Shown here piece after piece: positions 1-64,000 of a stretch of DNA of 64,000 bases. Location of the stretch: assembly GCA_002243285.1 (NCBI GenBank), contig CP022585.1, positions 3,150,641 to 3,214,640 of the forward strand, in the 5' to 3' direction. The DNA comes from Candidatus Fluviicola riflensis. GTDB lineage: Bacteria > Bacteroidota > Bacteroidia > Flavobacteriales_D > Crocinitomicaceae. Each line of letters opens with the position of its first letter. The stretch's first letter is position 1. Both the position numbers and the translations under genes were made by a program. The notes under the pieces were generated by a model. That model was not told where the DNA came from, ran no database searches, and was given only the letters and a program-made list of their open reading frames with translations.

Positions 1-65
1 TAATCTACCAAATACGTTTCTTGAATGTTAATTTGCCATCATTGGTCGAAAATAGAACGAATCAC

Positions 66-1379
66 TTAGTCTATAAGCTTTCCGTACAAATCATAGTGAT
101 CGGCTGAAGTAATCTGCACGTTGGCAAAATCACCGATTCGCACAAAGCCTTCGGATTTCTTAACAAGGACTTCATTGTCTACCTCTGGTGAGTCGAATTC
201 GGAACGACCGATAAAATAATCACCTTCTGCACGATCAAACAATACTTTGTAGTTGTTTCCTACTTTTTTCTGGTTCAATTCGTAGCTGATTCCCGATTGC
301 AATTCCATGATTTCATCAGCCCGCTGGCGTTTCACTTCATCCGTTACATCATCATTGAGTGAAAAAGCATGGGTATTTTCTTCGTGTGAATAGGTGAAAA
401 TTCCAAGGCGGTCAAAACGTGTACGTTCCACGAAACTGTACATTTCATCAAAATCGGCTTGTGTTTCTCCGGGATAACCGGCGATCAAAGTGGTACGCAT
501 CGCTATTCCGGGAACTTTCTGGCGAATTTCTTCTACGAGGTTTTCCGTTTTTTCGCGGGTAATTCCACGGCGCATGGATTGTAATATCTTCGTAGAACCG
601 TGTTGTAACGGCATGTCCAGGTAATTGCAAACGTTTGAACGATTGTTCATCACGTCGAGCACATCCATCGGGAAACCTGACGGGAATGCATAATGCAGGC
701 GAATCCAGTCGATTCCTTCCACATCGGAAAGGCGGTCAACCAATTCGGCCAGGTTGCGTTTTTTGTAAATATCGAGTCCGTAATAAGTCAAATCCTGGGC
801 AATTAGAAGAATTTCCTTCACGCCACCTGCCGCCAGCGATTTGGCAGAAGTCAGCAATTGATCCATCGGAGTTGAAACATGTTTTCCACGCATCAACGGA
901 ATGGCACAAAATGAACAAGGGCGATCACAGCCTTCGGCAATTTTGAAATAGGCATAATGAGCTGGAGTCGTCAATAATCGTTCTCCGACCAATTCGTGTT
1001 TGTAATCGGCTTTGAGTGTTTTGAGCAAACGGGGCAAATCTCGCGTTCCGAAAAAAGCATCCACCTCCGGAATTTCTATCTCTAAATCGTCTTTGTAACG
1101 TTGAGAAAGACAGCCGGTAACGTAGACTTTATCTACCAAACCTTCGTTTTTGGCATCCGCGTAGCGCAAAATGGTGTCAATGGATTCTTGTTTGGCATTG
1201 TCTATGAATCCGCAAGTATTGATGATCACGATAGACGCGTCATCTTTTGTAGATTCATGTTCCACATCAAACTTGTTGGCCTTTAATTGTGCCATCAACA
1301 CTTCGGAATCGAAGGTGTTTTTAGCGCAACCAAGTGTTACTACATTGACTTTGTTTTTACGAAGTGTTTTGGTTTTCAT
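66..1379 (-). CDS. rimO: Ribosomal protein S12 methylthiotransferase RimO
   Basis: Radical-SAM enzyme that adds a methylthio group to a conserved aspartate of ribosomal protein S12. Seen in the 437-residue protein: N-terminal methylthiotransferase domain with cysteine motifs TLGCAKN (C18), NTCGF and TGCLSQ that bind the auxiliary cluster; radical-SAM motif CDRPCSFC (C151, C155, C158); and a C-terminal TRAM-like RNA-binding region. LGCAKN and the PLMRGK sequence after the SAM cysteines fit RimO better than the tRNA enzyme MiaB. The open frame extends upstream to a TTG at 1397, but the ATG at 1379 is preferred because the alignable domain starts just after it. A TAACTTTG -7 element lies about 50 bases upstream. 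Full length for the family. Confidence 0.95.
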   Translation of the reverse strand: MKTKTLRKNKVNVVTLGCAKNTFDSEVLMAQLKANKFDVEHESTKDDASIVIINTCGFIDNAKQESIDTILRYADAKNEGLVDKVYVTGCLSQRYKDDLEIEIPEVDAFFGTRDLPRLLKTLKADYKHELVGERLLTTPAHYAYFKIAEGCDRPCSFCAIPLMRGKHVSTPMDQLLTSAKSLAAGGVKEILLIAQDLTYYGLDIYKKRNLAELVDRLSDVEGIDWIRLHYAFPSGFPMDVLDVMNNRSNVCNYLDMPLQHGSTKILQSMRRGITREKTENLVEEIRQKVPGIAMRTTLIAGYPGETQADFDEMYSFVERTRFDRLGIFTYSHEENTHAFSLNDDVTDEVKRQRADEIMELQSGISYELNQKKVGNNYKVLFDRAEGDYFIGRSEFDSPEVDNEVLVKKSEGFVRIGDFANVQITSADHYDLYGKLID

Positions 1380-1426
1380 TTCCGGAATACTTTTCAAATG
1401 CGCTTTCTACTACCGAAAGCAGGGCG

Positions 1427-1434
1427 CAAAGTTA
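1427..1434 (-). promoter_or_regulatory. Bacteroidota -7 promoter element of rimO
   Basis: On the minus strand this reads TAACTTTG, matching the Bacteroidota -7 consensus TAnnTTTG, and it lies 47 bases before the rimO ATG. No convincing -33 TTTG was seen at the usual spacing, so the call rests on the -7 box and its position. Confidence 0.5.
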
Positions 1435-1501
1435 CGTCAAAAACTTGGTACACTTAAAGATTGGTACAAAACTTGCCTTTAGGTTCATTGACGAAGATGT
1501 T

Positions 1502-1509
1502 TATATTTG
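1502..1509 (+). promoter_or_regulatory. -7 promoter element of the small lipoprotein gene
   Basis: TATATTTG matches the Bacteroidota -7 consensus and ends 21 bases before the ATG at 1531. It is divergent from the rimO promoter about 70 bases away. No clear -33 box was found. Confidence 0.5.
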
Positions 1510-1530
1510 TGTCAAACCAAAACAGCGAAC

Positions 1531-1980
1531 ATGAAAACTATCCTTCTTTCCATAAGTATGTTGATGCTATTGGCATGTGGAACCAAGAAAATTGCCGGTG
1601 ACGGAACAGGACAAACCATTAAGATGAAAACAGAAAAAGAACTGAAGGCTTCTTTGGGTAAGTCGGAAATGAACTCAAATCCAACAAAAATTACCGGAGT
1701 CAGTATTAAAGGTAATAAAATCACCCTCAGCATTTCTTATTCCGGTGGTTGTAAAGATCATTTGTTCGACCTTGTCGGTGATGAAGCGATTTCGAAATCA
1801 TTACCTCCGCAACGTACCGTGCGTTTAGTACATACTGGCGAACCAGATCATTGCAAGGCACTAATTTTAAAAGAACTGGAATTCGACATTACCGAATTGG
1901 CCTACAAACAGGAAAAAGGCAGTGAGATTATATTGAATATAGAAGGCTGGAAAGAACCGGTGAAATATATATTTGAATGA
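1531..1980 (+). CDS. Small lipoprotein of unknown function
   Basis: A 149-residue protein with a lipoprotein signal: Lys-containing start, hydrophobic LLSISMLMLLA, then Cys in LLACG, so it should be exported and lipidated. The mature part is mostly beta-rich, with a conserved-looking stretch SYSGGCKDHLFDLV followed later by HTGEPDHCKA and LEFDI. The two mature-domain cysteines could pair. I recognise this as a type of hypothetical lipoprotein seen in Bacteroidota but know no function. The frame continues upstream to 1507, but that would overlap the -7 element, and the ATG at 1531 puts the signal peptide at the N-terminus. It is a single gene, followed by a strong terminator. Confidence 0.8.
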   Translation: MKTILLSISMLMLLACGTKKIAGDGTGQTIKMKTEKELKASLGKSEMNSNPTKITGVSIKGNKITLSISYSGGCKDHLFDLVGDEAISKSLPPQRTVRLVHTGEPDHCKALILKELEFDITELAYKQEKGSEIILNIEGWKEPVKYIFE

Positions 1981-2014
1981 AATTCAATGACTCCACATTG
2001 ATGATATTAAAATC

Positions 2015-2048
2015 AAAAATGCCGCACGATTAATCATGCGGCATTTTT
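2015..2048. terminator. Bidirectional intrinsic terminator
   Basis: Perfect 12-base arms, AAAAATGCCGCA (2015-2026) and TGCGGCATTTTT (2037-2048), around a 10-base loop. A-tract on one side and T-tract on the other let it work for the lipoprotein gene on the plus strand and lgt on the minus strand, which converge here. Confidence 0.85.
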
Positions 2049-2085
2049 ATTTTCAATTATTCATGTTATTCATATTTGAAACAGG

Positions 2086-2127
2086 TGCGGGATCACGCCT
2101 GAGGCGGACAAGTGCGTCCCACGCCTA
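2086..2127. repeat. Intergenic hairpin repeat, copy 1
   Basis: Imperfect hairpin whose core CACGCCTGAGGCGGACAAGT recurs with one change (CACGCCTAAGGCGGACAAGT) at about 13701. The outer arms GGGATCAC and GTGCGTCCC pair imperfectly and the copy ends in CCCACGCCTACAC, like the tail of the element at 24070. It is non-coding and sits between convergent genes. Confidence 0.55.
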
Positions 2128-2139
2128 CACAAACAACAA

Positions 2140-3033
2140 TTATTTTTCCGGAATTACGGGAAATTCTGTTTCCTTCATCCGATCAATTTCTTTTTGTGGA
2201 ATTTTTCGCACTAACAGGTAAACACCTAATAACACAAACGGAATACTCAGCAATTGCCCGGTGTTAAACAAAGGCTGTGTTTCGTCGAATACTGATTGGC
2301 CTTCTTTGATGAATTCGATCAGGAAACGCGCCAGCCAAATCAGCACCATGAACGCTCCGAAAATACGTCCGGGCATTTCTTTTGCCTTGGTTTTCCAATA
2401 CATATACAGCAATACCGAAAAGGTGAAAATGTAGGTGATGGCTTCGTATAACTGCGCAGGATGACGGTAAACGTGTTCGCCATCAACCAAATATTCACGG
2501 CCTTCATTCATGAATTTGAATCCCCACGGTAAATTGGTTGGAATACCGATGATCTCGTGATTCACCAGGTTTCCCAATCGAATACAGCAACCGGCAATAG
2601 CAATTGGTGCTACAATTCGATCCAAAATCCAAAACATCGGACGCTTGGCAATCTTGCGTGAAAAATAATACAATGTGAGTAAAATCATGATGGCCGCACC
2701 ATGGCTCGCCAAACCGCCTTCCCAGACTTTAAAAATACTCAACGGATTGTCGAAATACCCATCCTGAAGAACCGTTCCGTCGGGATTGTAGGTATTCCAA
2801 TACGGACCATAAAACAAGACATGTCCCAAACGAGCGCCAATAATGGTTGCCAATACCACATAAATCAGCAATTTATCCAGAATCATCTCCGGAACATGCT
2901 CGTGCTTAAACATGCGTTTGATAACGAAATAACCGATAATCAGTCCGGAAACAAACAACAATCCGTATAAATTCGGGGTCGAATATCCTTCAATCAGTTG
3001 TGAGGAAACAGTCCAGTCAATGCCAAGGTTCAC
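2140..3033 (-). CDS. lgt: Prolipoprotein diacylglyceryl transferase
   Basis: Inner-membrane enzyme that moves diacylglycerol from phosphatidylglycerol to the lipobox cysteine, the first step of lipoprotein maturation. The 297-residue protein has about seven membrane helices. Diagnostic motifs are GARLGHV (about 66-72), EGGLASHG (about 105-112) and the Lgt signature RLGNLVNHEIIGIPTNLPWG, then HPAQLYEA. Length is normal. It lies 11 bases after trhO on the same strand, so the two are probably cotranscribed, although no functional link is known. Many genes in the window encode its substrates. Confidence 0.97.
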   Translation of the reverse strand: MNLGIDWTVSSQLIEGYSTPNLYGLLFVSGLIIGYFVIKRMFKHEHVPEMILDKLLIYVVLATIIGARLGHVLFYGPYWNTYNPDGTVLQDGYFDNPLSIFKVWEGGLASHGAAIMILLTLYYFSRKIAKRPMFWILDRIVAPIAIAGCCIRLGNLVNHEIIGIPTNLPWGFKFMNEGREYLVDGEHVYRHPAQLYEAITYIFTFSVLLYMYWKTKAKEMPGRIFGAFMVLIWLARFLIEFIKEGQSVFDETQPLFNTGQLLSIPFVLLGVYLLVRKIPQKEIDRMKETEFPVIPEK

Positions 3034-3044
3034 GTTGCAGAGTT

Positions 3045-4115
3045 TTATTGTTGGTCGAAAGATACTTGTTTTTCGCGATTCACCTTAAAGGCAAGCTGAC
3101 TTCCGCGACCTTTCTTGAAGATGCGATTGCTGTTGTTGAGGCCTTTTCGCAATTCTTTTTGCTCTTCCAATGGAAGATTAAAAACGTCTACACATTCCTG
3201 TGAGCAACAATTTTCCATCTTTTCTTTGCAGGAATCGCACTGAATAAACAACAAGTGACAGGCTTCGTTTACACAATTGGTATGTGTATCTGCCGGTTCG
3301 CCGCACTGATGGCATTTTGAAATAATTTCATCGGTGATGCGCTCGCCACGACGTTCGTCGAAGACAAAGTTTTTGCCCAAAAATTTATTCTCAAGTCCTT
3401 TTTCACGGCACTCATTTGCATATTTAATGATACCGCCTTCGAGCTGGTGCACATTTTTGAATCCGCGATGTTTATACCATGCCGAAGCTTTTTCACAACG
3501 AATTCCGCCGGTGCAGTACATCACGATATTTTTGTCTTCGTTTCCTTTCAGATACAAGTCTTCAATGATCGGTAACGACTCACGAAACGTGTCCACATCT
3601 GGTAAAATGGCTCCTTTGAAATGACCGACTTCGTGTTCGTAATGATTGCGAAAATCAACCAAAATCGTATTTGGATCGCTGGTGAGTTGGTTAAATTCTT
3701 CCGCATTCAGGTGAACGCCTTTGTCGGTGACATCGAACGATTGGTCGGTCAGTCCGTCGGCCAGGATCTTGTTGCGCACCTTTACTTTCAGTTTCAGGAA
3801 TGGAAACACTTCTCCGGGCTCTTCAACAGCTTTATTCAGACGAACACCATTCAAAAACTCAATGGAATACAAATCGTTTTGAAAACGAATATAATTGTCG
3901 GTCGGAACAGAAATCTGCGCGTTAATGCCTTCATTGGCCACGTAAATTCGTCCTACTACCTGCAGGTTTTGCAGTAATTGGTAGAGGTAATCCCTGAAAA
4001 GTTGAGGGTTGGGAATCTGAACATAATGGTAGAACGAAATGGTCACAAAAGCGTAGCCTTCGGCTCTGAGTTGTTGTTCTAATTCCTCTTTACTAAATGT
4101 ATTCCACAGTTGCAT
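3045..4115 (-). CDS. trhO: tRNA uridine(34) hydroxylase TrhO, rhodanese family
   Basis: Oxygen-dependent hydroxylase acting at U34 of some tRNAs (the YceA/TrhO family). Seen in the 356-residue protein: N-terminal acylphosphatase-like domain with the family motif YVANEGINAQIS; a central rhodanese domain with VDFRNHYEHEVGHFKGA and the active-site loop CTGGIRCEKAS; and a C-terminal cysteine-rich region (CHQCGEPADTHTNC, then CDSCKEKMENCC) that probably binds zinc. The frame extends upstream to a TTG at 4148, but the ATG at 4115 starts directly before the conserved LWNTFSKEEL. It is followed after 11 bases by lgt. Confidence 0.93.
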   Translation of the reverse strand: MQLWNTFSKEELEQQLRAEGYAFVTISFYHYVQIPNPQLFRDYLYQLLQNLQVVGRIYVANEGINAQISVPTDNYIRFQNDLYSIEFLNGVRLNKAVEEPGEVFPFLKLKVKVRNKILADGLTDQSFDVTDKGVHLNAEEFNQLTSDPNTILVDFRNHYEHEVGHFKGAILPDVDTFRESLPIIEDLYLKGNEDKNIVMYCTGGIRCEKASAWYKHRGFKNVHQLEGGIIKYANECREKGLENKFLGKNFVFDERRGERITDEIISKCHQCGEPADTHTNCVNEACHLLFIQCDSCKEKMENCCSQECVDVFNLPLEEQKELRKGLNNSNRIFKKGRGSQLAFKVNREKQVSFDQQ

Positions 4116-4217
4116 GCTATGTCGTTTAAATGTAAAAAGTTGCTGCAAAGATACTAGAGTCTATTTAAATTTCATCTTTTAATTTGATTAGATTTGAACG
4201 ACATAAACCAATCGCGA

Positions 4218-6197
4218 ATGGCAACCCAGAAACAGAAAAAAAGTAGTGCAAACCCCATTTCGAAGCCAACCGCTGCCGTTTCTATTCCCCAATTATCAGA
4301 AGCTGTTTTAGATAAACGAATCTATTGGGTGCTTTGCGCAATCGCTTTTTTGTTGTTTTCCAATACATTGACGCACGGTTTCGTACTGGATGACCTGGCT
4401 GTGATTGAGCAGAATAAATTTGTTCAGGAAGGGTTTTCGGGAATTCCCAAGATTATGACGACCTTTTACTGGGAAGGTTACTGGGATTCAAATGGTGGTT
4501 TATATCGTCCGTTGTCTATGGTGATGTTCGCTGCTGAATGGGGAATTTCACCTAACAATCCGTTTTTCCATCATTTCTTTAACGTGTTGTTGTATGCTCT
4601 TTCAATCGGAGCTCTTTACAAATTATTACGCCTGATTTTTAATCAATACACGCTTTGGATTCCATGTTGTATTGCAGTGTTATTCGCAGTTCATCCTATT
4701 CATACGGAAGTAGTTGCCAACATCAAAAGCCGTGATGAAATTCTGTGTTTCCTGTTTTTCGTGCTCACTTTTCGTGTGGTGATTAGGAGCGAATTGAGAT
4801 CATGGAAACATCGTTTGATCGCAGCGGGATTATTTTTACTCTGTTTATTATCGAAAGAAGCGGGTATTTTGTTTTTGCCGGTTATGGGACTTTATTTTCT
4901 GCTTTTCAAACAGCAAAAAGTATTACAGATTGCACGAACATTTCTCCCGATTGTCTTGATTTCAATTGCCTGGCTGGCGTTCCATCAGTGGATTATTCAG
5001 TCATCGGTTCACGAACGAATCACCTATACTTATCTCGATAATTCGTTGGTTGGCTGTCCTGACAAGGCGTCACAAGTTGCAACGGGAATTGCCATTCTGG
5101 GGCGTTATTTACTGAAATCATTCGTTCCTGCGAACATGAGTTATGATTATTCATACAACCAGATTCCGTGTGAGTCGTTTGGTTCACCCATTGTTTTGGC
5201 TACGCTGGTTGTGTTGATTGGAATGGGGTACCTCATTTATCGCAATTGGAAAAAACACCCGGCCATCAGCTTCGGATTGCTGTATTTTCTGATCACGATT
5301 TCGCTGGTAACAAACGTCTTTACGCTGATCGGGGCTACAATGGGCGATCGATTGCTGTTTGCTCCGGTGCTGGGAATTTGCATCGTGGTTGTGGTTGGTT
5401 TGTACTTGCTTTTGAAACAAACGGAAGCCAAAACTTCGCGTACCAGTGCTTTTTACGGGGTTGTATTTATTGCGTTTTTGGGTTGTCTGTTTTCGTTCCA
5501 GCGTAACAAGGACTGGGCTTCGAATGAAACATTATTTGCCGCCGATGTGGCCAATGCTCCCAATAGCGCCCGCGTTCATTTTAACTACGGAGCTTTATTG
5601 ATGGCACAATTGCCCGAAGATATTAACCGCCAGCAATCGCAATTACCGGAGATTGTGACTGCTTTTGAACGCGCATTGGCAATTGACTCGCTTGACAAAG
5701 GTTCGCACATTAATCTTGGCGTTTGTTATTACCGGTTGGCAGATTATCCGAAATCGATTGAGCATTCCCAAAAAGCAATTGAGATCAATCCGGCTGATAT
5801 AACTATTGTAGCCAACCTTGCCGATGCATTTTTTAAGGCTAATCAACTAGACAGCGCTGTTGCACGTTACCAAAAAGTCATCGCAACAAAACACGCCACA
5901 GCCGGAAACTTCAGCTTTATGGGTACGGCATTGTTTAACCTGAAACAGTATGAAAAAGCGATTCCGGTATTCCAAAAAGGATTGAAACGATTCCCGAAAA
6001 ACGAAGAATTATTGCTGAACCTTGGGAATTCTTACGGAGCTTCAGGGCAACTGGAAAAAGCGAAGGAAACGTTCCTCGAAATCCTTGCTATCAATCCGAA
6101 TAACAAACAGGTGATGCAATTTTTGGCCCTGACTTATCAGCAATTGGGTGATGTTCAAAATGCGCAGAAATATGCTGCAATGGCAGCGGCTCCTTAA
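4218..6197 (+). CDS. TMTC-like membrane protein with C-terminal TPR repeats
   Basis: A 659-residue protein resembling the GT-C mannosyltransferase/TMTC group. After a Lys/Gln-rich start come about ten membrane helices, with an early acidic motif in the first exported loop (HGFVLDDLAV) and the family-like sequence HPIHTEVVANIKSRDE. Residues from about 455 onward are soluble, with about six TPR repeats (for example NLGVCYYRLADYPKSIEHSQKAIEINP). GT-C enzymes use polyprenyl-phosphate sugars to glycosylate exported proteins, so protein O-glycosylation is a fair inference, not shown. The ATG at 4218 is chosen over a TTG at 4194. Its stop codon overlaps the stop of the convergent gene (TTAA, 6194-6197). 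Confidence 0.8.
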   Translation: MATQKQKKSSANPISKPTAAVSIPQLSEAVLDKRIYWVLCAIAFLLFSNTLTHGFVLDDLAVIEQNKFVQEGFSGIPKIMTTFYWEGYWDSNGGLYRPLSMVMFAAEWGISPNNPFFHHFFNVLLYALSIGALYKLLRLIFNQYTLWIPCCIAVLFAVHPIHTEVVANIKSRDEILCFLFFVLTFRVVIRSELRSWKHRLIAAGLFLLCLLSKEAGILFLPVMGLYFLLFKQQKVLQIARTFLPIVLISIAWLAFHQWIIQSSVHERITYTYLDNSLVGCPDKASQVATGIAILGRYLLKSFVPANMSYDYSYNQIPCESFGSPIVLATLVVLIGMGYLIYRNWKKHPAISFGLLYFLITISLVTNVFTLIGATMGDRLLFAPVLGICIVVVVGLYLLLKQTEAKTSRTSAFYGVVFIAFLGCLFSFQRNKDWASNETLFAADVANAPNSARVHFNYGALLMAQLPEDINRQQSQLPEIVTAFERALAIDSLDKGSHINLGVCYYRLADYPKSIEHSQKAIEINPADITIVANLADAFFKANQLDSAVARYQKVIATKHATAGNFSFMGTALFNLKQYEKAIPVFQKGLKRFPKNEELLLNLGNSYGASGQLEKAKETFLEILAINPNNKQVMQFLALTYQQLGDVQNAQKYAAMAAAP

Positions 6198-7702
6198 CGT
6201 AAACCGGAAATAAAATAATGAATTCCAGCGTTCAACCCGAATGAAACATTGTTGTAGAAGTCCGCTGCCCCTATTGCTTTGGCTACACTGGACCTGCCGT
6301 TGATACTTGCACCGACGCTTAAGCCAAGGCGACTTGACATACGATAATTCAGATCAGCCGTTCCATAAACTCCAATTACAAAATCCGCTTTTCTAACTGT
6401 CGTAATGGCATTGGTACTGTAATTTCTAAAATCGTTTTGAATAAATAACTGGTTCAGATTCAAACCGATTGTGGTACCGATCATCCATTTTTGGCTCAAT
6501 GCAAAATCGTAACCGGTAAAAAGATGCAGGCTGATGGAATTGGCAGTGATATTGCGTTCACCAACTCTTACCGTATCAGTAACGAGGTATAAATCACCTG
6601 CACCATTGTCCACATAATAGTAATGTGTATGATCGGTAAATGATTTCCAGCCGCCTTGCAAATAACTTAATCCGACACCTAATTGCAGGTTCGAGTTTAA
6701 ACGCTGCTGATAGCTCATTGAAGCCAGGAATTCATTTTTGATCACCGGCCGGTCGACAACATTCTGGTAAAACTCAAAGAAAAACAAGCTGTCGATGTAT
6801 TCTTCCTGGTTTACCACAAGGCTTGTTTTGAGTGGCACGTAACCCAATCCTGCTTTGATACTGAACCGGCTTTTCGGCCAAACAACTGCCGGGCGCTGTA
6901 TCACCCGACTCACGATATTCTCAACGCTGTCAGTCGCCGTTAATGCAATTAAGCTTAAGCCTTCCGTTCTAATTACTTCAGCCATATTAATTGTACTATC
7001 AACAGGTATCGGTGAGGATTGTGGTTTTTTCTGAACCACTGTTTTGCTTTCGAGAGGTAATTCGGCTACGCTTTTCGCAACTACATTCGGCTGAATAACA
7101 CGTGCTGTCCGGTTAATGGATTCAGGAACTAAATCAGGTTGAATAACTGTTTCAGACGAAGTCACTATTCCAACTTTATCTGTTGAAAAATCTGTTTGTT
7201 TTGCCGGTTTTTTCGGAACGGTTACTTCCTTCTTCTTGGCGGGAACAAGCGTTTTGAACGTATTCTTTTCGAGGCTTACGATAGATTCAGATTGTTTTGT
7301 TTCAGTTGATTCAAGTGTAGAAATGTTTTCTTTTTCATAAGAAAACCCTTCCTCTTCTACCAAAACGGAATCAATTACCGGCAACTCACCAAGAAGCTGC
7401 AATTCTTCTTTCACCTGCATTGAAGCTGCCAAAATGGCTTTACTGTTCGTTTCAACCGCCACATGATCTGGCGCATACACAATTGCCACACTTGTACCTG
7501 CGGCTACAGTGGTAAGTCCAAAATAAACGGTCATTCCCCATTTAGCGAAAAAGCCGGTTTTTGCAGCTACAGCAGTCCCGGCAACCGTTGTTTTTGCAGC
7601 AATTGCAGAAGCTAGCGGACCGTAACTCAAATGAGAAGCATCGGGCTTGAAATTCTCCAACCCACTTTTAAACAACCCATCTATGTCATCATGCTCTTGC
7701 AT
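6194..7702 (-). CDS. Membrane-anchored anti-sigma-like protein with C-terminal outer-membrane beta-barrel
   Basis: A 502-residue protein whose start overlaps the upstream ECF sigma gene by 14 bases, implying translational coupling. The N-terminus (EHDDIDGLFKSGLENFKPDAS) resembles the short cytoplasmic segments of Bacteroidota regulators next to ECF sigma factors. One membrane helix follows at about 56-76, then a long Lys/Pro/Val/Glu-rich linker (about 90-270), then a beta-rich domain of alternating aromatic strands (about 275-502) ending like a small OmpW/OprF-type barrel. I infer that it controls the sigma factor. How one chain combines an inner-membrane helix and a barrel is unclear. No enzymatic motif is visible. 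Confidence 0.65.
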   Translation of the reverse strand: MQEHDDIDGLFKSGLENFKPDASHLSYGPLASAIAAKTTVAGTAVAAKTGFFAKWGMTVYFGLTTVAAGTSVAIVYAPDHVAVETNSKAILAASMQVKEELQLLGELPVIDSVLVEEEGFSYEKENISTLESTETKQSESIVSLEKNTFKTLVPAKKKEVTVPKKPAKQTDFSTDKVGIVTSSETVIQPDLVPESINRTARVIQPNVVAKSVAELPLESKTVVQKKPQSSPIPVDSTINMAEVIRTEGLSLIALTATDSVENIVSRVIQRPAVVWPKSRFSIKAGLGYVPLKTSLVVNQEEYIDSLFFFEFYQNVVDRPVIKNEFLASMSYQQRLNSNLQLGVGLSYLQGGWKSFTDHTHYYYVDNGAGDLYLVTDTVRVGERNITANSISLHLFTGYDFALSQKWMIGTTIGLNLNQLFIQNDFRNYSTNAITTVRKADFVIGVYGTADLNYRMSSRLGLSVGASINGRSSVAKAIGAADFYNNVSFGLNAGIHYFISGLR

Positions 7703-8249
7703 AGCGAACGCTCATTTTTTGTTCCAATATTCCTCTAATCATTTTACGTGCTTTCAGCAATTGTGATCGCGACGTGCTTTCCGTTATTTCTAAATATTCA
7801 GCAATTTCCTGGTGTGTCAGTCCATCAATTGCATACAGGTTAAACACCGTTCTATAACCGTTTGGCAGTTCATGAAGAATTGCGATCAGATCTTGTTGCG
7901 TAAACGCTCCTTCTTCCTGTTCATCCTCCGGGGAAGAATGTACACTATCTAATTCGCGCTCATTTTCAATGAGTTTGAACCGGTAATTTTTTCGTATGTA
8001 CATCAGCGCCGAATTAATCGCAATCCGTTTAATCCATGGGCCGATCGGTTTGCTTTCGTCGTATTGTTCGTAGTTTGTATAGGCACTAATAAAGGTTTCC
8101 TGTACCACATCATTCGCATCGTCCCTGCAACGGAGATAACGCAACGCAATACCATACACCATCGATCTGTGTGTATTGTATAAACACTCGAAATTTTCCG
8201 GGCGTTTTTGCGGTGTCGCTTTTTCTCTGTTATGTTTGTTTGTAAACAA
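7689..8249 (-). CDS. ECF-type RNA polymerase sigma factor
   Basis: A 186-residue sigma-70 family protein of the extracytoplasmic-function type. Region 2 is visible as YNTHRSMVYGIALRYLRCRDDANDVVQETFISAY and PWIKRIAINSALMYIRK. Region 4 is visible as ILHELPNGYRTVFNLYAIDGLTHQEIAEYL followed by ESTSRSQLLKARKMIR, the promoter-binding helix-turn-helix. There is no ATG before region 2, so the start is a TTG at 8249; an ATT at 8276 is the only other upstream option, and the start is therefore uncertain. It probably directs its own operon with the overlapping membrane regulator. Confidence 0.88.
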   Translation of the reverse strand: MFTNKHNREKATPQKRPENFECLYNTHRSMVYGIALRYLRCRDDANDVVQETFISAYTNYEQYDESKPIGPWIKRIAINSALMYIRKNYRFKLIENERELDSVHSSPEDEQEEGAFTQQDLIAILHELPNGYRTVFNLYAIDGLTHQEIAEYLEITESTSRSQLLKARKMIRGILEQKMSVRYARA

Positions 8250-8565
8250 GAAGCTGGTGTTTGATGTTTCGGCAATTTACTGATTAAGTCAATTGTTTAT
8301 TCTTTAACAAACACCTTTTATCCGTTAAAATCCTTCTGAATCTTGGAAGCCTTAATTACTTGTTTTCACTTGTTTGAATTGACTTTTCGACCCTCAACTC
8401 TAACGCCTCTACAATCCAAAATTACCTGTAACATTCTATTCCAACACTTTCAATCAACACAATATACATATCACACAACTAATATGTTTAGTAATGAGGG
8501 TCGTTGCCTGATACAACTTGTTTTTTCAAAAAGAATGTTAATTGGAAACCTGACTTTGAAAAGAA
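8250..8565. other. Intergenic region upstream of the ECF sigma operon
   Basis: About 316 bases between the end of the minus-strand secreted-protein gene and the sigma start. It is AT-rich, has no credible gene on either strand, and must contain the sigma operon promoter, but I could not pick a convincing -7/-33 pair. No strong terminator hairpin was seen. Confidence 0.4.
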
Positions 8566-9819
8566 TCAAGTTTTTTGTTTTTTCTTCTTTGCTGCCGGGA
8601 AGAGGATATTATTGAGAATCAACCGGTAACCGGGAGAATTCGGGTGAAGACTGAGATCGGTTGGCGGATCACCCACGCGGTGCTGATAATCTTCAGGATC
8701 GTGGCCACCGTAGAATGTCCATGTGCCCTGGCCTAATTCACCATGCACGTAACGGGCGGTTTTGAGTTCTTTATTTTCACCCAGAATCAAGACATTCGAT
8801 TTGATCTGGTCTTTTTTGAAGTCGGTGGTTTGTCCCATGAAACCATTGATCACGTCTGTGTGACATTGCGTAAGCATGGTAGGAACCACATCCCATTTGG
8901 CGGAAAACTCAAAAAGTGTGAATTTATCCTGGCTTTCGGGAATACGATGTAACTCGGTACCATCGATGGTGGAATATTCGTATGTCATCGGATCGCGGAC
9001 CAACTGGAACTTTTCAAAAGCAAGCGTGTTATCGAAATCAAGTTTATCCTGCGCTTTCGGGTCGGGGCCGTCGCCGTCAAACATACGATCACAGATATCG
9101 GTTTCGTGTGCCGCCAGGGCAATGTCAAAACTATCGGTTCCGCTACACATGGTAAACAAAAATCCACCTCCGGCAACAAAGTTTTTGATGTTGTTGGCAA
9201 CTGCTAGTTTCATCTGCGATACTTTCGAGAAACCGAGTGTTTGTGCCAAACCTTCCAGATCGGCAACCTGGTTCCGGTACCATGTTTCGTTTCTGCTGGC
9301 GGCGTAGAATTTACCATATTGTCCGGTAAAATCTTCGTGGTGCAGATGCAGCCAATCATATTTCGGAAGCACGCCCATCACAATGGATGAATCGTAAATT
9401 TTATCATAGGGAATTTCGGCATATTCCAACACCATTGTAACCGCATCATCCCATGGAAGCGCGCTTGAAGGTGTATAAACAGCAATTTTCGGAGCTTTTT
9501 CCAATTGCACAACCTCCATATTGGTTTCAGGATTGGCAATTTGCGAACGAATGGCATTGGCTTGTCCGTCAGCAATGATTTCATAACTAACACCGCGAAT
9601 AATCAACTCTTCTTCAATGGCTTGCAGGTGCGGGAATAAAAACGAACCGCCCCGGTAATTGAGCAGCCATTCCATCACAACATCATTGTTGAGTACCCAA
9701 TAGGAAACACCGTATGCTTTCAAATGATTGGTCTGACGTTCGTCCATAGGCACCAAAATGGCACTCGCGAAAGTCGATTTGACACAGATCAGAAAGGCGA
9801 AAACCAGAAAAATTCTCAT
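8566..9819 (-). CDS. Secreted protein with glutamine-amidotransferase-like appearance, function unknown
   Basis: A 417-residue exported protein. MRIFLVFAFLICVKSTFASA is a clear signal peptide when the start is the ATG at 9819; the longer frame to 9861 would bury it. The mature protein begins ILVPMDERQTNHLKAYGVSYWVL and contains PKIAVYTPSS, LPKYDWLHLHHEDFTGQYG, GGGFLFTMCSGTDSFD and a late YGGHDPEDYQH. The Cys in the TMCSGTDS turn after a glycine-rich strand resembles a nucleophile elbow of class I amidotransferase-like folds. Similar Bacteroidota proteins are, as I recall, often named asparagine synthetase B, but no synthetase domain is visible. The tail KKKKQKT is strongly basic. Function unknown. 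Confidence 0.75.
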   Translation of the reverse strand: MRIFLVFAFLICVKSTFASAILVPMDERQTNHLKAYGVSYWVLNNDVVMEWLLNYRGGSFLFPHLQAIEEELIIRGVSYEIIADGQANAIRSQIANPETNMEVVQLEKAPKIAVYTPSSALPWDDAVTMVLEYAEIPYDKIYDSSIVMGVLPKYDWLHLHHEDFTGQYGKFYAASRNETWYRNQVADLEGLAQTLGFSKVSQMKLAVANNIKNFVAGGGFLFTMCSGTDSFDIALAAHETDICDRMFDGDGPDPKAQDKLDFDNTLAFEKFQLVRDPMTYEYSTIDGTELHRIPESQDKFTLFEFSAKWDVVPTMLTQCHTDVINGFMGQTTDFKKDQIKSNVLILGENKELKTARYVHGELGQGTWTFYGGHDPEDYQHRVGDPPTDLSLHPNSPGYRLILNNILFPAAKKKKQKT

Positions 9820-9997
9820 GATTGATTTAATTCTTATAAAATTACGAAATAATTCCAGCAAAAATCAAGCCTGAACTTTGTTCTTTTGTGCTTGATTGAG
9901 ATAAGCACAGATTTGAACAGATAATAAATTCAAACATTCAGTGATTTTAAAAATCAATATTGCAATATTACTATGTTTTTGAAAATCAATAATTTAA

Positions 9998-11569
9998 CTA
10001 GAATGGTGTAGAATCTCCCTGGATGAAATCGTCTTCGATGTTGTTCATATTACTACCCAGCGTAATTGTACGGGTTGGCATGTCGAAATCACGGCTTGCA
10101 GTCATTCCGGCATTGAGTGAAGCGGGGTTGAAATCCTGGTTGTTTTCGATTACATCCTCGAAATTCTCGAAACGCGCATATTGTCCAACGAAACGCAAAC
10201 GTACCGAATCGAGTGCCCCATTACGGTGTTTGGCAATAATCACCTCACCTACTCCCTGGTTGGAAGCTCCGTCTTCATCCTGCATCAATCCGTAATATTC
10301 CGGACGGTAAAGGAAACCTACGATATCGGCATCCTGCTCGATTGCACCCGATTCACGAAGATCGGAGAGCATTGGCCGTTTATCACCACCACGCGTTTCA
10401 ACTGAACGACTCAGCTGCGAAAGCGCGATAATCGGAATGTTCAACTCTTTGGCGATTTCTTTGATGGAACGAGAGATCGTTGAGATTTCCTGCTCACGAT
10501 TCCCGACACCTTTTCCACCACCGGCCGACATCAGCTGTAAGTAGTCAATGATCACCATCTGAATGTCGTATTGCATTTTCAAACGACGACATTTTGCCCT
10601 TAAGTCGAAAACCGACAAACCGGGTGTGTCATCAATATAAATCGGAGCTGTGGAAAGTTTTGTGATTCGTGTATATAATTGCTGAAACTCGTGTTCTTCG
10701 AGCTTTCCTTTTCTGAGTTTTTCGGCACTGATGCGGGATTCGCTTGAAATCAAACGTTTCACCAATTGCACTGATGACATCTCAAGTGAGAATACGGCGA
10801 CGCCCATGTTGTAATCGACGGCTGTATTTCGCGCCATTGAGAGTACGAAAGCTGTTTTTCCCATTGCTGGACGAGCTGCAATTACGATCATATCCGAACG
10901 CTGCCAGCCAGAAGTCAATTCGTCGAGTTTGCGGAATCCGGTTGGAACGCCCGATAAACCATCGCTGTTTTTGGCGGCTTGTTCGATTTCGTTGATTGCC
11001 TCCATTACCACCGATTGCATCGTCGAAATGGCTTTTTTCATGTTGTTTTCGGCAATTCCGAACAACTGTCCTTCGGCTTTGGTCAGCAATTCAAACACGT
11101 CGGTCGTTTCTTCGTACGCATCGCGTAAAGTTTCCGAACACATGCGGATGATCTCACGTTGAATGTATTTTTGAGAAATAATCCGCGCGTGGTATTCAAC
11201 GTGCGCCGACGAAGCAACCCGTTGCGTGAGCGATGAAATGTAAACGGCACCACCGGCCACTTCCAATTCGCCTTTGTCTTTGAGTTTATGGGTTACGGTG
11301 AGCAGGTCAATCGGATTGGATGTTCCGAAAAGTTCACGAATTGCTCCGTAGATGTATTGGTGTTTCGGATCATAGAAACTTTCCGTCGACAACATATCGA
11401 TGGTATCCGTTACCGCATTCTTTTCCAACATCATGGCACCTAAAACGGCCTGTTCCAAATCAGTCGCATGCGGCGGAATACGCCCCATATCAGCCGCTAA
11501 CGGAAGAATAGTGTTTTTGGTTCGCGCGCCTACGCGACGCGTATTATTGCCTGATTGTTGTTCATCCAT
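9998..11569 (-). CDS. dnaB: Replicative DNA helicase DnaB
   Basis: Hexameric 5'-3' helicase of the replication fork. The 523-residue protein shows the N-terminal DnaB domain (PPHATDLEQAVLGAMMLEKNA) and a RecA-like C-terminal domain with Walker A RPAMGKTA, then FSLEMSSVQLVKRL, Walker B VIIDYLQLM and the arginine-rich LSQLSRSVETR. The C-terminal acidic tail (NNIEDDFIQGD) is typical of Bacteroidota. There is no intein or insertion. The ATG at 11569 is chosen because a TATCTTTG promoter element ends five bases before it, leaving almost no untranslated leader; the upstream TTG at 11584 would lie before the promoter box. Confidence 0.97.
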   Translation of the reverse strand: MDEQQSGNNTRRVGARTKNTILPLAADMGRIPPHATDLEQAVLGAMMLEKNAVTDTIDMLSTESFYDPKHQYIYGAIRELFGTSNPIDLLTVTHKLKDKGELEVAGGAVYISSLTQRVASSAHVEYHARIISQKYIQREIIRMCSETLRDAYEETTDVFELLTKAEGQLFGIAENNMKKAISTMQSVVMEAINEIEQAAKNSDGLSGVPTGFRKLDELTSGWQRSDMIVIAARPAMGKTAFVLSMARNTAVDYNMGVAVFSLEMSSVQLVKRLISSESRISAEKLRKGKLEEHEFQQLYTRITKLSTAPIYIDDTPGLSVFDLRAKCRRLKMQYDIQMVIIDYLQLMSAGGGKGVGNREQEISTISRSIKEIAKELNIPIIALSQLSRSVETRGGDKRPMLSDLRESGAIEQDADIVGFLYRPEYYGLMQDEDGASNQGVGEVIIAKHRNGALDSVRLRFVGQYARFENFEDVIENNQDFNPASLNAGMTASRDFDMPTRTITLGSNMNNIEDDFIQGDSTPF

Positions 11570-11573
11570 GGTG

Positions 11574-11581
11574 CAAAGATA
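11574..11581 (-). promoter_or_regulatory. -7 promoter element of dnaB
   Basis: Reads TATCTTTG on the minus strand, a perfect TAnnTTTG box, with only CACC between it and the ATG. Transcription would be expected to begin at or close to the start codon. No TTG was seen 17-23 bases upstream, so the -33 element is weak or absent. Confidence 0.6.
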
Positions 11582-11654
11582 CAATATCGTATTTCCATGA
11601 AGGAACGAAATATTGTTTTTTAGTTACGAAGATGAAATGAACACGTTTTGAACA

Positions 11655-12146
11655 TTACACCGGTTTCCCCGATTTCACCAATTGCATGATTTCCCCGATC
11701 CGGGTTTCAAAAACCGTCGTTTCTACCGGAACCACAACCTGTTCGAACAATTCAATCAATTCCTGCGAATGAACAGCCGATTTTTGGGTGGCAAATTCGA
11801 AATAGGAAAATTTCACCCACAATATTGCTTTCAAGTGCGTTTGATCGGCATTCCACATCAGCATTTCAGCTGTCAACGCGCGTTCGGAATATTCGATCAA
11901 TTTGGTTTCAATCACCACTTCTTCGGCCACCATTGCGGGTTTGAGATACGCGATTTGATTGGATGCAACCACCCAGGCACAACCTGTTTTTTTGAGCTGG
12001 GTAAAAATATCGAGGTTGTAATGCTCGGTCAAATGATCTTCGCGGGCGTTGAAAAAATAGTCGAGGAAACGACCGTTATTGAGGTGATTAAACGGATCGC
12101 AGTCCTGGAATCTGATTTTCACGCGTGATGTTGGTTTCTTTTCCAT
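11655..12146 (-). CDS. Hotdog-fold acyl-CoA thioesterase
   Basis: A 163-residue protein of the 4-hydroxybenzoyl-CoA thioesterase/YbgC type. The N-terminal active-site motif is visible as VKIRFQDCDPFNHLNNGRFLDYF, where Asp of the DCD turn and His of NHLNN fit the catalytic positions; the beta-sheet core follows (AWVVASNQIAYLKPAMVAEEVVIET). It probably hydrolyses an acyl-CoA, substrate unknown. Its upstream region carries a near-perfect copy of the palindrome found at the adjacent TetR gene, 18 bases before the start codon, so it is very likely repressed by that TetR protein. It lies 49 bases after the TetR stop on the same strand. Confidence 0.88.
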   Translation of the reverse strand: MEKKPTSRVKIRFQDCDPFNHLNNGRFLDYFFNAREDHLTEHYNLDIFTQLKKTGCAWVVASNQIAYLKPAMVAEEVVIETKLIEYSERALTAEMLMWNADQTHLKAILWVKFSYFEFATQKSAVHSQELIELFEQVVVPVETTVFETRIGEIMQLVKSGKPV

Positions 12147-12160
12147 AATTTGGTTTTATT

Positions 12161-12178
12161 TCATACCAATCGGTATTT
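12161..12178. promoter_or_regulatory. Putative TetR operator upstream of the thioesterase gene
   Basis: ATACCAATCGGTAT is palindromic apart from one base pair and matches 15 of 18 bases of the perfect palindrome in front of the TetR gene. It sits where the thioesterase promoter should be, 15-32 bases before its ATG. Confidence 0.7.
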
Positions 12179-12195
12179 GTTTGAATAAAAAAATG

Positions 12196-12792
12196 CTATT
12201 GTCGTTTTAGTTGTTCGATCATTTCATCGATCATGTTGAGGATATTCTGTAAATAACTCTGATCGTCGTTGAGCATCGAAAGGTAAACGCCACCTTCGAT
12301 CATTGCATAGATGTTTCCGGCTAATAAAGATGCGTCGGTTTCCGGCTTCACCTGCTGATGTTCAATTCCTTTTTCAATAATCCGAATGAGGTTACCAATC
12401 AATCGTGCTGCGGTTTCCTTGGCTGCCTGGTACAGCAACGGATTCACGTGCTGCGCATCCACGCCGACATTCAGTAACGGACAACCACCCCGGACTTTAC
12501 TCCATTCAAAATACGTGCGGTAAAATCCGGTGATCGCGTATAATTTATCAATGGCGTTGGTGGCAGATTTAATTCCTTCCGCCATGGGACTCAGCACAAA
12601 CTCGATGTTTTTGTAAAAGGCTTTCAGCGCGAGGTCTTCTTTGTTTTTGAAGTTGCAGTAAATAGCGCCTTTGGTTAATTGAGTGATTTCAGTGATATCC
12701 GAAAGACTGGTACCGATGTAGCCTTTTCTGTTGAAAAGCGGGGCCACACGATCCAAAATGTATTCTTCCGTTGTTTGATTTACCTCTTTCAC
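12196..12792 (-). CDS. TetR-family transcriptional repressor
   Basis: About 198 residues. The N-terminal helix-turn-helix is visible as EEYILDRVAPLFNRKGYIGTSLSDITEITQLTKGAIYCNFKNKEDL, the standard TetR pattern with the recognition helix ending in GAIYCNFKNK. The C-terminal ligand domain contains FEWSKVRGGCPLLNVGVDA, typical of the TetR_C group whose members often sense acyl or xenobiotic ligands. The start is taken as the GTG at 12792; the open frame extends to a TTG at 12822, but that overlaps the operator and lies upstream of the likely promoter box (TATCTTTA, 12809-12816). A perfect 18-base palindrome directly upstream indicates autorepression. Confidence 0.85.
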   Translation of the reverse strand: MKEVNQTTEEYILDRVAPLFNRKGYIGTSLSDITEITQLTKGAIYCNFKNKEDLALKAFYKNIEFVLSPMAEGIKSATNAIDKLYAITGFYRTYFEWSKVRGGCPLLNVGVDAQHVNPLLYQAAKETAARLIGNLIRIIEKGIEHQQVKPETDASLLAGNIYAMIEGGVYLSMLNDDQSYLQNILNMIDEMIEQLKRQ

Positions 12793-12820
12793 CGGGATAT
12801 TTTTTTGGTAAAGATAAAGC

Positions 12821-12838
12821 AAATACCGATCGGTATTT
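12821..12838. promoter_or_regulatory. TetR operator, perfect 18-base palindrome
   Basis: AAATACCGATCGGTATTT is a perfect palindrome just upstream of the TATCTTTA box of the TetR gene. Placed between the -33 and -7 positions, binding would block the promoter. A second, near-identical site precedes the thioesterase gene. Confidence 0.8.
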
Positions 12839-12893
12839 AAGGTTTTTGTTTTTTTAATCTGAGATTTTACAAAAGTCTAATAATCAAGAGAAA

Positions 12894-13658
12894 TCAAACT
12901 ATCAATTCCAATCCCACCGGACAGTGGTCGGAACCATGAATTTCATTATGGATGGTAGAAGATTTTACCCTGCCGAGAAAGGATTCGCTGACCAAAAAGT
13001 AATCGATTCTCCAGCCAACGTTCTTCTCACGAGCGCCGCCGCGGTAACTCCACCAGGAATATTTCACCTCATCGCCGTTGTGAAACCTGAATGTATCGAT
13101 CAGTCCGGAAGTATGGTAATTGTCCATTCCGTCCATTTCCTGCTGCATGTGTCCGGCCGATTTATTGTAATTGGCTTTTGGTCGCGCAAGGTCGATGGAT
13201 TTATGAGCGACATTGAGGTCACCGCAAACAATCACCGGCTTTTTCGCCTCCAATCCTTTGAGGTATTTCAGAAAATCGGCATCCCATGTTTGGCGGTAGC
13301 CCAAACGCAGCAATTCGCTTCCTGAGTTGGGCGTATAAACCGTGATCAGGTAAAAATCGGCGTATTCCGCACAAATTACGCGGCCTTCATTATCATGTTC
13401 GGCAACTCCCATATCAAAGGTTACGCTGAGCGGCTCGATGTTGGATAAAATCGCGGTTCCTGAATACCCTTTTCGTTCGGCTTCATTGGCATAAACATAT
13501 TTATAACCCAGTGGAGCAACGACTTCTTTAACCTGCTCTACTGTGGCTTTGGTTTCCTGCAGACAGATGATATCCATCCCAATTGACTGCATGTCGGTTA
13601 TGAATGTTTTTCCGGCTATGGCCCGGATGCCGTTTACGTTGAACGATAGAATTTTCAT
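12894..13658 (-). CDS. xthA: Exodeoxyribonuclease III
   Basis: Apurinic/apyrimidinic endonuclease and 3'-5' exonuclease of base-excision repair. The 254-residue protein shows the whole exonuclease-endonuclease-phosphatase set: FNVNGIRA, the metal ligand in CLQETKA, the catalytic TVYTPNSG, VCGDLNVAHKSIDLARPK, SWWSYRGGAREKNVGWRIDYFLVS and the terminal GSDHCPVGLEL carrying the catalytic Asp-His. Length is typical of bacterial XthA. It starts with ATG at 13658 and appears to be a single gene, divergent from the MutS2 gene. Confidence 0.96.
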   Translation of the reverse strand: MKILSFNVNGIRAIAGKTFITDMQSIGMDIICLQETKATVEQVKEVVAPLGYKYVYANEAERKGYSGTAILSNIEPLSVTFDMGVAEHDNEGRVICAEYADFYLITVYTPNSGSELLRLGYRQTWDADFLKYLKGLEAKKPVIVCGDLNVAHKSIDLARPKANYNKSAGHMQQEMDGMDNYHTSGLIDTFRFHNGDEVKYSWWSYRGGAREKNVGWRIDYFLVSESFLGRVKSSTIHNEIHGSDHCPVGLELIV

Positions 13659-13694
13659 AGTAAAACTGATTTGGAGGTAAATATAGCAGGAAAT

Positions 13695-13724
13695 TGAAAA
13701 TCACGCCTAAGGCGGACAAGTGTA
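13695..13724. repeat. Intergenic hairpin repeat, copy 2 (partial)
   Basis: Contains CACGCCTAAGGCGGACAAGT, differing by one base from the copy near 2092. Only the core is kept; the outer GGGA/TCCC arms of copy 1 are absent. It lies between the divergent xthA and mutS2-like genes. Confidence 0.5.
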
Positions 13725-13797
13725 AAATTGAAAAGATCAGAAGTAGACTTCGTTCCTCGGTCACTTCGGATTTAGGATTTAGCATTAATTTTACGGC

Positions 13798-15930
13798 ATG
13801 AATGGTTTTGACCGGCAAACCTTGCACGATCTGGAATTTGTACAGATTCGCGAATGGTTGACAGCCTATAGTATTGGGGAAACAGCGCAGCAGCGATTGG
13901 CAGATCTTGAGCCTTCGAATGATTTTCCGTTGGTGGAACAGGCATTGTTGCGCGTGGCCGAATTTAAGACCATTCGCACAGATGGCGAGTCATTTCCTTC
14001 GCTGGATTTTGATGAGCTTTTGCCCGAAATCAGGTTGCTTCCCATCAAAAATGCTGTGTTACAACAGGAAGGTTTTGTGCGAATTGTCCGCGCTTCGGAC
14101 CTGGTGAATTCCCTGCTTCATTTCTTTGATAAACGTTCGCTGGATTTCCCGGAGCTGACAGCTTTGCTAACCGATGTTTATCACACCCGCGAACTGATTG
14201 ACTCCATCGAAAAGGTATTCGACCGCAAAGGCCAGATCAAGGATGATGCTTCGCCTGAACTAATGCGAATCCGGCAGCAAATTGGCGTTTTGCGCAACCA
14301 GATCAATCGCAATTTCGACAAAGAAATGCGGAAATGGCTGAAAGAAGGCATGCTGGGTGAAACCAAGGAAGCATTTGTGAACGAACGACGCGTACTAACA
14401 GTGATGTCGAGCCACAAGCGGAAAATCGGCGGATCAGTTGTGGGTTCGTCCAAAACAGGAAGTTTGACGTTTATCGAACCGGCAGTGAATGTTCCGCTAA
14501 ATAACGAACTGGAACTTTCGCTCGACGATGAACGCAAGGAGATTTTCCGCATTTTGCAAGAACTAACACGTGAAATCGCGCACCATTTACCGTTGATTGA
14601 AGCTTATCAAATCCTTCTCACTGAATTAGATTTCATCAACGCCAAAACAAAACTGGCGCTGGAATTGAACGCAGTACTTCCGGGAATTGTTCGCCATACA
14701 CGTATCGAACTGATCGACGCCTTCCACCCTATTTTATGGAAAACGAATAAACAGGCAGGAAAACCAACGCTTCCGCAAAGTTTGATTTTAGACCAAAACG
14801 GTCGGATGCTCGTGATTTCAGGTCCGAATGCCGGTGGAAAATCGATTACATTGAAAACAATCGGTTTGTTGCAAATCATGCTCCAGGCCGGATTGCTGGT
14901 TCCGGTTCATGAAAACAGTCAATTGTGCTTTTTTCAGCAGGTTTTGACCGATATCGGCGACAATCAATCCATCGAAAACGAGCTGAGTACTTATTCATAC
15001 CGGTTGAAGCGGATGAAACATTTCCTACGAGTTGCCAACAAACGTACATTATTGTTATTGGATGAATTCGGTACCGGTTCAGATCCGGAATTGGGCGGCG
15101 CACTGGCGGAAGTGTTTTTTGAGGAATTGTACAAACGGAAAAGTTACGCAGTTATCACAACGCATTACGCGAATATCAAACTCAAAGCTGATCGTTTGCC
15201 GCAAGCAGTGAACGGTTGCATGTTATTCGACACAGAAACGCTCGAACCGTTGTACCGTTTCTCGATGGGCCAACCGGGAAGTTCGTTTACGTTTGAAGTC
15301 GCCCAAATGAATGGCATTCCGTTGAATTTAATCGAAGAAGCAAAAGGAAAGCTGGACGACAGTAAAGTCAACATGGACAAATTGCTTCATGAATTGAACC
15401 GGGAGAAATCGTACCTGGAACAATTGAACAAAGCGCACATTGAAGCCCAGGAATTAGCAGAAGCAGCGCGTTTGGATTATATTCAAAAGAAAGAGCGCTT
15501 CGAAGAACGTATGCGCGCGCAACAGGATGTGATCGAGAAAAACAACCTGTATCTCAATTCAGGGAAAAAGATGAAGCAATTTATTGACCGTTACCAAACC
15601 AAATCGCGCAAGAAGGACATCAATAATCCGTTGCTGGAAGATGTGAAAAAATACCTCCTGGTGGAAAAATCGAAGATCGAGGAAAGTAAACGCAAGGATG
15701 AACTGGTAAAACAAGCAGGAATTCCAGTAAAAAAACCGAAAAAGCAAAAACCGGGAGTTCCGGAGAAAGATCCCTATCAGCGCGATAAGATCGTGCTGGG
15801 TTCAACGGTGAAAATGATCGAGACGAAACAATCAGGGACGGTGGAAGAAATTAAAGGCCATTTATTGACAGTGGTTTTTGGGTTTATGCGATTGAAGGTG
15901 GAGCGTGAGAAATTGATGTGGGTGAAGTAA
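13798..15930 (+). CDS. mutS2: MutS2-family ATPase lacking the Smr nuclease domain
   Basis: A 710-residue MutS2-type protein. The MutS core, lever and clamp region comes first (for example SPELMRIRQQIGVLRNQINRNF and GSLTFIEPAVNVPLNNEL), then the ATPase with Walker A GPNAGGKS at about 342-349 and Walker B LLLLDEFGTGSDPELG at about 416-431, then ITTHYANIK. A charged coiled coil (about 525-620), a Lys/Pro stretch and a small KOW-like beta domain (GSTVKMIETKQSGTVEEI) end the protein. Typical MutS2 is about 780 residues and ends in an Smr nuclease domain; none is present here before a clean TAA. Roles in ribosome rescue or recombination control are known for the family. Start ATG at 13798. Confidence 0.88.
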   Translation: MNGFDRQTLHDLEFVQIREWLTAYSIGETAQQRLADLEPSNDFPLVEQALLRVAEFKTIRTDGESFPSLDFDELLPEIRLLPIKNAVLQQEGFVRIVRASDLVNSLLHFFDKRSLDFPELTALLTDVYHTRELIDSIEKVFDRKGQIKDDASPELMRIRQQIGVLRNQINRNFDKEMRKWLKEGMLGETKEAFVNERRVLTVMSSHKRKIGGSVVGSSKTGSLTFIEPAVNVPLNNELELSLDDERKEIFRILQELTREIAHHLPLIEAYQILLTELDFINAKTKLALELNAVLPGIVRHTRIELIDAFHPILWKTNKQAGKPTLPQSLILDQNGRMLVISGPNAGGKSITLKTIGLLQIMLQAGLLVPVHENSQLCFFQQVLTDIGDNQSIENELSTYSYRLKRMKHFLRVANKRTLLLLDEFGTGSDPELGGALAEVFFEELYKRKSYAVITTHYANIKLKADRLPQAVNGCMLFDTETLEPLYRFSMGQPGSSFTFEVAQMNGIPLNLIEEAKGKLDDSKVNMDKLLHELNREKSYLEQLNKAHIEAQELAEAARLDYIQKKERFEERMRAQQDVIEKNNLYLNSGKKMKQFIDRYQTKSRKKDINNPLLEDVKKYLLVEKSKIEESKRKDELVKQAGIPVKKPKKQKPGVPEKDPYQRDKIVLGSTVKMIETKQSGTVEEIKGHLLTVVFGFMRLKVEREKLMWVK

Positions 15931-15976
15931 TTGATCGTTCTACAGGCCAGTGACAATGGACTTCTTTGAAAAGTGT

Positions 15977-16024
15977 AAAATTCTAAAATTTGCCAATTTT
16001 AAATTTTTAGAATTTTAGAATTTT
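15977..16024. repeat. AT-rich hairpin at a convergent gene junction
   Basis: Arms AAAATTCTAAAATT (15977-15990) and AATTTTAGAATTTT (16011-16024) are perfectly complementary. The junction separates the plus-strand MutS2 gene from the minus-strand HxlR gene and probably serves as a bidirectional terminator. Confidence 0.6.
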
Positions 16025-16090
16025 CTCCAGGAAATTTCGACTCAATTCCGTCCGGCCCCCCCCAAATTCCTCACCAAAATCACCGCCCCC

Positions 16091-16462
16091 CTAATTCACC
16101 GACTGAAACAACCGCTCTCTGTGCTTCGTTCCCCAAGCCTCCATCTCGGAAATTACATTTTTCAATGTCTTCCCATATTCAGTGATTTCATATTCAACCG
16201 TAATTGGTTTCGTATCACAAACAGTTCGCGTTATCAGCTGATTGATTTCCAATTCCTGCAATTCCTTCGACAGCATCTTCGCTCCGATTCCGTCAACAGC
16301 ACGCATCAGATCCATGAACCGCACTTTATCTGTTAGGATCAACGTACCGATAATCTGGATTTTCCATTTTCCTGAAAGCAATTCCATTGTATCGCGAATT
16401 GCAAGCAGGTGTTTTGAGCATCCTGCGGGTTGATGTACTACCTTTTTCTCCATCGGGCTCAT
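16091..16462 (-). CDS. HxlR-family transcriptional regulator
   Basis: A 123-residue winged-helix protein with the HxlR pattern: a Cys near the N-terminus (PAGCSKHLLAIRDTMELLSGKWKIQIIGTL), the helix-turn-helix VRFMDLMRAVDGIGAKMLSKELQELEINQLITR and the wing PITVEYEITEYGKTL. Several HxlR proteins sense aldehydes, quinones or thiol stress through such a cysteine; the ligand here is unknown. It is divergent from a DoxX-like gene, and the shared 132-base gap contains clustered palindromes. A TAACTTTA -7 box lies at 16472-16479, ten bases before the ATG at 16462. Confidence 0.9.
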   Translation of the reverse strand: MSPMEKKVVHQPAGCSKHLLAIRDTMELLSGKWKIQIIGTLILTDKVRFMDLMRAVDGIGAKMLSKELQELEINQLITRTVCDTKPITVEYEITEYGKTLKNVISEMEAWGTKHRERLFQSVN

Positions 16463-16505
16463 TTGTTTCTGTAAAGTTAAATCGTAAGCATCCTGTATTT
16501 ACTAT

Positions 16506-16540
16506 TAGTTTCCTCAAGGAAACTAGTTTCAAAAAGGAAA
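16506..16540. promoter_or_regulatory. Clustered palindromic operator between HxlR and DoxX-like genes
   Basis: TAGTTTCCTCAAGGAAACTA (16506-16525) has perfect 9-base arms. It overlaps a second perfect palindrome, GAAACTAGTTTC (16519-16530), and a further GGAAA half-site follows at 16536-16540. This gives four alternating GTTTC/GGAAA half-sites in 35 bases, upstream of both divergent genes, as expected for HxlR binding. Confidence 0.7.
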
Positions 16541-16569
16541 TCAATAGCAAAAGTAAACTATCTATCCGA

Positions 16570-16577
16570 TAGCTTTG
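16570..16577 (+). promoter_or_regulatory. -7 promoter element of the DoxX-like gene
   Basis: TAGCTTTG matches TAnnTTTG and ends 17 bases before the ATG at 16595. The palindromic operator lies 30-64 bases upstream of it. Confidence 0.5.
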
Positions 16578-16594
16578 CTCAAAAATTCAAACTC

Positions 16595-16978
16595 ATGAAA
16601 AAAGACAACATTATTTATTGGATCTCAACCGGACTATTTGCAGCGATGATGAGCCTTTCGGCAACCATGTATTTTATTTCTCCGGAAATAAAAGCCAATT
16701 TCGACAGACTCGGTTTCCAGGACGCTTTTCGCATCGAATTAGGTGCCGCCAAACTATTGGGCGCATTGGTCTTAATTCTTCCTTTCTTGAAAGGAAACAT
16801 CAAGGAATGGGCATATGCGGGATTTGGAATCACACTAATTTCGGCATTTATTCTTCACTTAAGTGTAGGCGATACTGTTGGAAACAGCGTTGCTCCACTG
16901 GTATTTTTGGGAATGTTGGTGCTTTCGCATTTTTATTATCACAAGAGAGGGAAACAAGCTGTAGTAGCTGGAAAGTAA
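16595..16978 (+). CDS. DoxX-like small membrane protein
   Basis: A 127-residue protein with four predicted membrane helices and the DoxX-like pattern: IYWISTGLFAAMMSLSATMYF, then GFQDAFRIELGAAKLLGALVLILP, then WAYAGFGITLISAFILHLSVGD, then APLVFLGMLVLSHFYYHKR. DoxX-like proteins are often coregulated with redox or aldehyde stress genes, and the divergent HxlR regulator fits that. The exact function is unknown. The gene ends shortly before an intrinsic terminator. Confidence 0.85.
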   Translation: MKKDNIIYWISTGLFAAMMSLSATMYFISPEIKANFDRLGFQDAFRIELGAAKLLGALVLILPFLKGNIKEWAYAGFGITLISAFILHLSVGDTVGNSVAPLVFLGMLVLSHFYYHKRGKQAVVAGK

Positions 16979-17000
16979 CATTTTAAGAAGAACTAATAAG

Positions 17001-17031
17001 AAAACGAGGTATTCAACTATCTCGTTTTTTT
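17001..17031. terminator. Intrinsic terminator after the DoxX-like gene
   Basis: Arms AAAACGAG (17001-17008) and CTCGTTTT (17021-17028) followed by a T-run. It serves the plus-strand gene and, with its A-tract, may also serve the convergent minus-strand DUF481 gene. Confidence 0.75.
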
Positions 17032-17048
17032 GTTTCAAACCGGAGTAA

Positions 17049-17816
17049 TTACCCCAACCTCACCCGAAAACCGGCCGCAGAACTAAATACCATTTTCCGT
17101 ACTCCAACCGGTGGACGACTGTCATAGAAAAAATTGTATTCCATCCGGATATCGAGGCGTTTAAGAACATGAAATCCAAGCGTATACTGTCCGGCAATAC
17201 GAATATCATTCAAATCAGCCCAAAGCGGTTGCGCATAAGTTACAGCAGTAAACGAAAGCCCGTTTTTGCTTTCGATGAACCACGAAAGGTAATTGCTCCA
17301 GCGTAAACCCTGATTGATTACATGATCTGTTTGCAATTCTTCATATTCGTAAAAAGTCGACGTTCCCGCAAAACACCGCACGTTATTGGTATCCAGGAAT
17401 TTCCAGCGAATGCCGGTTCCAACAAGCGAACGCACTTTCTGATTCAGCAACTGATTGTACTGAACCTGCGCATACGATTCCCATTTCCACGGGCTGTTAA
17501 ACAAGCGATAAGCGTAGCGGAAATGCGACATTCCCGAGTTGGCATACACTTCATTTTTCCCACCGGTATAGACCAAATCAGACAACAAGAGGTAATAATG
17601 TCTCCTGGTTTTGTATTGCACTTTCGGTCTGAAATTGGCCGAATAAAGGAGCTTATTGTTTTGAATAGCTGAAAATCCAGCATCCAGGCTTCCGCTCCAA
17701 CCGGCAGTATCGTCGTAAATACGTTTGTTTTCAATGTTGACAACCTGTGCCCTGACAATGACCGAATTTCCCCATACCAATAAAAAAAGAAAGAGAAGTG
17801 CTTTCATGGAGATCAT
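17049..17816 (-). CDS. DUF481-like outer-membrane protein
   Basis: A 255-residue exported beta-barrel candidate. It has a signal peptide (MKALLFLFLLVWGNSVIVRAQ); start M1 at 17816 overlaps the preceding gene's stop as ATGA, and M4 at 17807 is an alternative. The mature protein has alternating-residue strands such as GWSGSLDAGFSAIQNN, HYYLLLSDLVYTGG and SHFRYAYRLF, as in DUF481/YdiY proteins, and ends AAGFRVRLG. Function unknown. As the last gene of the tgt-lptG/F operon it may serve the cell envelope. Confidence 0.75.
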   Translation of the reverse strand: MISMKALLFLFLLVWGNSVIVRAQVVNIENKRIYDDTAGWSGSLDAGFSAIQNNKLLYSANFRPKVQYKTRRHYYLLLSDLVYTGGKNEVYANSGMSHFRYAYRLFNSPWKWESYAQVQYNQLLNQKVRSLVGTGIRWKFLDTNNVRCFAGTSTFYEYEELQTDHVINQGLRWSNYLSWFIESKNGLSFTAVTYAQPLWADLNDIRIAGQYTLGFHVLKRLDIRMEYNFFYDSRPPVGVRKMVFSSAAGFRVRLG

Positions 17817-18934
17817 TTAGGCGCTACGCGATACAGGAAATAGGCAATGATCCCAAACATCACATTCGGAATCCAAACGGCAGCAGCCGGAGGAAAACCA
17901 ACTTTTATGGCCGCAACTGTGGTGACTTTCATCGCGAAAATGTAGACAAATACAAACACCAAACCGATAGCAATGTTGATCCCGATTCCGCCGCGTTTTT
18001 TTCTACTCGAAACCGAAACACCTATCAATGTCAAGACATACGTCGCAAACGGATACGATGTTCGCTGGTGCAACTCGATCTCAAACGTGGGAACCATCGG
18101 GTTTCCTTTTTTCTTTTCCTTTTCAATGAAATCGGTCAGTTCGGTGTAGGTCATCGCTTCAGCAATATTTTCGCGTTGCGCCAGCTCATCAATTTTAAAA
18201 TGAAAGGTGGTGTCTTTAAAATGGCCTTCTATAATGGAATCATTCACGAATTGTAATTCCTTTTCGCCTATTTCATTGATAATTTCGGTTGGCGGTGTAA
18301 CGATCCGGATGTAATAATCGGTCAATTGCCATTTGTTGGTTCCCGGGAATCCTTTGGCCGAACGAGCTCTGAAAAAACGAATCTGCTCTCCCTCGTCGTT
18401 GAATTTCTGAATTTCCAAATCATTGATTTGTTTGGCTTCGTCAATAAATACAGTGAAATGCACAAACTCATTTCCGGGAAATTCAGCCTGGTAATTTTCA
18501 ACCGCCAAACGATCACGGTAATACCGTTCCTCAAAATCGAGGCGCACTTTATTGGAACGCGGAATCACAAAATGATTGAGGGCAAATGACATCATCGTCA
18601 ACACAGTTGCTCCGATCATGTACGGTCGCAAAATACGCGTAAAGGGCTTGCCACTGTTGAGCATCGGGATGATCTCGGTTTCCTGCGCCATTTTTGCCGT
18701 GAACCAGATCACTGAAATAAAAACGATTAACGATGAGAACGTATTGCCGTAATAAACGAGGAAATTGACGTAATAATCGGTAATAATCGCCGACATCGGT
18801 GCTTCGTTATCTATGAATTCCGATAAACGCTCGGCCAGATCAAACACCATGGCAAGCAACATGATCACGCCCATCATAAAGAAGAAAGTCGTGAGAAATT
18901 TGCGTATGATGTATCGATCTAAAATTTTCAGCAT
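17813..18934 (-). CDS. LptF/LptG-family lipopolysaccharide export permease
   Basis: A 373-residue permease of the LPS transporter (YjgP/YjgQ family), which moves lipopolysaccharide from the inner membrane to the periplasmic bridge together with LptB. Three membrane helices at each end (YIIRKFLTTFFFMMGVIMLLAMVFDLAERL at the start; INIAIGLVFVFVYIFAMKV and IPNVMFGIIAYFLYRVAPK at the end) flank a beta-rich periplasmic domain (about 125-275). The conserved FALNHFVIPRSNK is visible. From sequence alone I cannot decide between LptF and LptG. It follows tgt after 15 bases, an arrangement common in Bacteroidota. Confidence 0.9.
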   Translation of the reverse strand: MLKILDRYIIRKFLTTFFFMMGVIMLLAMVFDLAERLSEFIDNEAPMSAIITDYYVNFLVYYGNTFSSLIVFISVIWFTAKMAQETEIIPMLNSGKPFTRILRPYMIGATVLTMMSFALNHFVIPRSNKVRLDFEERYYRDRLAVENYQAEFPGNEFVHFTVFIDEAKQINDLEIQKFNDEGEQIRFFRARSAKGFPGTNKWQLTDYYIRIVTPPTEIINEIGEKELQFVNDSIIEGHFKDTTFHFKIDELAQRENIAEAMTYTELTDFIEKEKKKGNPMVPTFEIELHQRTSYPFATYVLTLIGVSVSSRKKRGGIGINIAIGLVFVFVYIFAMKVTTVAAIKVGFPPAAAVWIPNVMFGIIAYFLYRVAPK

Positions 18935-18949
18935 GAGTCGGTTTCCTGA

Positions 18950-20080
18950 TTAAATTCTGCGCCCGAGTTTCTGTACCTGCTCGTCTTTCCACGTGCGGAA
19001 AGTTCCGTCCAAAATACGACGTCGTGCCTCTTTTACCAACGCTAAATAAAAGGCTAAATTATGAATCGTGGCAATTTGAATGGCTAAATTCTCTTTGGCT
19101 TTTACCAAATGGTGCAAATAAGCTTTCGTGTAGACTTGGTCAACGTATGCTGTACCGGCAGAATCGAGCGGTGAAAAATCCATTTTCCACTTTTCGTTTT
19201 TGATATTGATCGTTCCTTCCCAGGTAAACAACATTCCATGGCGTGCATTGCGCGATGGCATTACACAATCGAACATATCAACTCCCAACGCAATGGCTTC
19301 CAGAATATTGACCGGTGTTCCAACCCCCATGAGGTAACGCGGTTTTTCCGTAGGTAAAGTAGAACACACCAAATCGGTCATGCTGTACAAATCTTCATCC
19401 GGTTCACCAACTGATAATCCACCAATAGCGTTTCCAACTGCTCCCTGTTCGGCAATAAATTCCGCCGATTGTTTGCGTAAATCCGGATAAACACTTCCCT
19501 GAACAATCGGGAACAGCATCTGGTTGTGTCCGTACTTCGATTCGGTTTTATCCATTTGAGCAATACAACGTTTCAGCCAGCGATGAGTCATGTGCATGGA
19601 ACGCTGTGCGTAATCGTAATCACATGGGTACGGCGTACATTCATCAAATGCCATGATAATATCGGCACCGATGGTTCGTTGAATATCAATGGCATATTCG
19701 GGTGTAAAGAAATGGTAACTTCCGTTGATATGCGACTGAAAACGAACGCCTTCTTCGGTGATTTTTCGGGAACCGGCCAGTGAATAAACCTGGTAACCGC
19801 CACTATCCGTCAAAATCGGACGTTCCCACCCCATAAACTGGTGCAATCCTCCGGCTGCTTCCATCACTTCTATTCCTGGTCGCATGTACAAATGATACGT
19901 GTTCCCGAGAATAATTTGTGCGTTCACATCGTCGCGCAATTCTTGCTGGTGCACACCTTTCACGGTACCTTGCGTACCTACCGGCATAAAAATGGGTGTT
20001 TCAATGGCACCGTGATCTGTTTGGAGTATTCCTGCTCTCGCTTTTGACCGCGGATCTGTGTGCTTTAGCTCAAAGTGCAT
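18950..20080 (-). CDS. tgt: tRNA-guanine transglycosylase (queuine tRNA-ribosyltransferase)
   Basis: Exchanges guanine 34 of GUN-anticodon tRNAs for the queuosine precursor. The 376-residue protein shows VGTQGTVKGV, LGNTYHLYMRPG, LTDSGGYQVYSL, the catalytic aspartate motif IMAFDECTPYP, and GGLSVGEP and VGTPVNILEAIALGVDMFDCVMPSRNARHGMLFT. In the zinc-binding C-terminal region the usual CxCxxC motif is not obvious: after INIKN the sequence runs DFSPLDSAGTAYVDQVYTKAYLHHL. The frame extends to 20107, but the ATG at 20080 directly precedes the conserved HFELKHTDPRSKARAG and lies 24 bases after a TATCTTTG box. Confidence 0.95.
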   Translation of the reverse strand: MHFELKHTDPRSKARAGILQTDHGAIETPIFMPVGTQGTVKGVHQQELRDDVNAQIILGNTYHLYMRPGIEVMEAAGGLHQFMGWERPILTDSGGYQVYSLAGSRKITEEGVRFQSHINGSYHFFTPEYAIDIQRTIGADIIMAFDECTPYPCDYDYAQRSMHMTHRWLKRCIAQMDKTESKYGHNQMLFPIVQGSVYPDLRKQSAEFIAEQGAVGNAIGGLSVGEPDEDLYSMTDLVCSTLPTEKPRYLMGVGTPVNILEAIALGVDMFDCVMPSRNARHGMLFTWEGTINIKNEKWKMDFSPLDSAGTAYVDQVYTKAYLHHLVKAKENLAIQIATIHNLAFYLALVKEARRRILDGTFRTWKDEQVQKLGRRI

Positions 20081-20104
20081 AAATGTGTTGAAAAATAAAC
20101 GCTG

Positions 20105-20112
20105 CAAAGATA
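20105..20112 (-). promoter_or_regulatory. -7 promoter element of the tgt operon
   Basis: Reads TATCTTTG on the minus strand and lies 24 bases before the tgt ATG. A CATCTTTG on the plus strand about 20 bases away may serve the divergent glycosyltransferase. Confidence 0.55.
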
Positions 20113-20161
20113 AGTGGATTTCAGAAAGCGCCCCATCTTTGTGGTTTTAGAAGTGTTTTTC

Positions 20162-21295
20162 ATGAAGATCATACCGGAATTACAGGACCCGTTTGCCTTT
20201 TACACCTTTTGGATATTCGCCGGCGTGGTATTTCTGCAGTTGGTTTACGTCATTTTGTTCTTCGGAAGACTGGCTTTTAAGAAAATGAATCCGCCGAATC
20301 CGAACCTACCACCGTTATCGGTTGTGATCGCTGCGCGCAATGAATCGGACAATTTATATGAAAATCTCCCAAGGATTCTCACACAGGATTACCCGCAGTT
20401 TGAAGTTGTGGTGGTCAATCACCAGTCGATCGATGATTCACGGCATTTATTAAGTGCACTTCAACGCGAGTACAAAAACCTGGTGGTGATGGAGTTGGAG
20501 AAAAGCAAACACCTGCTGGCAAGTAAAAAATTGCCACTCACACTAGGGATCAAAAAAGCACAGCACGAACATTTGGTACTCACCGATGCCGATTGTAGTC
20601 CGGCGAGTGATCAATGGCTGCGCCTTATGGCCGGGCAATTTTCCGAAAAGAAAGAAATTGTTCTCGGTTACGGCCCTTACAAAGCTGAACCCGGATTCCT
20701 GAACAAAATTATCCGCTTCGATACCACGATGATTGCTGTTCATTATTTCAGTATGGTACTCATGCGCGCTCCGTATATGGGCGTAGGACGAAACATGGCG
20801 TATACCAAAACGGTTTTCAATTCGACTCATGGTTTCAAATCACACTACGCAGTTTCTTCCGGCGACGATGATTTATTTGTCCAGGAAGCAGCCAAAAAAC
20901 GTAACTATACGATTCAGTTAGCTCCAGACAGTTATATGTTTAGCGACGCCAAAACTACCTGGGAAACATTCGTGATGCAGAAGGCGCGTCACTATAGTAC
21001 TTCGCCCCGTTACAAGGTTTTCAAAAAACTATTGTTAGGAATCTACCCGCTCACCATGTTATTACTAGTGCTTTCCTTTGTTATTTTGATGCTTCAACCG
21101 GAATGGAGACTACATGCGGGAATTGGTTTTGGACTGGTTTTTGTAATTAAGTGGTGGTTATTGGGGAAATGTTTTCAGCGGCTTAAATCGTCGGGATTCA
21201 TTGCTATGCTGCCATTTTTAGACTTATTGTATGTACTCATCACTCCGTTTTTTTATTATTCAACGCTTCAAAAAGGATCTTCGAAATGGAAGTAG
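20162..21295 (+). CDS. Family 2 glycosyltransferase, membrane-bound
   Basis: A 377-residue inner-membrane glycosyltransferase. There is an N-terminal helix (FWIFAGVVFLQLVYVILFFG), then a GT-A domain beginning PLSVVIAARNESDNLYENLPRILTQDYP, with the sugar-nucleotide motif LTDADCSPAS. Later come VSSGDDDLFVQ (acceptor-side acidic motif) and KARHYSTSPRYK (QxxRW-like position), then two or three C-terminal helices. Substrate unknown; a lipid or exopolysaccharide precursor is plausible. The start is the ATG at 20162, since the upstream frame begins at a TTG. The last ten bases overlap the next gene. Confidence 0.88.
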   Translation: MKIIPELQDPFAFYTFWIFAGVVFLQLVYVILFFGRLAFKKMNPPNPNLPPLSVVIAARNESDNLYENLPRILTQDYPQFEVVVVNHQSIDDSRHLLSALQREYKNLVVMELEKSKHLLASKKLPLTLGIKKAQHEHLVLTDADCSPASDQWLRLMAGQFSEKKEIVLGYGPYKAEPGFLNKIIRFDTTMIAVHYFSMVLMRAPYMGVGRNMAYTKTVFNSTHGFKSHYAVSSGDDDLFVQEAAKKRNYTIQLAPDSYMFSDAKTTWETFVMQKARHYSTSPRYKVFKKLLLGIYPLTMLLLVLSFVILMLQPEWRLHAGIGFGLVFVIKWWLLGKCFQRLKSSGFIAMLPFLDLLYVLITPFFYYSTLQKGSSKWK

Positions 21296-21891
21296 GTGAA
21301 CATTTATCCGATAAAGCAAAAGTTGACCTTGTGTTGGTTGATGCTGCGCGCAATGGCGATCAGGCTGCGTTTGCCTCGCTGATGGAGCGTTATCGGGAGT
21401 CGATCTACTTCATGATGATGAAAATGGTGCGCAATTCAGACGATGCCGATGATTTGACGATTGAGGCTTTCGGAAAGGCATTCAGCCGGCTGGATCAATA
21501 TTCACCAAGTTTCGCATTCAGTACCTGGCTTTTTAAGATCGCTTCGAATAACTGCATTGATTTTATCCGCAAAAAACGCATCAAACTCACGTCAATGGAC
21601 ACGGGCTACACCAACGAAGACGGTGAGAGCATTCGTATCGACGCCAAATCACAAACCCGCGACCCGGAAGAAACGATCATTCACAACCAGAAAGTGAAGC
21701 ACATGCGTCAGCTGGTAAGTAAACTGAAGCCTCGCTACCGCGAATTGATCGAGAAACGGTATTTTGAGGAATTGAGTTACGAAGAAATTGCCGAAGAACT
21801 CAGCCTTCCGCTCGGAACGGTAAAAGCACAATTGTTTCGCGCACGTGATTTCTTAGCACAGATGATGGAGCAAACGAAGGACACAATCTAA
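21286..21891 (+). CDS. ECF-type RNA polymerase sigma factor
   Basis: A 201-residue sigma-70 family protein. Region 2 is visible as LMERYRESIYFMMMKMVRNSDDADDLTIEAFGKAF with FSTWLFKIASNNCIDFIRKKR; region 4 as VSKLKPRYRELIEKRYFEELSYEEIAEELSLPLGTVKAQLFRAR. It starts inside the end of the glycosyltransferase gene (10-base overlap), so the two are cotranscribed. No anti-sigma gene follows, which suggests that control is transcriptional or that the partner is elsewhere. Confidence 0.92.
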   Translation: MEVGEHLSDKAKVDLVLVDAARNGDQAAFASLMERYRESIYFMMMKMVRNSDDADDLTIEAFGKAFSRLDQYSPSFAFSTWLFKIASNNCIDFIRKKRIKLTSMDTGYTNEDGESIRIDAKSQTRDPEETIIHNQKVKHMRQLVSKLKPRYRELIEKRYFEELSYEEIAEELSLPLGTVKAQLFRARDFLAQMMEQTKDTI

Positions 21892-22000
21892 TTTTGAATG
21901 CTGAATTTTTAATGTTGAATTAGGTTTTTCCTAAGCTTTTAGAGAACGGGAATCCTTACTTCTTCGAAGAATCAATTAATTCAACATTAAGCATTCAAAA
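21892..22000. repeat. Long AT-rich hairpin at a convergent gene junction
   Basis: Two nested perfect arm pairs: TTTTGAATGCT (21892-21902) with AGCATTCAAAA (21990-22000), and TTAATGTTGAATTA (21909-21922) with TAATTCAACATTAA (21977-21990). It begins right after the sigma-factor stop codon and ends just before the acyl-CoA synthetase stop, so it fills the junction. A terminator role is likely. Confidence 0.65.
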
Positions 22001-22007
22001 TTCAACA

Positions 22008-23777
22008 CTATTCCTCTCCCTGATAAAACCCATCCAACAACGATTGGTATTTCTCAATGATGATTTTGCGTTTAAGCTTCAGCGTCGGGGTCAACTCACC
22101 GGTATCAATGGCGAATTCATTTTCCAGCAATGCGAATTTTTTGATCTTTTCCCAGCTTCCATAGAGTTCGTTGTATTTGTCTACTTCTTTTTGGAATAAA
22201 TCAACAATCTCCGGTGTACGCAATAATTCACCATAAGGAAGATCTGCATTGACGTTATGGGCTCTCGCCCAATCAATGAGCACTGCTTTGGGAGGAACGA
22301 TTAAGGCTGCGGGGAATTTTTGGTTTTCACCTACCACCATCATTTGTTCAATGAAGCGTGATTCCTTGAATTTATTCTCCATCGCTTGCGGCACAATGTA
22401 TTTTCCGCCCGATGTTTTAAAAATTTCTTTCTTGCGATCAGTGATTTTCAGGAATTGCTCATCAACCCATGTACCAATATCACCGGTGTGAAACCAGCCT
22501 TGCGCATCAATGACTTCAGCTGTTTTATCGGGAAGATTATAATAACCCATCATTACATTCGGTCCTTTTACCAGGATTTCGCCGTCCTCGGCCAGTTTCA
22601 CTTTCACACCTTCAATCAGTGGACCTACCGTTCCGATCCGAATACCACGTTTTAGACAATTCACAGAAATCACAGGTGATGTTTCCGTGAGTCCGTAACC
22701 TTCCAGGATATTGATTCCGGCGGCCAGGAAAATTTGAGCCAACCGCGGTTGTAACGCGGCACTTCCTGAGGCAACGGCTCTTACGCGACCGCCCAGCGCT
22801 TCTTTCCACTTGGAAAAGATCAATTTCCGGGCAATCGCCAGTTTGAATTTATACCACGCTGATTTTCCTTTCACATCGTATTGTTCAGCCACACGAATCG
22901 CCCAGAAAAACAGGAAGCGTTTAATTCCTTTTAATTCATAACCTTTCGCCATGATGCGGTCGAACACTTTCTCCAGCAACCGCGGAACAGCCGTAAACAC
23001 TTCAGGTTTTACCTCACGGATATTATCCCCGATCGTATCCATTGATTCGGCAAAATGTATGGATGAACCCTGATACATATATAAATAGTGTAGCATGCGT
23101 TCGTAAACATGGCACGCCGGTAGAAAAGTCAATACATTCGAATGCTGGTCGGCGGGAATCGTGTAAGAACAAGCCAGCACATTAGAGATCAGGTTATTGT
23201 GCGACAACATGACACCTTTCGGTTTACCTGTGGTTCCTGAAGTATAAATTATAGTTGCCATGTCTTCATTGCGGACATTGGCTTTAAGTGCAGTGATTTG
23301 TGAAGTAGAAATATTGGTACCTTCTTCAAGAATTGATTTGTAATGTGGAATATTATCTACCTCATCAAAGCAAAATAGCGATTCCAGGGCTGGGATTTCT
23401 TCCCGGATTCCCCAAATCATTTCATAAAGGTCTTTTGTGCCTATAAAACCGAATCGAATTCCGGCATCATTAAAGATATGTTTATAGTCAGCTTCGGATA
23501 TATTCGGATAAACCGGAACGACAACTCCACCAATTTGTAAAATGGCGATATCCATCAGGTTCCATTCTACCCTATTGGGAGATACAATTGCCACTTTTTG
23601 TCCTGGAGTCACTCCTAAGGCTACCAATCCGCGTGATAACGCATTGACCTGCTCTAAAAATGATTGTGTTGACATAGGAATCCATTCACCTTCTTTCTTA
23701 GTCACAAACATTCCTTTGTTGGGGAAAGCACTCAACTGATGATATGGAATATCGAATAACCGCTTCACTTGATTCAT
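22008..23777 (-). CDS. Long-chain acyl-CoA synthetase (AMP-forming)
   Basis: A 589-residue ANL-superfamily ligase that activates fatty acids to acyl-CoA through an acyl-adenylate. Motifs: the phosphate loop IIYTSGTTGKPKGVMLSHNN, FLPACHVYERM, the adenine motif LEGYGLTETSP, the ribose-binding GWFHTGDIG and the hinge ITDRKKEIFKTSGGKYIVPQ. The long C-terminal domain with YGSWEKIKKFALL resembles the FadD15/bacterial long-chain class. The ATG at 23777 is chosen; a GTG at 23798 lies seven codons upstream. It is a single gene, separated from the upstream operon by terminator hairpins. Confidence 0.92.
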   Translation of the reverse strand: MNQVKRLFDIPYHQLSAFPNKGMFVTKKEGEWIPMSTQSFLEQVNALSRGLVALGVTPGQKVAIVSPNRVEWNLMDIAILQIGGVVVPVYPNISEADYKHIFNDAGIRFGFIGTKDLYEMIWGIREEIPALESLFCFDEVDNIPHYKSILEEGTNISTSQITALKANVRNEDMATIIYTSGTTGKPKGVMLSHNNLISNVLACSYTIPADQHSNVLTFLPACHVYERMLHYLYMYQGSSIHFAESMDTIGDNIREVKPEVFTAVPRLLEKVFDRIMAKGYELKGIKRFLFFWAIRVAEQYDVKGKSAWYKFKLAIARKLIFSKWKEALGGRVRAVASGSAALQPRLAQIFLAAGINILEGYGLTETSPVISVNCLKRGIRIGTVGPLIEGVKVKLAEDGEILVKGPNVMMGYYNLPDKTAEVIDAQGWFHTGDIGTWVDEQFLKITDRKKEIFKTSGGKYIVPQAMENKFKESRFIEQMMVVGENQKFPAALIVPPKAVLIDWARAHNVNADLPYGELLRTPEIVDLFQKEVDKYNELYGSWEKIKKFALLENEFAIDTGELTPTLKLKRKIIIEKYQSLLDGFYQGEE

Positions 23778-24013
23778 ATCCGTCTCTATAGTCCTCACAA
23801 TATATGTATTAAAAATTAGCCAAAGATGTCGAAATATTCATTGAAAAGCATAGTTTGTTTTTTTACTTCGTCACATTCATCCGTACCGATGTATTTTTAG
23901 GGTGTGGGAAAATAGTTTTCTAAAAATGCGGTCAAGCGCAAGTCGGTCAACTAGTTGGAAAGTTAAAAACGATTTTGGTTTGCGTTTGGTCGCCTAACGA
24001 TTTTTGGTTTGTT

Positions 24014-24073
24014 TAAAAAGGTTCGTTTGCCGACGAGCCTTTTTTATTGGTACATGGCACCAATAAAAAAGGC
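24014..24073. terminator. Two overlapping, mutually exclusive hairpins
   Basis: Hairpin 1 pairs AAAAAGGTTCGT with ACGAGCCTTTTT (within 24014-24045). Hairpin 2 pairs GCCTTTTTTATTGGT (24037-24051) with ACCAATAAAAAAGGC (24059-24073), 15 of 15 bases. They share 24037-24045, so only one can form. On the minus strand hairpin 1 ends in a T-tract and should terminate the amidohydrolase operon. Confidence 0.7.
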
Positions 24074-24098
24074 CCGGGGAGCACCCCAAGCCTACACG
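24070..24098. repeat. Intergenic hairpin repeat, copy 3 (variant)
   Basis: GGCCCGGGGAGCACCCCAAG followed by CCTACAC. The GGGG/CCCC stem and the CCTACAC tail resemble the 2086-2127 and 39374-39389 elements, but the core differs, so membership of the same family is tentative. Confidence 0.4.
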
Positions 24099-24111
24099 GA
24101 TACAATCAATA

Positions 24112-25737
24112 TCATTCCGATGTATACCGTTCCCGGCCACGGATAAACACCTTAAACGCGTAATTCGATTCAAACTCGTCGCGAATGCGGAAAGGAAACG
24201 CCAAAATTACAAACGTCGCTTCCTTGCCTTTTTCCAATGTTCCGATGCGCGATTCCTGGAAACTGGCGTACGCCGGCCAAATGGTCATTCCACGTAAACA
24301 TTCTTCTTCGGTAAGGGCTTCTTCGGGTAAAAATCCGCCAATCGGTTCGCCATCGGCATTGGTGCGATTTACCGCCGCCTGAATCGTCAGGTACGGATTG
24401 GTCAATTCAACCGGGAAATCGGTTCCCAACGCCAGCATACCAGTTTGGTTGAGCAATGATTTGTAGGCATAAGCACCTTTCAACCGTTCTGTACCCAATC
24501 GTTGTTCAGCCCAGCGCTGATCACTCACTGCGTGCGTTGGCTGCACAGACGGGAAAGCGCCTGTTGTAGCAAACAATTCAAAATCATTCGGATCCACAAC
24601 TTGCGCGTGTTCTATCCGCCAGCGGTGATCTGCGTTGCGTTCACGGATTTGCACTAATAAGTCCAGTACCAGCCGGTTGGTTGAATCGCCGATGGCATGA
24701 ATGTTTACCTGGTAACCAATCGATTCGGCAATCAGGGCAATGCGCTGCAAATCTTCGGGTGAAGTCGTCAATAATCCATGCGAATGTACATCATCCGCAT
24801 AAGGTTGCTTCAGCAACGCTCCGTGAGATCCCAAAGCGCCGTCGCCCATGACTTTAAAGGAGCGAACAATCAGGTTTTTGTGTTTGATCTTTCCGCTTTT
24901 TCGTGCAAAAGCTATGTTTTCCTCAGTGGGATAAAGCATCACGTACAAATCCAAATGCAATTTGTTCTGATCAACCATACGCTTTAACAGCTGATAATCT
25001 TTTTGTTCTACTCCGGCTTCATGTACGCCAGTGATGCCATACTGCAGCAGTTCCTGCTGTACGGTTTGTAAACTGGCCGCCAGGTCTTTTCTCGGGAAAT
25101 CAGGAAAACGCTTCGATACCAGTTCGATGGCATTGTCGAGCAACAATCCGGTACAACGACCTTCAGTAACAGATATACTTCCTCCGGCAACATGTGTTTC
25201 GGGAGTAATTTCTGCTAAATCCAGTGCTTTTTGGTTCACCAATGCCGCATGGCCGTCAATACGGTGCAACAATACCGGAACATTCGGGAACAATTCGTTT
25301 AAACGGTCATTGGTCGGCAACATATCAGTTCCCCACAAAGACTGATCCCAACCACGGCCGATGATAAAACCGGAAGGATTTGCCTGGCTGTATTTTTCGA
25401 CGCGAACCACCAATTCATTAAATGATTTACAGCCTACTAAATCAACCGAAAGCAATTGCCGGGCATAACTCATCATGTGACCGTGTGAATCTGTTAATCC
25501 CGGAAAAACGTCTTTTTTGCCGGCATCGATGTATTCATCCGCGCTGTATTTATTGAGGATTTGCCGTTCGGGACCAACTTCCACGATTTTACCATCCTTG
25601 ATTGCCATGGCTTCCTCGATGGAGTTTTCGTCGTTCATTGTATGAATCCGCGCATTGTGGATCACCAAATCAACCGATTTTCCTTTCATGCAGGAAAACA
25701 TACTCAATGCGAGCAGGAATGGTAAACAATATTTCAT
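24112..25737 (-). CDS. Lipoprotein amidohydrolase, YtcJ-like
   Basis: A 541-residue metal-dependent amidohydrolase. It has a lipoprotein signal (MKYCLPFLLALSMFSC) and so is predicted to be periplasmic and lipid-anchored. Domain signs: VDLVIHNARIHTMND start strand, the metal-binding DSHGHMMSY, IIGRGWDQSLW, GVHEAG, KVMGDGALGSHGA, VNIHAIGDST, RIEHAQVVDP, LALGTDFPVE and TIWPAYASFQESRIGTLEKGKEATFVIL at the end, all typical of the YtcJ/AepA group. The substrate of this group is mostly unknown. It lies one base after the SDR gene in the same operon. Confidence 0.87.
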   Translation of the reverse strand: MKYCLPFLLALSMFSCMKGKSVDLVIHNARIHTMNDENSIEEAMAIKDGKIVEVGPERQILNKYSADEYIDAGKKDVFPGLTDSHGHMMSYARQLLSVDLVGCKSFNELVVRVEKYSQANPSGFIIGRGWDQSLWGTDMLPTNDRLNELFPNVPVLLHRIDGHAALVNQKALDLAEITPETHVAGGSISVTEGRCTGLLLDNAIELVSKRFPDFPRKDLAASLQTVQQELLQYGITGVHEAGVEQKDYQLLKRMVDQNKLHLDLYVMLYPTEENIAFARKSGKIKHKNLIVRSFKVMGDGALGSHGALLKQPYADDVHSHGLLTTSPEDLQRIALIAESIGYQVNIHAIGDSTNRLVLDLLVQIRERNADHRWRIEHAQVVDPNDFELFATTGAFPSVQPTHAVSDQRWAEQRLGTERLKGAYAYKSLLNQTGMLALGTDFPVELTNPYLTIQAAVNRTNADGEPIGGFLPEEALTEEECLRGMTIWPAYASFQESRIGTLEKGKEATFVILAFPFRIRDEFESNYAFKVFIRGRERYTSE

Positions 25738-25738
25738 C

Positions 25739-26500
25739 TTACAAATTTTTATTGAAAACAGTAGCGCTTGCCTGGGCCGTTGGCATGATCACCAAATCGC
25801 TGATCGTTACATTCGGAGGGCAATTGCACACATAGAAAATCGCATCGGCAACATCGTTTGCACTCAACGGTTGAAAACCTTTGTACACGCTGTTAGCCGT
25901 TTCTTCATCACCTTTGAAACGCACGATGGAAAATTCCGTTTCAGCCGCTCCGGGAGCTATATTACTTACTTTGATCCCGAAATTGACCAAATCCAGGCGC
26001 ATGGAACGCGAAAGTGCATCTACCGCATGTTTGGTGGCGCAATAAACATTTCCACCTGCGTAGACTTCTTTTCCGGCTATACTCGCCACGTTCACAATAT
26101 GTCCTGAACCATTAGCTTTCAGTAACGGGATAATTGCTTTCGACACATACAATAATCCTTTGATATTGGTATCGATCATGCGTTCCCAATCGTCGGTAAC
26201 GGCTTCATCAAGCGGGCCACGGCCAACCGCCAATCCGGCATTGTTGACCACAACGGTTAAATCACGAACAATATCTTCGCTCAACGAGCCAATCGCTGTG
26301 ATAACTTCCGTTTCGTTCCGGACATCGAAATGCAGGATTTCTACCCGGTTGGAAGTTGTTTTCAATTGTTGTTGCAGGTTTTTCAACCGGTCTAATCTTC
26401 GGCCGGTGAGCACCAAATCCCAACCTTCATTCGCAAAACGAATCGCAGTGGCTTCACCGAATCCGGCAGTAGCGCCTGTTATGAGGGCAACTTTTCCCAT
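25739..26500 (-). CDS. Short-chain dehydrogenase/reductase, YdfG-like
   Basis: A 253-residue classical SDR enzyme using NAD(P)H. The cofactor motif TGATAGFGEATA follows the first strand, an Arg pair (LTGRRLDRL) suggests NADPH, then NNAGLAVGRGP, the catalytic Ser in NVASIAGKEVYAGGNVY and the Tyr-x-x-x-Lys of YCATKHA. The latter half resembles YdfG-type 3-hydroxy acid dehydrogenases (NIAPGAAETEFSIVRFKGD). It overlaps the end of the membrane-protein gene by 22 bases and is followed after one base by the amidohydrolase. The true substrate is not clear. Confidence 0.9.
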   Translation of the reverse strand: MGKVALITGATAGFGEATAIRFANEGWDLVLTGRRLDRLKNLQQQLKTTSNRVEILHFDVRNETEVITAIGSLSEDIVRDLTVVVNNAGLAVGRGPLDEAVTDDWERMIDTNIKGLLYVSKAIIPLLKANGSGHIVNVASIAGKEVYAGGNVYCATKHAVDALSRSMRLDLVNFGIKVSNIAPGAAETEFSIVRFKGDEETANSVYKGFQPLSANDVADAIFYVCNCPPNVTISDLVIMPTAQASATVFNKNL

Positions 26501-27945
26501 GTTTCTGTTGGTTTTGTTTTTCTAAAAAGTAACGCCGCAGCTAAAAAAATAGCCAGGTAAGCCGGAATACGGTACCGCACCATTGCACCGAGCACAGGTG
26601 TTATCCAACCGATTAACAGCAAGAGACAAACTGCAAATAAAAGCAATGAAACTACCTGTAATTTGGTTTGTTTTGCGGCTGATTTCCAAAAGCTGAACGC
26701 ATAGAATGCCCAACCGAACAACACAATGGTTTCTACAACTGCGAAGTATTTTAACCAGCCTCCCGGGTCACCGAAAAACGGACGAAAAGCAGCATTGATC
26801 AATGCTTCCGGAATGTTTCGTGCCAGCTGGGCAGACGATGAACCAATAGATGTGACCGGAATATAACTTGTGCAGCCATTTGACCGGAAGTACATAAACC
26901 ATGCTTTTTTATTGGGTTGAAGTGTTACATCTTCAAACGGGAGTGCTTTTCCGAGCGCTACTTTTTTCGCATGCAACGGCCGCTTTAAAAACACCGAATC
27001 GTCTTCAGTGATGCTTAGGTATTTAAACTGATCAGGGCGAAAGAAATAGAAACAACTATCGGCATAAGCATGAATTCCTCCTTTACCAATATTAACGAAA
27101 TCAAATTGTTTGCGGGTGAGGTAAAATACACCTTTTTCGCGTGGAGCCGGCAGGAAAGTCAATACAGTTATAAAAACAACAAACATCGCTGAAAAAGCCA
27201 GCCAAATTCGGTTTTTAAACACTTTTACCGTTAACACATACAGGATAATCGCAGGTATCAGGCATACTAACACATAGGGCTTAAAAGCAGTGAGCAGGAT
27301 CAATCCAATTATCCAGCGCCAGATGCGACCTGTATTTCCAAGATCTCCGAACCATGCTCTTATTACCAGGCACAATCCAACAATCATGAGTGGTTCCTTG
27401 AGCATACTTCCTGTCCAGAAGACCAAACTCGGCAGTAAAACCAACGCATACCAAAACCGGCGTTTCGGGAAAGAAACAACTGTTGAAAATGTCAGGTACA
27501 ATTCGCGAAAACCTAGCAATGATAAAAACCCTAATACAACCACATGCAGGTATACATTGCCGTTTGACAGGAAATAAAGCAAACTGTTAACGCGGATGAC
27601 GTTTTTGGAATCGTTGATCAGGGTCAAATCACCGCTACTCCAATGTGTTGTTGCACTGAGATAATGATCGATCATCGACTGCGTTTCCATTCCCGCTAAA
27701 AACCGCAGATAATCCGTAAATGACTCATGAGCGACCTGGTTAAGCAACGCGCTTTCGCGCATGAATGCTTCCGGATCGGCAGTTAACGTTCCCGAACCGT
27801 AATATTCCGAGTAAACGATCAGAAAGAGCCAGCCTGCAGCCAATTTAATTCCCCAGGCGAGTAACAGGTCGTATTTCAACAAACCGTCGGTAGTGCGCTT
27901 CCAAAGTATCCAGGCGCCGATCAATAAGAGCAGAAAAATGACCAT
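26479..27945 (-). CDS. Multi-pass membrane protein of unknown function
   Basis: A 488-residue protein with about ten to eleven membrane helices. Features: an exported loop with YYGSGTLTADPEAFM, then LLPSLVFWTGSMLKEPLMIVGLCLVIRAW, a periplasmic stretch with PLHAKKVALGKALPFEDV (about 300-370), and helices to the end. The topology and the sequence between the fifth and seventh helices resemble polysaccharide-related or GT-C-like membrane proteins, but no catalytic motif is certain. It is the first gene of an operon with the SDR and the amidohydrolase. Confidence 0.7.
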   Translation of the reverse strand: MVIFLLLLIGAWILWKRTTDGLLKYDLLLAWGIKLAAGWLFLIVYSEYYGSGTLTADPEAFMRESALLNQVAHESFTDYLRFLAGMETQSMIDHYLSATTHWSSGDLTLINDSKNVIRVNSLLYFLSNGNVYLHVVVLGFLSLLGFRELYLTFSTVVSFPKRRFWYALVLLPSLVFWTGSMLKEPLMIVGLCLVIRAWFGDLGNTGRIWRWIIGLILLTAFKPYVLVCLIPAIILYVLTVKVFKNRIWLAFSAMFVVFITVLTFLPAPREKGVFYLTRKQFDFVNIGKGGIHAYADSCFYFFRPDQFKYLSITEDDSVFLKRPLHAKKVALGKALPFEDVTLQPNKKAWFMYFRSNGCTSYIPVTSIGSSSAQLARNIPEALINAAFRPFFGDPGGWLKYFAVVETIVLFGWAFYAFSFWKSAAKQTKLQVVSLLLFAVCLLLLIGWITPVLGAMVRYRIPAYLAIFLAAALLFRKTKPTETWEKLPS

Positions 27946-28034
27946 TGTGGTCCGAAAGTAATCACTATTTCAGAAATACAGAGCGAATCCGGGAAGTTTA
28001 ATCCACAGGATTTTCCAGCTTATTCAAAAAAGAA

Positions 28035-28059
28035 GGAGGATATTTTACAACGATCCTCC
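28035..28059 (-). terminator. Intrinsic terminator after the YkuD-like gene
   Basis: Minus strand: GGAGGAT, an 11-base loop and ATCCTCC, followed by TTCTTTTTTG. It lies 35 bases after the stop of the gene at 28094-28684. Confidence 0.75.
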
Positions 28060-28093
28060 AACTTGAGCATTTAATATAAAAGAGTCAATATTC

Positions 28094-28684
28094 CTATGCC
28101 AAATCAGCGCTTTCAATCAATGTCAAACTCACTGAACTGGAACCACTGGCCTTAAATCCGGCCTTAATGATGTTTAAAAACGCATCAAAATCAGCTGTTG
28201 ATTTGAATACCTGGCAACCTGCCGACCATTTGTCTACATTTTCGGAATTGGTTCCCGCATGATGAATATTGATGCCGTAAATACCCGTAGTCGTTGTGGT
28301 TTCGTCGTACTTATTGTCTTTGTTCTTATCACGGTATACAGTGATGTTTTTAGCCTGTACCAAGGCGTCGTATTGGCCTTTGTGTTTACCCATTTTGTGA
28401 GAACCTTTGTACTGACCAGGCTTTACGCGTGCCACTCCGGATGAATTTCCGTCTCCGTTAGCGTCCTTTACCCAGTAGGTTCCCGGATCGGTTGTAATCG
28501 GCCATGAGTGGAACATCCAGTTTCCTCCGGTTTTGTAACTCAACGTCATAAAATCATCAAACTTATTGGTTACCGCATCATTATCGGATGTGCGAACCGC
28601 TACCAGGTTGAAATTATAATCACCGTTTTCAAACCATTGATATCCTTTTGCCTTTACGGCAGCTGCAATTTGATCTTTTGTCAT
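28094..28684 (-). CDS. YkuD-like (L,D-transpeptidase-type) protein without signal peptide
   Basis: A 196-residue protein. The visible signature is GINIHHAGTNSENVDKWSAGCQVF: His142, then Ser154-x-Gly156-Cys157, resembling the H(x11-17)[ST]xGC catalytic motif of YkuD-type L,D-transpeptidases, in which the Cys is the nucleophile. The N-terminal part (TKDQIAAAVKAKGYQWFENGDYNFNLVAVRTSDN) precedes the domain. Two Asp/Asn-rich turns, DANGDG (74-79) and DKNKDNKYDE (119-128), look like calcium-binding loops. No signal peptide or membrane helix is present, which is odd for an enzyme of peptidoglycan. It could instead be a cytoplasmic or phage-lysis-like protein. Start ATG at 28684. Confidence 0.6.
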   Translation of the reverse strand: MTKDQIAAAVKAKGYQWFENGDYNFNLVAVRTSDNDAVTNKFDDFMTLSYKTGGNWMFHSWPITTDPGTYWVKDANGDGNSSGVARVKPGQYKGSHKMGKHKGQYDALVQAKNITVYRDKNKDNKYDETTTTTGIYGINIHHAGTNSENVDKWSAGCQVFKSTADFDAFLNIIKAGFKASGSSSVSLTLIESADLA

Positions 28685-28856
28685 CGTAAATGAATTTAAG
28701 AGTTAATCGGGCTATACCCAGTAAATAGTTTATGAGGACTAATATACTTTTTTTCCTGTAACCGTTTTTGCGCTTTTGAAAAACAGGTATTTATACGCGG
28801 TCCGGGTAACGGCATTTTGTATAGGTTTGTCATTAAACCGATATAATACTTCACTG

Positions 28857-30179
28857 ATGAAAAAAAATGTACTCTACTTATCCCTCTTTTTAGGCGGAAC
28901 TCTTGCTTTGCTTGCCAATTGCGGTGATGGCGAAAGTTCAACAACAGAAGTCACTCCCAGCGAAACAGGAACTGTTGCCCCGGATACACATTGCGTAACC
29001 GCTCCGGCCAGTTGGTTTAGCGGATCTTCAACTCCCGCTCCGAACGATTACGGACCATTTTCTGATACCGCTACCACAACCGATTGCGATTTTCATTTAT
29101 GGTCATGGCAAAAATTTCTATCGCTAACCCGATCTGCTAACGGACGGGCTCCTTTTGAAGACTTGGTACAGGTAGACAATGATTTGAATAAATTAGGTAA
29201 AGAACTGACGCTGATCGACAGCAGCCAGGCAGGTTCAGCAGGAACGCTTTACGACAAAAACGGACGAGCTGTGCATTATTCTATTTACCTGAATCCGGAA
29301 ATGTATGCGTTCCAGAAGAAAATGCTTCCAATTTTCAAGAAGAACCTTGATAGTTTACAGGCAAAAGGATTAGATACAATGAATTACCCGGTTGGATGCA
29401 TTGAAATCAAAGCGGCATGGGTGTTCACATCGGCGTTGTCGAAGGCAGAACGAAAAAATTACTATATCTCGAAAGCAAACTTATACGGAAGCACCGTTGA
29501 AGTTGCGCTGATTGGTATGCATATCGTCGGGCGTGTAGACAAACATCCTGAATTGATTTGGGCGACGTTTGAACATGATGGCCTGGCACCTGATTACGAT
29601 TGGAAAAACAAAGACACCAACCAGGTACTGAGCAAGAAAAGTTCCTTGTTTTACAAAGCGAATACAACCGCCAATAATTGCCCGATGAACAATGGAAAGA
29701 CCAGTCCGGCAGGATTCACGAACATTTTCAATTTCTACAAATTGGGAATGCCGGAAAGCTATAACAACAGCGCCGTTCCTTCATCTCGCGATCTAACCAA
29801 TAATGCCAACATTGAAGCATTGAACAAAAGTGTCATTTCCCAATTGGGCAAGATTAAATCTGTCTGGGCGCATTATTTCTACAAAGGTTCAGTTTGGTTA
29901 AACGACCCGGACGATTCCAATTTCCAACCAGGCGATGGTAACATCGGAAGCCTCACAAATACTTCGCTTCGCGGATCAAGAGCGATTGGCAATATTACGA
30001 TGGAAACCTTTGTTCAAAATCAAAGTTCCACGAGTATCAACAGCGGTTCAATGAATTGCTTTGATTGTCACGGTACTTCTGACTTCAAAAATAACGTTGG
30101 ATATAACCTTGCGTTGAGTCACTTGTTCATGAATGCACTTTTCAATTACGGACTTAAAACTCCCATCAAATCGGAATAA
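28857..30179 (+). CDS. Lipoprotein with a single CxxCH haem-c motif
   Basis: A 440-residue lipoprotein. The start MKKNVLYLSLFLGGTLALLANC gives a signal ending in a lipobox; the frame extends upstream to 28776, but that adds no signal. The mature protein has two Cys early (HCVTAPASW and DCDFHLWSWQKFL), the central motif IWATFEHDGLAPDYDW, and a single haem-binding CFDCH at residues 401-405 near the C-terminus. Cytochromes of this layout (long N-terminal part, TFEH motif, late CxxCH) occur in environmental bacteria, but the function is not known to me; an electron-transfer or peroxidase-type role is a guess. A strong terminator follows. Confidence 0.75.
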   Translation: MKKNVLYLSLFLGGTLALLANCGDGESSTTEVTPSETGTVAPDTHCVTAPASWFSGSSTPAPNDYGPFSDTATTTDCDFHLWSWQKFLSLTRSANGRAPFEDLVQVDNDLNKLGKELTLIDSSQAGSAGTLYDKNGRAVHYSIYLNPEMYAFQKKMLPIFKKNLDSLQAKGLDTMNYPVGCIEIKAAWVFTSALSKAERKNYYISKANLYGSTVEVALIGMHIVGRVDKHPELIWATFEHDGLAPDYDWKNKDTNQVLSKKSSLFYKANTTANNCPMNNGKTSPAGFTNIFNFYKLGMPESYNNSAVPSSRDLTNNANIEALNKSVISQLGKIKSVWAHYFYKGSVWLNDPDDSNFQPGDGNIGSLTNTSLRGSRAIGNITMETFVQNQSSTSINSGSMNCFDCHGTSDFKNNVGYNLALSHLFMNALFNYGLKTPIKSE

Positions 30180-30209
30180 AAAAGAAACCACTTCACAACT
30201 ATAATGAAG

Positions 30210-30240
30210 AAGCCGTCTGATTCGTCAGATGGCTTTTTTT
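30210..30240 (+). terminator. Intrinsic terminator after the haem-c lipoprotein
   Basis: AGCCGTCTGA, loop TTCG, TCAGATGGCT then a T-run; 10-base arms with one G-T wobble. It begins about 30 bases after the stop codon. Confidence 0.88.
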
Positions 30241-30260
30241 ATTACACTTATTTCGCAAAG

Positions 30261-30617
30261 TCAGGCAGTCGGTTCTGCATCGTGTTCCTTTAGTGTCCAG
30301 CCGTCAGTATTGATCGTCTCGATCCAATTACCAGTAATGGTTTTGCGAAACACCTGTACACCCAAACCGTAAAATTTTCCCATTGTTTGCTCGAATTCAG
30401 CCACTGTCATTTCGGGTGTTACTTCCAATTCACCTTCCGTGCGAACTGTTCTGCATTCGCCGATCGTCTTGGTGTTATACAACTTATTTTTCAATCCCGA
30501 TGCTGTTCCGGGTTCGTGAAGCCTGGAAAAAAACTCAATTTTCAAATACCGAAATTCGGCGCTAAAAGCTTCCTGTAGCGATTGCAGCGTAAGTTCATCT
30601 TTGATGATCAGTTTCAT
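30261..30617 (-). CDS. Conserved protein of unknown function next to stress proteins
   Basis: A 118-residue soluble protein beginning MKLIIKDELTLQSLQEAFSAEF, with a basic/aromatic mid-part and the tail FYGLGVQVFRKTITGNWIETINTDGWTLKEHD. I recall small Bacteroidota proteins of this pattern, but no function is known to me. It starts seven bases after the end of a universal stress protein gene on the same strand, so cotranscription and a role in the same stress response are plausible. Confidence 0.7.
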   Translation of the reverse strand: MKLIIKDELTLQSLQEAFSAEFRYLKIEFFSRLHEPGTASGLKNKLYNTKTIGECRTVRTEGELEVTPEMTVAEFEQTMGKFYGLGVQVFRKTITGNWIETINTDGWTLKEHDAEPTA

Positions 30618-30624
30618 GATGCCT

Positions 30625-31467
30625 TTATTCGTGAATAGTTAACAACGGCAATCCGGCATGGAAAGCCATTTGTTTGGTGTTTGGCTCGCGAAACAACCGT
30701 TCCAGTAGTGAATGCTCGCGTGGCATCATTACCAACACGTCTGCTTTTTGATCCCTCGCAAATGCCTTTATTCCTTCCACAATATCCTCATGTTCAATCT
30801 GATGAAAAGTATGCGGCACTTTTGCCAAAACATGATCTAAATGAACTCCGGCAATTGCTTCATCCATAGAAAGTGTGGAATACTGCTGCGGTGTTACATT
30901 CAGGATCAGCACTTTGGCATTGAATAATTCTGTCAATTTTACCAGCGGAGCCAACTGATCGTGCAGGTATTGGACCCGAGCATAATCGCTTGCGAGCACA
31001 ATTTTTTTGATCGGGCGAAATACAACGTCTTTATCCACCATGAGTACCGGACAATTGGCCAAATGCATCATTTTAGTGGCCGCGCTGCCAAACAGACGTT
31101 CATCGAAGTAACTGGTTCCTTTCATGCCCATTACCACCAAATCAACACGATGTTCGTTCAGATACCGTTCTGTTTCTTCAACCGGACCGCCCTCAACGGC
31201 AATCGCCTCAATCTTCATCTCTTTTCCGTGAGTAGCAAGAATTTCTGCTTTCAGATGTTTCAGGCTATTCTCACTGGTTGCGTTTATATCGGCATATGAA
31301 GGCATTACAGCGGTTACATCGGCTACAAGTTCAGGAACAAAAAACGCATGAAGCAGCACCAATTTGGCTTTGGTCTTTTTTGCCAGCTCAACTGCGTAAT
31401 GAACGGCACCTGTGGCACTTTCGGAAAAATCCGTCGGCACAAGAATAGTTTTAAAAAAATGTTCCAT
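30625..31467 (-). CDS. Universal stress protein, tandem Usp domains
   Basis: A 280-residue protein of two Usp folds. Domain 1: FKTILVPTDFSESATGAVHYAVELAKKTKAKLVLLHAF and the ATP-binding loop VVMGMKGTSYFDERLFGSAATKMM (about residues 115-138). Domain 2 (about 150-280): KIVLASDYARVQY and VLVMMPREHSLLERLFREPNTKQMAFHAGLPLLTI, whose nucleotide loop is degenerate. It probably binds ATP in domain 1 only. The role is stress resistance of unknown mechanism. A paralogue lies immediately upstream. Confidence 0.9.
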   Translation of the reverse strand: MEHFFKTILVPTDFSESATGAVHYAVELAKKTKAKLVLLHAFFVPELVADVTAVMPSYADINATSENSLKHLKAEILATHGKEMKIEAIAVEGGPVEETERYLNEHRVDLVVMGMKGTSYFDERLFGSAATKMMHLANCPVLMVDKDVVFRPIKKIVLASDYARVQYLHDQLAPLVKLTELFNAKVLILNVTPQQYSTLSMDEAIAGVHLDHVLAKVPHTFHQIEHEDIVEGIKAFARDQKADVLVMMPREHSLLERLFREPNTKQMAFHAGLPLLTIHE

Positions 31468-31509
31468 AATCTTATCTGTTAGAATTCAATTGGCATAACA
31501 TCTATTCCG

Positions 31510-32355
31510 TTATGTAGGAATGATCAACATAGGAGCATTTCCGTGAAAGGCCATGCGTTTGGTTTCTGATCCAACCACCAGATTGTGTAAAAATGTATGC
31601 TCGTGCGGAACCATTGTCAGCACATCGATGCTGTATTTATCGATAAATTCATTCAACCCGTGCACGACGTCGCTGTCCTGGTATTGGTGAAACGTACGGC
31701 TTATTCCTTCCAGCGCATGGTCCAATACAACTCCAGCTGCAGCCTGGTCCGGATTTGGAACTTCGGCAGGATTCGTGGCAATGTGCAAAATGTAAACATG
31801 TGCATCGAGTGATTTCACCAACGATTTAAACGGTGCAAACACTTTTTCAGGATGCGGAATTGTCCGGTAATCACACGCTAGTGTAATGTGTTTGATTTCC
31901 TTGTATTTGGTTTGATTTCCCACAGCTAGTACCATGCAAGGCGAGTTACGCATGACGGAAACAGTAACACTGCCAAATAAATATTCATTGATAAAACCGC
32001 TTCCCTGCATTCCCATGACGATCAGATCTGCAGAACATTCTTTTGCAAACTCAATGATTTCCTCTTTTGGGAACCCGGGATTAAAATCATATGAAACCCG
32101 CGAAGTATCTCCGCCTAAACGACGAATGACATCTGCACGAAGTACCTCCATTCCTTCACGAATACCGTTTTCAACGTCATCAAGTGATGGCATGACAACT
32201 GTAACATCGGTAACAATTGTGGGAAGGTGATAAGTATGATAGAGAACAATTTTCGCATTTGTTTTTTTAGCGATCCCAACCGCATATTCGACCGCATTTG
32301 CGCCCTGATCGGATAAATCCGTGGGAATGAGAATGGTTTGAATAGTTGCTTCCAT
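31510..32355 (-). CDS. Universal stress protein, tandem Usp domains, paralogue
   Basis: A 281-residue paralogue of the next gene, with the same two-domain layout: IQTILIPTDLSDQGANAVEYAVGIAKKTNAKIVLYHTYHLP, the ATP loop VMGMQGSGFINEYLFGSVTVSVM, and the degenerate second domain ending HEHTFLHNLVVGSETKRMAFHGNAPMLII. Gene order on the strand is this Usp, the second Usp, then the small unknown, so the three are likely one operon. The ATG at 32355 is used rather than a TTG at 32379, because the domain begins right after it. Confidence 0.9.
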   Translation of the reverse strand: MEATIQTILIPTDLSDQGANAVEYAVGIAKKTNAKIVLYHTYHLPTIVTDVTVVMPSLDDVENGIREGMEVLRADVIRRLGGDTSRVSYDFNPGFPKEEIIEFAKECSADLIVMGMQGSGFINEYLFGSVTVSVMRNSPCMVLAVGNQTKYKEIKHITLACDYRTIPHPEKVFAPFKSLVKSLDAHVYILHIATNPAEVPNPDQAAAGVVLDHALEGISRTFHQYQDSDVVHGLNEFIDKYSIDVLTMVPHEHTFLHNLVVGSETKRMAFHGNAPMLIIPT

Positions 32356-32490
32356 AACGACGTGTTTTTGTTGGATCAAAGTTCACTTTACAGTAGTACG
32401 TAAGGTATGACTTTCAACCGCTGAAACCTTGATTTTTATCATAAAAAAGGTTTTTTTAACCTTAATTAAAGTATAGTATCCTTAAAATGA

Positions 32491-32622
32491 CTCACACAGA
32501 TGTACAGATTTAGCGCTTCAGTCTAAGGCTGACAGCGTTAAATTGGGTAAAAACATATATTGTGTGGCAGCCAAAAATTATGCGAGTGCGTTAGCCGAGC
32601 CAAATCTGTGCATCTGTGAGAG
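32491..32622. repeat. Long interspersed hairpin element, copy 1
   Basis: Outer arms of 21 bases (32491-32511 and 32602-32622) match in 19 positions: words CACAGATG and ACAGATTT on the left, AAATCTGT and CATCTGTG on the right. Next to the right arm is GCGAGTGCGTTAGCCGAGC (32582-32600), whose reverse complement occurs exactly in the element near 44547, although the outer arms there are different. Non-coding. Confidence 0.65.
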
Positions 32623-32705
32623 AGTAAACACATCGGCTTTCTGTAGAAAATAATACATTGTTCAAAAAACAGGAAAACTCAGCCAACTACGTTGAAGGGA
32701 ATAAT

Positions 32706-32713
32706 TAACTTTG
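32706..32713 (+). promoter_or_regulatory. -7 promoter element of purL
   Basis: TAACTTTG matches TAnnTTTG and ends 18 bases before the purL ATG at 32732. The -33 box is not obvious. Confidence 0.5.
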
Positions 32714-32731
32714 CGGCAAACATTTTTACCG

Positions 32732-34969
32732 ATGAGTAGCACACTTCAACAAGTAGCAACAGTAGAACAAGCAGTAGAACTAGGTTTACGTACCGACGAA
32801 TTTGAAATGATTCAGGAGATTTTAGGCCGCACGCCGAATTTCACCGAAACAGCCGTTTATTCCGTTATGTGGTCTGAACACTGCTCCTATAAAAATTCTA
32901 TTTTCTGGTTGAAACAATTGCCGAAAGATGGTCCGCACATGCTGGTGAAAGCCGGTGAGGAAAATGCCGGATTGGTTGATTTGGGCGACGGAATCGGTTG
33001 TGTATTCAAAATCGAATCGCACAATCACCCGAGCGCTTTGGAGCCTTACCAAGGTGCGGCAACAGGTGTTGGCGGTATCAACCGCGATATTTTCACCATG
33101 GGCGCACGCCCGGTAGCGCAGCTCAATTCACTGCGTTTTGGTGATATCAAGGAAGACCGTACAAAATGGCTCGTGAAAGGTGTTGTGAAAGGAATCGGTG
33201 ATTACGGAAATGCTTTCGGAATTCCGATCGTTGGCGGGGAAGTATTCTTCGACAAGTCATACAATCAGAATCCATTGGTGAATGCATTTTCTGCAGGAAT
33301 CATCGACACGAAAAAAGTTATTTCTGCAAAAGCAAAAGGCCCCGGAAACCCGGTTTACATCGTTGGTTCTGCCACAGGTAAAGACGGAATCGCCGGTGCT
33401 GCTTTCGCATCAAAAGATATTACAGAAGAATCTGCCCAGGATCTACCATCGGTACAAGTGGGCGATCCGTTCATGGAAAAATTGCTTCTCGAAGCAACAA
33501 TGGAATTGTCTATGACCGACGCAATTGTTGGAATGCAGGACATGGGAGCAGCAGGAATCACTTGTTCAACCTGTGAAATGAGCGCCGGTGGCGGTGTGGG
33601 AATGGAAATTCACCTCGACCGCGTTCCGACTCGTCAGGATAATATGTTGCCTTACGAAATCTTACTTTCCGAATCACAGGAACGAATGCTCGTTGTGATC
33701 CAAAAAGGAAAAGAAGACGTTGTAAAAGGCATTTTTGACAAATGGGATTTACACGCAGAAGAAATCGGAACAGTAACCGACGACGGACGTGTTCGCTACT
33801 ACATGAACGGTGAATTGGTGGGCGATGTTCCTGCCGAATCATTGGTGTTGGGTGGTGGAGCTCCGCAATACCAGCGCGAGTATTCAGAACCTGCTTATTA
33901 CCAGGAATACAAGAAATTCAACATTGATAACGTAAAACAACCGGACGATTTGAAAAAAGTGGCTTTCCATTTATTAAGTCAGCCGAATATAGCTTCAAAA
34001 CGTTGGGTTTACGAACAATACGACTCCATGGTCGGAACCAAGACCATGTCGACCAACCGCCCTACAGATGCTGGAATTGTGCATTTGAAAGGAACGGAAA
34101 AAGCATTGGCAATGACCGTAGATTGCAACTCGCGCTACGTAAATGCCGACCCTGAAATCGGAACAGCAATCGCCGTTTCGGAAGCAGCTCGTAACATCGT
34201 TGTTTCGGGTGGTATTCCAAGTGCGATCACCAACTGTCTGAACTTCGGAAATCCATACAACCCGGAATCTTACTGGCAGTTTGTCGGCGCGATCAAAGGT
34301 ATGTCGAAAGCCTGCCTGAAGTTTGAAACACCGGTTACGGGCGGAAATGTTTCGTTTTACAACCAATCGAACATCGGCGGAAAAGAAATTCCGGTATTCC
34401 CTACCCCAACCATCGGTATGATCGGTGTAATTCCGGATAAAACCAAAATTATGTCGCTCGATTTCAAACAAAAAGGCGATTTGATTTTTATCCTTGGCGA
34501 TACCGTAAACGATATTTCTTCATCGGAATATTTGGTGACGTACCACGGAATTGAAGCTTCTCCGGCCCCGCATTTTGATTTGGAAAAAGAATTCATTTTG
34601 CAGGAAGCCGTAAAGGGCCTGATTGCTATGGAACTGATCAATGCAGCTCACGATTGCGCTGATGGCGGATTGTTTGTTTCATTGGTTGAAATGGCGATGC
34701 CACGCGGACTTGGATTTGATATCGTTACCGATTCGGAAGTACGCGAAGATGCATTCCTGTTTGGTGAAGCGCAAAGCCGCGTTGTGGTAAGTGTTCCTGA
34801 AGAAACCGAAGAAGAATTCATCGAATTCATGATGGGAAGCGGTGTAAGTTACACATTGCTCGGACACGTTACCAAAGGTAAAATGATGGTCGACGATGAG
34901 CATTTCGGGTTTATCTCCGAAGCGAAAGACATTTTCGACAACGCCTTGGGCAAACTGATCGAAGGTTAA
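32732..34969 (+). CDS. purL: Phosphoribosylformylglycinamidine synthase subunit PurL (small form)
   Basis: The ATP-dependent fourth step of purine synthesis, converting FGAR to FGAM with glutamine-derived ammonia. The 745-residue protein has the small-PurL layout: [57 protein letters not shown], the duplicated AIR-synthase folds with [24 protein letters not shown], and [17 protein letters not shown]. No C-terminal glutaminase is present, so PurQ and PurS must be encoded elsewhere. The ATG at 32732 follows a -7 box. rsmG starts nine bases after the stop. Confidence 0.97.
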
Positions 34970-34978
34970 TTTCCGCAC

Positions 34979-35605
34979 ATGGAATTGATCGAACGTTATT
35001 TCCCCGATTTAACGGAACAGCAGCGCGCGCAGTTTTCGCAGCTCAAACCGCTCTACGAAGAATGGAACGCGCAAATCAATGTCATTTCCCGCAAGGATAT
35101 GGATGACTTTTACGAGCGTCATGTGTTACATTCGCTCGCAATAGCAAAAATTATGTCGTTTGCCAACGGCTCATCGGTGCTGGATATTGGAACCGGTGGT
35201 GGTTTCCCTGGTATTCCACTGGCGATTTTATTCCCCGAAGTACAATTCCATTTGGTCGATTCCATCGGAAAAAAAATTAAAGTGGTGAACGAAGTCGCAC
35301 AAGCACTTGGACTCACGAACGTACGCGCAACGCATGCACGAGCCGAAGATATCAAAGAACAATTTGACTTTATTGTGAGTCGCGCCGTAACCGCCATGCC
35401 CGCTTTTCTGCCATGGACCAAAGGCAAATTCCTGAAACAACACAAAAATCCGCTCAAAAACGGCATTTTATACCTTAAAGGTGGTGATTTGACCGAAGAA
35501 CTGGCTCCTGTGAAACAACCCTTGAAGCTTCATTCGCTCAACAAATTCTTCTCAGAAGAGTTCTTTGAAACCAAAGCGGTTGTATATGTGGATATGAGCA
35601 AGTAA
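34979..35605 (+). CDS. rsmG: 16S rRNA (guanine(527)-N7)-methyltransferase
   Basis: S-adenosylmethionine-dependent methylation of G527 in 16S rRNA; loss causes low-level streptomycin resistance in other bacteria. The 208-residue protein shows NVISRKDMDDFYERHVLHSLA, the SAM motif VLDIGTGGGFPGIPLAILFPE, HLVDSIGKKIKVV, ARAEDIKEQFDFIVSRAVTAM and GILYLKGGDL, the complete RsmG pattern. It begins nine bases after purL, so it is cotranscribed. Confidence 0.96.
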   Translation: MELIERYFPDLTEQQRAQFSQLKPLYEEWNAQINVISRKDMDDFYERHVLHSLAIAKIMSFANGSSVLDIGTGGGFPGIPLAILFPEVQFHLVDSIGKKIKVVNEVAQALGLTNVRATHARAEDIKEQFDFIVSRAVTAMPAFLPWTKGKFLKQHKNPLKNGILYLKGGDLTEELAPVKQPLKLHSLNKFFSEEFFETKAVVYVDMSK

Positions 35606-35632
35606 AGTTCTCATTCCTTTTACCTTTACAAT

Positions 35633-36172
35633 ATGAATCCCAAGGTCTTAGCCATTTCAGGAAGTACACGCAGTCATTCGGGCAATGGAATTATTCTACG
35701 TTCTGTCGCAGGACAATTCAGTGGTCAAGCTGATGTTGATTTGTTTGAAGCTATTGATTCGTTACCACATTTCAATCCGGAACTGGAAGGAGAATCGCTG
35801 CCTCCAACAGTTGCTGATTTTTACCGCCGGATCGAACAAGCCGATGCAATTCTTATTTGTACACCGGAATATGTTTTCAGCATGCCGGGAGTACTCAAAA
35901 ACGCGTTGGAATGGACAGTCGCTACAACATTACTTTCACACAAACCAATAGCGTTTATTGTCGCTTCGAGTTCAGGTGTCAAAACCATGGAATCGCTTGA
36001 TTTGGTATTGGAAACACTGAAGCAGGAACCTGTTCCGGATTCGCATAAATTGCTGGTGCAAAGCATTGGAACTAAAATTCTTCCCGACCGGAAAACAGTG
36101 GAGCCGGTTACCAACGAAACAATCAAAAAATTAGTTAACGCATTACTTGCCGATTGTAATTCTATTGATTAA
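35633..36172 (+). CDS. NADPH-dependent FMN reductase
   Basis: A 179-residue flavodoxin-fold protein. The FMN phosphate loop is visible at the start (LAISGSTRSHSGNGIILRSV), then ILICTPEYVFSMPGVLKNALEWT, the family signature around the isoalloxazine-binding loop, and PIAFIVASSSG. These enzymes reduce quinones, azo dyes or chromate; the physiological substrate here is unknown. It is 27 bases after rsmG. Confidence 0.9.
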   Translation: MNPKVLAISGSTRSHSGNGIILRSVAGQFSGQADVDLFEAIDSLPHFNPELEGESLPPTVADFYRRIEQADAILICTPEYVFSMPGVLKNALEWTVATTLLSHKPIAFIVASSSGVKTMESLDLVLETLKQEPVPDSHKLLVQSIGTKILPDRKTVEPVTNETIKKLVNALLADCNSID

Positions 36173-36221
36173 ATGGCTTGGAAATCGTAACATTGTTGCC
36201 GATTCAGCATTAACACAACCA

Positions 36222-37958
36222 ATGGCAAACCCGGAATTAATTGAACAACACAACCGAAAGCAATCATTCGTGTTTCGCTCTAAGATGTGGATGCTCATTC
36301 TGAAACGGCTTGCTACCAACAGTTTTTCCGCCACACGCAGGCAATCCCGTAGAAACGCGCTGAATAATGCACCCGTTATTGCCGCATCGCACACCGAATT
36401 GTGGAACAAACACGACAACAAACACAACTGGATCCTTACCGCCGGAAAAATAGAAAACCTGCGCGTCGCCGTACAACGAATCAACGGATTAGAAATACCT
36501 TCCAACACCGTTTTCAGCTTTTGGAAACACATAGGAAACCCGAATTGGGGCAAAGGTTATGTTGTCGGAAGGGAAATCAGGGAAGGTTGTATCATTCCTA
36601 CTAAAGCCGGTGGTTTGTGCCAATTGTCAAACGCGCTTTACGATGCGGCGCTCAATGCGAATTTTGAAATCGTCGAACGACACAAGCACACAAAAGTCGT
36701 AAAAGGATCTTTGGCCGAACAAAACCGCGACGCGACCGTGAAATGGAATTACATCGATCTGAGATTCAGGTCAGAATACGCTTTCCGGATCGAAGCCCGG
36801 TTGAGTGGAACAGAATTGATCGTGCAATTCAAAAGCTCAGGAAAAGCAACCGGTGAAAGTGATGATTCCTTTGTTTCTCAACCTGTAGCATCGATCAACG
36901 ATTGTTTTTCGTGCGGAAATACCACCTGTTTCAAACATCCGACCGGAAAAGAAATCGAAGAACGCACCGGAATTACCGCTTTTCTGCTGGATGAAGCCTG
37001 GCCGGAATTTGACACTTATATTTCCGAAAACGCACAGAAATCGGACTTTTTTGCCGTTTCGGTCCATAACAGCAGGTTGATTAAATCGGCAAAATATCGC
37101 TGGAAAAGTGGCTCCAACCGGCCGCGGCCGATAAAAGCAACCAATTTTGCAGCGTTGAAGCGCTCCATACAACTACGTTTAGCCGCCAAACGCAGACAAA
37201 ACCCGTTTCAGGTCGCATTAAAAGCCGACAATCTTCTTGCAAGGAAATTGGTTCAATCCGTTCCGGTCGACTGCACACATATCGTTATCTCACAGAATTT
37301 ACTGCCAACCGCCTGGCAATCGGGCATATTGGGCGGACGAACGTTTGATGTACTGATGACAAGGCTTCCGATGGAAATATTGCATCAACAACTCGACGAG
37401 GCACATCAGCAACATCCGGAAAGCGCCACATTAAACGATTTCAGAGCACCGGAAATACTTGTGAAGAAAGAACAACTTGCGCTTAACCAGGCAAGAAAGA
37501 TCATTACACCTCATCGCGCGATTGCTTCGGTTTTTACACATAAAACGATCTTACTTGATTGGAAAATCCCCCAAGTGAAATCTGTAGAAACTCCGGGAAC
37601 CGAAATCTTATTTCCGGCTTCGGCATTGGGCAGAAAAGGCGCGTATGCCATGAAAAAACTGGCGCAGGAACTCGATCTTTCCATAACTGTCTTAGGCAAA
37701 GCAACCGAACGCGAAGGATTTTGGGAAACCGTGGATATCAAATCATTCCGCGGCTTGGAAAACGTTGGATTGATCGTTTATCCCACAACTGTTGAACACC
37801 AACCGCGTTTACTTTTAAAAGCGTTGGCGATGGACATTCCCATCATTACAACTCCGGCAGCAGGTTTACCCGAAAGCGAGTTGGTAACCATTGTACCTAC
37901 GAATGATTACGAAGCGCTGAAAGAAGCTTTTTTGGCGTATCAAGCTGAGCAGAAGTGA
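36222..37958 (+). CDS. VanW-domain protein fused to a glycosyltransferase-like domain
   Basis: A 578-residue two-domain protein. The N-terminal third (about 60-215) is a VanW domain: IPSNTVFSFWKHIG, GYVVGREI, KAGGLCQLSNALYDAALNANFEIVERHKHTKVV and DATVKWNYIDLRF. A cysteine cluster DCFSCGNTTC follows at about 225-235. The C-terminal part (about 310-578) resembles a GT4-type glycosyltransferase, with ILFPASALGRKGAYAMKKLAQEL and VGLIVYPTTVEHQPRLLLKALAMDIPIITTPAAGLPES near the end. No signal peptide is seen at the ATG at 36222; a TTG-led upstream frame to 36147 overlaps the reductase. Function unknown; cell-wall or surface-polymer modification is a reasonable guess. Confidence 0.75.
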   Translation: MANPELIEQHNRKQSFVFRSKMWMLILKRLATNSFSATRRQSRRNALNNAPVIAASHTELWNKHDNKHNWILTAGKIENLRVAVQRINGLEIPSNTVFSFWKHIGNPNWGKGYVVGREIREGCIIPTKAGGLCQLSNALYDAALNANFEIVERHKHTKVVKGSLAEQNRDATVKWNYIDLRFRSEYAFRIEARLSGTELIVQFKSSGKATGESDDSFVSQPVASINDCFSCGNTTCFKHPTGKEIEERTGITAFLLDEAWPEFDTYISENAQKSDFFAVSVHNSRLIKSAKYRWKSGSNRPRPIKATNFAALKRSIQLRLAAKRRQNPFQVALKADNLLARKLVQSVPVDCTHIVISQNLLPTAWQSGILGGRTFDVLMTRLPMEILHQQLDEAHQQHPESATLNDFRAPEILVKKEQLALNQARKIITPHRAIASVFTHKTILLDWKIPQVKSVETPGTEILFPASALGRKGAYAMKKLAQELDLSITVLGKATEREGFWETVDIKSFRGLENVGLIVYPTTVEHQPRLLLKALAMDIPIITTPAAGLPESELVTIVPTNDYEALKEAFLAYQAEQK

Positions 37959-37992
37959 TAGCCAAGCATAAATTTGTATCTTTCTTCCGTCT

Positions 37993-38799
37993 ATGGAATA
38001 CCGCGAATATCCTCCGTCGGCTGAGCTGGCGCCGTTTGTAAAATGTTTTTGGTCATTGGAAAGTGATGATGAAGTACACGAACGCGAACGGATTTTCCCG
38101 GACGGAAGTATCGAACTCATTCTTCATTACCGTGATTTCTTCCGGAAATATGATGAGGCCGGAAATGCGGTCATTCAGCCAAGAAGTTTTTTTCATGGTC
38201 AGCTGAAACGTTATTTCGAACTGCAGCCAATGGGCAAAGTTGGTGTTTTCAGCGTTCGGTTCCATCCTGCTGGTTTACGACCGTTTGTACCGTTCAGCAT
38301 TGATGAAATCACCGATCTCACCGCTCCAACAGCAAAAGCCTGGGAAGAGAAAGCTGCTCAACTGGAAACCGATTTGTTGGCAGCCGAAAGTACCGAACAG
38401 CGTATTGCTGTGATCGAAATATTTTTGCTCAGCCAATTGAATCGGGATCATGTTGATCCAACCGTTGAAAAGTGCGTTGAACAGATCATTGAGCAATCAG
38501 GCATTACAAGCGTCGACGAAATTGCCCAACAGCAGGCAATCGGTAAACGGGTATTGGAACGCCGGTTTCAGCAAAGTGTCGGACTTTCACCTAAATTGTT
38601 TGCCCGCATTGTTCGTTTTAATTACGCTTTGCAACTAATCGAAAAACGTGATTTCAGTAATTTCACGACCGTTGCTTACGAAGGTGGTTTTTACGATCAG
38701 GCCCATTTTATCAAGGATTTCTACGATTTCACCGGGTTGAATCCAAAACAATACTTCTCGGAAAACCTGGAAATGGTGCGTTTCTTCAACCTTGGTTAA
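37993..38799 (+). CDS. AraC-family transcriptional regulator
   Basis: A 268-residue regulator. The N-terminal part (YREYPPSAELAPFVKCFWSLES, RIFPDGSIELILHY, GVFSVRFHPAGLRPFV) matches the DUF6597-type sensor. The C-terminal AraC helix-turn-helix pair is visible as VDEIAQQQAIGKRVLERRFQQSVGLSPKLFARIVRFNYALQLI and FTTVAYEGGFYDQAHFIKDFYDFTGLNPKQY. Ligand and targets unknown. It starts 34 bases after the VanW gene and may control the lipoprotein gene that follows. Confidence 0.9.
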   Translation: MEYREYPPSAELAPFVKCFWSLESDDEVHERERIFPDGSIELILHYRDFFRKYDEAGNAVIQPRSFFHGQLKRYFELQPMGKVGVFSVRFHPAGLRPFVPFSIDEITDLTAPTAKAWEEKAAQLETDLLAAESTEQRIAVIEIFLLSQLNRDHVDPTVEKCVEQIIEQSGITSVDEIAQQQAIGKRVLERRFQQSVGLSPKLFARIVRFNYALQLIEKRDFSNFTTVAYEGGFYDQAHFIKDFYDFTGLNPKQYFSENLEMVRFFNLG

Positions 38800-38864
38800 A
38801 CAACGACGCATTTTTACAATTTTGCCTGCAAACCGATTTGCACCTTTGCTGAAAATTGACAAGC

Positions 38865-39362
38865 ATGAAAAAAATCGTTATCCCTTTTACTATTATTGCC
38901 TTGCTTGCAGCATGTGCAGCACAACCAACAGCCGAATCAACTGAATCGACCGAACCGACTTATGAAGCACACAAACAAGCTTCATGGTTATTAGGCCGTT
39001 GGGAAAACAAGTCTGATCAGGGAAATTTGTCTGAAGTCTGGGAAAAGAAAAACGATTCGATCTACATCGGAGCATCTTATTTTGAAATTGGCGGCGACAC
39101 TGTTTTTAGTGAAAGCATCGAATTGATTGAAAAAGAAGGCGTCCTTAATTATGTTGTTACCATTGCCGATGCCGGACAAGGTCCAACAGCATTTAAACTG
39201 ACAAAATCATCCGATTCCGAATTGGTATTTGAAAATCCTAAACACGATTTCCCACAAAAAATCACCTACAATCACAAAGGAGATTCGGTAATCGCCGTTA
39301 TTTCAGGAAAACAACAAGGCAAACCGCATCAGGAAACATTTGCCATGAAAAAAGTCAATTGA
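38865..39362 (+). CDS. DUF6265-like lipoprotein
   Basis: A 165-residue lipoprotein (MKKIVIPFTIIALLAACAAQ, Cys lipobox). The mature domain shows WLLGRWENKSDQGNLSEVWEKKNDSIY, GDTVFSESIEL, FENPKHDFPQKITYNHKGDSVIAVISG, the pattern of DUF6265 beta-barrel-like domains (lipocalin-like). Function unknown. The ATG at 38865 gives the signal peptide; the frame extends to 38856. Confidence 0.85.
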   Translation: MKKIVIPFTIIALLAACAAQPTAESTESTEPTYEAHKQASWLLGRWENKSDQGNLSEVWEKKNDSIYIGASYFEIGGDTVFSESIELIEKEGVLNYVVTIADAGQGPTAFKLTKSSDSELVFENPKHDFPQKITYNHKGDSVIAVISGKQQGKPHQETFAMKKVN

Positions 39363-39373
39363 TATTGTATGTA

Positions 39374-39445
39374 GCTCGGGACGCATCCCAAGCCAAATTG
39401 TGTTTTAAACACAATTTTGGACAGGTTCGCGATAAATCGCGAACC
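39374..39445. repeat. Cluster of three hairpins, with repeat-family copy 4
   Basis: Three palindromes in a row: GGGACGCATCCC (39378-39389, imperfect, followed by AAGCC), an 11-base-arm palindrome AAATTGTGTTT/AAACACAATTT (39395-39417), and perfect 10-base arms GGTTCGCGAT/ATCGCGAACC (39424-39445). The first resembles the intergenic element at 24070, and the last ends in CCACAC like the other copies. Non-coding. Confidence 0.5.
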
Positions 39446-39530
39446 CACACAATCCACATTGAACATCCAAAAGGTTGGTAATGATAAATCATGACCATCC
39501 ACACACCCAACACCAAAATATACCAACAAA

Positions 39531-39560
39531 AAAGCCCTGACAATTATCGTCAGGGCTTTT
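39531..39560. terminator. Bidirectional intrinsic terminator
   Basis: AAAGCCCTGAC (39531-39541), loop, GTCAGGGCTTTT (39549-39560). A and T tracts on both sides fit termination of the plus-strand lipoprotein and the minus-strand unknown gene that converge here. Confidence 0.85.
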
Positions 39561-39579
39561 CAAAGGTCATCCTTTTCAA

Positions 39580-40122
39580 TTAATCTTCAATTCTGTATTT
39601 CTTGAAAAACGCATCCCAATCCCACAGAAAATTCCCCACAACCGCATCCATACGTTTTAAGAAAAGCGGATTAGGTGCCTGCATTCTGCGGAAATATTCA
39701 TCCTGGTAATCATTGAGGTCGTATTTATAGAAAACCGCTTTCGACATAGCGTACACCATGTTTTTTGACGGGTGATTGATCCGTAACATGAATTTCTGAT
39801 AATCACGCACCGTTTCTTCGGCCTCGGCAGCTGATGCCTGCATCATTTTGCCCAGTTTATCAAAAATCAGTTGCTCTACGCGCACTGCTTGTTCCACTTC
39901 AAACGTACTTTCTAAGTACGAAAGATTGGCTACCATGACAACCATCGAAAACTGACCGTTTTTTTCTTCCTGGATATTCGGTGAGGTTATGAATGCAGGA
40001 TCTTCGTTGATCAATTGAGCAACTTCTCCAAAACCATTCTCTACCATCTCCAGAATCCCGTTCATGAAAACGTTAGCTAACTGATTGTCTGATAATTTCT
40101 TTTTTAATAATGATCCTAGCAT
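39580..40122 (-). CDS. Conserved protein of unknown function
   Basis: A 180-residue, mostly helical and acidic protein beginning MLGSLLKKKLSDNQLANVFMNGILEMVENGFGEVAQLI. No signal peptide, membrane segment or known motif. The FLWDWDAFFKKYRIED tail looks conserved. I do not recognise a function. It is a single gene, separated from convergent and divergent neighbours. Confidence 0.65.
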   Translation of the reverse strand: MLGSLLKKKLSDNQLANVFMNGILEMVENGFGEVAQLINEDPAFITSPNIQEEKNGQFSMVVMVANLSYLESTFEVEQAVRVEQLIFDKLGKMMQASAAEAEETVRDYQKFMLRINHPSKNMVYAMSKAVFYKYDLNDYQDEYFRRMQAPNPLFLKRMDAVVGNFLWDWDAFFKKYRIED

Positions 40123-40302
40123 AGGTTTACTACAATATCGTTCTTACAAAGATAGACGCAATTGTATCAGCCAATTAGCTCTGTATTACTGAAATGTTAA
40201 CGAAGTTATCAACAGCTTCAGGAAAGCAAATCTGTTTATTTTACAGAAAAAGATACCGATAACGGTTTGTAACTAATTGAACGAAGCACCATTTGAAATG
40301 TA

Positions 40303-40310
40303 TACATTTG
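40303..40310 (+). promoter_or_regulatory. -7 promoter element of the membrane-fusion lipoprotein
   Basis: TACATTTG fits TAnnTTTG and ends 19 bases before the ATG at 40330. A TTG at 40277-40279 lies 23 bases upstream, at the edge of the accepted -33 spacing. Confidence 0.5.
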
Positions 40311-40329
40311 AACAACTGCATCTCTCTTT

Positions 40330-41418
40330 ATGAAACTGCCGGCAACCATTTCAGGAATTATCGCCTTTGCACTCACAGGCATATTTATTTGCAGTTGTAA
40401 CAATCCTTCAGCGCCAGAGAAGTTAGTTCAATCTAAAGTAACTGACACAAAAGAGGTTATCAACGAAACCATTCCTTCAAACGCATTGGTAGAAGCAAGA
40501 CTAGAAGCTCCCACAGTTGTAAAAGTTGCTTTTGCCGTAAGTGGAAAACTGGAAAAAGGAGAATTGACACTGGAACAGGGAACGCATTTCAAAAAAGGAC
40601 AGCTCTTATACCAGATCAACAACAGGGAAGCATTCGCGGCATTAAATCGTGTAAAAACAGAACTGGCAACGCGTCTGGTACAACTCATGCCTGAGATTGA
40701 AACGCAATTTCCCACTGAAAAAAACAAATGGGTACGGTTTATGGAAGAATTGAAGCCGCAATTTTTAACTCCCTCGCTTCCTGCTTTCAAAACATCCAAA
40801 GAACGCTATTTGTTTAGCGAAAAAGGTTGTTTAACTGATTATTACCGCTTGTTGGAAATGGAAACCAACATGGCCAATTATTTCTACATTGCTCCGTTCG
40901 ACGGTACGGTGATCGCCATTTTGGAACAGCCCGAAAATCAAATTCGGGCTGGAAAACCGATTGTGCACATTGCTAAAAAAGAAGCATTGCACGTGAAAAG
41001 TGAAATCCCTATTAATTTGCTGAATACCTTTATGAAGCAATCACCATTGGTTTGCACCGTTCAGGGTGATACCATCGGAAAAGCCGTTTACAAATCACGC
41101 AACGGTCTCATCAATGAAAGAACACAAAAAATGCGTTACTGGTTTGACCTGAAATTATTCCGGAAACGACCGGTTTTTCATGGAATGAAGGTTCAATTGG
41201 TAATTCCCGAAGCTCAGCAAACAGTAGCAGCAAAAGTACCATTAACAGCTCTGAAAGGTGAATCTGTTCAAGTGTTGCAGAATGGAAAACTGATAGAAAA
41301 ACAAATTTACGTTGTGCAAAGCGATTCGGATTCGGCTTTTGTAAGCGGCCTTAAATCAGGTGAAAAAGTAGTTGTCACTTTTCAGCAATCTGTTGATCCG
41401 AAAGCGGTTTACAAATAG
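40330..41418 (+). CDS. Membrane-fusion (HlyD/RND-adaptor-like) lipoprotein, orphan
   Basis: A 362-residue lipoprotein (IIAFALTGIFICSCNN lipobox) with the adaptor layout: a barrel-sandwich half (VKVAFAVSGKLEKGELTLEQGTHFKKGQLLYQINNREAF), a short helical stretch (FAALNRVKTELATRLVQLM), the second half (YFYIAPFDGTVIAILEQPENQIRAGKPIVHIAKKEALHV) and a beta-domain ending SGLKSGEKVVVTFQQSVDP. The helical hairpin is short, as in small RND adaptors. The expected inner-membrane pump is absent; the next gene, three bases away, is on the other strand. It may act with a pump encoded elsewhere. Confidence 0.8.
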   Translation: MKLPATISGIIAFALTGIFICSCNNPSAPEKLVQSKVTDTKEVINETIPSNALVEARLEAPTVVKVAFAVSGKLEKGELTLEQGTHFKKGQLLYQINNREAFAALNRVKTELATRLVQLMPEIETQFPTEKNKWVRFMEELKPQFLTPSLPAFKTSKERYLFSEKGCLTDYYRLLEMETNMANYFYIAPFDGTVIAILEQPENQIRAGKPIVHIAKKEALHVKSEIPINLLNTFMKQSPLVCTVQGDTIGKAVYKSRNGLINERTQKMRYWFDLKLFRKRPVFHGMKVQLVIPEAQQTVAAKVPLTALKGESVQVLQNGKLIEKQIYVVQSDSDSAFVSGLKSGEKVVVTFQQSVDPKAVYK

Positions 41419-41420
41419 CG

Positions 41421-42635
41421 TTAGTGATCCAGGTTACACAACTCGAAACGATAATTACTTCCTGTGCGCTCAAAAGAACCTTCCAATTGCTGTGTCAATA
41501 AACTAATCAATTCCAATCCGAAACCTTCACTGTCTTCCGGTTTTGCCTTCCAGCTTCCTGTATCGCTAAACTCCAGTAACAAGTGGTTTTCATCCGGCTG
41601 CGCGAGCCGAATAAAGATTTCTTTTTTTTCATTGCCAACGAATGCGTGTTTCAAAGAATTTGTCATCAGTTCGTTGATCAGTAATCCAAGCGGAACAACT
41701 GTTTGTAATCCAATGCGTTTCACATCCGACTGAAAATAACAGTTGCTGTCTTTGTGTTCTTTTCCGTAAGAAGTCATGATTTCGTGTGATAAATCTTGCA
41801 GGTAACTATCAAAATCGATGGTCGACAATTCCTTTTCCTGGTACAACTTCTGGTGAATCAGCGACATACTCATAATACGGTTTACCGCTTCGGCAAAATG
41901 ACGTTTAGTGTCTTTCGATTTCACCTCTTCCCCGTGCATGCGCAGCAAACTGATGATAATCTGCAGGTTGTTTTTCACCCGGTGATGAACCTCTTTTACC
42001 AACGTGGCATTTTCTTCGTTCCGTTTCAGAATAACCTGATTTTGCTCTCCAAGCTCCTGATTAAGAAGAATTAACTGTTTTTCGGCATACACCTGGAAAA
42101 GCAAATACTGATGCAACAGGTAACCGATCATAAACAATCCCAAGGCTACTTCCACCAGAACTCCGCCGGACTCAAATACGGAAACCGGGCGTTTGATCGG
42201 AATGTCCGAATTAAAAAAGTACACGAGATGAGCAAGGATTGCTATTCCATTTAAAATGAGAAAAAAAACACCTGTCTTTCGGTTCAAACCGATAAATGAA
42301 AAAATGGTGACTGAAACAACCCAGATGAATTCAGTGACATGTATCGAGTCCATTTCAATGAAAAGCGAAACGGCAATCAAGACACTTCCAGTAATGGAAT
42401 ACATCCAGAATACATCCTGGTAACGCTTGGTTTTGCGCAGGTAAATCAATCCGAGAAAGCCAACAAACGCAGCAATCAGGTAAATGACAAACGCCACCGG
42501 ATGGATCACCATGAGTGTTGATGCCAACAAAGTGAACACCAACATACAAATCATCGACAATCGCCACGTAAGCAGGTATTTACCTCGATCTGTGTATTCG
42601 GTAAAGAAAGGTGTTTCAGGGCTGAAAAATCGCAT
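41421..42635 (-). CDS. Membrane sensor histidine kinase (HisKA_2 type)
   Basis: A 404-residue kinase. About six membrane helices (residues about 25-190) form the sensing part, and a coiled stretch QLILLNQELGEQNQVILKRNEENATLVKEVHHRVKNNLQIIISLLRMH carries the phospho-acceptor His. Next are the N-box LINELMTNSLKHAF and the ATP-lid region FSDTGSWKAKPEDSEGFGLELIS. The His box of the HVRxKNxLQ type defines the HisKA_2 class common in Bacteroidota. No response regulator is adjacent. It is the younger-looking half of a tandem pair with the next gene; both share the same length and layout. Confidence 0.88.
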   Translation of the reverse strand: MRFFSPETPFFTEYTDRGKYLLTWRLSMICMLVFTLLASTLMVIHPVAFVIYLIAAFVGFLGLIYLRKTKRYQDVFWMYSITGSVLIAVSLFIEMDSIHVTEFIWVVSVTIFSFIGLNRKTGVFFLILNGIAILAHLVYFFNSDIPIKRPVSVFESGGVLVEVALGLFMIGYLLHQYLLFQVYAEKQLILLNQELGEQNQVILKRNEENATLVKEVHHRVKNNLQIIISLLRMHGEEVKSKDTKRHFAEAVNRIMSMSLIHQKLYQEKELSTIDFDSYLQDLSHEIMTSYGKEHKDSNCYFQSDVKRIGLQTVVPLGLLINELMTNSLKHAFVGNEKKEIFIRLAQPDENHLLLEFSDTGSWKAKPEDSEGFGLELISLLTQQLEGSFERTGSNYRFELCNLDH

Positions 42636-42669
42636 AGCTAACCTGGTGGCTTTTATTCTTAATCAACAA

Positions 42670-43878
42670 TCAATGGTCCAAGTTACTTAATTCAAAATGA
42701 TAAACACTCTCTGACCGTTCAAATTTTCCTTCCAGCTGGCACGTCAGCAAATCAATGAGTTCCAATCCGAAACCATGTTCTTTTTTCGCGTTCAGCCAGT
42801 GGCCGTCATCCGAATATAGCATCGTAATCACATTATCCGATTGCTGGTTCAACTCAATATTAATCGTTCCCGAATGTGCTTCTGTAAATGCGTGTTTAAT
42901 AGAGTTGGTCATCAGTTCATTCACCAGCAATCCGATCGGAACAATGGTCTTTAGCCCGATTCGATCTACAGAAGCCTGAATATTACAATTGTAACGGATC
43001 TCGTTTCCGGTCGACGTAATAATCTCATTGGAAAGCTGACGCAAATAACCTTCGAAGTCAATGTTCGATAACTCCTTTCCGCTATACAAATTCTGATGAA
43101 TGAGCGACATGGCCATGATCCGGTTAATTGCTTCGCCGAAATGCTGTTTGGTTTCCCTGGATTTCACCTCACCTCTGTGCATCCGCAACAAACTCACAAT
43201 AATCTGGAGGTTGTTTTTCACCCGGTGATGAATCTCTTTTACCAACACAATATTTTCTTCGTTCTTGCGGGTAATAATCTGATTCTGGTCCGCCAAACCT
43301 TCATTTGCAAGCTTTAGTTGTGTCTCAGCATGTTGTTGAAAAAGCAGGTATTGATGAAAAAAGTAACCAATCACAAAAAAGGCCGCGGCAATTTCTAAAA
43401 AGCTTCCAAGCAATTCCAGGTTGGTCTGCGGTTCCTGTACTTCGATATTTTTGTTCACCCGCAAGATAAAATGGGCCGCAACAGAAACCAGGTTAATAGC
43501 CATAATTACCATGACCATTTTCCGGTTCAACCCAATGTGAGCAAATATGATAATGGCAGTAATCCAGAAAAATTCCTGGTAATGAATCATTCCTGTATCC
43601 AACTGAAGCGTGGCTCCGATTAAAATTGTTGAGCTGATAGCGTAAACACAAAAAACCGGGGAATAACTCTTTCTCTGCTTCAAATAAATGACTGACGAAG
43701 AAATAATTAAAAATATTGTGAAATAGAGGCCTGCCATAACAGGATTAATGAACATTACAGCACCTGAAAGCACCAAAAACAAAATCCCAAAAGTCACGGA
43801 GATGCGCCAAATCAGGATATATTTCCCCTGATCGGTATACTGCGAATAATGTGAAATGTCAGGTGTAAAAAATCCCAT
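42670..43878 (-). CDS. Membrane sensor histidine kinase, tandem paralogue
   Basis: A 402-residue paralogue of the neighbouring kinase, with the same arrangement: membrane helices, a loop starting GLNRKMVMVIMAINLV, the phospho-acceptor box LVKEIHHRVKNNLQIIVSLLRMH, the N-box LVNELMTNSIKHAF, and the tail NAKKEHGFGLELIDLLTCQLEGKFERSES. The start is M4 at 43878, which aligns with the other copy; M1 at 43887 adds three residues. A spacer of 34 bases separates the two kinases, so they are one transcript. Confidence 0.88.
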   Translation of the reverse strand: MGFFTPDISHYSQYTDQGKYILIWRISVTFGILFLVLSGAVMFINPVMAGLYFTIFLIISSSVIYLKQRKSYSPVFCVYAISSTILIGATLQLDTGMIHYQEFFWITAIIIFAHIGLNRKMVMVIMAINLVSVAAHFILRVNKNIEVQEPQTNLELLGSFLEIAAAFFVIGYFFHQYLLFQQHAETQLKLANEGLADQNQIITRKNEENIVLVKEIHHRVKNNLQIIVSLLRMHRGEVKSRETKQHFGEAINRIMAMSLIHQNLYSGKELSNIDFEGYLRQLSNEIITSTGNEIRYNCNIQASVDRIGLKTIVPIGLLVNELMTNSIKHAFTEAHSGTINIELNQQSDNVITMLYSDDGHWLNAKKEHGFGLELIDLLTCQLEGKFERSESVYHFELSNLDH

Positions 43879-43937
43879 CGCATTCATTTACATCCCGTAA
43901 GGAACGAAAAAAAGTGGGATTTACAACATCTGAACGA

Positions 43938-44351
43938 TCATTTTCGTTTGCGGAAATAATTGTCGTTGTATTCAATCGGTGAAATATGCATCACTACCGT
44001 GTCGCCTTTGTAAAACAGCGGATAGTTTTGTTCCTTTTTATTGAACATCACATATTCGTATTCATCCAAAACAGGAAGTTGTGTATTGGAAAACTCGTAT
44101 TTATCGAGCTTCTTGCCATTTTTATAGACAATCATTTCGCTCTTTTTCGTGATTTTCAACGTGTACTTATCCGGAACTTCAGACGGTTCTATTTTGGTTC
44201 CGTTATTAAACGAGCAAATAAAATCGTATTCGCCGATCAAAAAAGCCAAATCACCCGAAATAACCTGGTCGCGCTGAAAAGAAGCACTCACAAAAAACAA
44301 ACCGATTACCGCGATCATACGCAACGGTTTCATCCAACTTTTTGATTTCAT
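43938..44351 (-). CDS. Small exported protein of unknown function
   Basis: A 137-residue protein with an N-terminal basic-hydrophobic stretch (MKSKSWMKPLRMIAVIGLFFVSASFQ) that fits a signal peptide. The mature part contains SGDLAFLIGEYDFICSFNNGTKI, TLKITKKSEMIVYKNGKKL and FYKGDTVVMHISPIEYNDNYFRKRK, beta-rich and reminiscent of small lipocalin-like domains. No family is assigned. It ends 59 bases before the histidine kinase start. Confidence 0.65.
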   Translation of the reverse strand: MKSKSWMKPLRMIAVIGLFFVSASFQRDQVISGDLAFLIGEYDFICSFNNGTKIEPSEVPDKYTLKITKKSEMIVYKNGKKLDKYEFSNTQLPVLDEYEYVMFNKKEQNYPLFYKGDTVVMHISPIEYNDNYFRKRK

Positions 44352-44523
44352 TACTTTGGGTTTTAAATCTGTTTTGTATCAAAAATACCGTTGTCTGATG
44401 AAAGAAACAAGCGCATCGCTTGAAAACGGCTGACTTAAAGTGTAAACCGCTCTCTTGGTTGAGCGATCCCTGCCAAAGGTGTTCTTAGCAGTATCTTTAT
44501 TCCCGTAGTAGAAGTGTAAATAA

Positions 44524-44652
44524 TTCCCACGAATGCACGAATTTCAGCTCGGCTAACGCACTCGCCTGATTTCATAAAATACATCCAATTTATTGCTAAC
44601 TATTATAGAGCGCGTCCGTTAGGCGCGCAAAAAATTCGTGCATTCGTGGGAA
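44524..44652. repeat. Long interspersed hairpin element, copy 2
   Basis: The outer 21-base arms (44524-44544 and 44632-44652) are perfect inverted repeats built from the words CCACGAATG, CACGAATTT and their complements. Inside lies GCTCGGCTAACGCACTCGC (44547-44565), identical to the reverse complement of a stretch in the 32491-32622 element. An inner imperfect partner GCGCGTCCGTTAGGCGCGC (44610-44628) pairs with that core at 15 of 19 positions, so a stem of about 40 pairs is possible. Confidence 0.7.
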
Positions 44653-44733
44653 AGAAAAAGTATGACATTCGATGGAACAGCCCATATTTCTGCCAAATGC
44701 GTGTCACTTCTTTATCCGCAATTACGTTTTAGT

Positions 44734-44741
44734 TATATTTG
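44734..44741 (+). promoter_or_regulatory. -7 promoter element of the PorP/SprF gene
   Basis: TATATTTG fits TAnnTTTG and ends 16 bases before the GTG start at 44758. Confidence 0.5.
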
Positions 44742-44757
44742 ATATTCAAACTTACCT

Positions 44758-45759
44758 GTGAAAAACGCGTGGTTGTATTGTTTACTCGTGCTGTCTGTTC
44801 CGTTTTGGGGACATGGTCAGGATATTCACTGGTCGCATGTAAACCGGCAGCCACTTTATCAGAATCCCGGGAATACAGGCTTATTCGTGGGTGACATCCG
44901 AATTACCGGCAATTACAAAGATCAGTGGCGCCAGGTAAGTGTTCCTTTTTCAACGTTTGCAATAGCCGGCGATGCCAAGTGGAAAGCCAAAGATTTAAGC
45001 GGTGGTTTACTGTTTTTTTACGACCAAGTGGGCGATGGAACGTTCAAAACCTTCGAGCTGCAGGGTTCGGTTGCCAAACAACTGAAATTGAGTTCCGATT
45101 CGATGCATTGTCTTTCCGTGGGTTTGCAATTCGGGATGAATCACCGGCAGATGAACACGAACGCGTTTTACTTCGATAATCAATTCAATGGTATCAATTT
45201 CGATCCGACGCTTCCCAGCAACGAAGTCTTCGCCAACGATGCTCGCACCAATATTTCGGCAGCAACCGGAGCTGTTTATTCGTGGAATCGAACAGCCAAC
45301 GAGAAACTAACCGCGGGAATTGCAGGATTTAACCTCAACAGGCCCAACCAGGGATTTTACGGACAAAAAATCCCCCGCGACAGGCGTCTGAGCGTGTTTG
45401 CCATTTACGAAAAACCAATCAATACCGACTGGACTATTTTACCCGGATTATCGTTTAATATGCAGGGGAAATACCGCGAGTTATTGGTCGGCGGACAAGG
45501 ACGTTATACACTTGTTAACCGCCTGGGAACGTATCGTGCTGTCGACGGTGGAATCTGGTTCCGCAGCCGCGATGCGATTATCATTCGTGCCGGAGTTGCA
45601 ATCCAAAACTGGTCGGTAGCGCTTAGTTATGACACTAATATTTCTAAACTTACACCTGCGAGTAACCTTCGCGGCGGTTTGGAGTTATCAGCACATTACA
45701 TCATTACCCGGTTCAAGCCGAAAAACACCATTCACCGCGTATGTCCAGACTATATCTGA
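44758..45759 (+). CDS. PorP/SprF-family type IX secretion outer-membrane protein
   Basis: A 333-residue outer-membrane barrel. Signal peptide MKNAWLYCLLVLSVPFWGHGQ, then DIHWSHVNRQPLYQNPGNTGLFVGDIRITGNYKDQWRQV, the standard PorP/SprF start, with further strands (GGLLFFYDQVGDGTFKTFELQG) and the usual aromatic end. In T9SS organisms these proteins bind PorE/SprE-type partners or surface anchors. The start is a GTG at 44758, the first codon that gives a complete signal. It overlaps the OmpA-type gene by 19 bases, so both form an operon. Confidence 0.92.
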   Translation: MKNAWLYCLLVLSVPFWGHGQDIHWSHVNRQPLYQNPGNTGLFVGDIRITGNYKDQWRQVSVPFSTFAIAGDAKWKAKDLSGGLLFFYDQVGDGTFKTFELQGSVAKQLKLSSDSMHCLSVGLQFGMNHRQMNTNAFYFDNQFNGINFDPTLPSNEVFANDARTNISAATGAVYSWNRTANEKLTAGIAGFNLNRPNQGFYGQKIPRDRRLSVFAIYEKPINTDWTILPGLSFNMQGKYRELLVGGQGRYTLVNRLGTYRAVDGGIWFRSRDAIIIRAGVAIQNWSVALSYDTNISKLTPASNLRGGLELSAHYIITRFKPKNTIHRVCPDYI

Positions 45760-47993
45760 TTGGTTTATTTTCGCTGCTTTCATGGGGAAGTATTGCTCAG
45801 AATGAATTGGGGAAATACCTCGAATTTGCTGATCAGCAATACCAGAAAGGCGATTACATCTACGCATTGACGTATTACGAAAAAGCGATGGAAATCGATT
45901 CCAATTCGGTGAGCATCCTCTGGAAATATGCCGAAACCCTGCGCGCTTACAAAGATTACCGCAAAGCTTCTTATTACTACGAAAAAGTCTATAACAAAGA
46001 AGAAGCAGCCATTTATCCGTATAGCTTGTTATACTGGGCGCTGATGGAAAAACAAAACGGCCATTATGCAGAAGCAATCGAATTGTTTAAACGCGCTAAA
46101 AAGAAATACGCTAAAAACAAAAAAGATTACACGTATCTCAAAACCAAGCGCGAACTCGAATCGTGTTTGTGGGCGCAATCTGCCTTGAAAGATACAATGG
46201 AGATCAACTCGCTGAAATTACCGGAAGGTTTAAACACTGTCAATTCGGAATTTGGCCATGGTTTTGTTGATTCGCTGTTTTTGCTTTCTTCGCTTCGGGC
46301 CGATTCGGTTGGCGGGAACGAGGAAATTTACGATCCGTCCTACACCAACCAATTGTATACCTTCCCCATTCATGATTCTACTTCGGTTTCGTTACAGGCC
46401 GAACGGATTCAGGCGCTTTCTCAAGCCGGATTTCACACAGGAAACGGAACTTTCAGCCTCGACGGAAAACGTTTTTATTTCAGTCAGTGTACCGGCGACG
46501 AAATGCAGTTCAATTGTCAAATCGCCGTTTCACGTTACAGCAATGGAAAATGGTCGAAACCGGAATTGCTGGGTGATATCATCAACGAACCCAATGCCAA
46601 TACCACCATGCCTTCTATTGCTTTGTTCGAGAAAGAAGAAGTGCTGTTTTTCGCCTCCAATAAAGAAGACGGAAAAGGCGGAATGGATTTGTATTTCTCG
46701 ACGATCAAAAACGACGGAAATCAATTCGGAAAAGTACGCGCCGTTCCGAAAGTAAATACCATCGATAATGAACTGGCGCCGTGGTATGATTCAAAAGAAC
46801 AAAAACTTTACTTTGCTTCATCCTGGTGGAATGGATTTGGTGGTTATGACGTTCACTTTTCGCCGATGATCAACGGAAGTTTTGCCGAAGTGGTCAATGT
46901 TGGACTTCCATTCAATAGTCCGGCCAATGACCTGTATTACTTCGAAAAAGGCGATTCGGTGTTTGTTTCCAGTAACCGTCTGGGGGTGGAATACGCCAAA
47001 AACCCGACTTGCTGCAGCGACATTTTTGCTTACGCACCGCCGGTTGTGATCATTCCCGAAACCAAGATCGAAACACTCATCGACTTGAACAGACGATTAC
47101 CGGTGACACTTTATTTCCACAACGACGTTCCTGATCCACGCTCGCATGAAACTACGACAAGAGTGAATTATACAGACAGTTACGACAATTACGTGGCGAT
47201 GATTCCCGAATACAAAAAGGAATATGCCAAAGGCCTTTCAGGTGATCGTGTTATTGAAGCTGAAGAAGATATTGAAAGTTTTTTTACCGAATATGTGGAG
47301 CAAGGTGTGCGCGATTTACAATTGTTTAAAACCTTGTTGTACGAGGAACTTCAAAAAGGATTCCGTATTCGGATCAGTGTGCGCGGTTTTGCTAGTCCGC
47401 TGGCAAAAACTGACTACAACGTTGCGCTTACCAAACGACGGATCGCTTCATTGGCAAATCACCTCAAAGCATGTGATGGCGGCATTTTCGCTCCATACCT
47501 GGATGGAACTGCACTCAACGGCGGAAAGCTGGAAGTAGTCGGCGTTCCTTTCGGAGAATACACGGCCGACCAAATCACGAGCGATAATCCGAATGATTTG
47601 AAAAACTCGGTTTTCTCAAGAGCTGCCGCGCGTGAACGTAAGATCGAAATTCAAAGCGTAAGTTACCTCGACACCGATAGCCTGTTCTTTTTGGTAGATG
47701 TGGAACCTACTTCCATTGTTTTAGGGAAAATCAGTACAACTGCTTCGTTGAATAAAATATTTTCGGTGTACAACACAAGTGGTAATCCGCTAACGATCCA
47801 AAAAGTGGTGGTGCAAGATTCATTATTCCAGGCGCGGTTCAATCCGGTGATCGGTGTTTCTAAACGTAGTGAGATCACTATTTCTCCCGTAAAACCATTG
47901 CCTACCGGAATTTTCTCATTACCAATGGACCTTTATTTCGAAGGATTTGAAAAACCTATTCGGGTGATGATCCTCGGTGAAGGAACCAATTAG
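45741..47993 (+). CDS. PorE-like OmpA-family protein with TPR and beta-propeller parts
   Basis: A 750-residue exported protein (MSRLYLIGLFSLLSWGSIAQ signal). TPR-like repeats come first (about 25-130, QQYQKGDYIYALTYYEKAMEID), then beta-propeller blades (about 230-430, FSLDGKRFYFSQCTGDEMQF, IALFEKEEVLFFASNKEDGKGGMDLYF, LAPWYDSKEQKLYFAS), then an OmpA-type peptidoglycan-associated domain (about 535-650, RISVRGFASPLAKTDYNVALTKRRIASLANHL). An extra beta domain of about 100 residues follows. In the OmpA domain the usual GHTD is GFAS while the Arg is kept, so peptidoglycan binding may be altered. Such proteins link PorP/SprF barrels to the cell wall. Confidence 0.85.
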   Translation: MSRLYLIGLFSLLSWGSIAQNELGKYLEFADQQYQKGDYIYALTYYEKAMEIDSNSVSILWKYAETLRAYKDYRKASYYYEKVYNKEEAAIYPYSLLYWALMEKQNGHYAEAIELFKRAKKKYAKNKKDYTYLKTKRELESCLWAQSALKDTMEINSLKLPEGLNTVNSEFGHGFVDSLFLLSSLRADSVGGNEEIYDPSYTNQLYTFPIHDSTSVSLQAERIQALSQAGFHTGNGTFSLDGKRFYFSQCTGDEMQFNCQIAVSRYSNGKWSKPELLGDIINEPNANTTMPSIALFEKEEVLFFASNKEDGKGGMDLYFSTIKNDGNQFGKVRAVPKVNTIDNELAPWYDSKEQKLYFASSWWNGFGGYDVHFSPMINGSFAEVVNVGLPFNSPANDLYYFEKGDSVFVSSNRLGVEYAKNPTCCSDIFAYAPPVVIIPETKIETLIDLNRRLPVTLYFHNDVPDPRSHETTTRVNYTDSYDNYVAMIPEYKKEYAKGLSGDRVIEAEEDIESFFTEYVEQGVRDLQLFKTLLYEELQKGFRIRISVRGFASPLAKTDYNVALTKRRIASLANHLKACDGGIFAPYLDGTALNGGKLEVVGVPFGEYTADQITSDNPNDLKNSVFSRAAARERKIEIQSVSYLDTDSLFFLVDVEPTSIVLGKISTTASLNKIFSVYNTSGNPLTIQKVVVQDSLFQARFNPVIGVSKRSEITISPVKPLPTGIFSLPMDLYFEGFEKPIRVMILGEGTN

Positions 47994-48000
47994 ATTTCAG

Positions 48001-48064
48001 ATTAACAGATTACAAATTGTAGATTACGTCCAATCTGTAATCTGCCAATTTGCAATCTGTTAAT
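48001..48064. repeat. Long hairpin at a convergent gene junction
   Basis: Outer arms ATTAACAGATTACAAATTG (48001-48019) and CAATTTGCAATCTGTTAAT (48046-48064) match at 18 of 19 positions, with an inner AGATTAC/GTAATCT pair. The word ATCTGTAATCTG is repeated. Probably a bidirectional terminator between the OmpA-type gene and the large secreted protein. Confidence 0.65.
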
Positions 48065-48090
48065 TTATATCTGTAATCTGATTTGACCCA

Positions 48091-51000
48091 TCAAATATTC
48101 TCTAAATCCGCCTGGCGCATGCCGCCAAAGAACTTCACAATTTTTTCTCCCACACCGGGCACTTCCACATGAATGATGTAAACACCGCTCGATATCGGGA
48201 TTCCATGTGAATTCTTCAAATCCCAATCGACCGAAGTGATCTGGTTATCCTTTTTAAAAGTGCGAACCAACTTACCGCTCACGTTGTAAATCGTAACCGT
48301 ACATTGATCAGGCAGGTTCGTTATTTTCACACGATTGTCCAAACGCGAGCGTTCGTATTCAGAAAACGCGTAATACGGATTCGGAACCACATTGATCAGA
48401 TCCAGCACACTAGCCAGTTGTTCCTGGTTCGCTGTGGTTGTTTTGATGTCATCCATACTCCAGCCATACATCGGTTTCCCACCGTTTAAGTTTGTTGCAA
48501 CGCGATCTTTGTACTCGCGGTTGACATGTACATTGATCGTCACGTCGGTTTCACGTAAATCATGTCCCGGACTCAATACCGGATTGGCAATCCACATCAA
48601 ACTCTCGAATAAATCACCGTAAGACGCTGTTGTAGCGGTTGTGTATTGATCATACACCCAATCGTTTGCACCATCGTAATAAGGAGTCGGTGTAAAAAAA
48701 CCGCCATTTCCAACTTCAGTACCGAAAACATAAATCGGATGTTGTCCACCCATAACCGGAATGCCATTTTCATCAACGATAGTCTCGGTTGGATTCCATT
48801 TCATGTCAGCCCCGTTTTCACCACCAAGGAACGAATTCTCGCCAAATGCCAGGTGCAAACGTGCTCCGGTTTCCAGATCAATTGCATAACCCGGGAACCA
48901 GCTCATTCCCATCGTTTGGGTTACCTCGCTGGCATTGTATCCAGGATCATCCAATTTTCGACCGGCTTTATCAACTGATGGTGATTTACGCAATTCGCCC
49001 GGTTTTCCACCACCGGCATTCAGGTTTTCATCACGCCCGAGTTCAACAACCACACAACGTGTCCATTTTGATTGATCATTCGTAATAACCAGCTTAATAC
49101 TTGGCAGGAACGAAATACTGGCCCGTGCACGTGATCCGGAGAACGAAGAAAAGTTCTCAGGGTACGCCAACGGCATAAAGTCACATTGGTAACCTGTTAC
49201 ACGGTGCGGTGCAATTCCACCACCCAATAATTTGCTGTATTGCTCCTTTACATCTTTTCCAACCTCGTCTCTATAACAGCACGGATTCAGATAATCCGGT
49301 GGTAAAGGATCGCATTCCGTGGCCTGATCGGGTGAATAAGTCCCCGTTCTGATCCAGTTGGTCGGGAATAGCTGCGCATCATCTTCTACGAACCGCAGCC
49401 ATCGCTTTGACGAATCGGCAAATGTATACGAAGAAGAAATCGGATCAGTATATTTTAAAGTTTCATTACCTCCATTTCCGATAAAATAGTGTTGCTTCTG
49501 GTAAATCTGTACCGAAACACCCCATTTCGGGATCAGTTGTTCGTTGTCAATGGCAATCGTGGTTTCAGAACTTACCGAATCCAAGAGTTGTCCGTCTTTT
49601 TCATCGTATTGATAAATCACCCAACCAGCTGTATCGATATCAGAATAGTTGCGGAATTTACATTGGAAATACCCCCCCGCAAGATTCAGCGGATCAATCA
49701 CTTTAACATTGATCGGCCCGCTGCCGTAATCGTATTCGGGATCTTCCATGTAGCCATTAGCGACAATTTCATTCTCGGATGCAGACGTCAAGCGCAAAGC
49801 ATTATTTCCGTTTCCGAAACCGTCGAGTCGCGTGATTCGTGGCGTTTGACCGTAAGTTGCACTTTGAATGGTACCACCCAATTCAGGTGAAGGATTGTGC
49901 GGAACGGCCGCGGCGGCGATCAAAGGAGTTCCATCGGCATTGATGCGCGAACGCAGATACGGTTTTTTCTGACCATCCAGCTTTGTTGCATCGTTCGGGT
50001 CGTAATCCTTAAAATTGTTATAACCATAAGCTACTGCGAGGTAATAATAGCTTTTGTGATTCACCAGGGTTCGCGATCCGCTCGCAAACAAGTCTTCTGT
50101 GATGCGGAATGTATGTTGAATTCCTTCATCGGCTCCGTCTACTTTTTCAACCGGAATAGAATATTTCAGGTCTTCGTCGTATTCAAAATTCACCAATCTA
50201 CCTATACCATTTTCCACATCACACTGAGCTACCAGGCGTGCTTTGGTTTCGTCGCCCAAATCGGTCACCGACACTTCATCGCTGCGCAATTGAAAGATCT
50301 GGTAACCTTCGAATCGGTAGAAACGGTCGGTAAAAGCAGGATCGATATTGATTTTATCTTCCTCAATGTAATCTTCCTGTTCTTTTCTGTAATTGTTTGA
50401 AAGGCCTTTCGGATTGTCGAGCATCAGTATCAATTCATTGTTCAGTTCCTGGATTGTCAACACCGGCGCATGAGGTGGTTCCATAATGCGGAAACAATTA
50501 TCAAACAAGGCTTGTGCTTTTGTATCTGCCGTTTTCAAAGCATCAACAGAAGCAAAAATACTTCCTTCGTTGCTGCGGGCAAATACGATCCCAACTGTAA
50601 TATTATTCACCGCTCCCGGACGCAATGTAAACGGTCCTGCAGATTGTACAAAACGACGGTCGCCTGATTGTGTACTGGCACCACCATTTCCCTGCGGATC
50701 AAATTCCGACCAGTCAAACCCGGGGTTATTCCCTTGTGTTCCCCAATCAAACGGATCTGAATCAGCAGGAAACATATAATCGGCTGGCATATTAGGCAAT
50801 CCTCCGGGCGAGGAACCAATTCCTGTTCCTCCGTAAACCATCTCATCATTGAAACGCCATAATCCCTGCATGTAATTATAGAATTGCAGCGCACTTTCGG
50901 GATCCGATTGTGCTTGCGGGCCATTTCCGGTATAGTACACAAAACGACGCATTCCAAAACGTTCGTTGTCGGCAACACCGTCTCCGTAACCGATTCCCAA

Positions 51001-52278
51001 CCCCGGATAAACAATTCCTCCGGCGGCAATAGCCATAGCTGTTCGCAATGAAGAATCGCCTGTAGTGATCAACGGATTATCTACTCCGTCAGGATCCTGG
51101 TAAGGCCCTTCAAAAAAGTCGATTCCCACTGCCGGTGGATTTTGTCCATATCCTACTCTTCCCGATTGTGTTTCGTCATTTAAGTCACCGTTGTAGATGT
51201 ATCCCAACCCACGGCTCACATCACAACCAGCATAATCATCTGCGTTTCCACCCAAATCCACATCGGCGTATTGTGAGAAATACGTATTGTGCAAGGTTTG
51301 TGTTCCGCGGTTAATGAGTTCATAATTGAAAAAGGTCATTTTATTGATCTCATCATCAGTCGCAAAAGAGAAGGCTTGCGCCCTGATTTCCATTCCGATG
51401 CCCGCTCCACCTGATTCGGTGTGAATATTTCCCTTATCGTTGAATACCCACCAATGTGTTTCGTCACCGTACAGTGAAATCCTTCGGTCAACACCGCATT
51501 CAATGTCATCGTGTCCCAGGATATCATCATACCACGGGTAATCGCCATCCGCCGGATCGTAAACCAAATCCTGATTGCGGTCATAATAAGGCGCCAGGAA
51601 CGGGTCCTGGTTCAACGTTGTATTTCCGTTTCCGGGCCAGGCATTGATCCGCGCCATGACCTCATTGTCGGGCATATCGATTTCTGCACAAGCCACCGGA
51701 TCAGCGACGGGAATATTACTCGGATCACATTCCCACCAGGTAATAAATGCAATGACTTCCGCCTTGCGAATGGTAAAAATATTGTCGTAAGTAGCACAAA
51801 CCAACGGATCTATGTTTCCATCACCGTAGTCACGACGTGCGCCATCACCCTGTGGAATCAATGGCGTATAATTACCACTTCCGGAATTGACGGTCAATGG
51901 GCCGGGCCAGAAATCGTTTCCATCCGATCTGAATTTTACGGCAGCAATTTTTAACTGCCCGTTTGTGTCCGTGCCTCCAATCCACAATGACGCAGCATAA
52001 ATAGCCGTTGCATCGCCCGTTTTGGGGACTTTGTAGGTCGCTACGTTATTCGCGCGGTCCAGAAATAAGAGTCCGCCGGTTTCCAATTGACAGCTTACAT
52101 CGTTAAAATCCATCGTAAGCCGGTAATTGGCCGGAGCGCAGTTAGCACCACGTGTCTGAGCGACCGGTTTGTTGGAAATGCCTGATTTGCTCTTTCCATG
52201 ATCATCGTTGTAACCGAGCACAGCGGTGACCGACAACAGGAATACCCCTGTTGTTACAAGTTGTAATATCTTTCTCAT
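48091..52278 (-). CDS. Very large secreted protein with a T9SS-like C-terminal tail, paralogue A
   Basis: A 1395-residue protein. N-terminal signal MRKILQLVTTGVFLLSVTAVLG, then the conserved GKSKSGISNKPVAQTRGANCAPANYRLTMDFNDVSCQLETGG. The body has repeated acidic/aromatic segments such as DQDLVYDPADGDYPWYDDILGHDDIECGVDRRISLYGDETHWW, with no enzyme motif I recognise. The C-terminal 95 residues start VVPNPYYAFSEYERSRLDNRVKITNLPDQCTVTIYNVSGKLVRTFKKDN and run like a type A sorting domain (WDLKNSHGIPISSGVYIIHVEVPGVGE), then add KIVKFFGGMRQADLENI. The paralogue at 56854 has the same length. Function unknown; surface display or secretion is inferred. It stands without receptor or PorV neighbours. 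Confidence 0.78.
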   Translation of the reverse strand: MRKILQLVTTGVFLLSVTAVLGYNDDHGKSKSGISNKPVAQTRGANCAPANYRLTMDFNDVSCQLETGGLLFLDRANNVATYKVPKTGDATAIYAASLWIGGTDTNGQLKIAAVKFRSDGNDFWPGPLTVNSGSGNYTPLIPQGDGARRDYGDGNIDPLVCATYDNIFTIRKAEVIAFITWWECDPSNIPVADPVACAEIDMPDNEVMARINAWPGNGNTTLNQDPFLAPYYDRNQDLVYDPADGDYPWYDDILGHDDIECGVDRRISLYGDETHWWVFNDKGNIHTESGGAGIGMEIRAQAFSFATDDEINKMTFFNYELINRGTQTLHNTYFSQYADVDLGGNADDYAGCDVSRGLGYIYNGDLNDETQSGRVGYGQNPPAVGIDFFEGPYQDPDGVDNPLITTGDSSLRTAMAIAAGGIVYPGLGIGYGDGVADNERFGMRRFVYYTGNGPQAQSDPESALQFYNYMQGLWRFNDEMVYGGTGIGSSPGGLPNMPADYMFPADSDPFDWGTQGNNPGFDWSEFDPQGNGGASTQSGDRRFVQSAGPFTLRPGAVNNITVGIVFARSNEGSIFASVDALKTADTKAQALFDNCFRIMEPPHAPVLTIQELNNELILMLDNPKGLSNNYRKEQEDYIEEDKINIDPAFTDRFYRFEGYQIFQLRSDEVSVTDLGDETKARLVAQCDVENGIGRLVNFEYDEDLKYSIPVEKVDGADEGIQHTFRITEDLFASGSRTLVNHKSYYYLAVAYGYNNFKDYDPNDATKLDGQKKPYLRSRINADGTPLIAAAAVPHNPSPELGGTIQSATYGQTPRITRLDGFGNGNNALRLTSASENEIVANGYMEDPEYDYGSGPINVKVIDPLNLAGGYFQCKFRNYSDIDTAGWVIYQYDEKDGQLLDSVSSETTIAIDNEQLIPKWGVSVQIYQKQHYFIGNGGNETLKYTDPISSSYTFADSSKRWLRFVEDDAQLFPTNWIRTGTYSPDQATECDPLPPDYLNPCCYRDEVGKDVKEQYSKLLGGGIAPHRVTGYQCDFMPLAYPENFSSFSGSRARASISFLPSIKLVITNDQSKWTRCVVVELGRDENLNAGGGKPGELRKSPSVDKAGRKLDDPGYNASEVTQTMGMSWFPGYAIDLETGARLHLAFGENSFLGGENGADMKWNPTETIVDENGIPVMGGQHPIYVFGTEVGNGGFFTPTPYYDGANDWVYDQYTTATTASYGDLFESLMWIANPVLSPGHDLRETDVTINVHVNREYKDRVATNLNGGKPMYGWSMDDIKTTTANQEQLASVLDLINVVPNPYYAFSEYERSRLDNRVKITNLPDQCTVTIYNVSGKLVRTFKKDNQITSVDWDLKNSHGIPISSGVYIIHVEVPGVGEKIVKFFGGMRQADLENI

Positions 52279-52512
52279 AATCGTTTTCTTAGACTGACAG
52301 GTGAGGTTCGCAATTGATCGATCAAAATCGGAACTTCTTATTTGTTTCAGGTTACTATGAAGAACGTATGTTAGCTAAAAGTGGTTGGGAGAAATCCGAA
52401 AATCGCCAGTTGGCAAGGGTTTTGTTTTCGACAAACAGCACCTGATTTCTCTTTTCACGGTTTCTAACTGCATCAGCACAAAACGTTATCTTTGTGCATT
52501 AACTCTTTATGC
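52279..52512. other. Divergent promoter region
   Basis: About 234 bases between the large secreted protein (minus) and the acyltransferase (plus). A perfect palindrome TTGATCGATCAA lies at 52314-52325 and the acyltransferase -7 box at 52487-52494. No gene or longer repeat is visible. Confidence 0.45.
52487..52494 (+). promoter_or_regulatory. -7 promoter element of the acyltransferase operon
   Basis: TATCTTTG fits TAnnTTTG and ends 18 bases before the ATG at 52513. Confidence 0.55.
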
Positions 52513-53634
52513 ATGTCAGAAGCAACGACCGTAATTACTCCAAAACGCCCTAGATTAAAATTCATTGATATGGCACGTTCGATTGCCATTTTGCTGATGC
52601 TTGAAGGGCATTTTGTGCATGATTCGCTCGATCCCGCATACATTGACCCTAATCATCCGGTTTACGCAACCTGGTTGTTTATCCGCGGCTTTACTTCTCC
52701 GATATTCCTTACGGTAACAGGTTTGATCTTCGTATACCTGATGTTAATGGACCGCCATATATCTTACTCCAAAAATATTCGTGTTAGAAAAGGTGCCGTG
52801 CGGGCGCTTGAATTGCTGTTTTGGGGATATTTATTGCAGCCGGGCGCATTCCACGTATTGCAATGTATCGGAATGGGAATCGGAATGATCTTATTGATTT
52901 TTGGGCTTTACAAGCTTATTAAACGCATTCCGCTGTGGATCTATTTTCTCATTGCCGGCATGACGCTTTTCTTTTTCGGGATGGAACTCAATACATTGCC
53001 ACCCGGAGAAGGCTGGCCCAAAAACGCTCCTGATTTTGTACAGAATATGTTTCATGGTCCAAGTAACCGGGCAATTTTTCCCATTGTTCCCAATATGGGT
53101 TTCACCATGATCGGAGCGATGATCGGTTGCTGGCTGCATGATTTCAGTAAATATGTACAGCGTTGGCGGTTTGCGTTCATTTTTATTACTATCGGCGCCC
53201 TTTGTTTTTTCCTCACCGATCAGATCCTTGGTACAGTAGACTGGCTCGTTTCATCGATTATGGGAGACATTAAATTCAAAAACATTACCATGAACTGGAT
53301 CATGTACAAAGTCGGCATGGTTTTTATGGTACTTGGTGTGTTGATGATTATAGAAAAACTGATCGGCGAAGTAAAACAAAACCTGTTTTTGAAAATCGGG
53401 CAGAATACGCTTTCTATCTACATTGTACACATGATTGTATTGTATGGGGCCATCACAGGATTCGGATTAAATCGATTGTTCAGCCAAAGCCTGACTCCAT
53501 ACGAAGCAGCTTTAGGCGCGTTATTGTTCATTATTTTGTTCATTGTTTTTACGCGTTACATCGACCCGCTTCGAGCTGTTTATAATAAAATTTTAGCAAC
53601 CGTTTTACCTTGGAAACGTCCAAAATCAGCATAG
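52513..53634 (+). CDS. Membrane acyltransferase (heparan-alpha-glucosaminide acetyltransferase-like, DUF1624)
   Basis: A 373-residue protein with about ten membrane helices. Early motif LKFIDMARSIAILLMLEGHFVHDSL carries the Arg and His positions of membrane acyltransferases; later helices IGMGIGMILLIFGLYKLI, NMGFTMIGAMIGCWLHDF and LKIGQNTLSIYIVHMIVLYGAI follow the same family layout. It probably moves acetyl groups across the inner membrane onto a glycan. The next gene, ten bases on, is a PKD-containing SGNH-type protein. A -7 box lies 18 bases before the ATG. Confidence 0.8.
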   Translation: MSEATTVITPKRPRLKFIDMARSIAILLMLEGHFVHDSLDPAYIDPNHPVYATWLFIRGFTSPIFLTVTGLIFVYLMLMDRHISYSKNIRVRKGAVRALELLFWGYLLQPGAFHVLQCIGMGIGMILLIFGLYKLIKRIPLWIYFLIAGMTLFFFGMELNTLPPGEGWPKNAPDFVQNMFHGPSNRAIFPIVPNMGFTMIGAMIGCWLHDFSKYVQRWRFAFIFITIGALCFFLTDQILGTVDWLVSSIMGDIKFKNITMNWIMYKVGMVFMVLGVLMIIEKLIGEVKQNLFLKIGQNTLSIYIVHMIVLYGAITGFGLNRLFSQSLTPYEAALGALLFIILFIVFTRYIDPLRAVYNKILATVLPWKRPKSA

Positions 53635-53644
53635 CAGAGTACCA

Positions 53645-54709
53645 ATGAAACGCATTTTATCACTTTTAGTTTTTTTAGTTTGCCTGCAAGCGGCCTATAC
53701 CCAGCAGCTCAATGTTATTTTCATCGGGAACAGTTACACGCATTACAACAACATGCCCAAAATCTTTGAGCACCTGGCAGAGTCTAAAGGCAAGAACGTA
53801 TATGCCGATTCTATTGCCGTAAGCGGAAGTACTTTAAAGGAGCATACAGATCGCCCGTCGACATTCAAAAAAATCAAATCACGTAAATGGGATGTTGTAA
53901 TCATCCAGGGATTTAGCCGCGAATTAGCACAGGATTCAGCTACCATCGCTACCACAACCATTCCTTATGCACGAATCCTGATCGACAGTATTGAACGCTA
54001 CAACCCGTGTGCAAGCATTTATTTTTACATGACATGGGGCTACGCCGATGGTTATGCACTTGATGAAAGGAACGACACGTATGAAAAAATGCAGGAGAAT
54101 GTAAAACGGGGTTATTTCCAGTTAAGCCGCGTGTTTAAATTTCCGATTGCGCCTGTAGGAATGGTTTGGCAGCAAGTGCGGGAATTGCATCCTGAGATCA
54201 ACTTATATGTTCCTGACAAAGAGCATCCGAATCCAAGCGGAAGCTTTATCGCTGCCTGTACTTTTTACGCAGCTATTTTCAAGGAAAGCCCAAGCGGCGG
54301 AACAGCTCCCGAACGTGTGCCTCTGGCAGTGGTTTCACCCATAGAGCGTGTTGCAGAAAAAGTCGTGTTAAACAACATGGACATCTACAACCTCGATACG
54401 ATTCAACATCCTGCACTGGAAATTCCACCGGTGCTCAATTTTAACATCGCAGAATCGTGGACCAATATTACGATCACCAATAAAACGAGAAATTGTCCGG
54501 ATGTCAAATGGGATTTCGGCGACGGAAGTACATCGCGCAAACTAAATCCGAAACACTATTACCAAAAATCGGGTACTTATACTGTTACGCTGAACGTCTA
54601 TAAAAACTGTCAGCATTACATTCTCAAAAAGCGCATCACTGTTTCGAAGGAAGACAAGTATGCCACCACCAAACCGAAGCCGAAGAAAAAGCCAACCGGA
54701 AAGAAATGA
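53645..54709 (+). CDS. SGNH-type hydrolase with a C-terminal PKD domain
   Basis: A 354-residue secreted protein. Signal MKRILSLLVFLVCLQAAYTQQ, then the GDSL-like block VIFIGNSYTHYNN (Ser nucleophile), GSTLKEHTDR, VVIIQGFSRE and a late D/H pair in VPDKEHPNPSGSFIAAC, all of the SGNH pattern. A PKD-like domain follows (WDFGDGSTSRKLNPKHYYQKSGTYTVTLNVYKNC) and a Lys/Pro tail. Its acyltransferase neighbour suggests acyl addition and removal on a surface glycan, an inference. No T9SS C-terminal domain is visible. Confidence 0.8.
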   Translation: MKRILSLLVFLVCLQAAYTQQLNVIFIGNSYTHYNNMPKIFEHLAESKGKNVYADSIAVSGSTLKEHTDRPSTFKKIKSRKWDVVIIQGFSRELAQDSATIATTTIPYARILIDSIERYNPCASIYFYMTWGYADGYALDERNDTYEKMQENVKRGYFQLSRVFKFPIAPVGMVWQQVRELHPEINLYVPDKEHPNPSGSFIAACTFYAAIFKESPSGGTAPERVPLAVVSPIERVAEKVVLNNMDIYNLDTIQHPALEIPPVLNFNIAESWTNITITNKTRNCPDVKWDFGDGSTSRKLNPKHYYQKSGTYTVTLNVYKNCQHYILKKRITVSKEDKYATTKPKPKKKPTGKK

Positions 54710-54770
54710 GTTCGTGAGTTTGTCCGTTTTATCCGTTTATTAAGTTTCAACTCACCAACTGATAAAACTA

Positions 54771-54798
54771 AAAAGGACCTCGTTTCGGAGATCCTTTT
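54771..54798. terminator. Intrinsic terminator between SGNH and HIT genes
   Basis: AAAAGGACCTC (54771-54781) and GAGATCCTTTT (54788-54798) pair with one mismatch around a 6-base loop, with A and T tracts outside. The two genes converge here. Confidence 0.75.
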
Positions 54799-54817
54799 CA
54801 ATTATTCTATTTCTTGT

Positions 54818-55207
54818 TTAAGCTAGTCGAATGCGATTAGCTATTTCGTTTAGTTCTTCAGCGCTTAATGAAAGCTTTTCCTGCGCGAAATTCATGTCAC
54901 TGACCTGGTTCATCGGAATAAGGTGAATGTGCGCGTGAGGTACTTCTAAACCGATCACAGACACGCCGATCTTCTTACAAGGGAACGCTGCTTTTATCTT
55001 ATGCGCAACGGTTTTGGAAAACACCATCATTTCTCCCAGCAAATTATCTTCCATATCAAAGATATAATCCACCTCTGTTTTCGGAATCACTAAAACGTGG
55101 CCCTTACGAAGAGGCATGATGTCGAGAAATGCCAAAAACCGGTCATTTTCTGCTACCTTATGACAAGGAATTTCGCCTGCCACAATTCTGGAAAAGAGCG
55201 TTGTCAT
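54818..55207 (-). CDS. HIT-family hydrolase
   Basis: A 129-residue nucleotide-binding protein. Motif EVPHAHIHLIPM shows the HxHxH triad with the nucleophilic middle His, preceded by VLVIPKTEVDYIFDMED. Such proteins hydrolyse nucleotide phosphoramidates or dinucleoside polyphosphates; the specific substrate is unknown. The ATG overlaps the greA stop codon by one base (TAATG), so the pair is translationally coupled. Confidence 0.92.
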   Translation of the reverse strand: MTTLFSRIVAGEIPCHKVAENDRFLAFLDIMPLRKGHVLVIPKTEVDYIFDMEDNLLGEMMVFSKTVAHKIKAAFPCKKIGVSVIGLEVPHAHIHLIPMNQVSDMNFAQEKLSLSAEELNEIANRIRLA

Positions 55208-55680
55208 TAACGTGTAATATCTATAATTTCAAACTGCATGGTGCCATTAGGTGTTTGAATATCGGCAATGTCACCAACTTTCTTTCCTAACAAACCTCTT
55301 CCGATTGGAGAATCAACCGAAATCTTTTTTGCTTTTAAATCGGCTTCGCTTTCCGCAACCAGGGTATACTGCATTTCCATTCCGTTGGAAACGTTTTTGA
55401 TCGATACGGTAGACAGAATGAATGCTTTGGAATTATCGATTGTCGAATTATCAATAACACGTGCTTTGGAAATTAATTCTTCCATTTTGGAAATCTTCAT
55501 TTCCAGCAACCCTTGTGCTTCTTTTGCTGCGTCGTATTCGGCGTTTTCAGATAAATCGCCTTTGTCGCGGGCTTCTGCTATTTGCTCCGAAATCATAGGA
55601 CGTTGAACCGATTTCATATCGTACAACTCGTCCTTCAATTTCTTCAATCCTTCTTCTGTATAATAAGCAAATTCTGACAT
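55207..55680 (-). CDS. greA: Transcription elongation factor GreA
   Basis: Stimulates cleavage of backtracked transcripts by RNA polymerase. The 157-residue protein has the acidic N-terminal coiled coil (YYTEEGLKKLKDELYDMKSVQRPMISEQIAEARDKGDLSENAEYDAAKEAQ, with the tip acidic residues and the conserved GDLSENAEY) and the C-terminal FKBP-like domain (SVDSPIGRGLLGKKVGDIADIQTPNG). The ATG at 55680 is preferred, giving the standard length; the longer frame to 55746 adds a non-conserved stretch. HIT follows with one-base overlap. Confidence 0.95.
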   Translation of the reverse strand: MSEFAYYTEEGLKKLKDELYDMKSVQRPMISEQIAEARDKGDLSENAEYDAAKEAQGLLEMKISKMEELISKARVIDNSTIDNSKAFILSTVSIKNVSNGMEMQYTLVAESEADLKAKKISVDSPIGRGLLGKKVGDIADIQTPNGTMQFEIIDITR

Positions 55681-55764
55681 ATTCATTAACTTTTGTTCGG
55701 CTATATATAACAACAAGAGAGCCCATTGGACTCTCCTGTTAAGCAAATATAACGTTTTTCGGTA

Positions 55765-56829
55765 TTATTTCAAACTGATTGTTACACCAAATGTATGAAC
55801 AACTCCAAATTTACCAGCTAAGCGCATAGCATATTGTAAGCCTAATGCAGATTTGTTTTTACCTACCAGTGCATCGGCAGAAAAACCTGCTGTCAAACCA
55901 GACATAGCGTTCGCCTGGTTGTCTGCATCAAACATTTTACGTTCGATTACATAGCCTGCACGAACGTTAAACGCTGCCTTTTCAGTTGTCATTCCATAAT
56001 CCAAACCAATACGGTACTGATCATACTGGAATGAGTTAGCTGAAAAACCTAAAGCTGCGATCAACTTATTGTTTTCATTAAAGATGAAATCGTAAGATCC
56101 GCCGATATTCAACAGAGAAGGCAATTCATACGTCGCAGAGCGTTGCTCAAGCGTAGCAATATTACCGTCATTCAAATAGTTGATTTCAGTAGACAAACCA
56201 TCACCTTTGTAACGCATTACAGGACCAACATTTTTCAATGCAATACCAAATTTAACCTGGTCTTGCTCACCTGTCACATAACGGATTCCTGCATCAAATG
56301 CAATCCCGTTTGCTTTCAGGTTGGAAATGTTTTCACTGATTACTTTGAAGTTAACTCCACCATAAATACTGGACGAGAAACTACGTGCGTACCCTAAGTT
56401 GAAAATATTCATACGCGGGCTGAAAACCCCGATTCCACCTTCAGGAAGATCTACGGTAGTTACATCGATATCCCCAAAATTTAATGATTGGATGGAAACC
56501 GCGATTACACTTGACTCGGAAACGCGTTGTGCAATACCTGCACTGCTCAAACCGATTCCTGCGCCGCCTAACCAGTTGGTGTAGTCGAATTTGATTTGCG
56601 TTTTATCCGTAAATGCCAATCCGGCAATATTGGTAAACGTTGCCTCTAATCCATTTACGTGAGAGATTCCCGCGTCACCGATAGCAGCACTTCGTCCCCA
56701 GGGATTGATTAGCAGTTGAGAAGCGCCGGCAGAACCGACACGATCTTCATTTCCGGCGAAGAGCCCGGAGCAGCTCAATACTGCTCCGGCAACTGCCGTA
56801 TATTTTAAGATTTTATTCATTCTTTTCAT
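55765..56829 (-). CDS. PorV/PorQ-family outer-membrane protein
   Basis: A 354-residue outer-membrane barrel. Signal MNKILKYTAVAGAVLSCSGLFAG (M4 at 56820; M1 at 56829 adds three residues). The family pattern is visible: SAGASQLLINPWGRSAAIGDAGISHVNGLEATFTNIAGLAFTDKTQIKF, with later strands GYARSFSSSIYGGVNFKVISENIS and FGIALKNVGPVMRYKGDG. PorV-type barrels shuttle T9SS cargo from the translocon to the attachment complex. It starts 24 bases after the second large secreted protein in an operon with it. Confidence 0.9.
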   Translation of the reverse strand: MKRMNKILKYTAVAGAVLSCSGLFAGNEDRVGSAGASQLLINPWGRSAAIGDAGISHVNGLEATFTNIAGLAFTDKTQIKFDYTNWLGGAGIGLSSAGIAQRVSESSVIAVSIQSLNFGDIDVTTVDLPEGGIGVFSPRMNIFNLGYARSFSSSIYGGVNFKVISENISNLKANGIAFDAGIRYVTGEQDQVKFGIALKNVGPVMRYKGDGLSTEINYLNDGNIATLEQRSATYELPSLLNIGGSYDFIFNENNKLIAALGFSANSFQYDQYRIGLDYGMTTEKAAFNVRAGYVIERKMFDADNQANAMSGLTAGFSADALVGKNKSALGLQYAMRLAGKFGVVHTFGVTISLK

Positions 56830-56853
56830 AGTCTTTGCTTAATGAAGTAAAGA

Positions 56854-59800
56854 TTAAATATTCTCTAAATCGATCTGTCTCATTCCACCGAAGAACTTCA
56901 CAATTTTCTCTCCGACACCCGGCACATCCACATGAATAATGTAGATACCGCTTGAAATCGGAATTCCTTTTGAATTCTTCAAATCCCAGTCAATCGAGGT
57001 AACCTGATTGTCTTTCTTGAACGAACGGATCAACTTACCGCTTACGTTGTAAATGGTAACCGTACACTGGTCAGGAAGATTTGTGATTTTCACACGGTTA
57101 TCCAAACGGGTACGTTCGTATTGAGAGAATGCGTAATAAGGATTCGGAACAACATTAATGATGTCCAACACGCTCGCCAATTGTTCCTGGCTTGCAGTAG
57201 TCGTTTTGATATCATCCATACTCCACCCGTACATTGGTTTACCCCCGTTATCGTTGGTAGCGACCCAGTCTTTGTACTCCTTGTTAACGCGAGCTTTGAT
57301 TGTTACACCAGTCTCCAACAGATCATGACCTTCGGACAAAACAGGATTGATAATCCATGTAAGGCTTTCGAACACATCACCATAAGATGATGTTGTAGCT
57401 GTAGCATATTGATCGTAAACCCAGTCATTGCTTCCATCATAGTAAAGTGACGGTGTTTGGAAACTTCCGTAACCAACTTTGTAACCATAAATGTAGATCG
57501 GATGCTGACCACCCATTACAGGTGTTCCGTTGTTGTCTACGATATTAGATGTAGGGTTCCAGATCATGTCTGCACCGTTTTCACCACCCAAGAAGGAGTT
57601 TTCACCAAATGCCATGTGCAAACGAGCACCTGATTCAAGGTCAATTGCATAACCAGGGAACCAGCCCATACCCATAGGTTGGGTAACTTCACTTGCATTG
57701 TAACCGGCATCACCTAATTTCCTGCCGTTTTTGTCAACAGAGGGAGATTCACGTAATTCACCTGGTTTACCACCACCAACATTCAGGTTTTCGTCACGGC
57801 CAAGTTCAACGATCACACAACGTGTCCATTGAGACTTGTCGCTTGTAATCACAACGTCAACACTTGGAAGGAACGAAATACTTGATCTTGCTCTTGAACC
57901 AGAGAAAGATACGAAGCTTGCAGGGTAAGCCAATGGCATGAAATCACATTGGTAACCAGTTACACGATGCGGAGCCATACCACCTCCGAGCAATTTACTG
58001 TACAACTCTTTCGGATCTTTTCCAACCTCGTCGTTATAACAGCATGGGTTCAAATAATCATCCGGAAGCGGATCACATTCTGTTGTTTGATCAGGAGAAT
58101 AAGTTCCTGTACGGATCCAGTTTGTCGGGAACGTTTGTGCATCATCCGGCACAAAAGACAACCAACGCTTGGATGAATCTGCAAATTCATACGAAGAAGA
58201 GATCGGATCGGCGTACTTGGCAGCCTCATTACCTGAACCTGATGGAATATAATGCTCATTTTGATAAATCTGAACCGAAACACCCCATTTTGGAATGATT
58301 TGCTCGTTGTCATTTTTGATCGTAGTCTCAGAAGTTGCCGAGTCAATCACACTTCCACCTTTTTGATCATAACGGTAAATCACCCATGAAGCTGTATCGA
58401 TATCCGTATAGTCACGGAATTCACACTCGAAGTAACCACCAACAAGGTTCAATGGATCTACAACTTTAACGTTGATCGGTCCACCTCCGTAATCATACTC
58501 AGGATCTTCCATGTAACCGGTAGAAAGGATTTCGTTGGTTGAAGCTGTTGTCAGTTCCAACGCATTGTTTCCGTTACCGAATCCATCCAAACGCGTGATA
58601 CGCGGTGTTTGTCCGTAAGTTGCATTTTGTATTGTACCACCCAACTCAGGAGCCGGATTATGTGGTACTGCAGGCATCGCCAACAATGGTGTTCCATCCG
58701 CATTGATACGGGAACGTAAGTAAGGCAATTTCTGTCCGTCAAGTTTGGTTTGATCGTTCGGATCGTAATCCTTGAAATTGTTGTAACCGTAAGCTACTGC
58801 AATGTAGTAGTAAGTCTTATGGTTTACCAACGTTCTTGAGCCACTGGCGAATAAATCTTCCGTAAGACGGAATGTGTGACGAATACCATTGTCTTCACCA
58901 TCTACCTTTTCAACAGGAATCGAGAATCCAAGTTCTTCATCAAACTCAAAGTTTACCAAACGATCTACTCCGTTTTTAACATCACACTGTGCTACCAAAC
59001 GTGCTTTCGTTGCATCCTGAATATCGGCAACAGTAGCCTCATCATTGATCATTTGGAAAATCTGATATCCTTCGAAACGGTAGAAACGATCTGAGAAACT
59101 AGGGTCGATATTAATTTTATCTTCCTCAATATACTCCTCGTTCTTATTGTTTGATTGCGACGGGTTATCCAACATCAGGATCAACTCATTATTCAATTCC
59201 TGGATAGTCAACACAGGAGCGTGAGGTGGTTCCAAAATACGGAAACAGTTATCAAACAAAGCCTGAGCTTTTGTATCGGCACGTTTCAAAGCATCTACAG
59301 AGGCGAAGATACTTCCTTCATTACTACGTGCAAACACGATACCAACTGTAATGTTGTTTACCGCACCCGGACGCAATGTAAAAGGACCGGCAGATTGAAC
59401 GAAACGACGGTCACCTGCAGGGTTACTAGCACCACCATTTCCTTGAGGATCAAATTCTGACCAGTCAAATCCAGGGTCGATACCTGCAGTTCCCCAATCC
59501 AATGAATCGGAATCACCAGGGAACATATAGTTTGCCAAAATAGTTGTTACACCGGAAGAAGGGCTGAATCCTGTACCACCATAGTAAGAATTGTCGCCAA
59601 AACGCCAAACACCTTTCATGTAGTTGTAGAACTGAGCAGCACTACTTGGATCTGACTGAGATTGAGCAGCGTTACTTGTATAGTATTTAAACAAACGCAT
59701 ACCGTAACGCTCGTTATCAGCGATACCATCACCGTAACCGATACCCAAACCTTTGTATACGATACCTGTATCTGCAATTGCAGCAGCAACTGTTGGAGTT

Positions 59801-61041
59801 GTAACGATACCAGTAATCGGATCTGTTACAGGACCAACGTTATCTCTACCGTCAGCATCCTGGTAAGGACCTTCAAAGAAGTCAATTCCAAGTGCCGGAG
59901 GGTTTTGCCCATATCCTACTCTACCTGATTGAGTTTCGTCATTCAAGTCACCATTGTAGATATATCCTAGTCCACGCGTAACGTCACAACCAACGTAGTC
60001 ATCATTGTAGTTACCCAAATCAGCATCAATATATTGTGCAAAGTAAGTGTCATACAATGTTTGTGTACCACGATTAATCAACTCGTAGTTATAGAACGTC
60101 ATTTTATTGATCTCGTCATCGGTTGCAAAAGAGAAAGCCTGTGCTCTGATCTCCATACCAATGGCTTGACCACCTGATTCAGAGTGAATATTTCCTTTAT
60201 CGTTGAATACCCACCAATGTGTATCATCACCAAACAAAGAAATACGACGGTCAACACCACATTCGATATCATCACGTCCAAGGATGTCATCATACCACGG
60301 GTAATCACCATCCAATGCGTTGTAATACAAATCCTGATTACGGTCATAGTAAGGAGCCAGGAACGGATCCTGATCCAAAGTAATGTTCCCATTACCCGGC
60401 CACGCGTTGATACGAGCCAATACTTCGTTATCCGGAGCATCTACTTCATCACATCCTTCGAAATTAGGATTGAACGGATTGGGATTATTACATTCCCACC
60501 AGGTAATGAATGCTACAACTTCAGCTTTACGAATCGAGAAGATGTTATCGTAAGTTGCACACACAGCAGGATCAACGTTGGCGTCACCATAATCATGTGT
60601 TGTATTGTCAGCTTGTGGCACCAACGGATTGTAGTTACCAGAACCGGCGTTTGTAGTTAACGGGCCAGGCCAAAAGTCATTACCATCCTGACGGAACGTA
60701 ACCGCAGCCAGTTTAAGCTGACCATTTACATCTGTACCACCCATCCAAAGTGACGCTGCGTAGATCGCAGTCGCATCACCTGTTTTAGGCACTTTATAAG
60801 TCGCAACACCATTTGCACGGTCAAGGAACAAAAGTCCTCCCGTTTCCAACTGACAACTCACATCATTGAAGCTCATTGTCAGACGGTAGTTTGCAGGAGC
60901 GCAGTTGGCACCCCGCGTCTGAGATACAGGTTTGTCCTGAATCCCTGATTTGCTCTTACCGAAGTTTTCATTGTAACCAAAGACCGAGCTTATGGTTAAC
61001 ATCGCAACTCCCAGCGTTAAAAAATTTATTTTTCGTTTCAT
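56854..61041 (-). CDS. Very large secreted protein with a T9SS-like C-terminal tail, paralogue B
   Basis: A 1395-residue paralogue of the protein at 48091-52278, with identical length and obvious close similarity along its whole length (for example GNCAPANYRLT region, ILEPPHAPVLTIQELNNELILMLDNP, YGQTPRITRLDGFGNGNNAL). Signal MKRKINFLTLGVAMLTISSVFG. The C-terminus ends IISSGIYIIHVDVPGVGE-type, followed by KIVKFFGGMRQIDLENI. No catalytic motif seen. It sits 18 bases after the TonB-dependent receptor and 24 bases before the PorV-like gene. Codon choice differs from copy A (for example CCT, GCA and GGT where A has CCG, GCG and GGC). Function unknown. Confidence 0.8.
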   Translation of the reverse strand: MKRKINFLTLGVAMLTISSVFGYNENFGKSKSGIQDKPVSQTRGANCAPANYRLTMSFNDVSCQLETGGLLFLDRANGVATYKVPKTGDATAIYAASLWMGGTDVNGQLKLAAVTFRQDGNDFWPGPLTTNAGSGNYNPLVPQADNTTHDYGDANVDPAVCATYDNIFSIRKAEVVAFITWWECNNPNPFNPNFEGCDEVDAPDNEVLARINAWPGNGNITLDQDPFLAPYYDRNQDLYYNALDGDYPWYDDILGRDDIECGVDRRISLFGDDTHWWVFNDKGNIHSESGGQAIGMEIRAQAFSFATDDEINKMTFYNYELINRGTQTLYDTYFAQYIDADLGNYNDDYVGCDVTRGLGYIYNGDLNDETQSGRVGYGQNPPALGIDFFEGPYQDADGRDNVGPVTDPITGIVTTPTVAAAIADTGIVYKGLGIGYGDGIADNERYGMRLFKYYTSNAAQSQSDPSSAAQFYNYMKGVWRFGDNSYYGGTGFSPSSGVTTILANYMFPGDSDSLDWGTAGIDPGFDWSEFDPQGNGGASNPAGDRRFVQSAGPFTLRPGAVNNITVGIVFARSNEGSIFASVDALKRADTKAQALFDNCFRILEPPHAPVLTIQELNNELILMLDNPSQSNNKNEEYIEEDKINIDPSFSDRFYRFEGYQIFQMINDEATVADIQDATKARLVAQCDVKNGVDRLVNFEFDEELGFSIPVEKVDGEDNGIRHTFRLTEDLFASGSRTLVNHKTYYYIAVAYGYNNFKDYDPNDQTKLDGQKLPYLRSRINADGTPLLAMPAVPHNPAPELGGTIQNATYGQTPRITRLDGFGNGNNALELTTASTNEILSTGYMEDPEYDYGGGPINVKVVDPLNLVGGYFECEFRDYTDIDTASWVIYRYDQKGGSVIDSATSETTIKNDNEQIIPKWGVSVQIYQNEHYIPSGSGNEAAKYADPISSSYEFADSSKRWLSFVPDDAQTFPTNWIRTGTYSPDQTTECDPLPDDYLNPCCYNDEVGKDPKELYSKLLGGGMAPHRVTGYQCDFMPLAYPASFVSFSGSRARSSISFLPSVDVVITSDKSQWTRCVIVELGRDENLNVGGGKPGELRESPSVDKNGRKLGDAGYNASEVTQPMGMGWFPGYAIDLESGARLHMAFGENSFLGGENGADMIWNPTSNIVDNNGTPVMGGQHPIYIYGYKVGYGSFQTPSLYYDGSNDWVYDQYATATTSSYGDVFESLTWIINPVLSEGHDLLETGVTIKARVNKEYKDWVATNDNGGKPMYGWSMDDIKTTTASQEQLASVLDIINVVPNPYYAFSQYERTRLDNRVKITNLPDQCTVTIYNVSGKLIRSFKKDNQVTSIDWDLKNSKGIPISSGIYIIHVDVPGVGEKIVKFFGGMRQIDLENI

Positions 61042-61059
61042 ACAAGTTCATTTAATGTC

Positions 61060-63999
61060 TTAGAAATCAAACTTAACCCCTAAGCGAATTGTTCTTGGAG
61101 AACTAATATTAAAAGGATTCTGAACTTTCATAGCGTAATAATCTCTGAAAGACTGCTCATCCAATTGGTTTTGGATTGATGTCTGGTACTGCGCTGCCGC
61201 AAGATATCCATCATCGTTCCAGTTACCTGTAGCTCTGTAAACACCAAGAACGTTCATTTGGTTCAAAAGGTTGGTAGCACGAATGTAAACATTCAAGAAA
61301 GTTGTTTTTTTCTTTCCTTCTTTACCAAAATCGATGTTGAATGTGCGGTCTAACTGAATATCCAAACGGTATTGCCAAGGGAGACGGGAACCGTTTGTTG
61401 TACCTGTCAAACCAGCAGTATTCGGAGAAATGAGCCCTTCACCAGTGATGTCATTCTGAGCAGAGTATGGATTTCCTGAATAAATATTTGTCAGGATATT
61501 CAAACCAGTGTTTTCAAAGATTTTCGCATCACCGATCATTGGACCATTGTAGTCAGCTCCTTCACCATAACGGTAATCCAACGAGATTGCGAAAGCGTGA
61601 CGTTGGTCATACGAGTAAGGGAAGATGTTTCGCAGGTTAGGAAGTCCTGCATTGATCAAACCTGAAGCAGATGTTGCATCAGAACCTGTACCGTCAGCAA
61701 ACTGTAATGTGTAGGCAGCTGTCATCCGGATGTTTCCTGTACGACGCATATCGTATGAAACCGTGATTCCTTTTACAGTACCGAAGTCACGGTTACCATA
61801 TGTTTTGTAGGTATTCGGATATGCTTCAAATACGTTGATCAACTGAACGTTGTTACGTTGCTCACGGTAGAACGCTGAGATCTTCAATGAAGATGTTTTT
61901 GTCAATACCTGTTGGAAACCAAGTTCGTAATCAACTGTTTTTTCCGGCAACAAGTTAGGATTGTTAACCACATTCGAACGCGATTCGATGAATTGATAAT
62001 CGATCGGGTTAAAACGTGCTGCTGTTGTAGGACGTTTTGTCAATACATCATAGTGTGCAAAGAAAGACGCCTCATCTGAAATAGGGAAAGAGAACGCGAT
62101 ACGTGGCATCACATTGATTTGCGGCGTGTAATCTTCAAACGCATCTGAAGAGATTGTTTGAGTTGCAGCCGCACCAGGAGTTTTCAACCATGGTGAAATA
62201 CCCGCAGCACCACGAATTGTTTTCGGATCTTCCGTAACAATACCGTTCGCATCATACCATGTATCACCTTCACGGAATCCGTTAATCTGAGTCGGATTGT
62301 TTACATCATTCACATAAACGGTAGCTTCATCAGAAATAGATTCAGGAATCACAACCCAGTCGTAGGTATTAGGATCTGAACTTGCTTTAGCACGTGCTTC
62401 TGAAACATTGTTTGCTGTGTACAACAAATATTTGTCTTTCAACACCGGCTGGTTTGCATCGAATACATCGACACGAACACCAACGTTGAATACGATATCG
62501 TTGAAGGCAAATTTATCCATCGCATAACCGGAAATGTAAACCGGTTGGAAAGCCCCGATGAAACGTTTGTAATTTCCATTTTCATCGTACTCATTAAAGT
62601 ACTTGTCAATATCGGTATTTCCACGAACTTTTTTACCGGTATGGTCATACCCCCAGTATTCAACAAAGTTATTACCTCCGTTAAATAACTCATCTGGAGC
62701 GAACATATCAAAATTGTAAAGGTTCGGATCGTACTGGTCGATGTCGATGAAATCGTTTCCTGCAGGGTTTAATCCTAATTTATTACGTAAGTTATAATCG
62801 AAGAATGTTTGGTTGTCTCCGTTTTTTACACCACCGTATTCTCCTGAGCCCGACGTATAGGCATAACCAGAGTTCAAACGCTCGTAGGTGATTTTCTGGA
62901 AAGATCCTGAATCTGCAACTGTAAATTGTGTTGTATCCAACTCACTGATGTGGAAGTTAGTATACTGACGTGCAATTTCCCAGATACCGATAGGCCCGCT
63001 GTTTCCGGCTGTCCAACCTCTGTCCCAACGTTGTTCGTATTCGAAACCGAGTGAAATTGAGTGATCGCCGATATTTACGGAACCTGAACCAGTCACACGG
63101 AACTGATCGTTCTCTGTTTTCTGGAAATAGTTGTAAGGTGTACCAATGTTACTCCAGATACCGTAAACCGAATTCGGAACATCACCGTTTCTCAAAGCAT
63201 TACCTTGCTGAATTTGCAACAAGTTTTCGTAGTTATCAACCGGATCACCTGCGTAGATATCATAGTACTGAGCCGTAATTGCAGCAAGTGCTGAATTTGT
63301 TTCAGAAGGTGTAAAATCTACCAATACATCACGGAAACCGTTGTGCACATATTGCAATGTTTTGCTATCAAACTCATAAGACGGACGACGTGTTGTTACG
63401 AATTTACCAACGTGACCGTAGTTAAACAGATTGAATTCGTGCTTCGGATCAAACGCGTTAGTTTTCGATTTTGAGAAATCGACCATGATTGAATAAAACG
63501 CTGATTTGATTTTAGAGCTGCTTCCTTCTTCTCTATTGGAGAATCGTTGCGTAAAACGACCATACACACGCCAATCAAGAGTATTTGTTTTACCGAAGTT
63601 GGTAAAGTTCAACAATGAATTGGAGTAAGAATAAGCATTACCATAGTTATAGTTCAATGAACCACCAAACGTAAGATTAACGGATGGCCCAGTATTCACA
63701 TCAATTTTCGCCGAAGAAGAAAGCGTTGTGTTACGGGCATTCATACGCCAGTCTACCTTTTCAAAATCATCTTTACGCAGAAAGCTTGTATTGTGGAATG
63801 TTCCTGTTCCTGTAGATGTAGGGCTTAACGGGTTAGCCAGCAATGCATCACGCACGTCTTTTTTAACACGGTAACTACCTCCATTCAACGGACGGTTGTC
63901 CAATTCATCTGTAAAGTTGGCTGAAAGGAAGAATCCTAAACGCGGTTTTGTTTTTTTACCTGTTGAATCTTTCTGCATCCAAAGCGGACCCGAAATCAA
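61060..63999 (-). CDS. TonB-dependent receptor (C-terminal part, start beyond the window)
   Basis: At least 979 residues of an outer-membrane TonB-dependent receptor; the frame runs off the window edge, so the signal peptide, any carboxypeptidase-like domain and the plug lie outside. The visible part is the barrel: GPSVNLTFGGSLNYNYGNAYSYSNSLLNF, NVMPRIAFSFPISDEASFFAHYD, NPNLLPEKTVDYELGFQQVL, GNIRMTAAYTLQFADGTGSD, RHAFAISLDYRYGEGADY and the aromatic end PRTIRLGVKFDF. It probably imports or handles a ligand in connection with the following giant protein. First in an operon with that protein and the PorV-like gene. Confidence 0.92.
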   Translation of the reverse strand: MISGPLWMQKDSTGKKTKPRLGFFLSANFTDELDNRPLNGGSYRVKKDVRDALLANPLSPTSTGTGTFHNTSFLRKDDFEKVDWRMNARNTTLSSSAKIDVNTGPSVNLTFGGSLNYNYGNAYSYSNSLLNFTNFGKTNTLDWRVYGRFTQRFSNREEGSSSKIKSAFYSIMVDFSKSKTNAFDPKHEFNLFNYGHVGKFVTTRRPSYEFDSKTLQYVHNGFRDVLVDFTPSETNSALAAITAQYYDIYAGDPVDNYENLLQIQQGNALRNGDVPNSVYGIWSNIGTPYNYFQKTENDQFRVTGSGSVNIGDHSISLGFEYEQRWDRGWTAGNSGPIGIWEIARQYTNFHISELDTTQFTVADSGSFQKITYERLNSGYAYTSGSGEYGGVKNGDNQTFFDYNLRNKLGLNPAGNDFIDIDQYDPNLYNFDMFAPDELFNGGNNFVEYWGYDHTGKKVRGNTDIDKYFNEYDENGNYKRFIGAFQPVYISGYAMDKFAFNDIVFNVGVRVDVFDANQPVLKDKYLLYTANNVSEARAKASSDPNTYDWVVIPESISDEATVYVNDVNNPTQINGFREGDTWYDANGIVTEDPKTIRGAAGISPWLKTPGAAATQTISSDAFEDYTPQINVMPRIAFSFPISDEASFFAHYDVLTKRPTTAARFNPIDYQFIESRSNVVNNPNLLPEKTVDYELGFQQVLTKTSSLKISAFYREQRNNVQLINVFEAYPNTYKTYGNRDFGTVKGITVSYDMRRTGNIRMTAAYTLQFADGTGSDATSASGLINAGLPNLRNIFPYSYDQRHAFAISLDYRYGEGADYNGPMIGDAKIFENTGLNILTNIYSGNPYSAQNDITGEGLISPNTAGLTGTTNGSRLPWQYRLDIQLDRTFNIDFGKEGKKKTTFLNVYIRATNLLNQMNVLGVYRATGNWNDDGYLAAAQYQTSIQNQLDEQSFRDYYAMKVQNPFNISSPRTIRLGVKFDF

Positions 64000-64000
64000 T

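Follow-up and report, generated by a model that had tools for sequence, protein, structure and literature searches.

What could be the role of a gene cluster in which a TonB-dependent receptor, a giant exported protein and a barrel of the PorV/PorQ family follow each other on one strand? The question is raised by the end of the window, a stretch of 64,000 nucleotides from Candidatus Fluviicola riflensis (contig CP022585.1, positions 3,150,641 to 3,214,640), whose features are listed in Table 1. The preliminary description placed here three minus-strand genes spaced by 18 and 24 nucleotides, and these gaps (receptor to giant and giant to PorV-like gene, respectively) were borne out by the open reading frames of the window. 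The receptor opens the triad as described but is cut by the window edge, its full length being 1255 residues when read past it (L087:1701-5468, G000:C1:3211700-3215467). The second 1395-residue homologue is present apart from the triad, and the genome has further relatives too. A hairpin scan returned 10 terminator-like sites with 8.7 expected, and the hairpin behind the PorV-like gene is considered a pattern match only.

Table 1. Features of the triad and its surroundings, in window coordinates.
Feature	Positions	Strand	Remarks
TonB-dependent receptor, gene 1 of the triad	61060-64000	minus	979 C-terminal residues inside the window
Giant exported surface protein, gene 2 of the triad, 1395 aa	56854-61041	minus	Open reading frame and family models
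Giant, N-terminal part, residues ~43-603	59233-60915	minus	Aligns with GH94/GH15/GH116 super-beta-sandwich in the predicted model
Giant, C-terminal sorting domain, residues ~1295-1395	56857-57159	minus	Type A fold, PorZ closest
Giant, 13-residue C-terminal tail	56857-56895	minus	Beyond the final strand of the sorting domain; conserved within the giant family
Private PorV-family barrel, gene 3 of the triad, 354 aa	55765-56829	minus	NF033709
Terminator-like hairpin, between the PorV gene and greA	55711-55741	minus	Consensus match only
Stand-alone second giant, 1395 aa	48091-52278	minus	80% identical to the triad giant; duplicate also in the nearest relative L011

The full 1255-residue receptor contains the CarboxypepD_reg (42.6 bits, cut-off 32.3) and Plug (39.2 bits, cut-off 23.9) domains. 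No match to the barrel models was found by the family-model scan of the window's receptor; among six other triad receptors scanned, one (L244) exceeds the cut-offs of both Plug and barrel. The SusC/RagA model TIGR04056 has no match in the full receptor at E 1e-5, and two other triad receptors match it in part, under its cut-off. The mean column identity of the receptor is 67%. In Bacteroidia, both receptor and giant show unusual conservation and are nearly single-copy, which is not the case for most glycan-specific SusCD pairs.

The C-terminal sorting domain is the most informative part of the giant. The type A model TIGR04183 recognizes it in both giants (28.2 and 29.0 bits, cut-off 23), and Pfam PF18962 scores them under its cut-off of 27 (19.6 and 19.0 bits). 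The domain has the seven-stranded Ig-like fold of known type A domains, and in the fold search PorZ (5m11, E 2.5e-6) is the sole solved match under E 0.001. It superimposes on PorZ with Z 11.0 across 90 residues, followed by PorU (Z 8.5), the mirolase domain (Z 7.7) and the RemA domain (Z 7.0), a range in which an unrelated protease ties with PorU (8jmw, Z 8.4) and folds of the Fn3 type reach 6.9-7.7. The search of solved structures with the giant profile returned PorZ at no better than E 0.044, a value too weak alone that the fold search firmed. The giant lies below the equivalog cut-offs of both PorZ (27.8 bits, cut-off 260) and PorU (18.8 bits, cut-off 420). In eight of the ten other triad cargos scanned the C-terminal domain matches the PorZ model as well, always far under the cut-off. 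Judged from this domain, in sequence and in the predicted model, the assignment of the giant as a type IX cargo is supported.

The predicted model of the giant has a pLDDT of 93.3, and in it the N-terminal half aligns with sugar-active enzymes at Z 16-18.5 (best VIA, Z 18.5 over 256 residues, rmsd 3.3), the best Foldseek E being 5.8e-4. This half resembles the super-beta-sandwich of these enzymes, a shared fold that shows no function. At E 0.1, neither giant matches a SusD family. The 13-residue tail was at first considered a mark of pairing with the private PorV, because it is missing from the partnerless relatives L157. This was rejected: in two genomes from other classes (G030 and G341) only two of the 22 triad cargos, the giants themselves, bear it and the remaining 20 end plainly, and stand-alone giants retain it. 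The tail rather marks the giant family.

The same genome contains a third copy of the giant elsewhere, 54% identical, and a short relative. In L012 and L013, among the nearest relatives, a second copy lies immediately 3' of the PorV gene. As judged from these sequences, the stand-alone giant is a duplicate and no counter-example to the triad. Between copies of one genome, and between species too, the last tenth of the giant is the best conserved by amino acids in most comparisons. On the other hand, L012 is the one case in which third-base identity goes up in the last tenth (84%), and in L013 it is high over the whole length. Homogenized sorting domains as a general pattern among the copies were therefore rejected, the third-base signal being confined to these two loci, where gene conversion is possible.

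The third gene encodes a member of the PorV/PorQ family (NF033709, 146.7 bits, cut-off 90) that stays under the equivalog cut-offs of PorV (74.7 bits, cut-off 250) and PorQ (80.3 bits, cut-off 220). With this barrel as the query, only PorV (6h3i_F, E 1.7e-10) was returned from the PDB at E 0.01. In the tree, the PorVs of the triads group in a single clade (34 rows, support 100/99), distinct from canonical PorV and PorQ. Canonical PorV is encoded by a separate gene in 17 of 17 genomes examined. In the genome of the window, porU and porV are at L159, PorQ is a different gene (330.4 bits), and the private gene sits behind the giant and not beside porU. The private shuttle proposed at the outset is thus retained as a dedicated PorV-family gene co-inherited with its cargo, whereas its mode of action is revised. 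It is more likely that the protein is a dedicated carrier and then remains in place to anchor its cargo, in the manner of PorQ with PorZ and SprF with SprB, than that it recycles like canonical PorV, for which the genomes keep a separate gene.

A neighbourhood conserved across Bacteroidota had been set beforehand as the test of the module, and it was found. Of the 130 loci that could be tested, 116 have the complete order receptor-giant-PorV, with one locus counted twice as L022 and L119: 47 of 53 in close relatives, 36 of 37 in distant loci, each from a different genus, and 33 of 40 in the class loci. For this count, 25 of the 164 giants were first dropped for missing ends or less than 600 bases of flank, and open reading frames below 800 residues or 80 bits were also left out. 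The phylum loci were the best-scoring 40 listed, one per genus, from 116 genera with a match, and among the 40 class loci are 12 chosen for an early-ending match. In four close loci (L036, L039, L040 and L042) no PorV gene follows the receptor and giant; their genomes contain a triad-type PorV elsewhere, which lies beside another giant in two of the four, those with enough contig to see its surroundings. Partnerless relatives of the giant occur at L157, L191, L193, L194 and L199.

The giant family is present in 185 of 392 genomes of the phylum sample and in 276 of 346 of the class sample. All 185 giant-positive phylum genomes encode SprA, which is found in 319 of the 392 overall, and 134 of these 319 are devoid of the giant at the threshold used. 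Counted as genomes and not as independent events, giant and triad-type PorV occur together in 171 of the 392, the giant only in 14, the PorV only in 5 and neither in 202; inside the SprA genomes the tally is 171, 14, 5 and 129. The exact-test p-values for these tallies take no account of kinship. Differing thresholds (1e-10 and 1e-20) may be the cause of the 14 and 5 unpaired cases. Triad-type PorV is mostly found once per Bacteroidia genome (rows of the same family and class).

The co-inheritance of the three genes, as first described, is confirmed by the locus order, by the 392-genome tally and by the paralogous triads of other classes. Of the PorV-family open reading frames, 10 of 16 in G030 and 12 of 17 in G341 occupy the third position in a receptor-cargo-PorV triad. 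The reciprocal nearest pairs between both genomes are the identical seven for all three triad genes. Within-genome distance correlations among these genes range from 0.62 to 0.85 (p <= 0.0004), as obtained with quick trees from these two genomes only. Few PorV-family open reading frames are in triads in G172 (3 of 12) and G330 (3 of 13, or 4 of 13 with one receptor outside the fetched stretch), so PorV paralogues also have other roles. SusD counts are 37 in G021, 27 in G178, 10 in G012, 6 in G030, 1 in G341 and 0 in both G330 and G172. Judged by eye, many of the 18 genomes in which SusD and PorV-family counts were compared are low in both, and an anticorrelation is not claimed. The genome of the window has no SusD_RagB match.

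The reading favoured here, with moderate confidence, is that the triad forms one SusCD-like outer-membrane receptor complex, in which a giant delivered by type IX secretion is held by a dedicated PorV-like anchor. The TonB-dependent receptor would be the energized import channel. Export of the giant would proceed through Sec and subsequently, via its type-A-like C-terminal domain, through SprA, the type IX translocon. This domain would escape removal by the sortase PorU and remain on the dedicated PorV-family barrel, so placing the giant over the receptor as the extracellular ligand-binding part. The second giant copies could use the same barrel in trans. A glycan or glycoconjugate is the first guess for the ligand, because the N-terminal half is predicted to be a super-beta-sandwich. 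Counting against this reading are the PorV paralogues outside triads in G172 and G330, the loci in which a partner is missing, the strong conservation of receptor and giant, the tie at the PorU level in the fold comparison and the family models, which recognize neither SusC nor SusD. More tentatively, and as yet short of probable, such triads may be a general class of energized receptors across Bacteroidota, multiplied in certain genomes of other classes to a dozen paralogues. Each would be a counterpart of SusCD that needs no lipoprotein, made up of a TonB channel, a ligand binder exported by type IX secretion that keeps its PorZ-like domain, and a PorV-family anchor of its own.

Four other explanations were weighed. 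The triad could be an envelope-assembly or housekeeping device, with the receptor barrel serving as an energized scaffold or as a partner in insertion, and with the PorV-like barrel positioning the giant as a structural protein of the surface. This is unlikely, though consistent with the high conservation, with the mostly single triad-type PorV of Bacteroidia genomes and with the column identity of the receptor. As described in parts of PMC12578637 and PMC12611786, a FadL-family barrel, BamG, also serves the Bacteroidota BAM complex under a surface lipoprotein. On the other hand, up to 12 diverged paralogous triads per genome, with different cargos, look like ligand diversification, and the triad is not essential, because many SprA genomes do not contain it.

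The giant could also be an ordinary type A cargo beside a PorV paralogue that acts as an unspecific extra carrier; it would then be cleaved and released or LPS-linked, and the receptor merely co-expressed. Its sorting domain scores above the type A cut-off, and PorV is said in a passage of PMC12618676 to handle all type A domains. The phylum-wide gene order, the in-genome co-segregation of the three genes, the separate PorV clade and the canonical PorV that is kept render this explanation rather improbable. A role of the third protein as a FadL-type channel for hydrophobic ligands, with two routes by which the triad would import hydrophobic compounds, is very improbable. PorV belongs to the FadL fold family, as stated in part of PMC12578637, but the family models and the PDB search both place the barrel with PorV/PorQ or PorV itself, and the pairing with a sorting-domain protein would be left unexplained. 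Chance neighbours in a gene-dense region, conceivable in a single genome only, are refuted by the order kept in nearly all testable loci.

The receptor complex favoured above would have consequences for two fields. Work on type IX secretion has centred on its export of enzymes, adhesins and virulence factors, and work on the nutrient receptors of Bacteroidota on channel-lipoprotein pairs. If the triads are complexes, type IX secretion would assemble import receptors and join both fields. If the class with retained domains also holds, the system would be a route by which receptor complexes are assembled, and the use of PorV by every type A domain would cease to be a rule. A literature search found no description of a receptor-giant-PorV module. 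The module was not found in those genomes of the sample with the SprA most similar to the solved one of F. johnsoniae (G314, 4894.6 bits; G206, 5075.2 bits; G021, 4488.4 bits), and this absence may be the reason why it has not been met at the bench.

Several known systems share part of this organization. SusCD and BtuB-BtuG also join a TonB-dependent channel to a large extracellular partner, a general principle outlined in part of PMC12578637. The triad differs in that the partner is a putative type IX cargo and not a surface lipoprotein, and in the lack of matches to the SusC and SusD models. In BamG-BamH a FadL-family barrel likewise bears a surface protein (parts of PMC12578637 and PMC12611786). 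However, BamH is a lipoprotein and BamG a partner of BamA, whereas the triad barrel is PorV/PorQ by model; BamG was compared by description only. SprB-SprF and PG1035-PorP have a dedicated barrel directly behind the cargo gene that exports and localizes the cargo, and are precedents, in the sections of PMC12618676 and PMC9143113 concerned, for private shuttles fixing cargo localization. These are type B cargos with PorP/SprF barrels, whereas the triad combines a type-A-like cargo, the PorV family and a TonB receptor. In PorU2-PorV2 (NCBIfam names), a pair that the genome of the window has at L161, the cargo gene also adjoins a PorV-family gene; PorV2, however, reaches 484.9 bits on its own model, falls in another part of the tree (one row) and is without a TonB receptor.

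The PorZ-PorQ and PorU-PorV pairs differ from the triad in that the latter is led by a TonB receptor, is not sortase machinery and scores below the equivalog models. In the P. gingivalis attachment complex, as portions of PMC5562754 and PMC10202324 describe it, PorZ and PorU keep their type A domains on PorV-family barrels (PorQ and PorV, respectively). Protection by cognate PorV-like barrels is suggested in a part of PMC10202324 for the escape of PorZ-like domains from the sortase, a question that the module makes testable. Common to these pairs and, as proposed, to the triad is a type IX-exported surface protein on a PorV-family barrel, and it is PorZ that the giant's domain matches best.

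The triad consists of three minus-strand genes, separated by gaps of 18 and 24 nt, which encode a TonB-dependent receptor, an exported protein of 1395 residues (the giant) and a PorV-family barrel of 354 residues. The operon layout claimed in the preliminary description is thus borne out by the ORF calls. The receptor extends past the edge of the window (positions 3150641-3214640 in a complete genome of 4.55 Mb); its full length is 1255 residues, with a CarboxypepD_reg and a Plug domain. Behind the triad come greA and a HIT-family gene. The closest among the named records is the Fluviicola MAG L011, with 94% identity in the giant.

A locus was considered testable when neither end of the giant was missing and 600 bases or more flanked it on either side, and the triad complete when a receptor preceded the giant and a PorV-like gene followed it on the same strand, each at a distance of no more than 300 nt. 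The triad is complete in 47 of the 53 testable loci of close relatives (76 loci in the set), in 36/37 of the distant loci (40 in the set; one per genus, the best-scoring among 116 genera with a match) and in 33/40 class loci (28 taken one per family and 12 picked for an early match end). The two median gaps are 20 and 22 nt in the close set, 39 and 39.5 nt in the distant set, and 23 and 35 nt in the class set. Pooling all sets, the order is complete in 116 of 130 testable loci (115 of 129 distinct ones, L022 and L119 being one locus counted twice). This count, proposed with the idea that receptor, giant and PorV-like gene are coinherited, upholds that idea and shows a conserved neighbourhood.

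Testable loci that depart from the compact receptor, giant and PorV order
Loci	Arrangement
L018, L047	Giant alone
L036, L039, L040, L042	Receptor plus giant, PorV absent
L157	Giant relatives in tandem, without partners
L167, L191, L193, L194, L199	Giant alone
L189, L200	All three genes, receptor 1079 and 526 nt off, respectively

A triad-type PorV lies elsewhere in all six genomes of L018, L036, L039, L040, L042 and L047, four directly behind a giant and two at the end of a stretch with no giant visible. In the four loci without the PorV gene, two other genes, presumably superoxide-dismutase-like and MgtE-like, take the place after receptor and giant. The relatives in L157 (genome G267) are four, of which at least three have a plain type A domain at their end. 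The complete genome L012 (CP034120.1), whose record bears the title Glaciecola amylolytica, has the Fluviicola-type triad and groups within Fluviicola, and therefore this record is probably mislabelled.

The giant profile matches 185/392 phylum genomes and 276/346 class genomes (E 1e-10). The type IX translocon SprA is present in 319 of the 392, including all 185 giant-positive ones. The triad-type PorV profile (E 1e-20) matches 176/392; 171 genomes have both, 14 the giant only, five the PorV only and 202 neither, counted as genomes and not as independent events. The giant profile has no match in G314, G206 and G021, whose SprA scores 4894.6, 5075.2 and 4488.4 bits against the solved SprA (6h3i); the giant is therefore absent from close kin of the usual model organism.

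The triad barrel scores 146.7 bits on the PorV/PorQ subfamily model, above the cut-off of 90, and falls below both the PorV and PorQ equivalog models. In a tree of 97 rows, 34 triad barrels form one group (100/99), with canonical PorV and PorQ on the other side. Canonical PorV was found in 17/17 genomes examined, two of which (G012 and G021) have no triad. The other PorV-family genes of the own genome are porV adjoining porU, porV2 adjoining porU2, porQ and a weak fifth; the two adjacencies indicate that cargo-barrel pairing recurs in the family. By NCBIfam names, L161 of this genome carries the PorU2-PorV2 pair (669.6 and 484.9 bits), a further cargo-barrel pair.

Outside the class, genomes contain up to 17 PorV-family genes. 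The third place in the order receptor, sorting-domain protein, PorV is held by 10/16 PorV-family ORFs in G030 and 12/17 in G341 (counting one triad with the receptor 1630 nt away), and by the same criterion by 3/12 in G172 and 3/13 in G330, where a fourth triad is split across stretches L287 and L140. Between G030 and G341, receptor, cargo and barrel all give the same seven reciprocal nearest pairs, and within each of the two genomes the three proteins show correlated distances (r 0.62 to 0.85, p at most 0.0004). Shared ancestry of the species cannot give rise to this pattern. Of the 22 cargos of G030 and G341, ten were scanned; in eight of them the C-terminal domain matches the PorZ model below its cut-off, and one scores above the cut-off of the general type A model.

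Additional giants occur in the genome, one 80% identical at 48091-52278 of the window and one 54% identical elsewhere, adjoining a PagL-like barrel; a short relative of 513 residues occupies a fourth place. The two window giants and the two of L011 are mutual nearest kin, and so the stand-alone copy is a duplicate and not an independent lineage. A second giant lies directly behind the PorV gene in L012 and L013, and the own genome has a single match to the triad-type PorV, which fits one PorV serving several giants. A unit of PagL-like barrel and a protein of about 245 residues occurs twice, alike in layout (L088:13063-14867, where the PagL-like identity was assigned, and L160:4414-6305), one copy directly behind the third giant. 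At L087:10155-14641, tandem paralogues of 714 and 716 residues with similar sorting-domain-like C-terminal ends lie upstream of the triad receptor, with thiamine-type genes in between. At 44758-47993 of the window, the gene of a PorP/SprF-family barrel overlaps that of a TPR/OmpA-like protein akin to PorE and the CHU_0125 family. Such a pair, barrel plus wall anchor, is predicted to serve a type B cargo; no cargo of this type was recognised beside it. SusD_RagB has no match in the own genome at E 1e-5, and therefore the organism seems to be without SusCD systems.

Both halves of the giant are modelled with confidence (mean pLDDT 93.3 for the N-terminal and 92.2 for the other). The only solved match of the C-terminal domain below E 0.001 is PorZ (2.5e-6); a second aligner gives Z 11.0 over 90 residues (2.2 A, 30% identity), vs Z 8.5 for PorU, level with an unrelated protease (8.4), and Z 7.0 to 7.7 for known type A domains, amid many Ig-like folds. 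According to PMC5562754 and PMC10202324, PorZ and PorU keep their C-terminal domains, with PorQ and PorV as their respective anchors. In the N-terminal half, 234-277 residues align (Z 16-18.5; Foldseek E-values of only about 0.001) with sugar-active enzymes, namely dextran dextrinase, glucodextranase, cellodextrin and cellobiose phosphorylases and GH116 enzymes. The aligned part is their sandwich domain and not the catalytic one, and therefore binding instead of catalysis is the natural guess.

Most likely, the giant would be exported by Sec and then pass SprA, where the private barrel would pick it up at the side opening, as PorV does with ordinary cargo (PMC10994853). This export half is well supported by family membership and fold. 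The sorting domain would then stay uncut, and barrel and giant may settle onto the receptor, a second half inferred from co-inheritance, which would yield a channel powered by TonB that carries a large extracellular partner.

No description of the receptor/giant/PorV triad was found in the literature searched, which covers few subscription papers and preprints. The triad joins known parts and known pairing principles in a combination for which no description was found there. According to PMC12618676, PorV recognises every type A domain, and in F. johnsoniae dedicated PorP/SprF barrels play for type B cargo the part proposed here for the private barrel. The triads, whose barrels would be dedicated to type-A-like cargo, would be an exception to the recognition of all type A domains by PorV.
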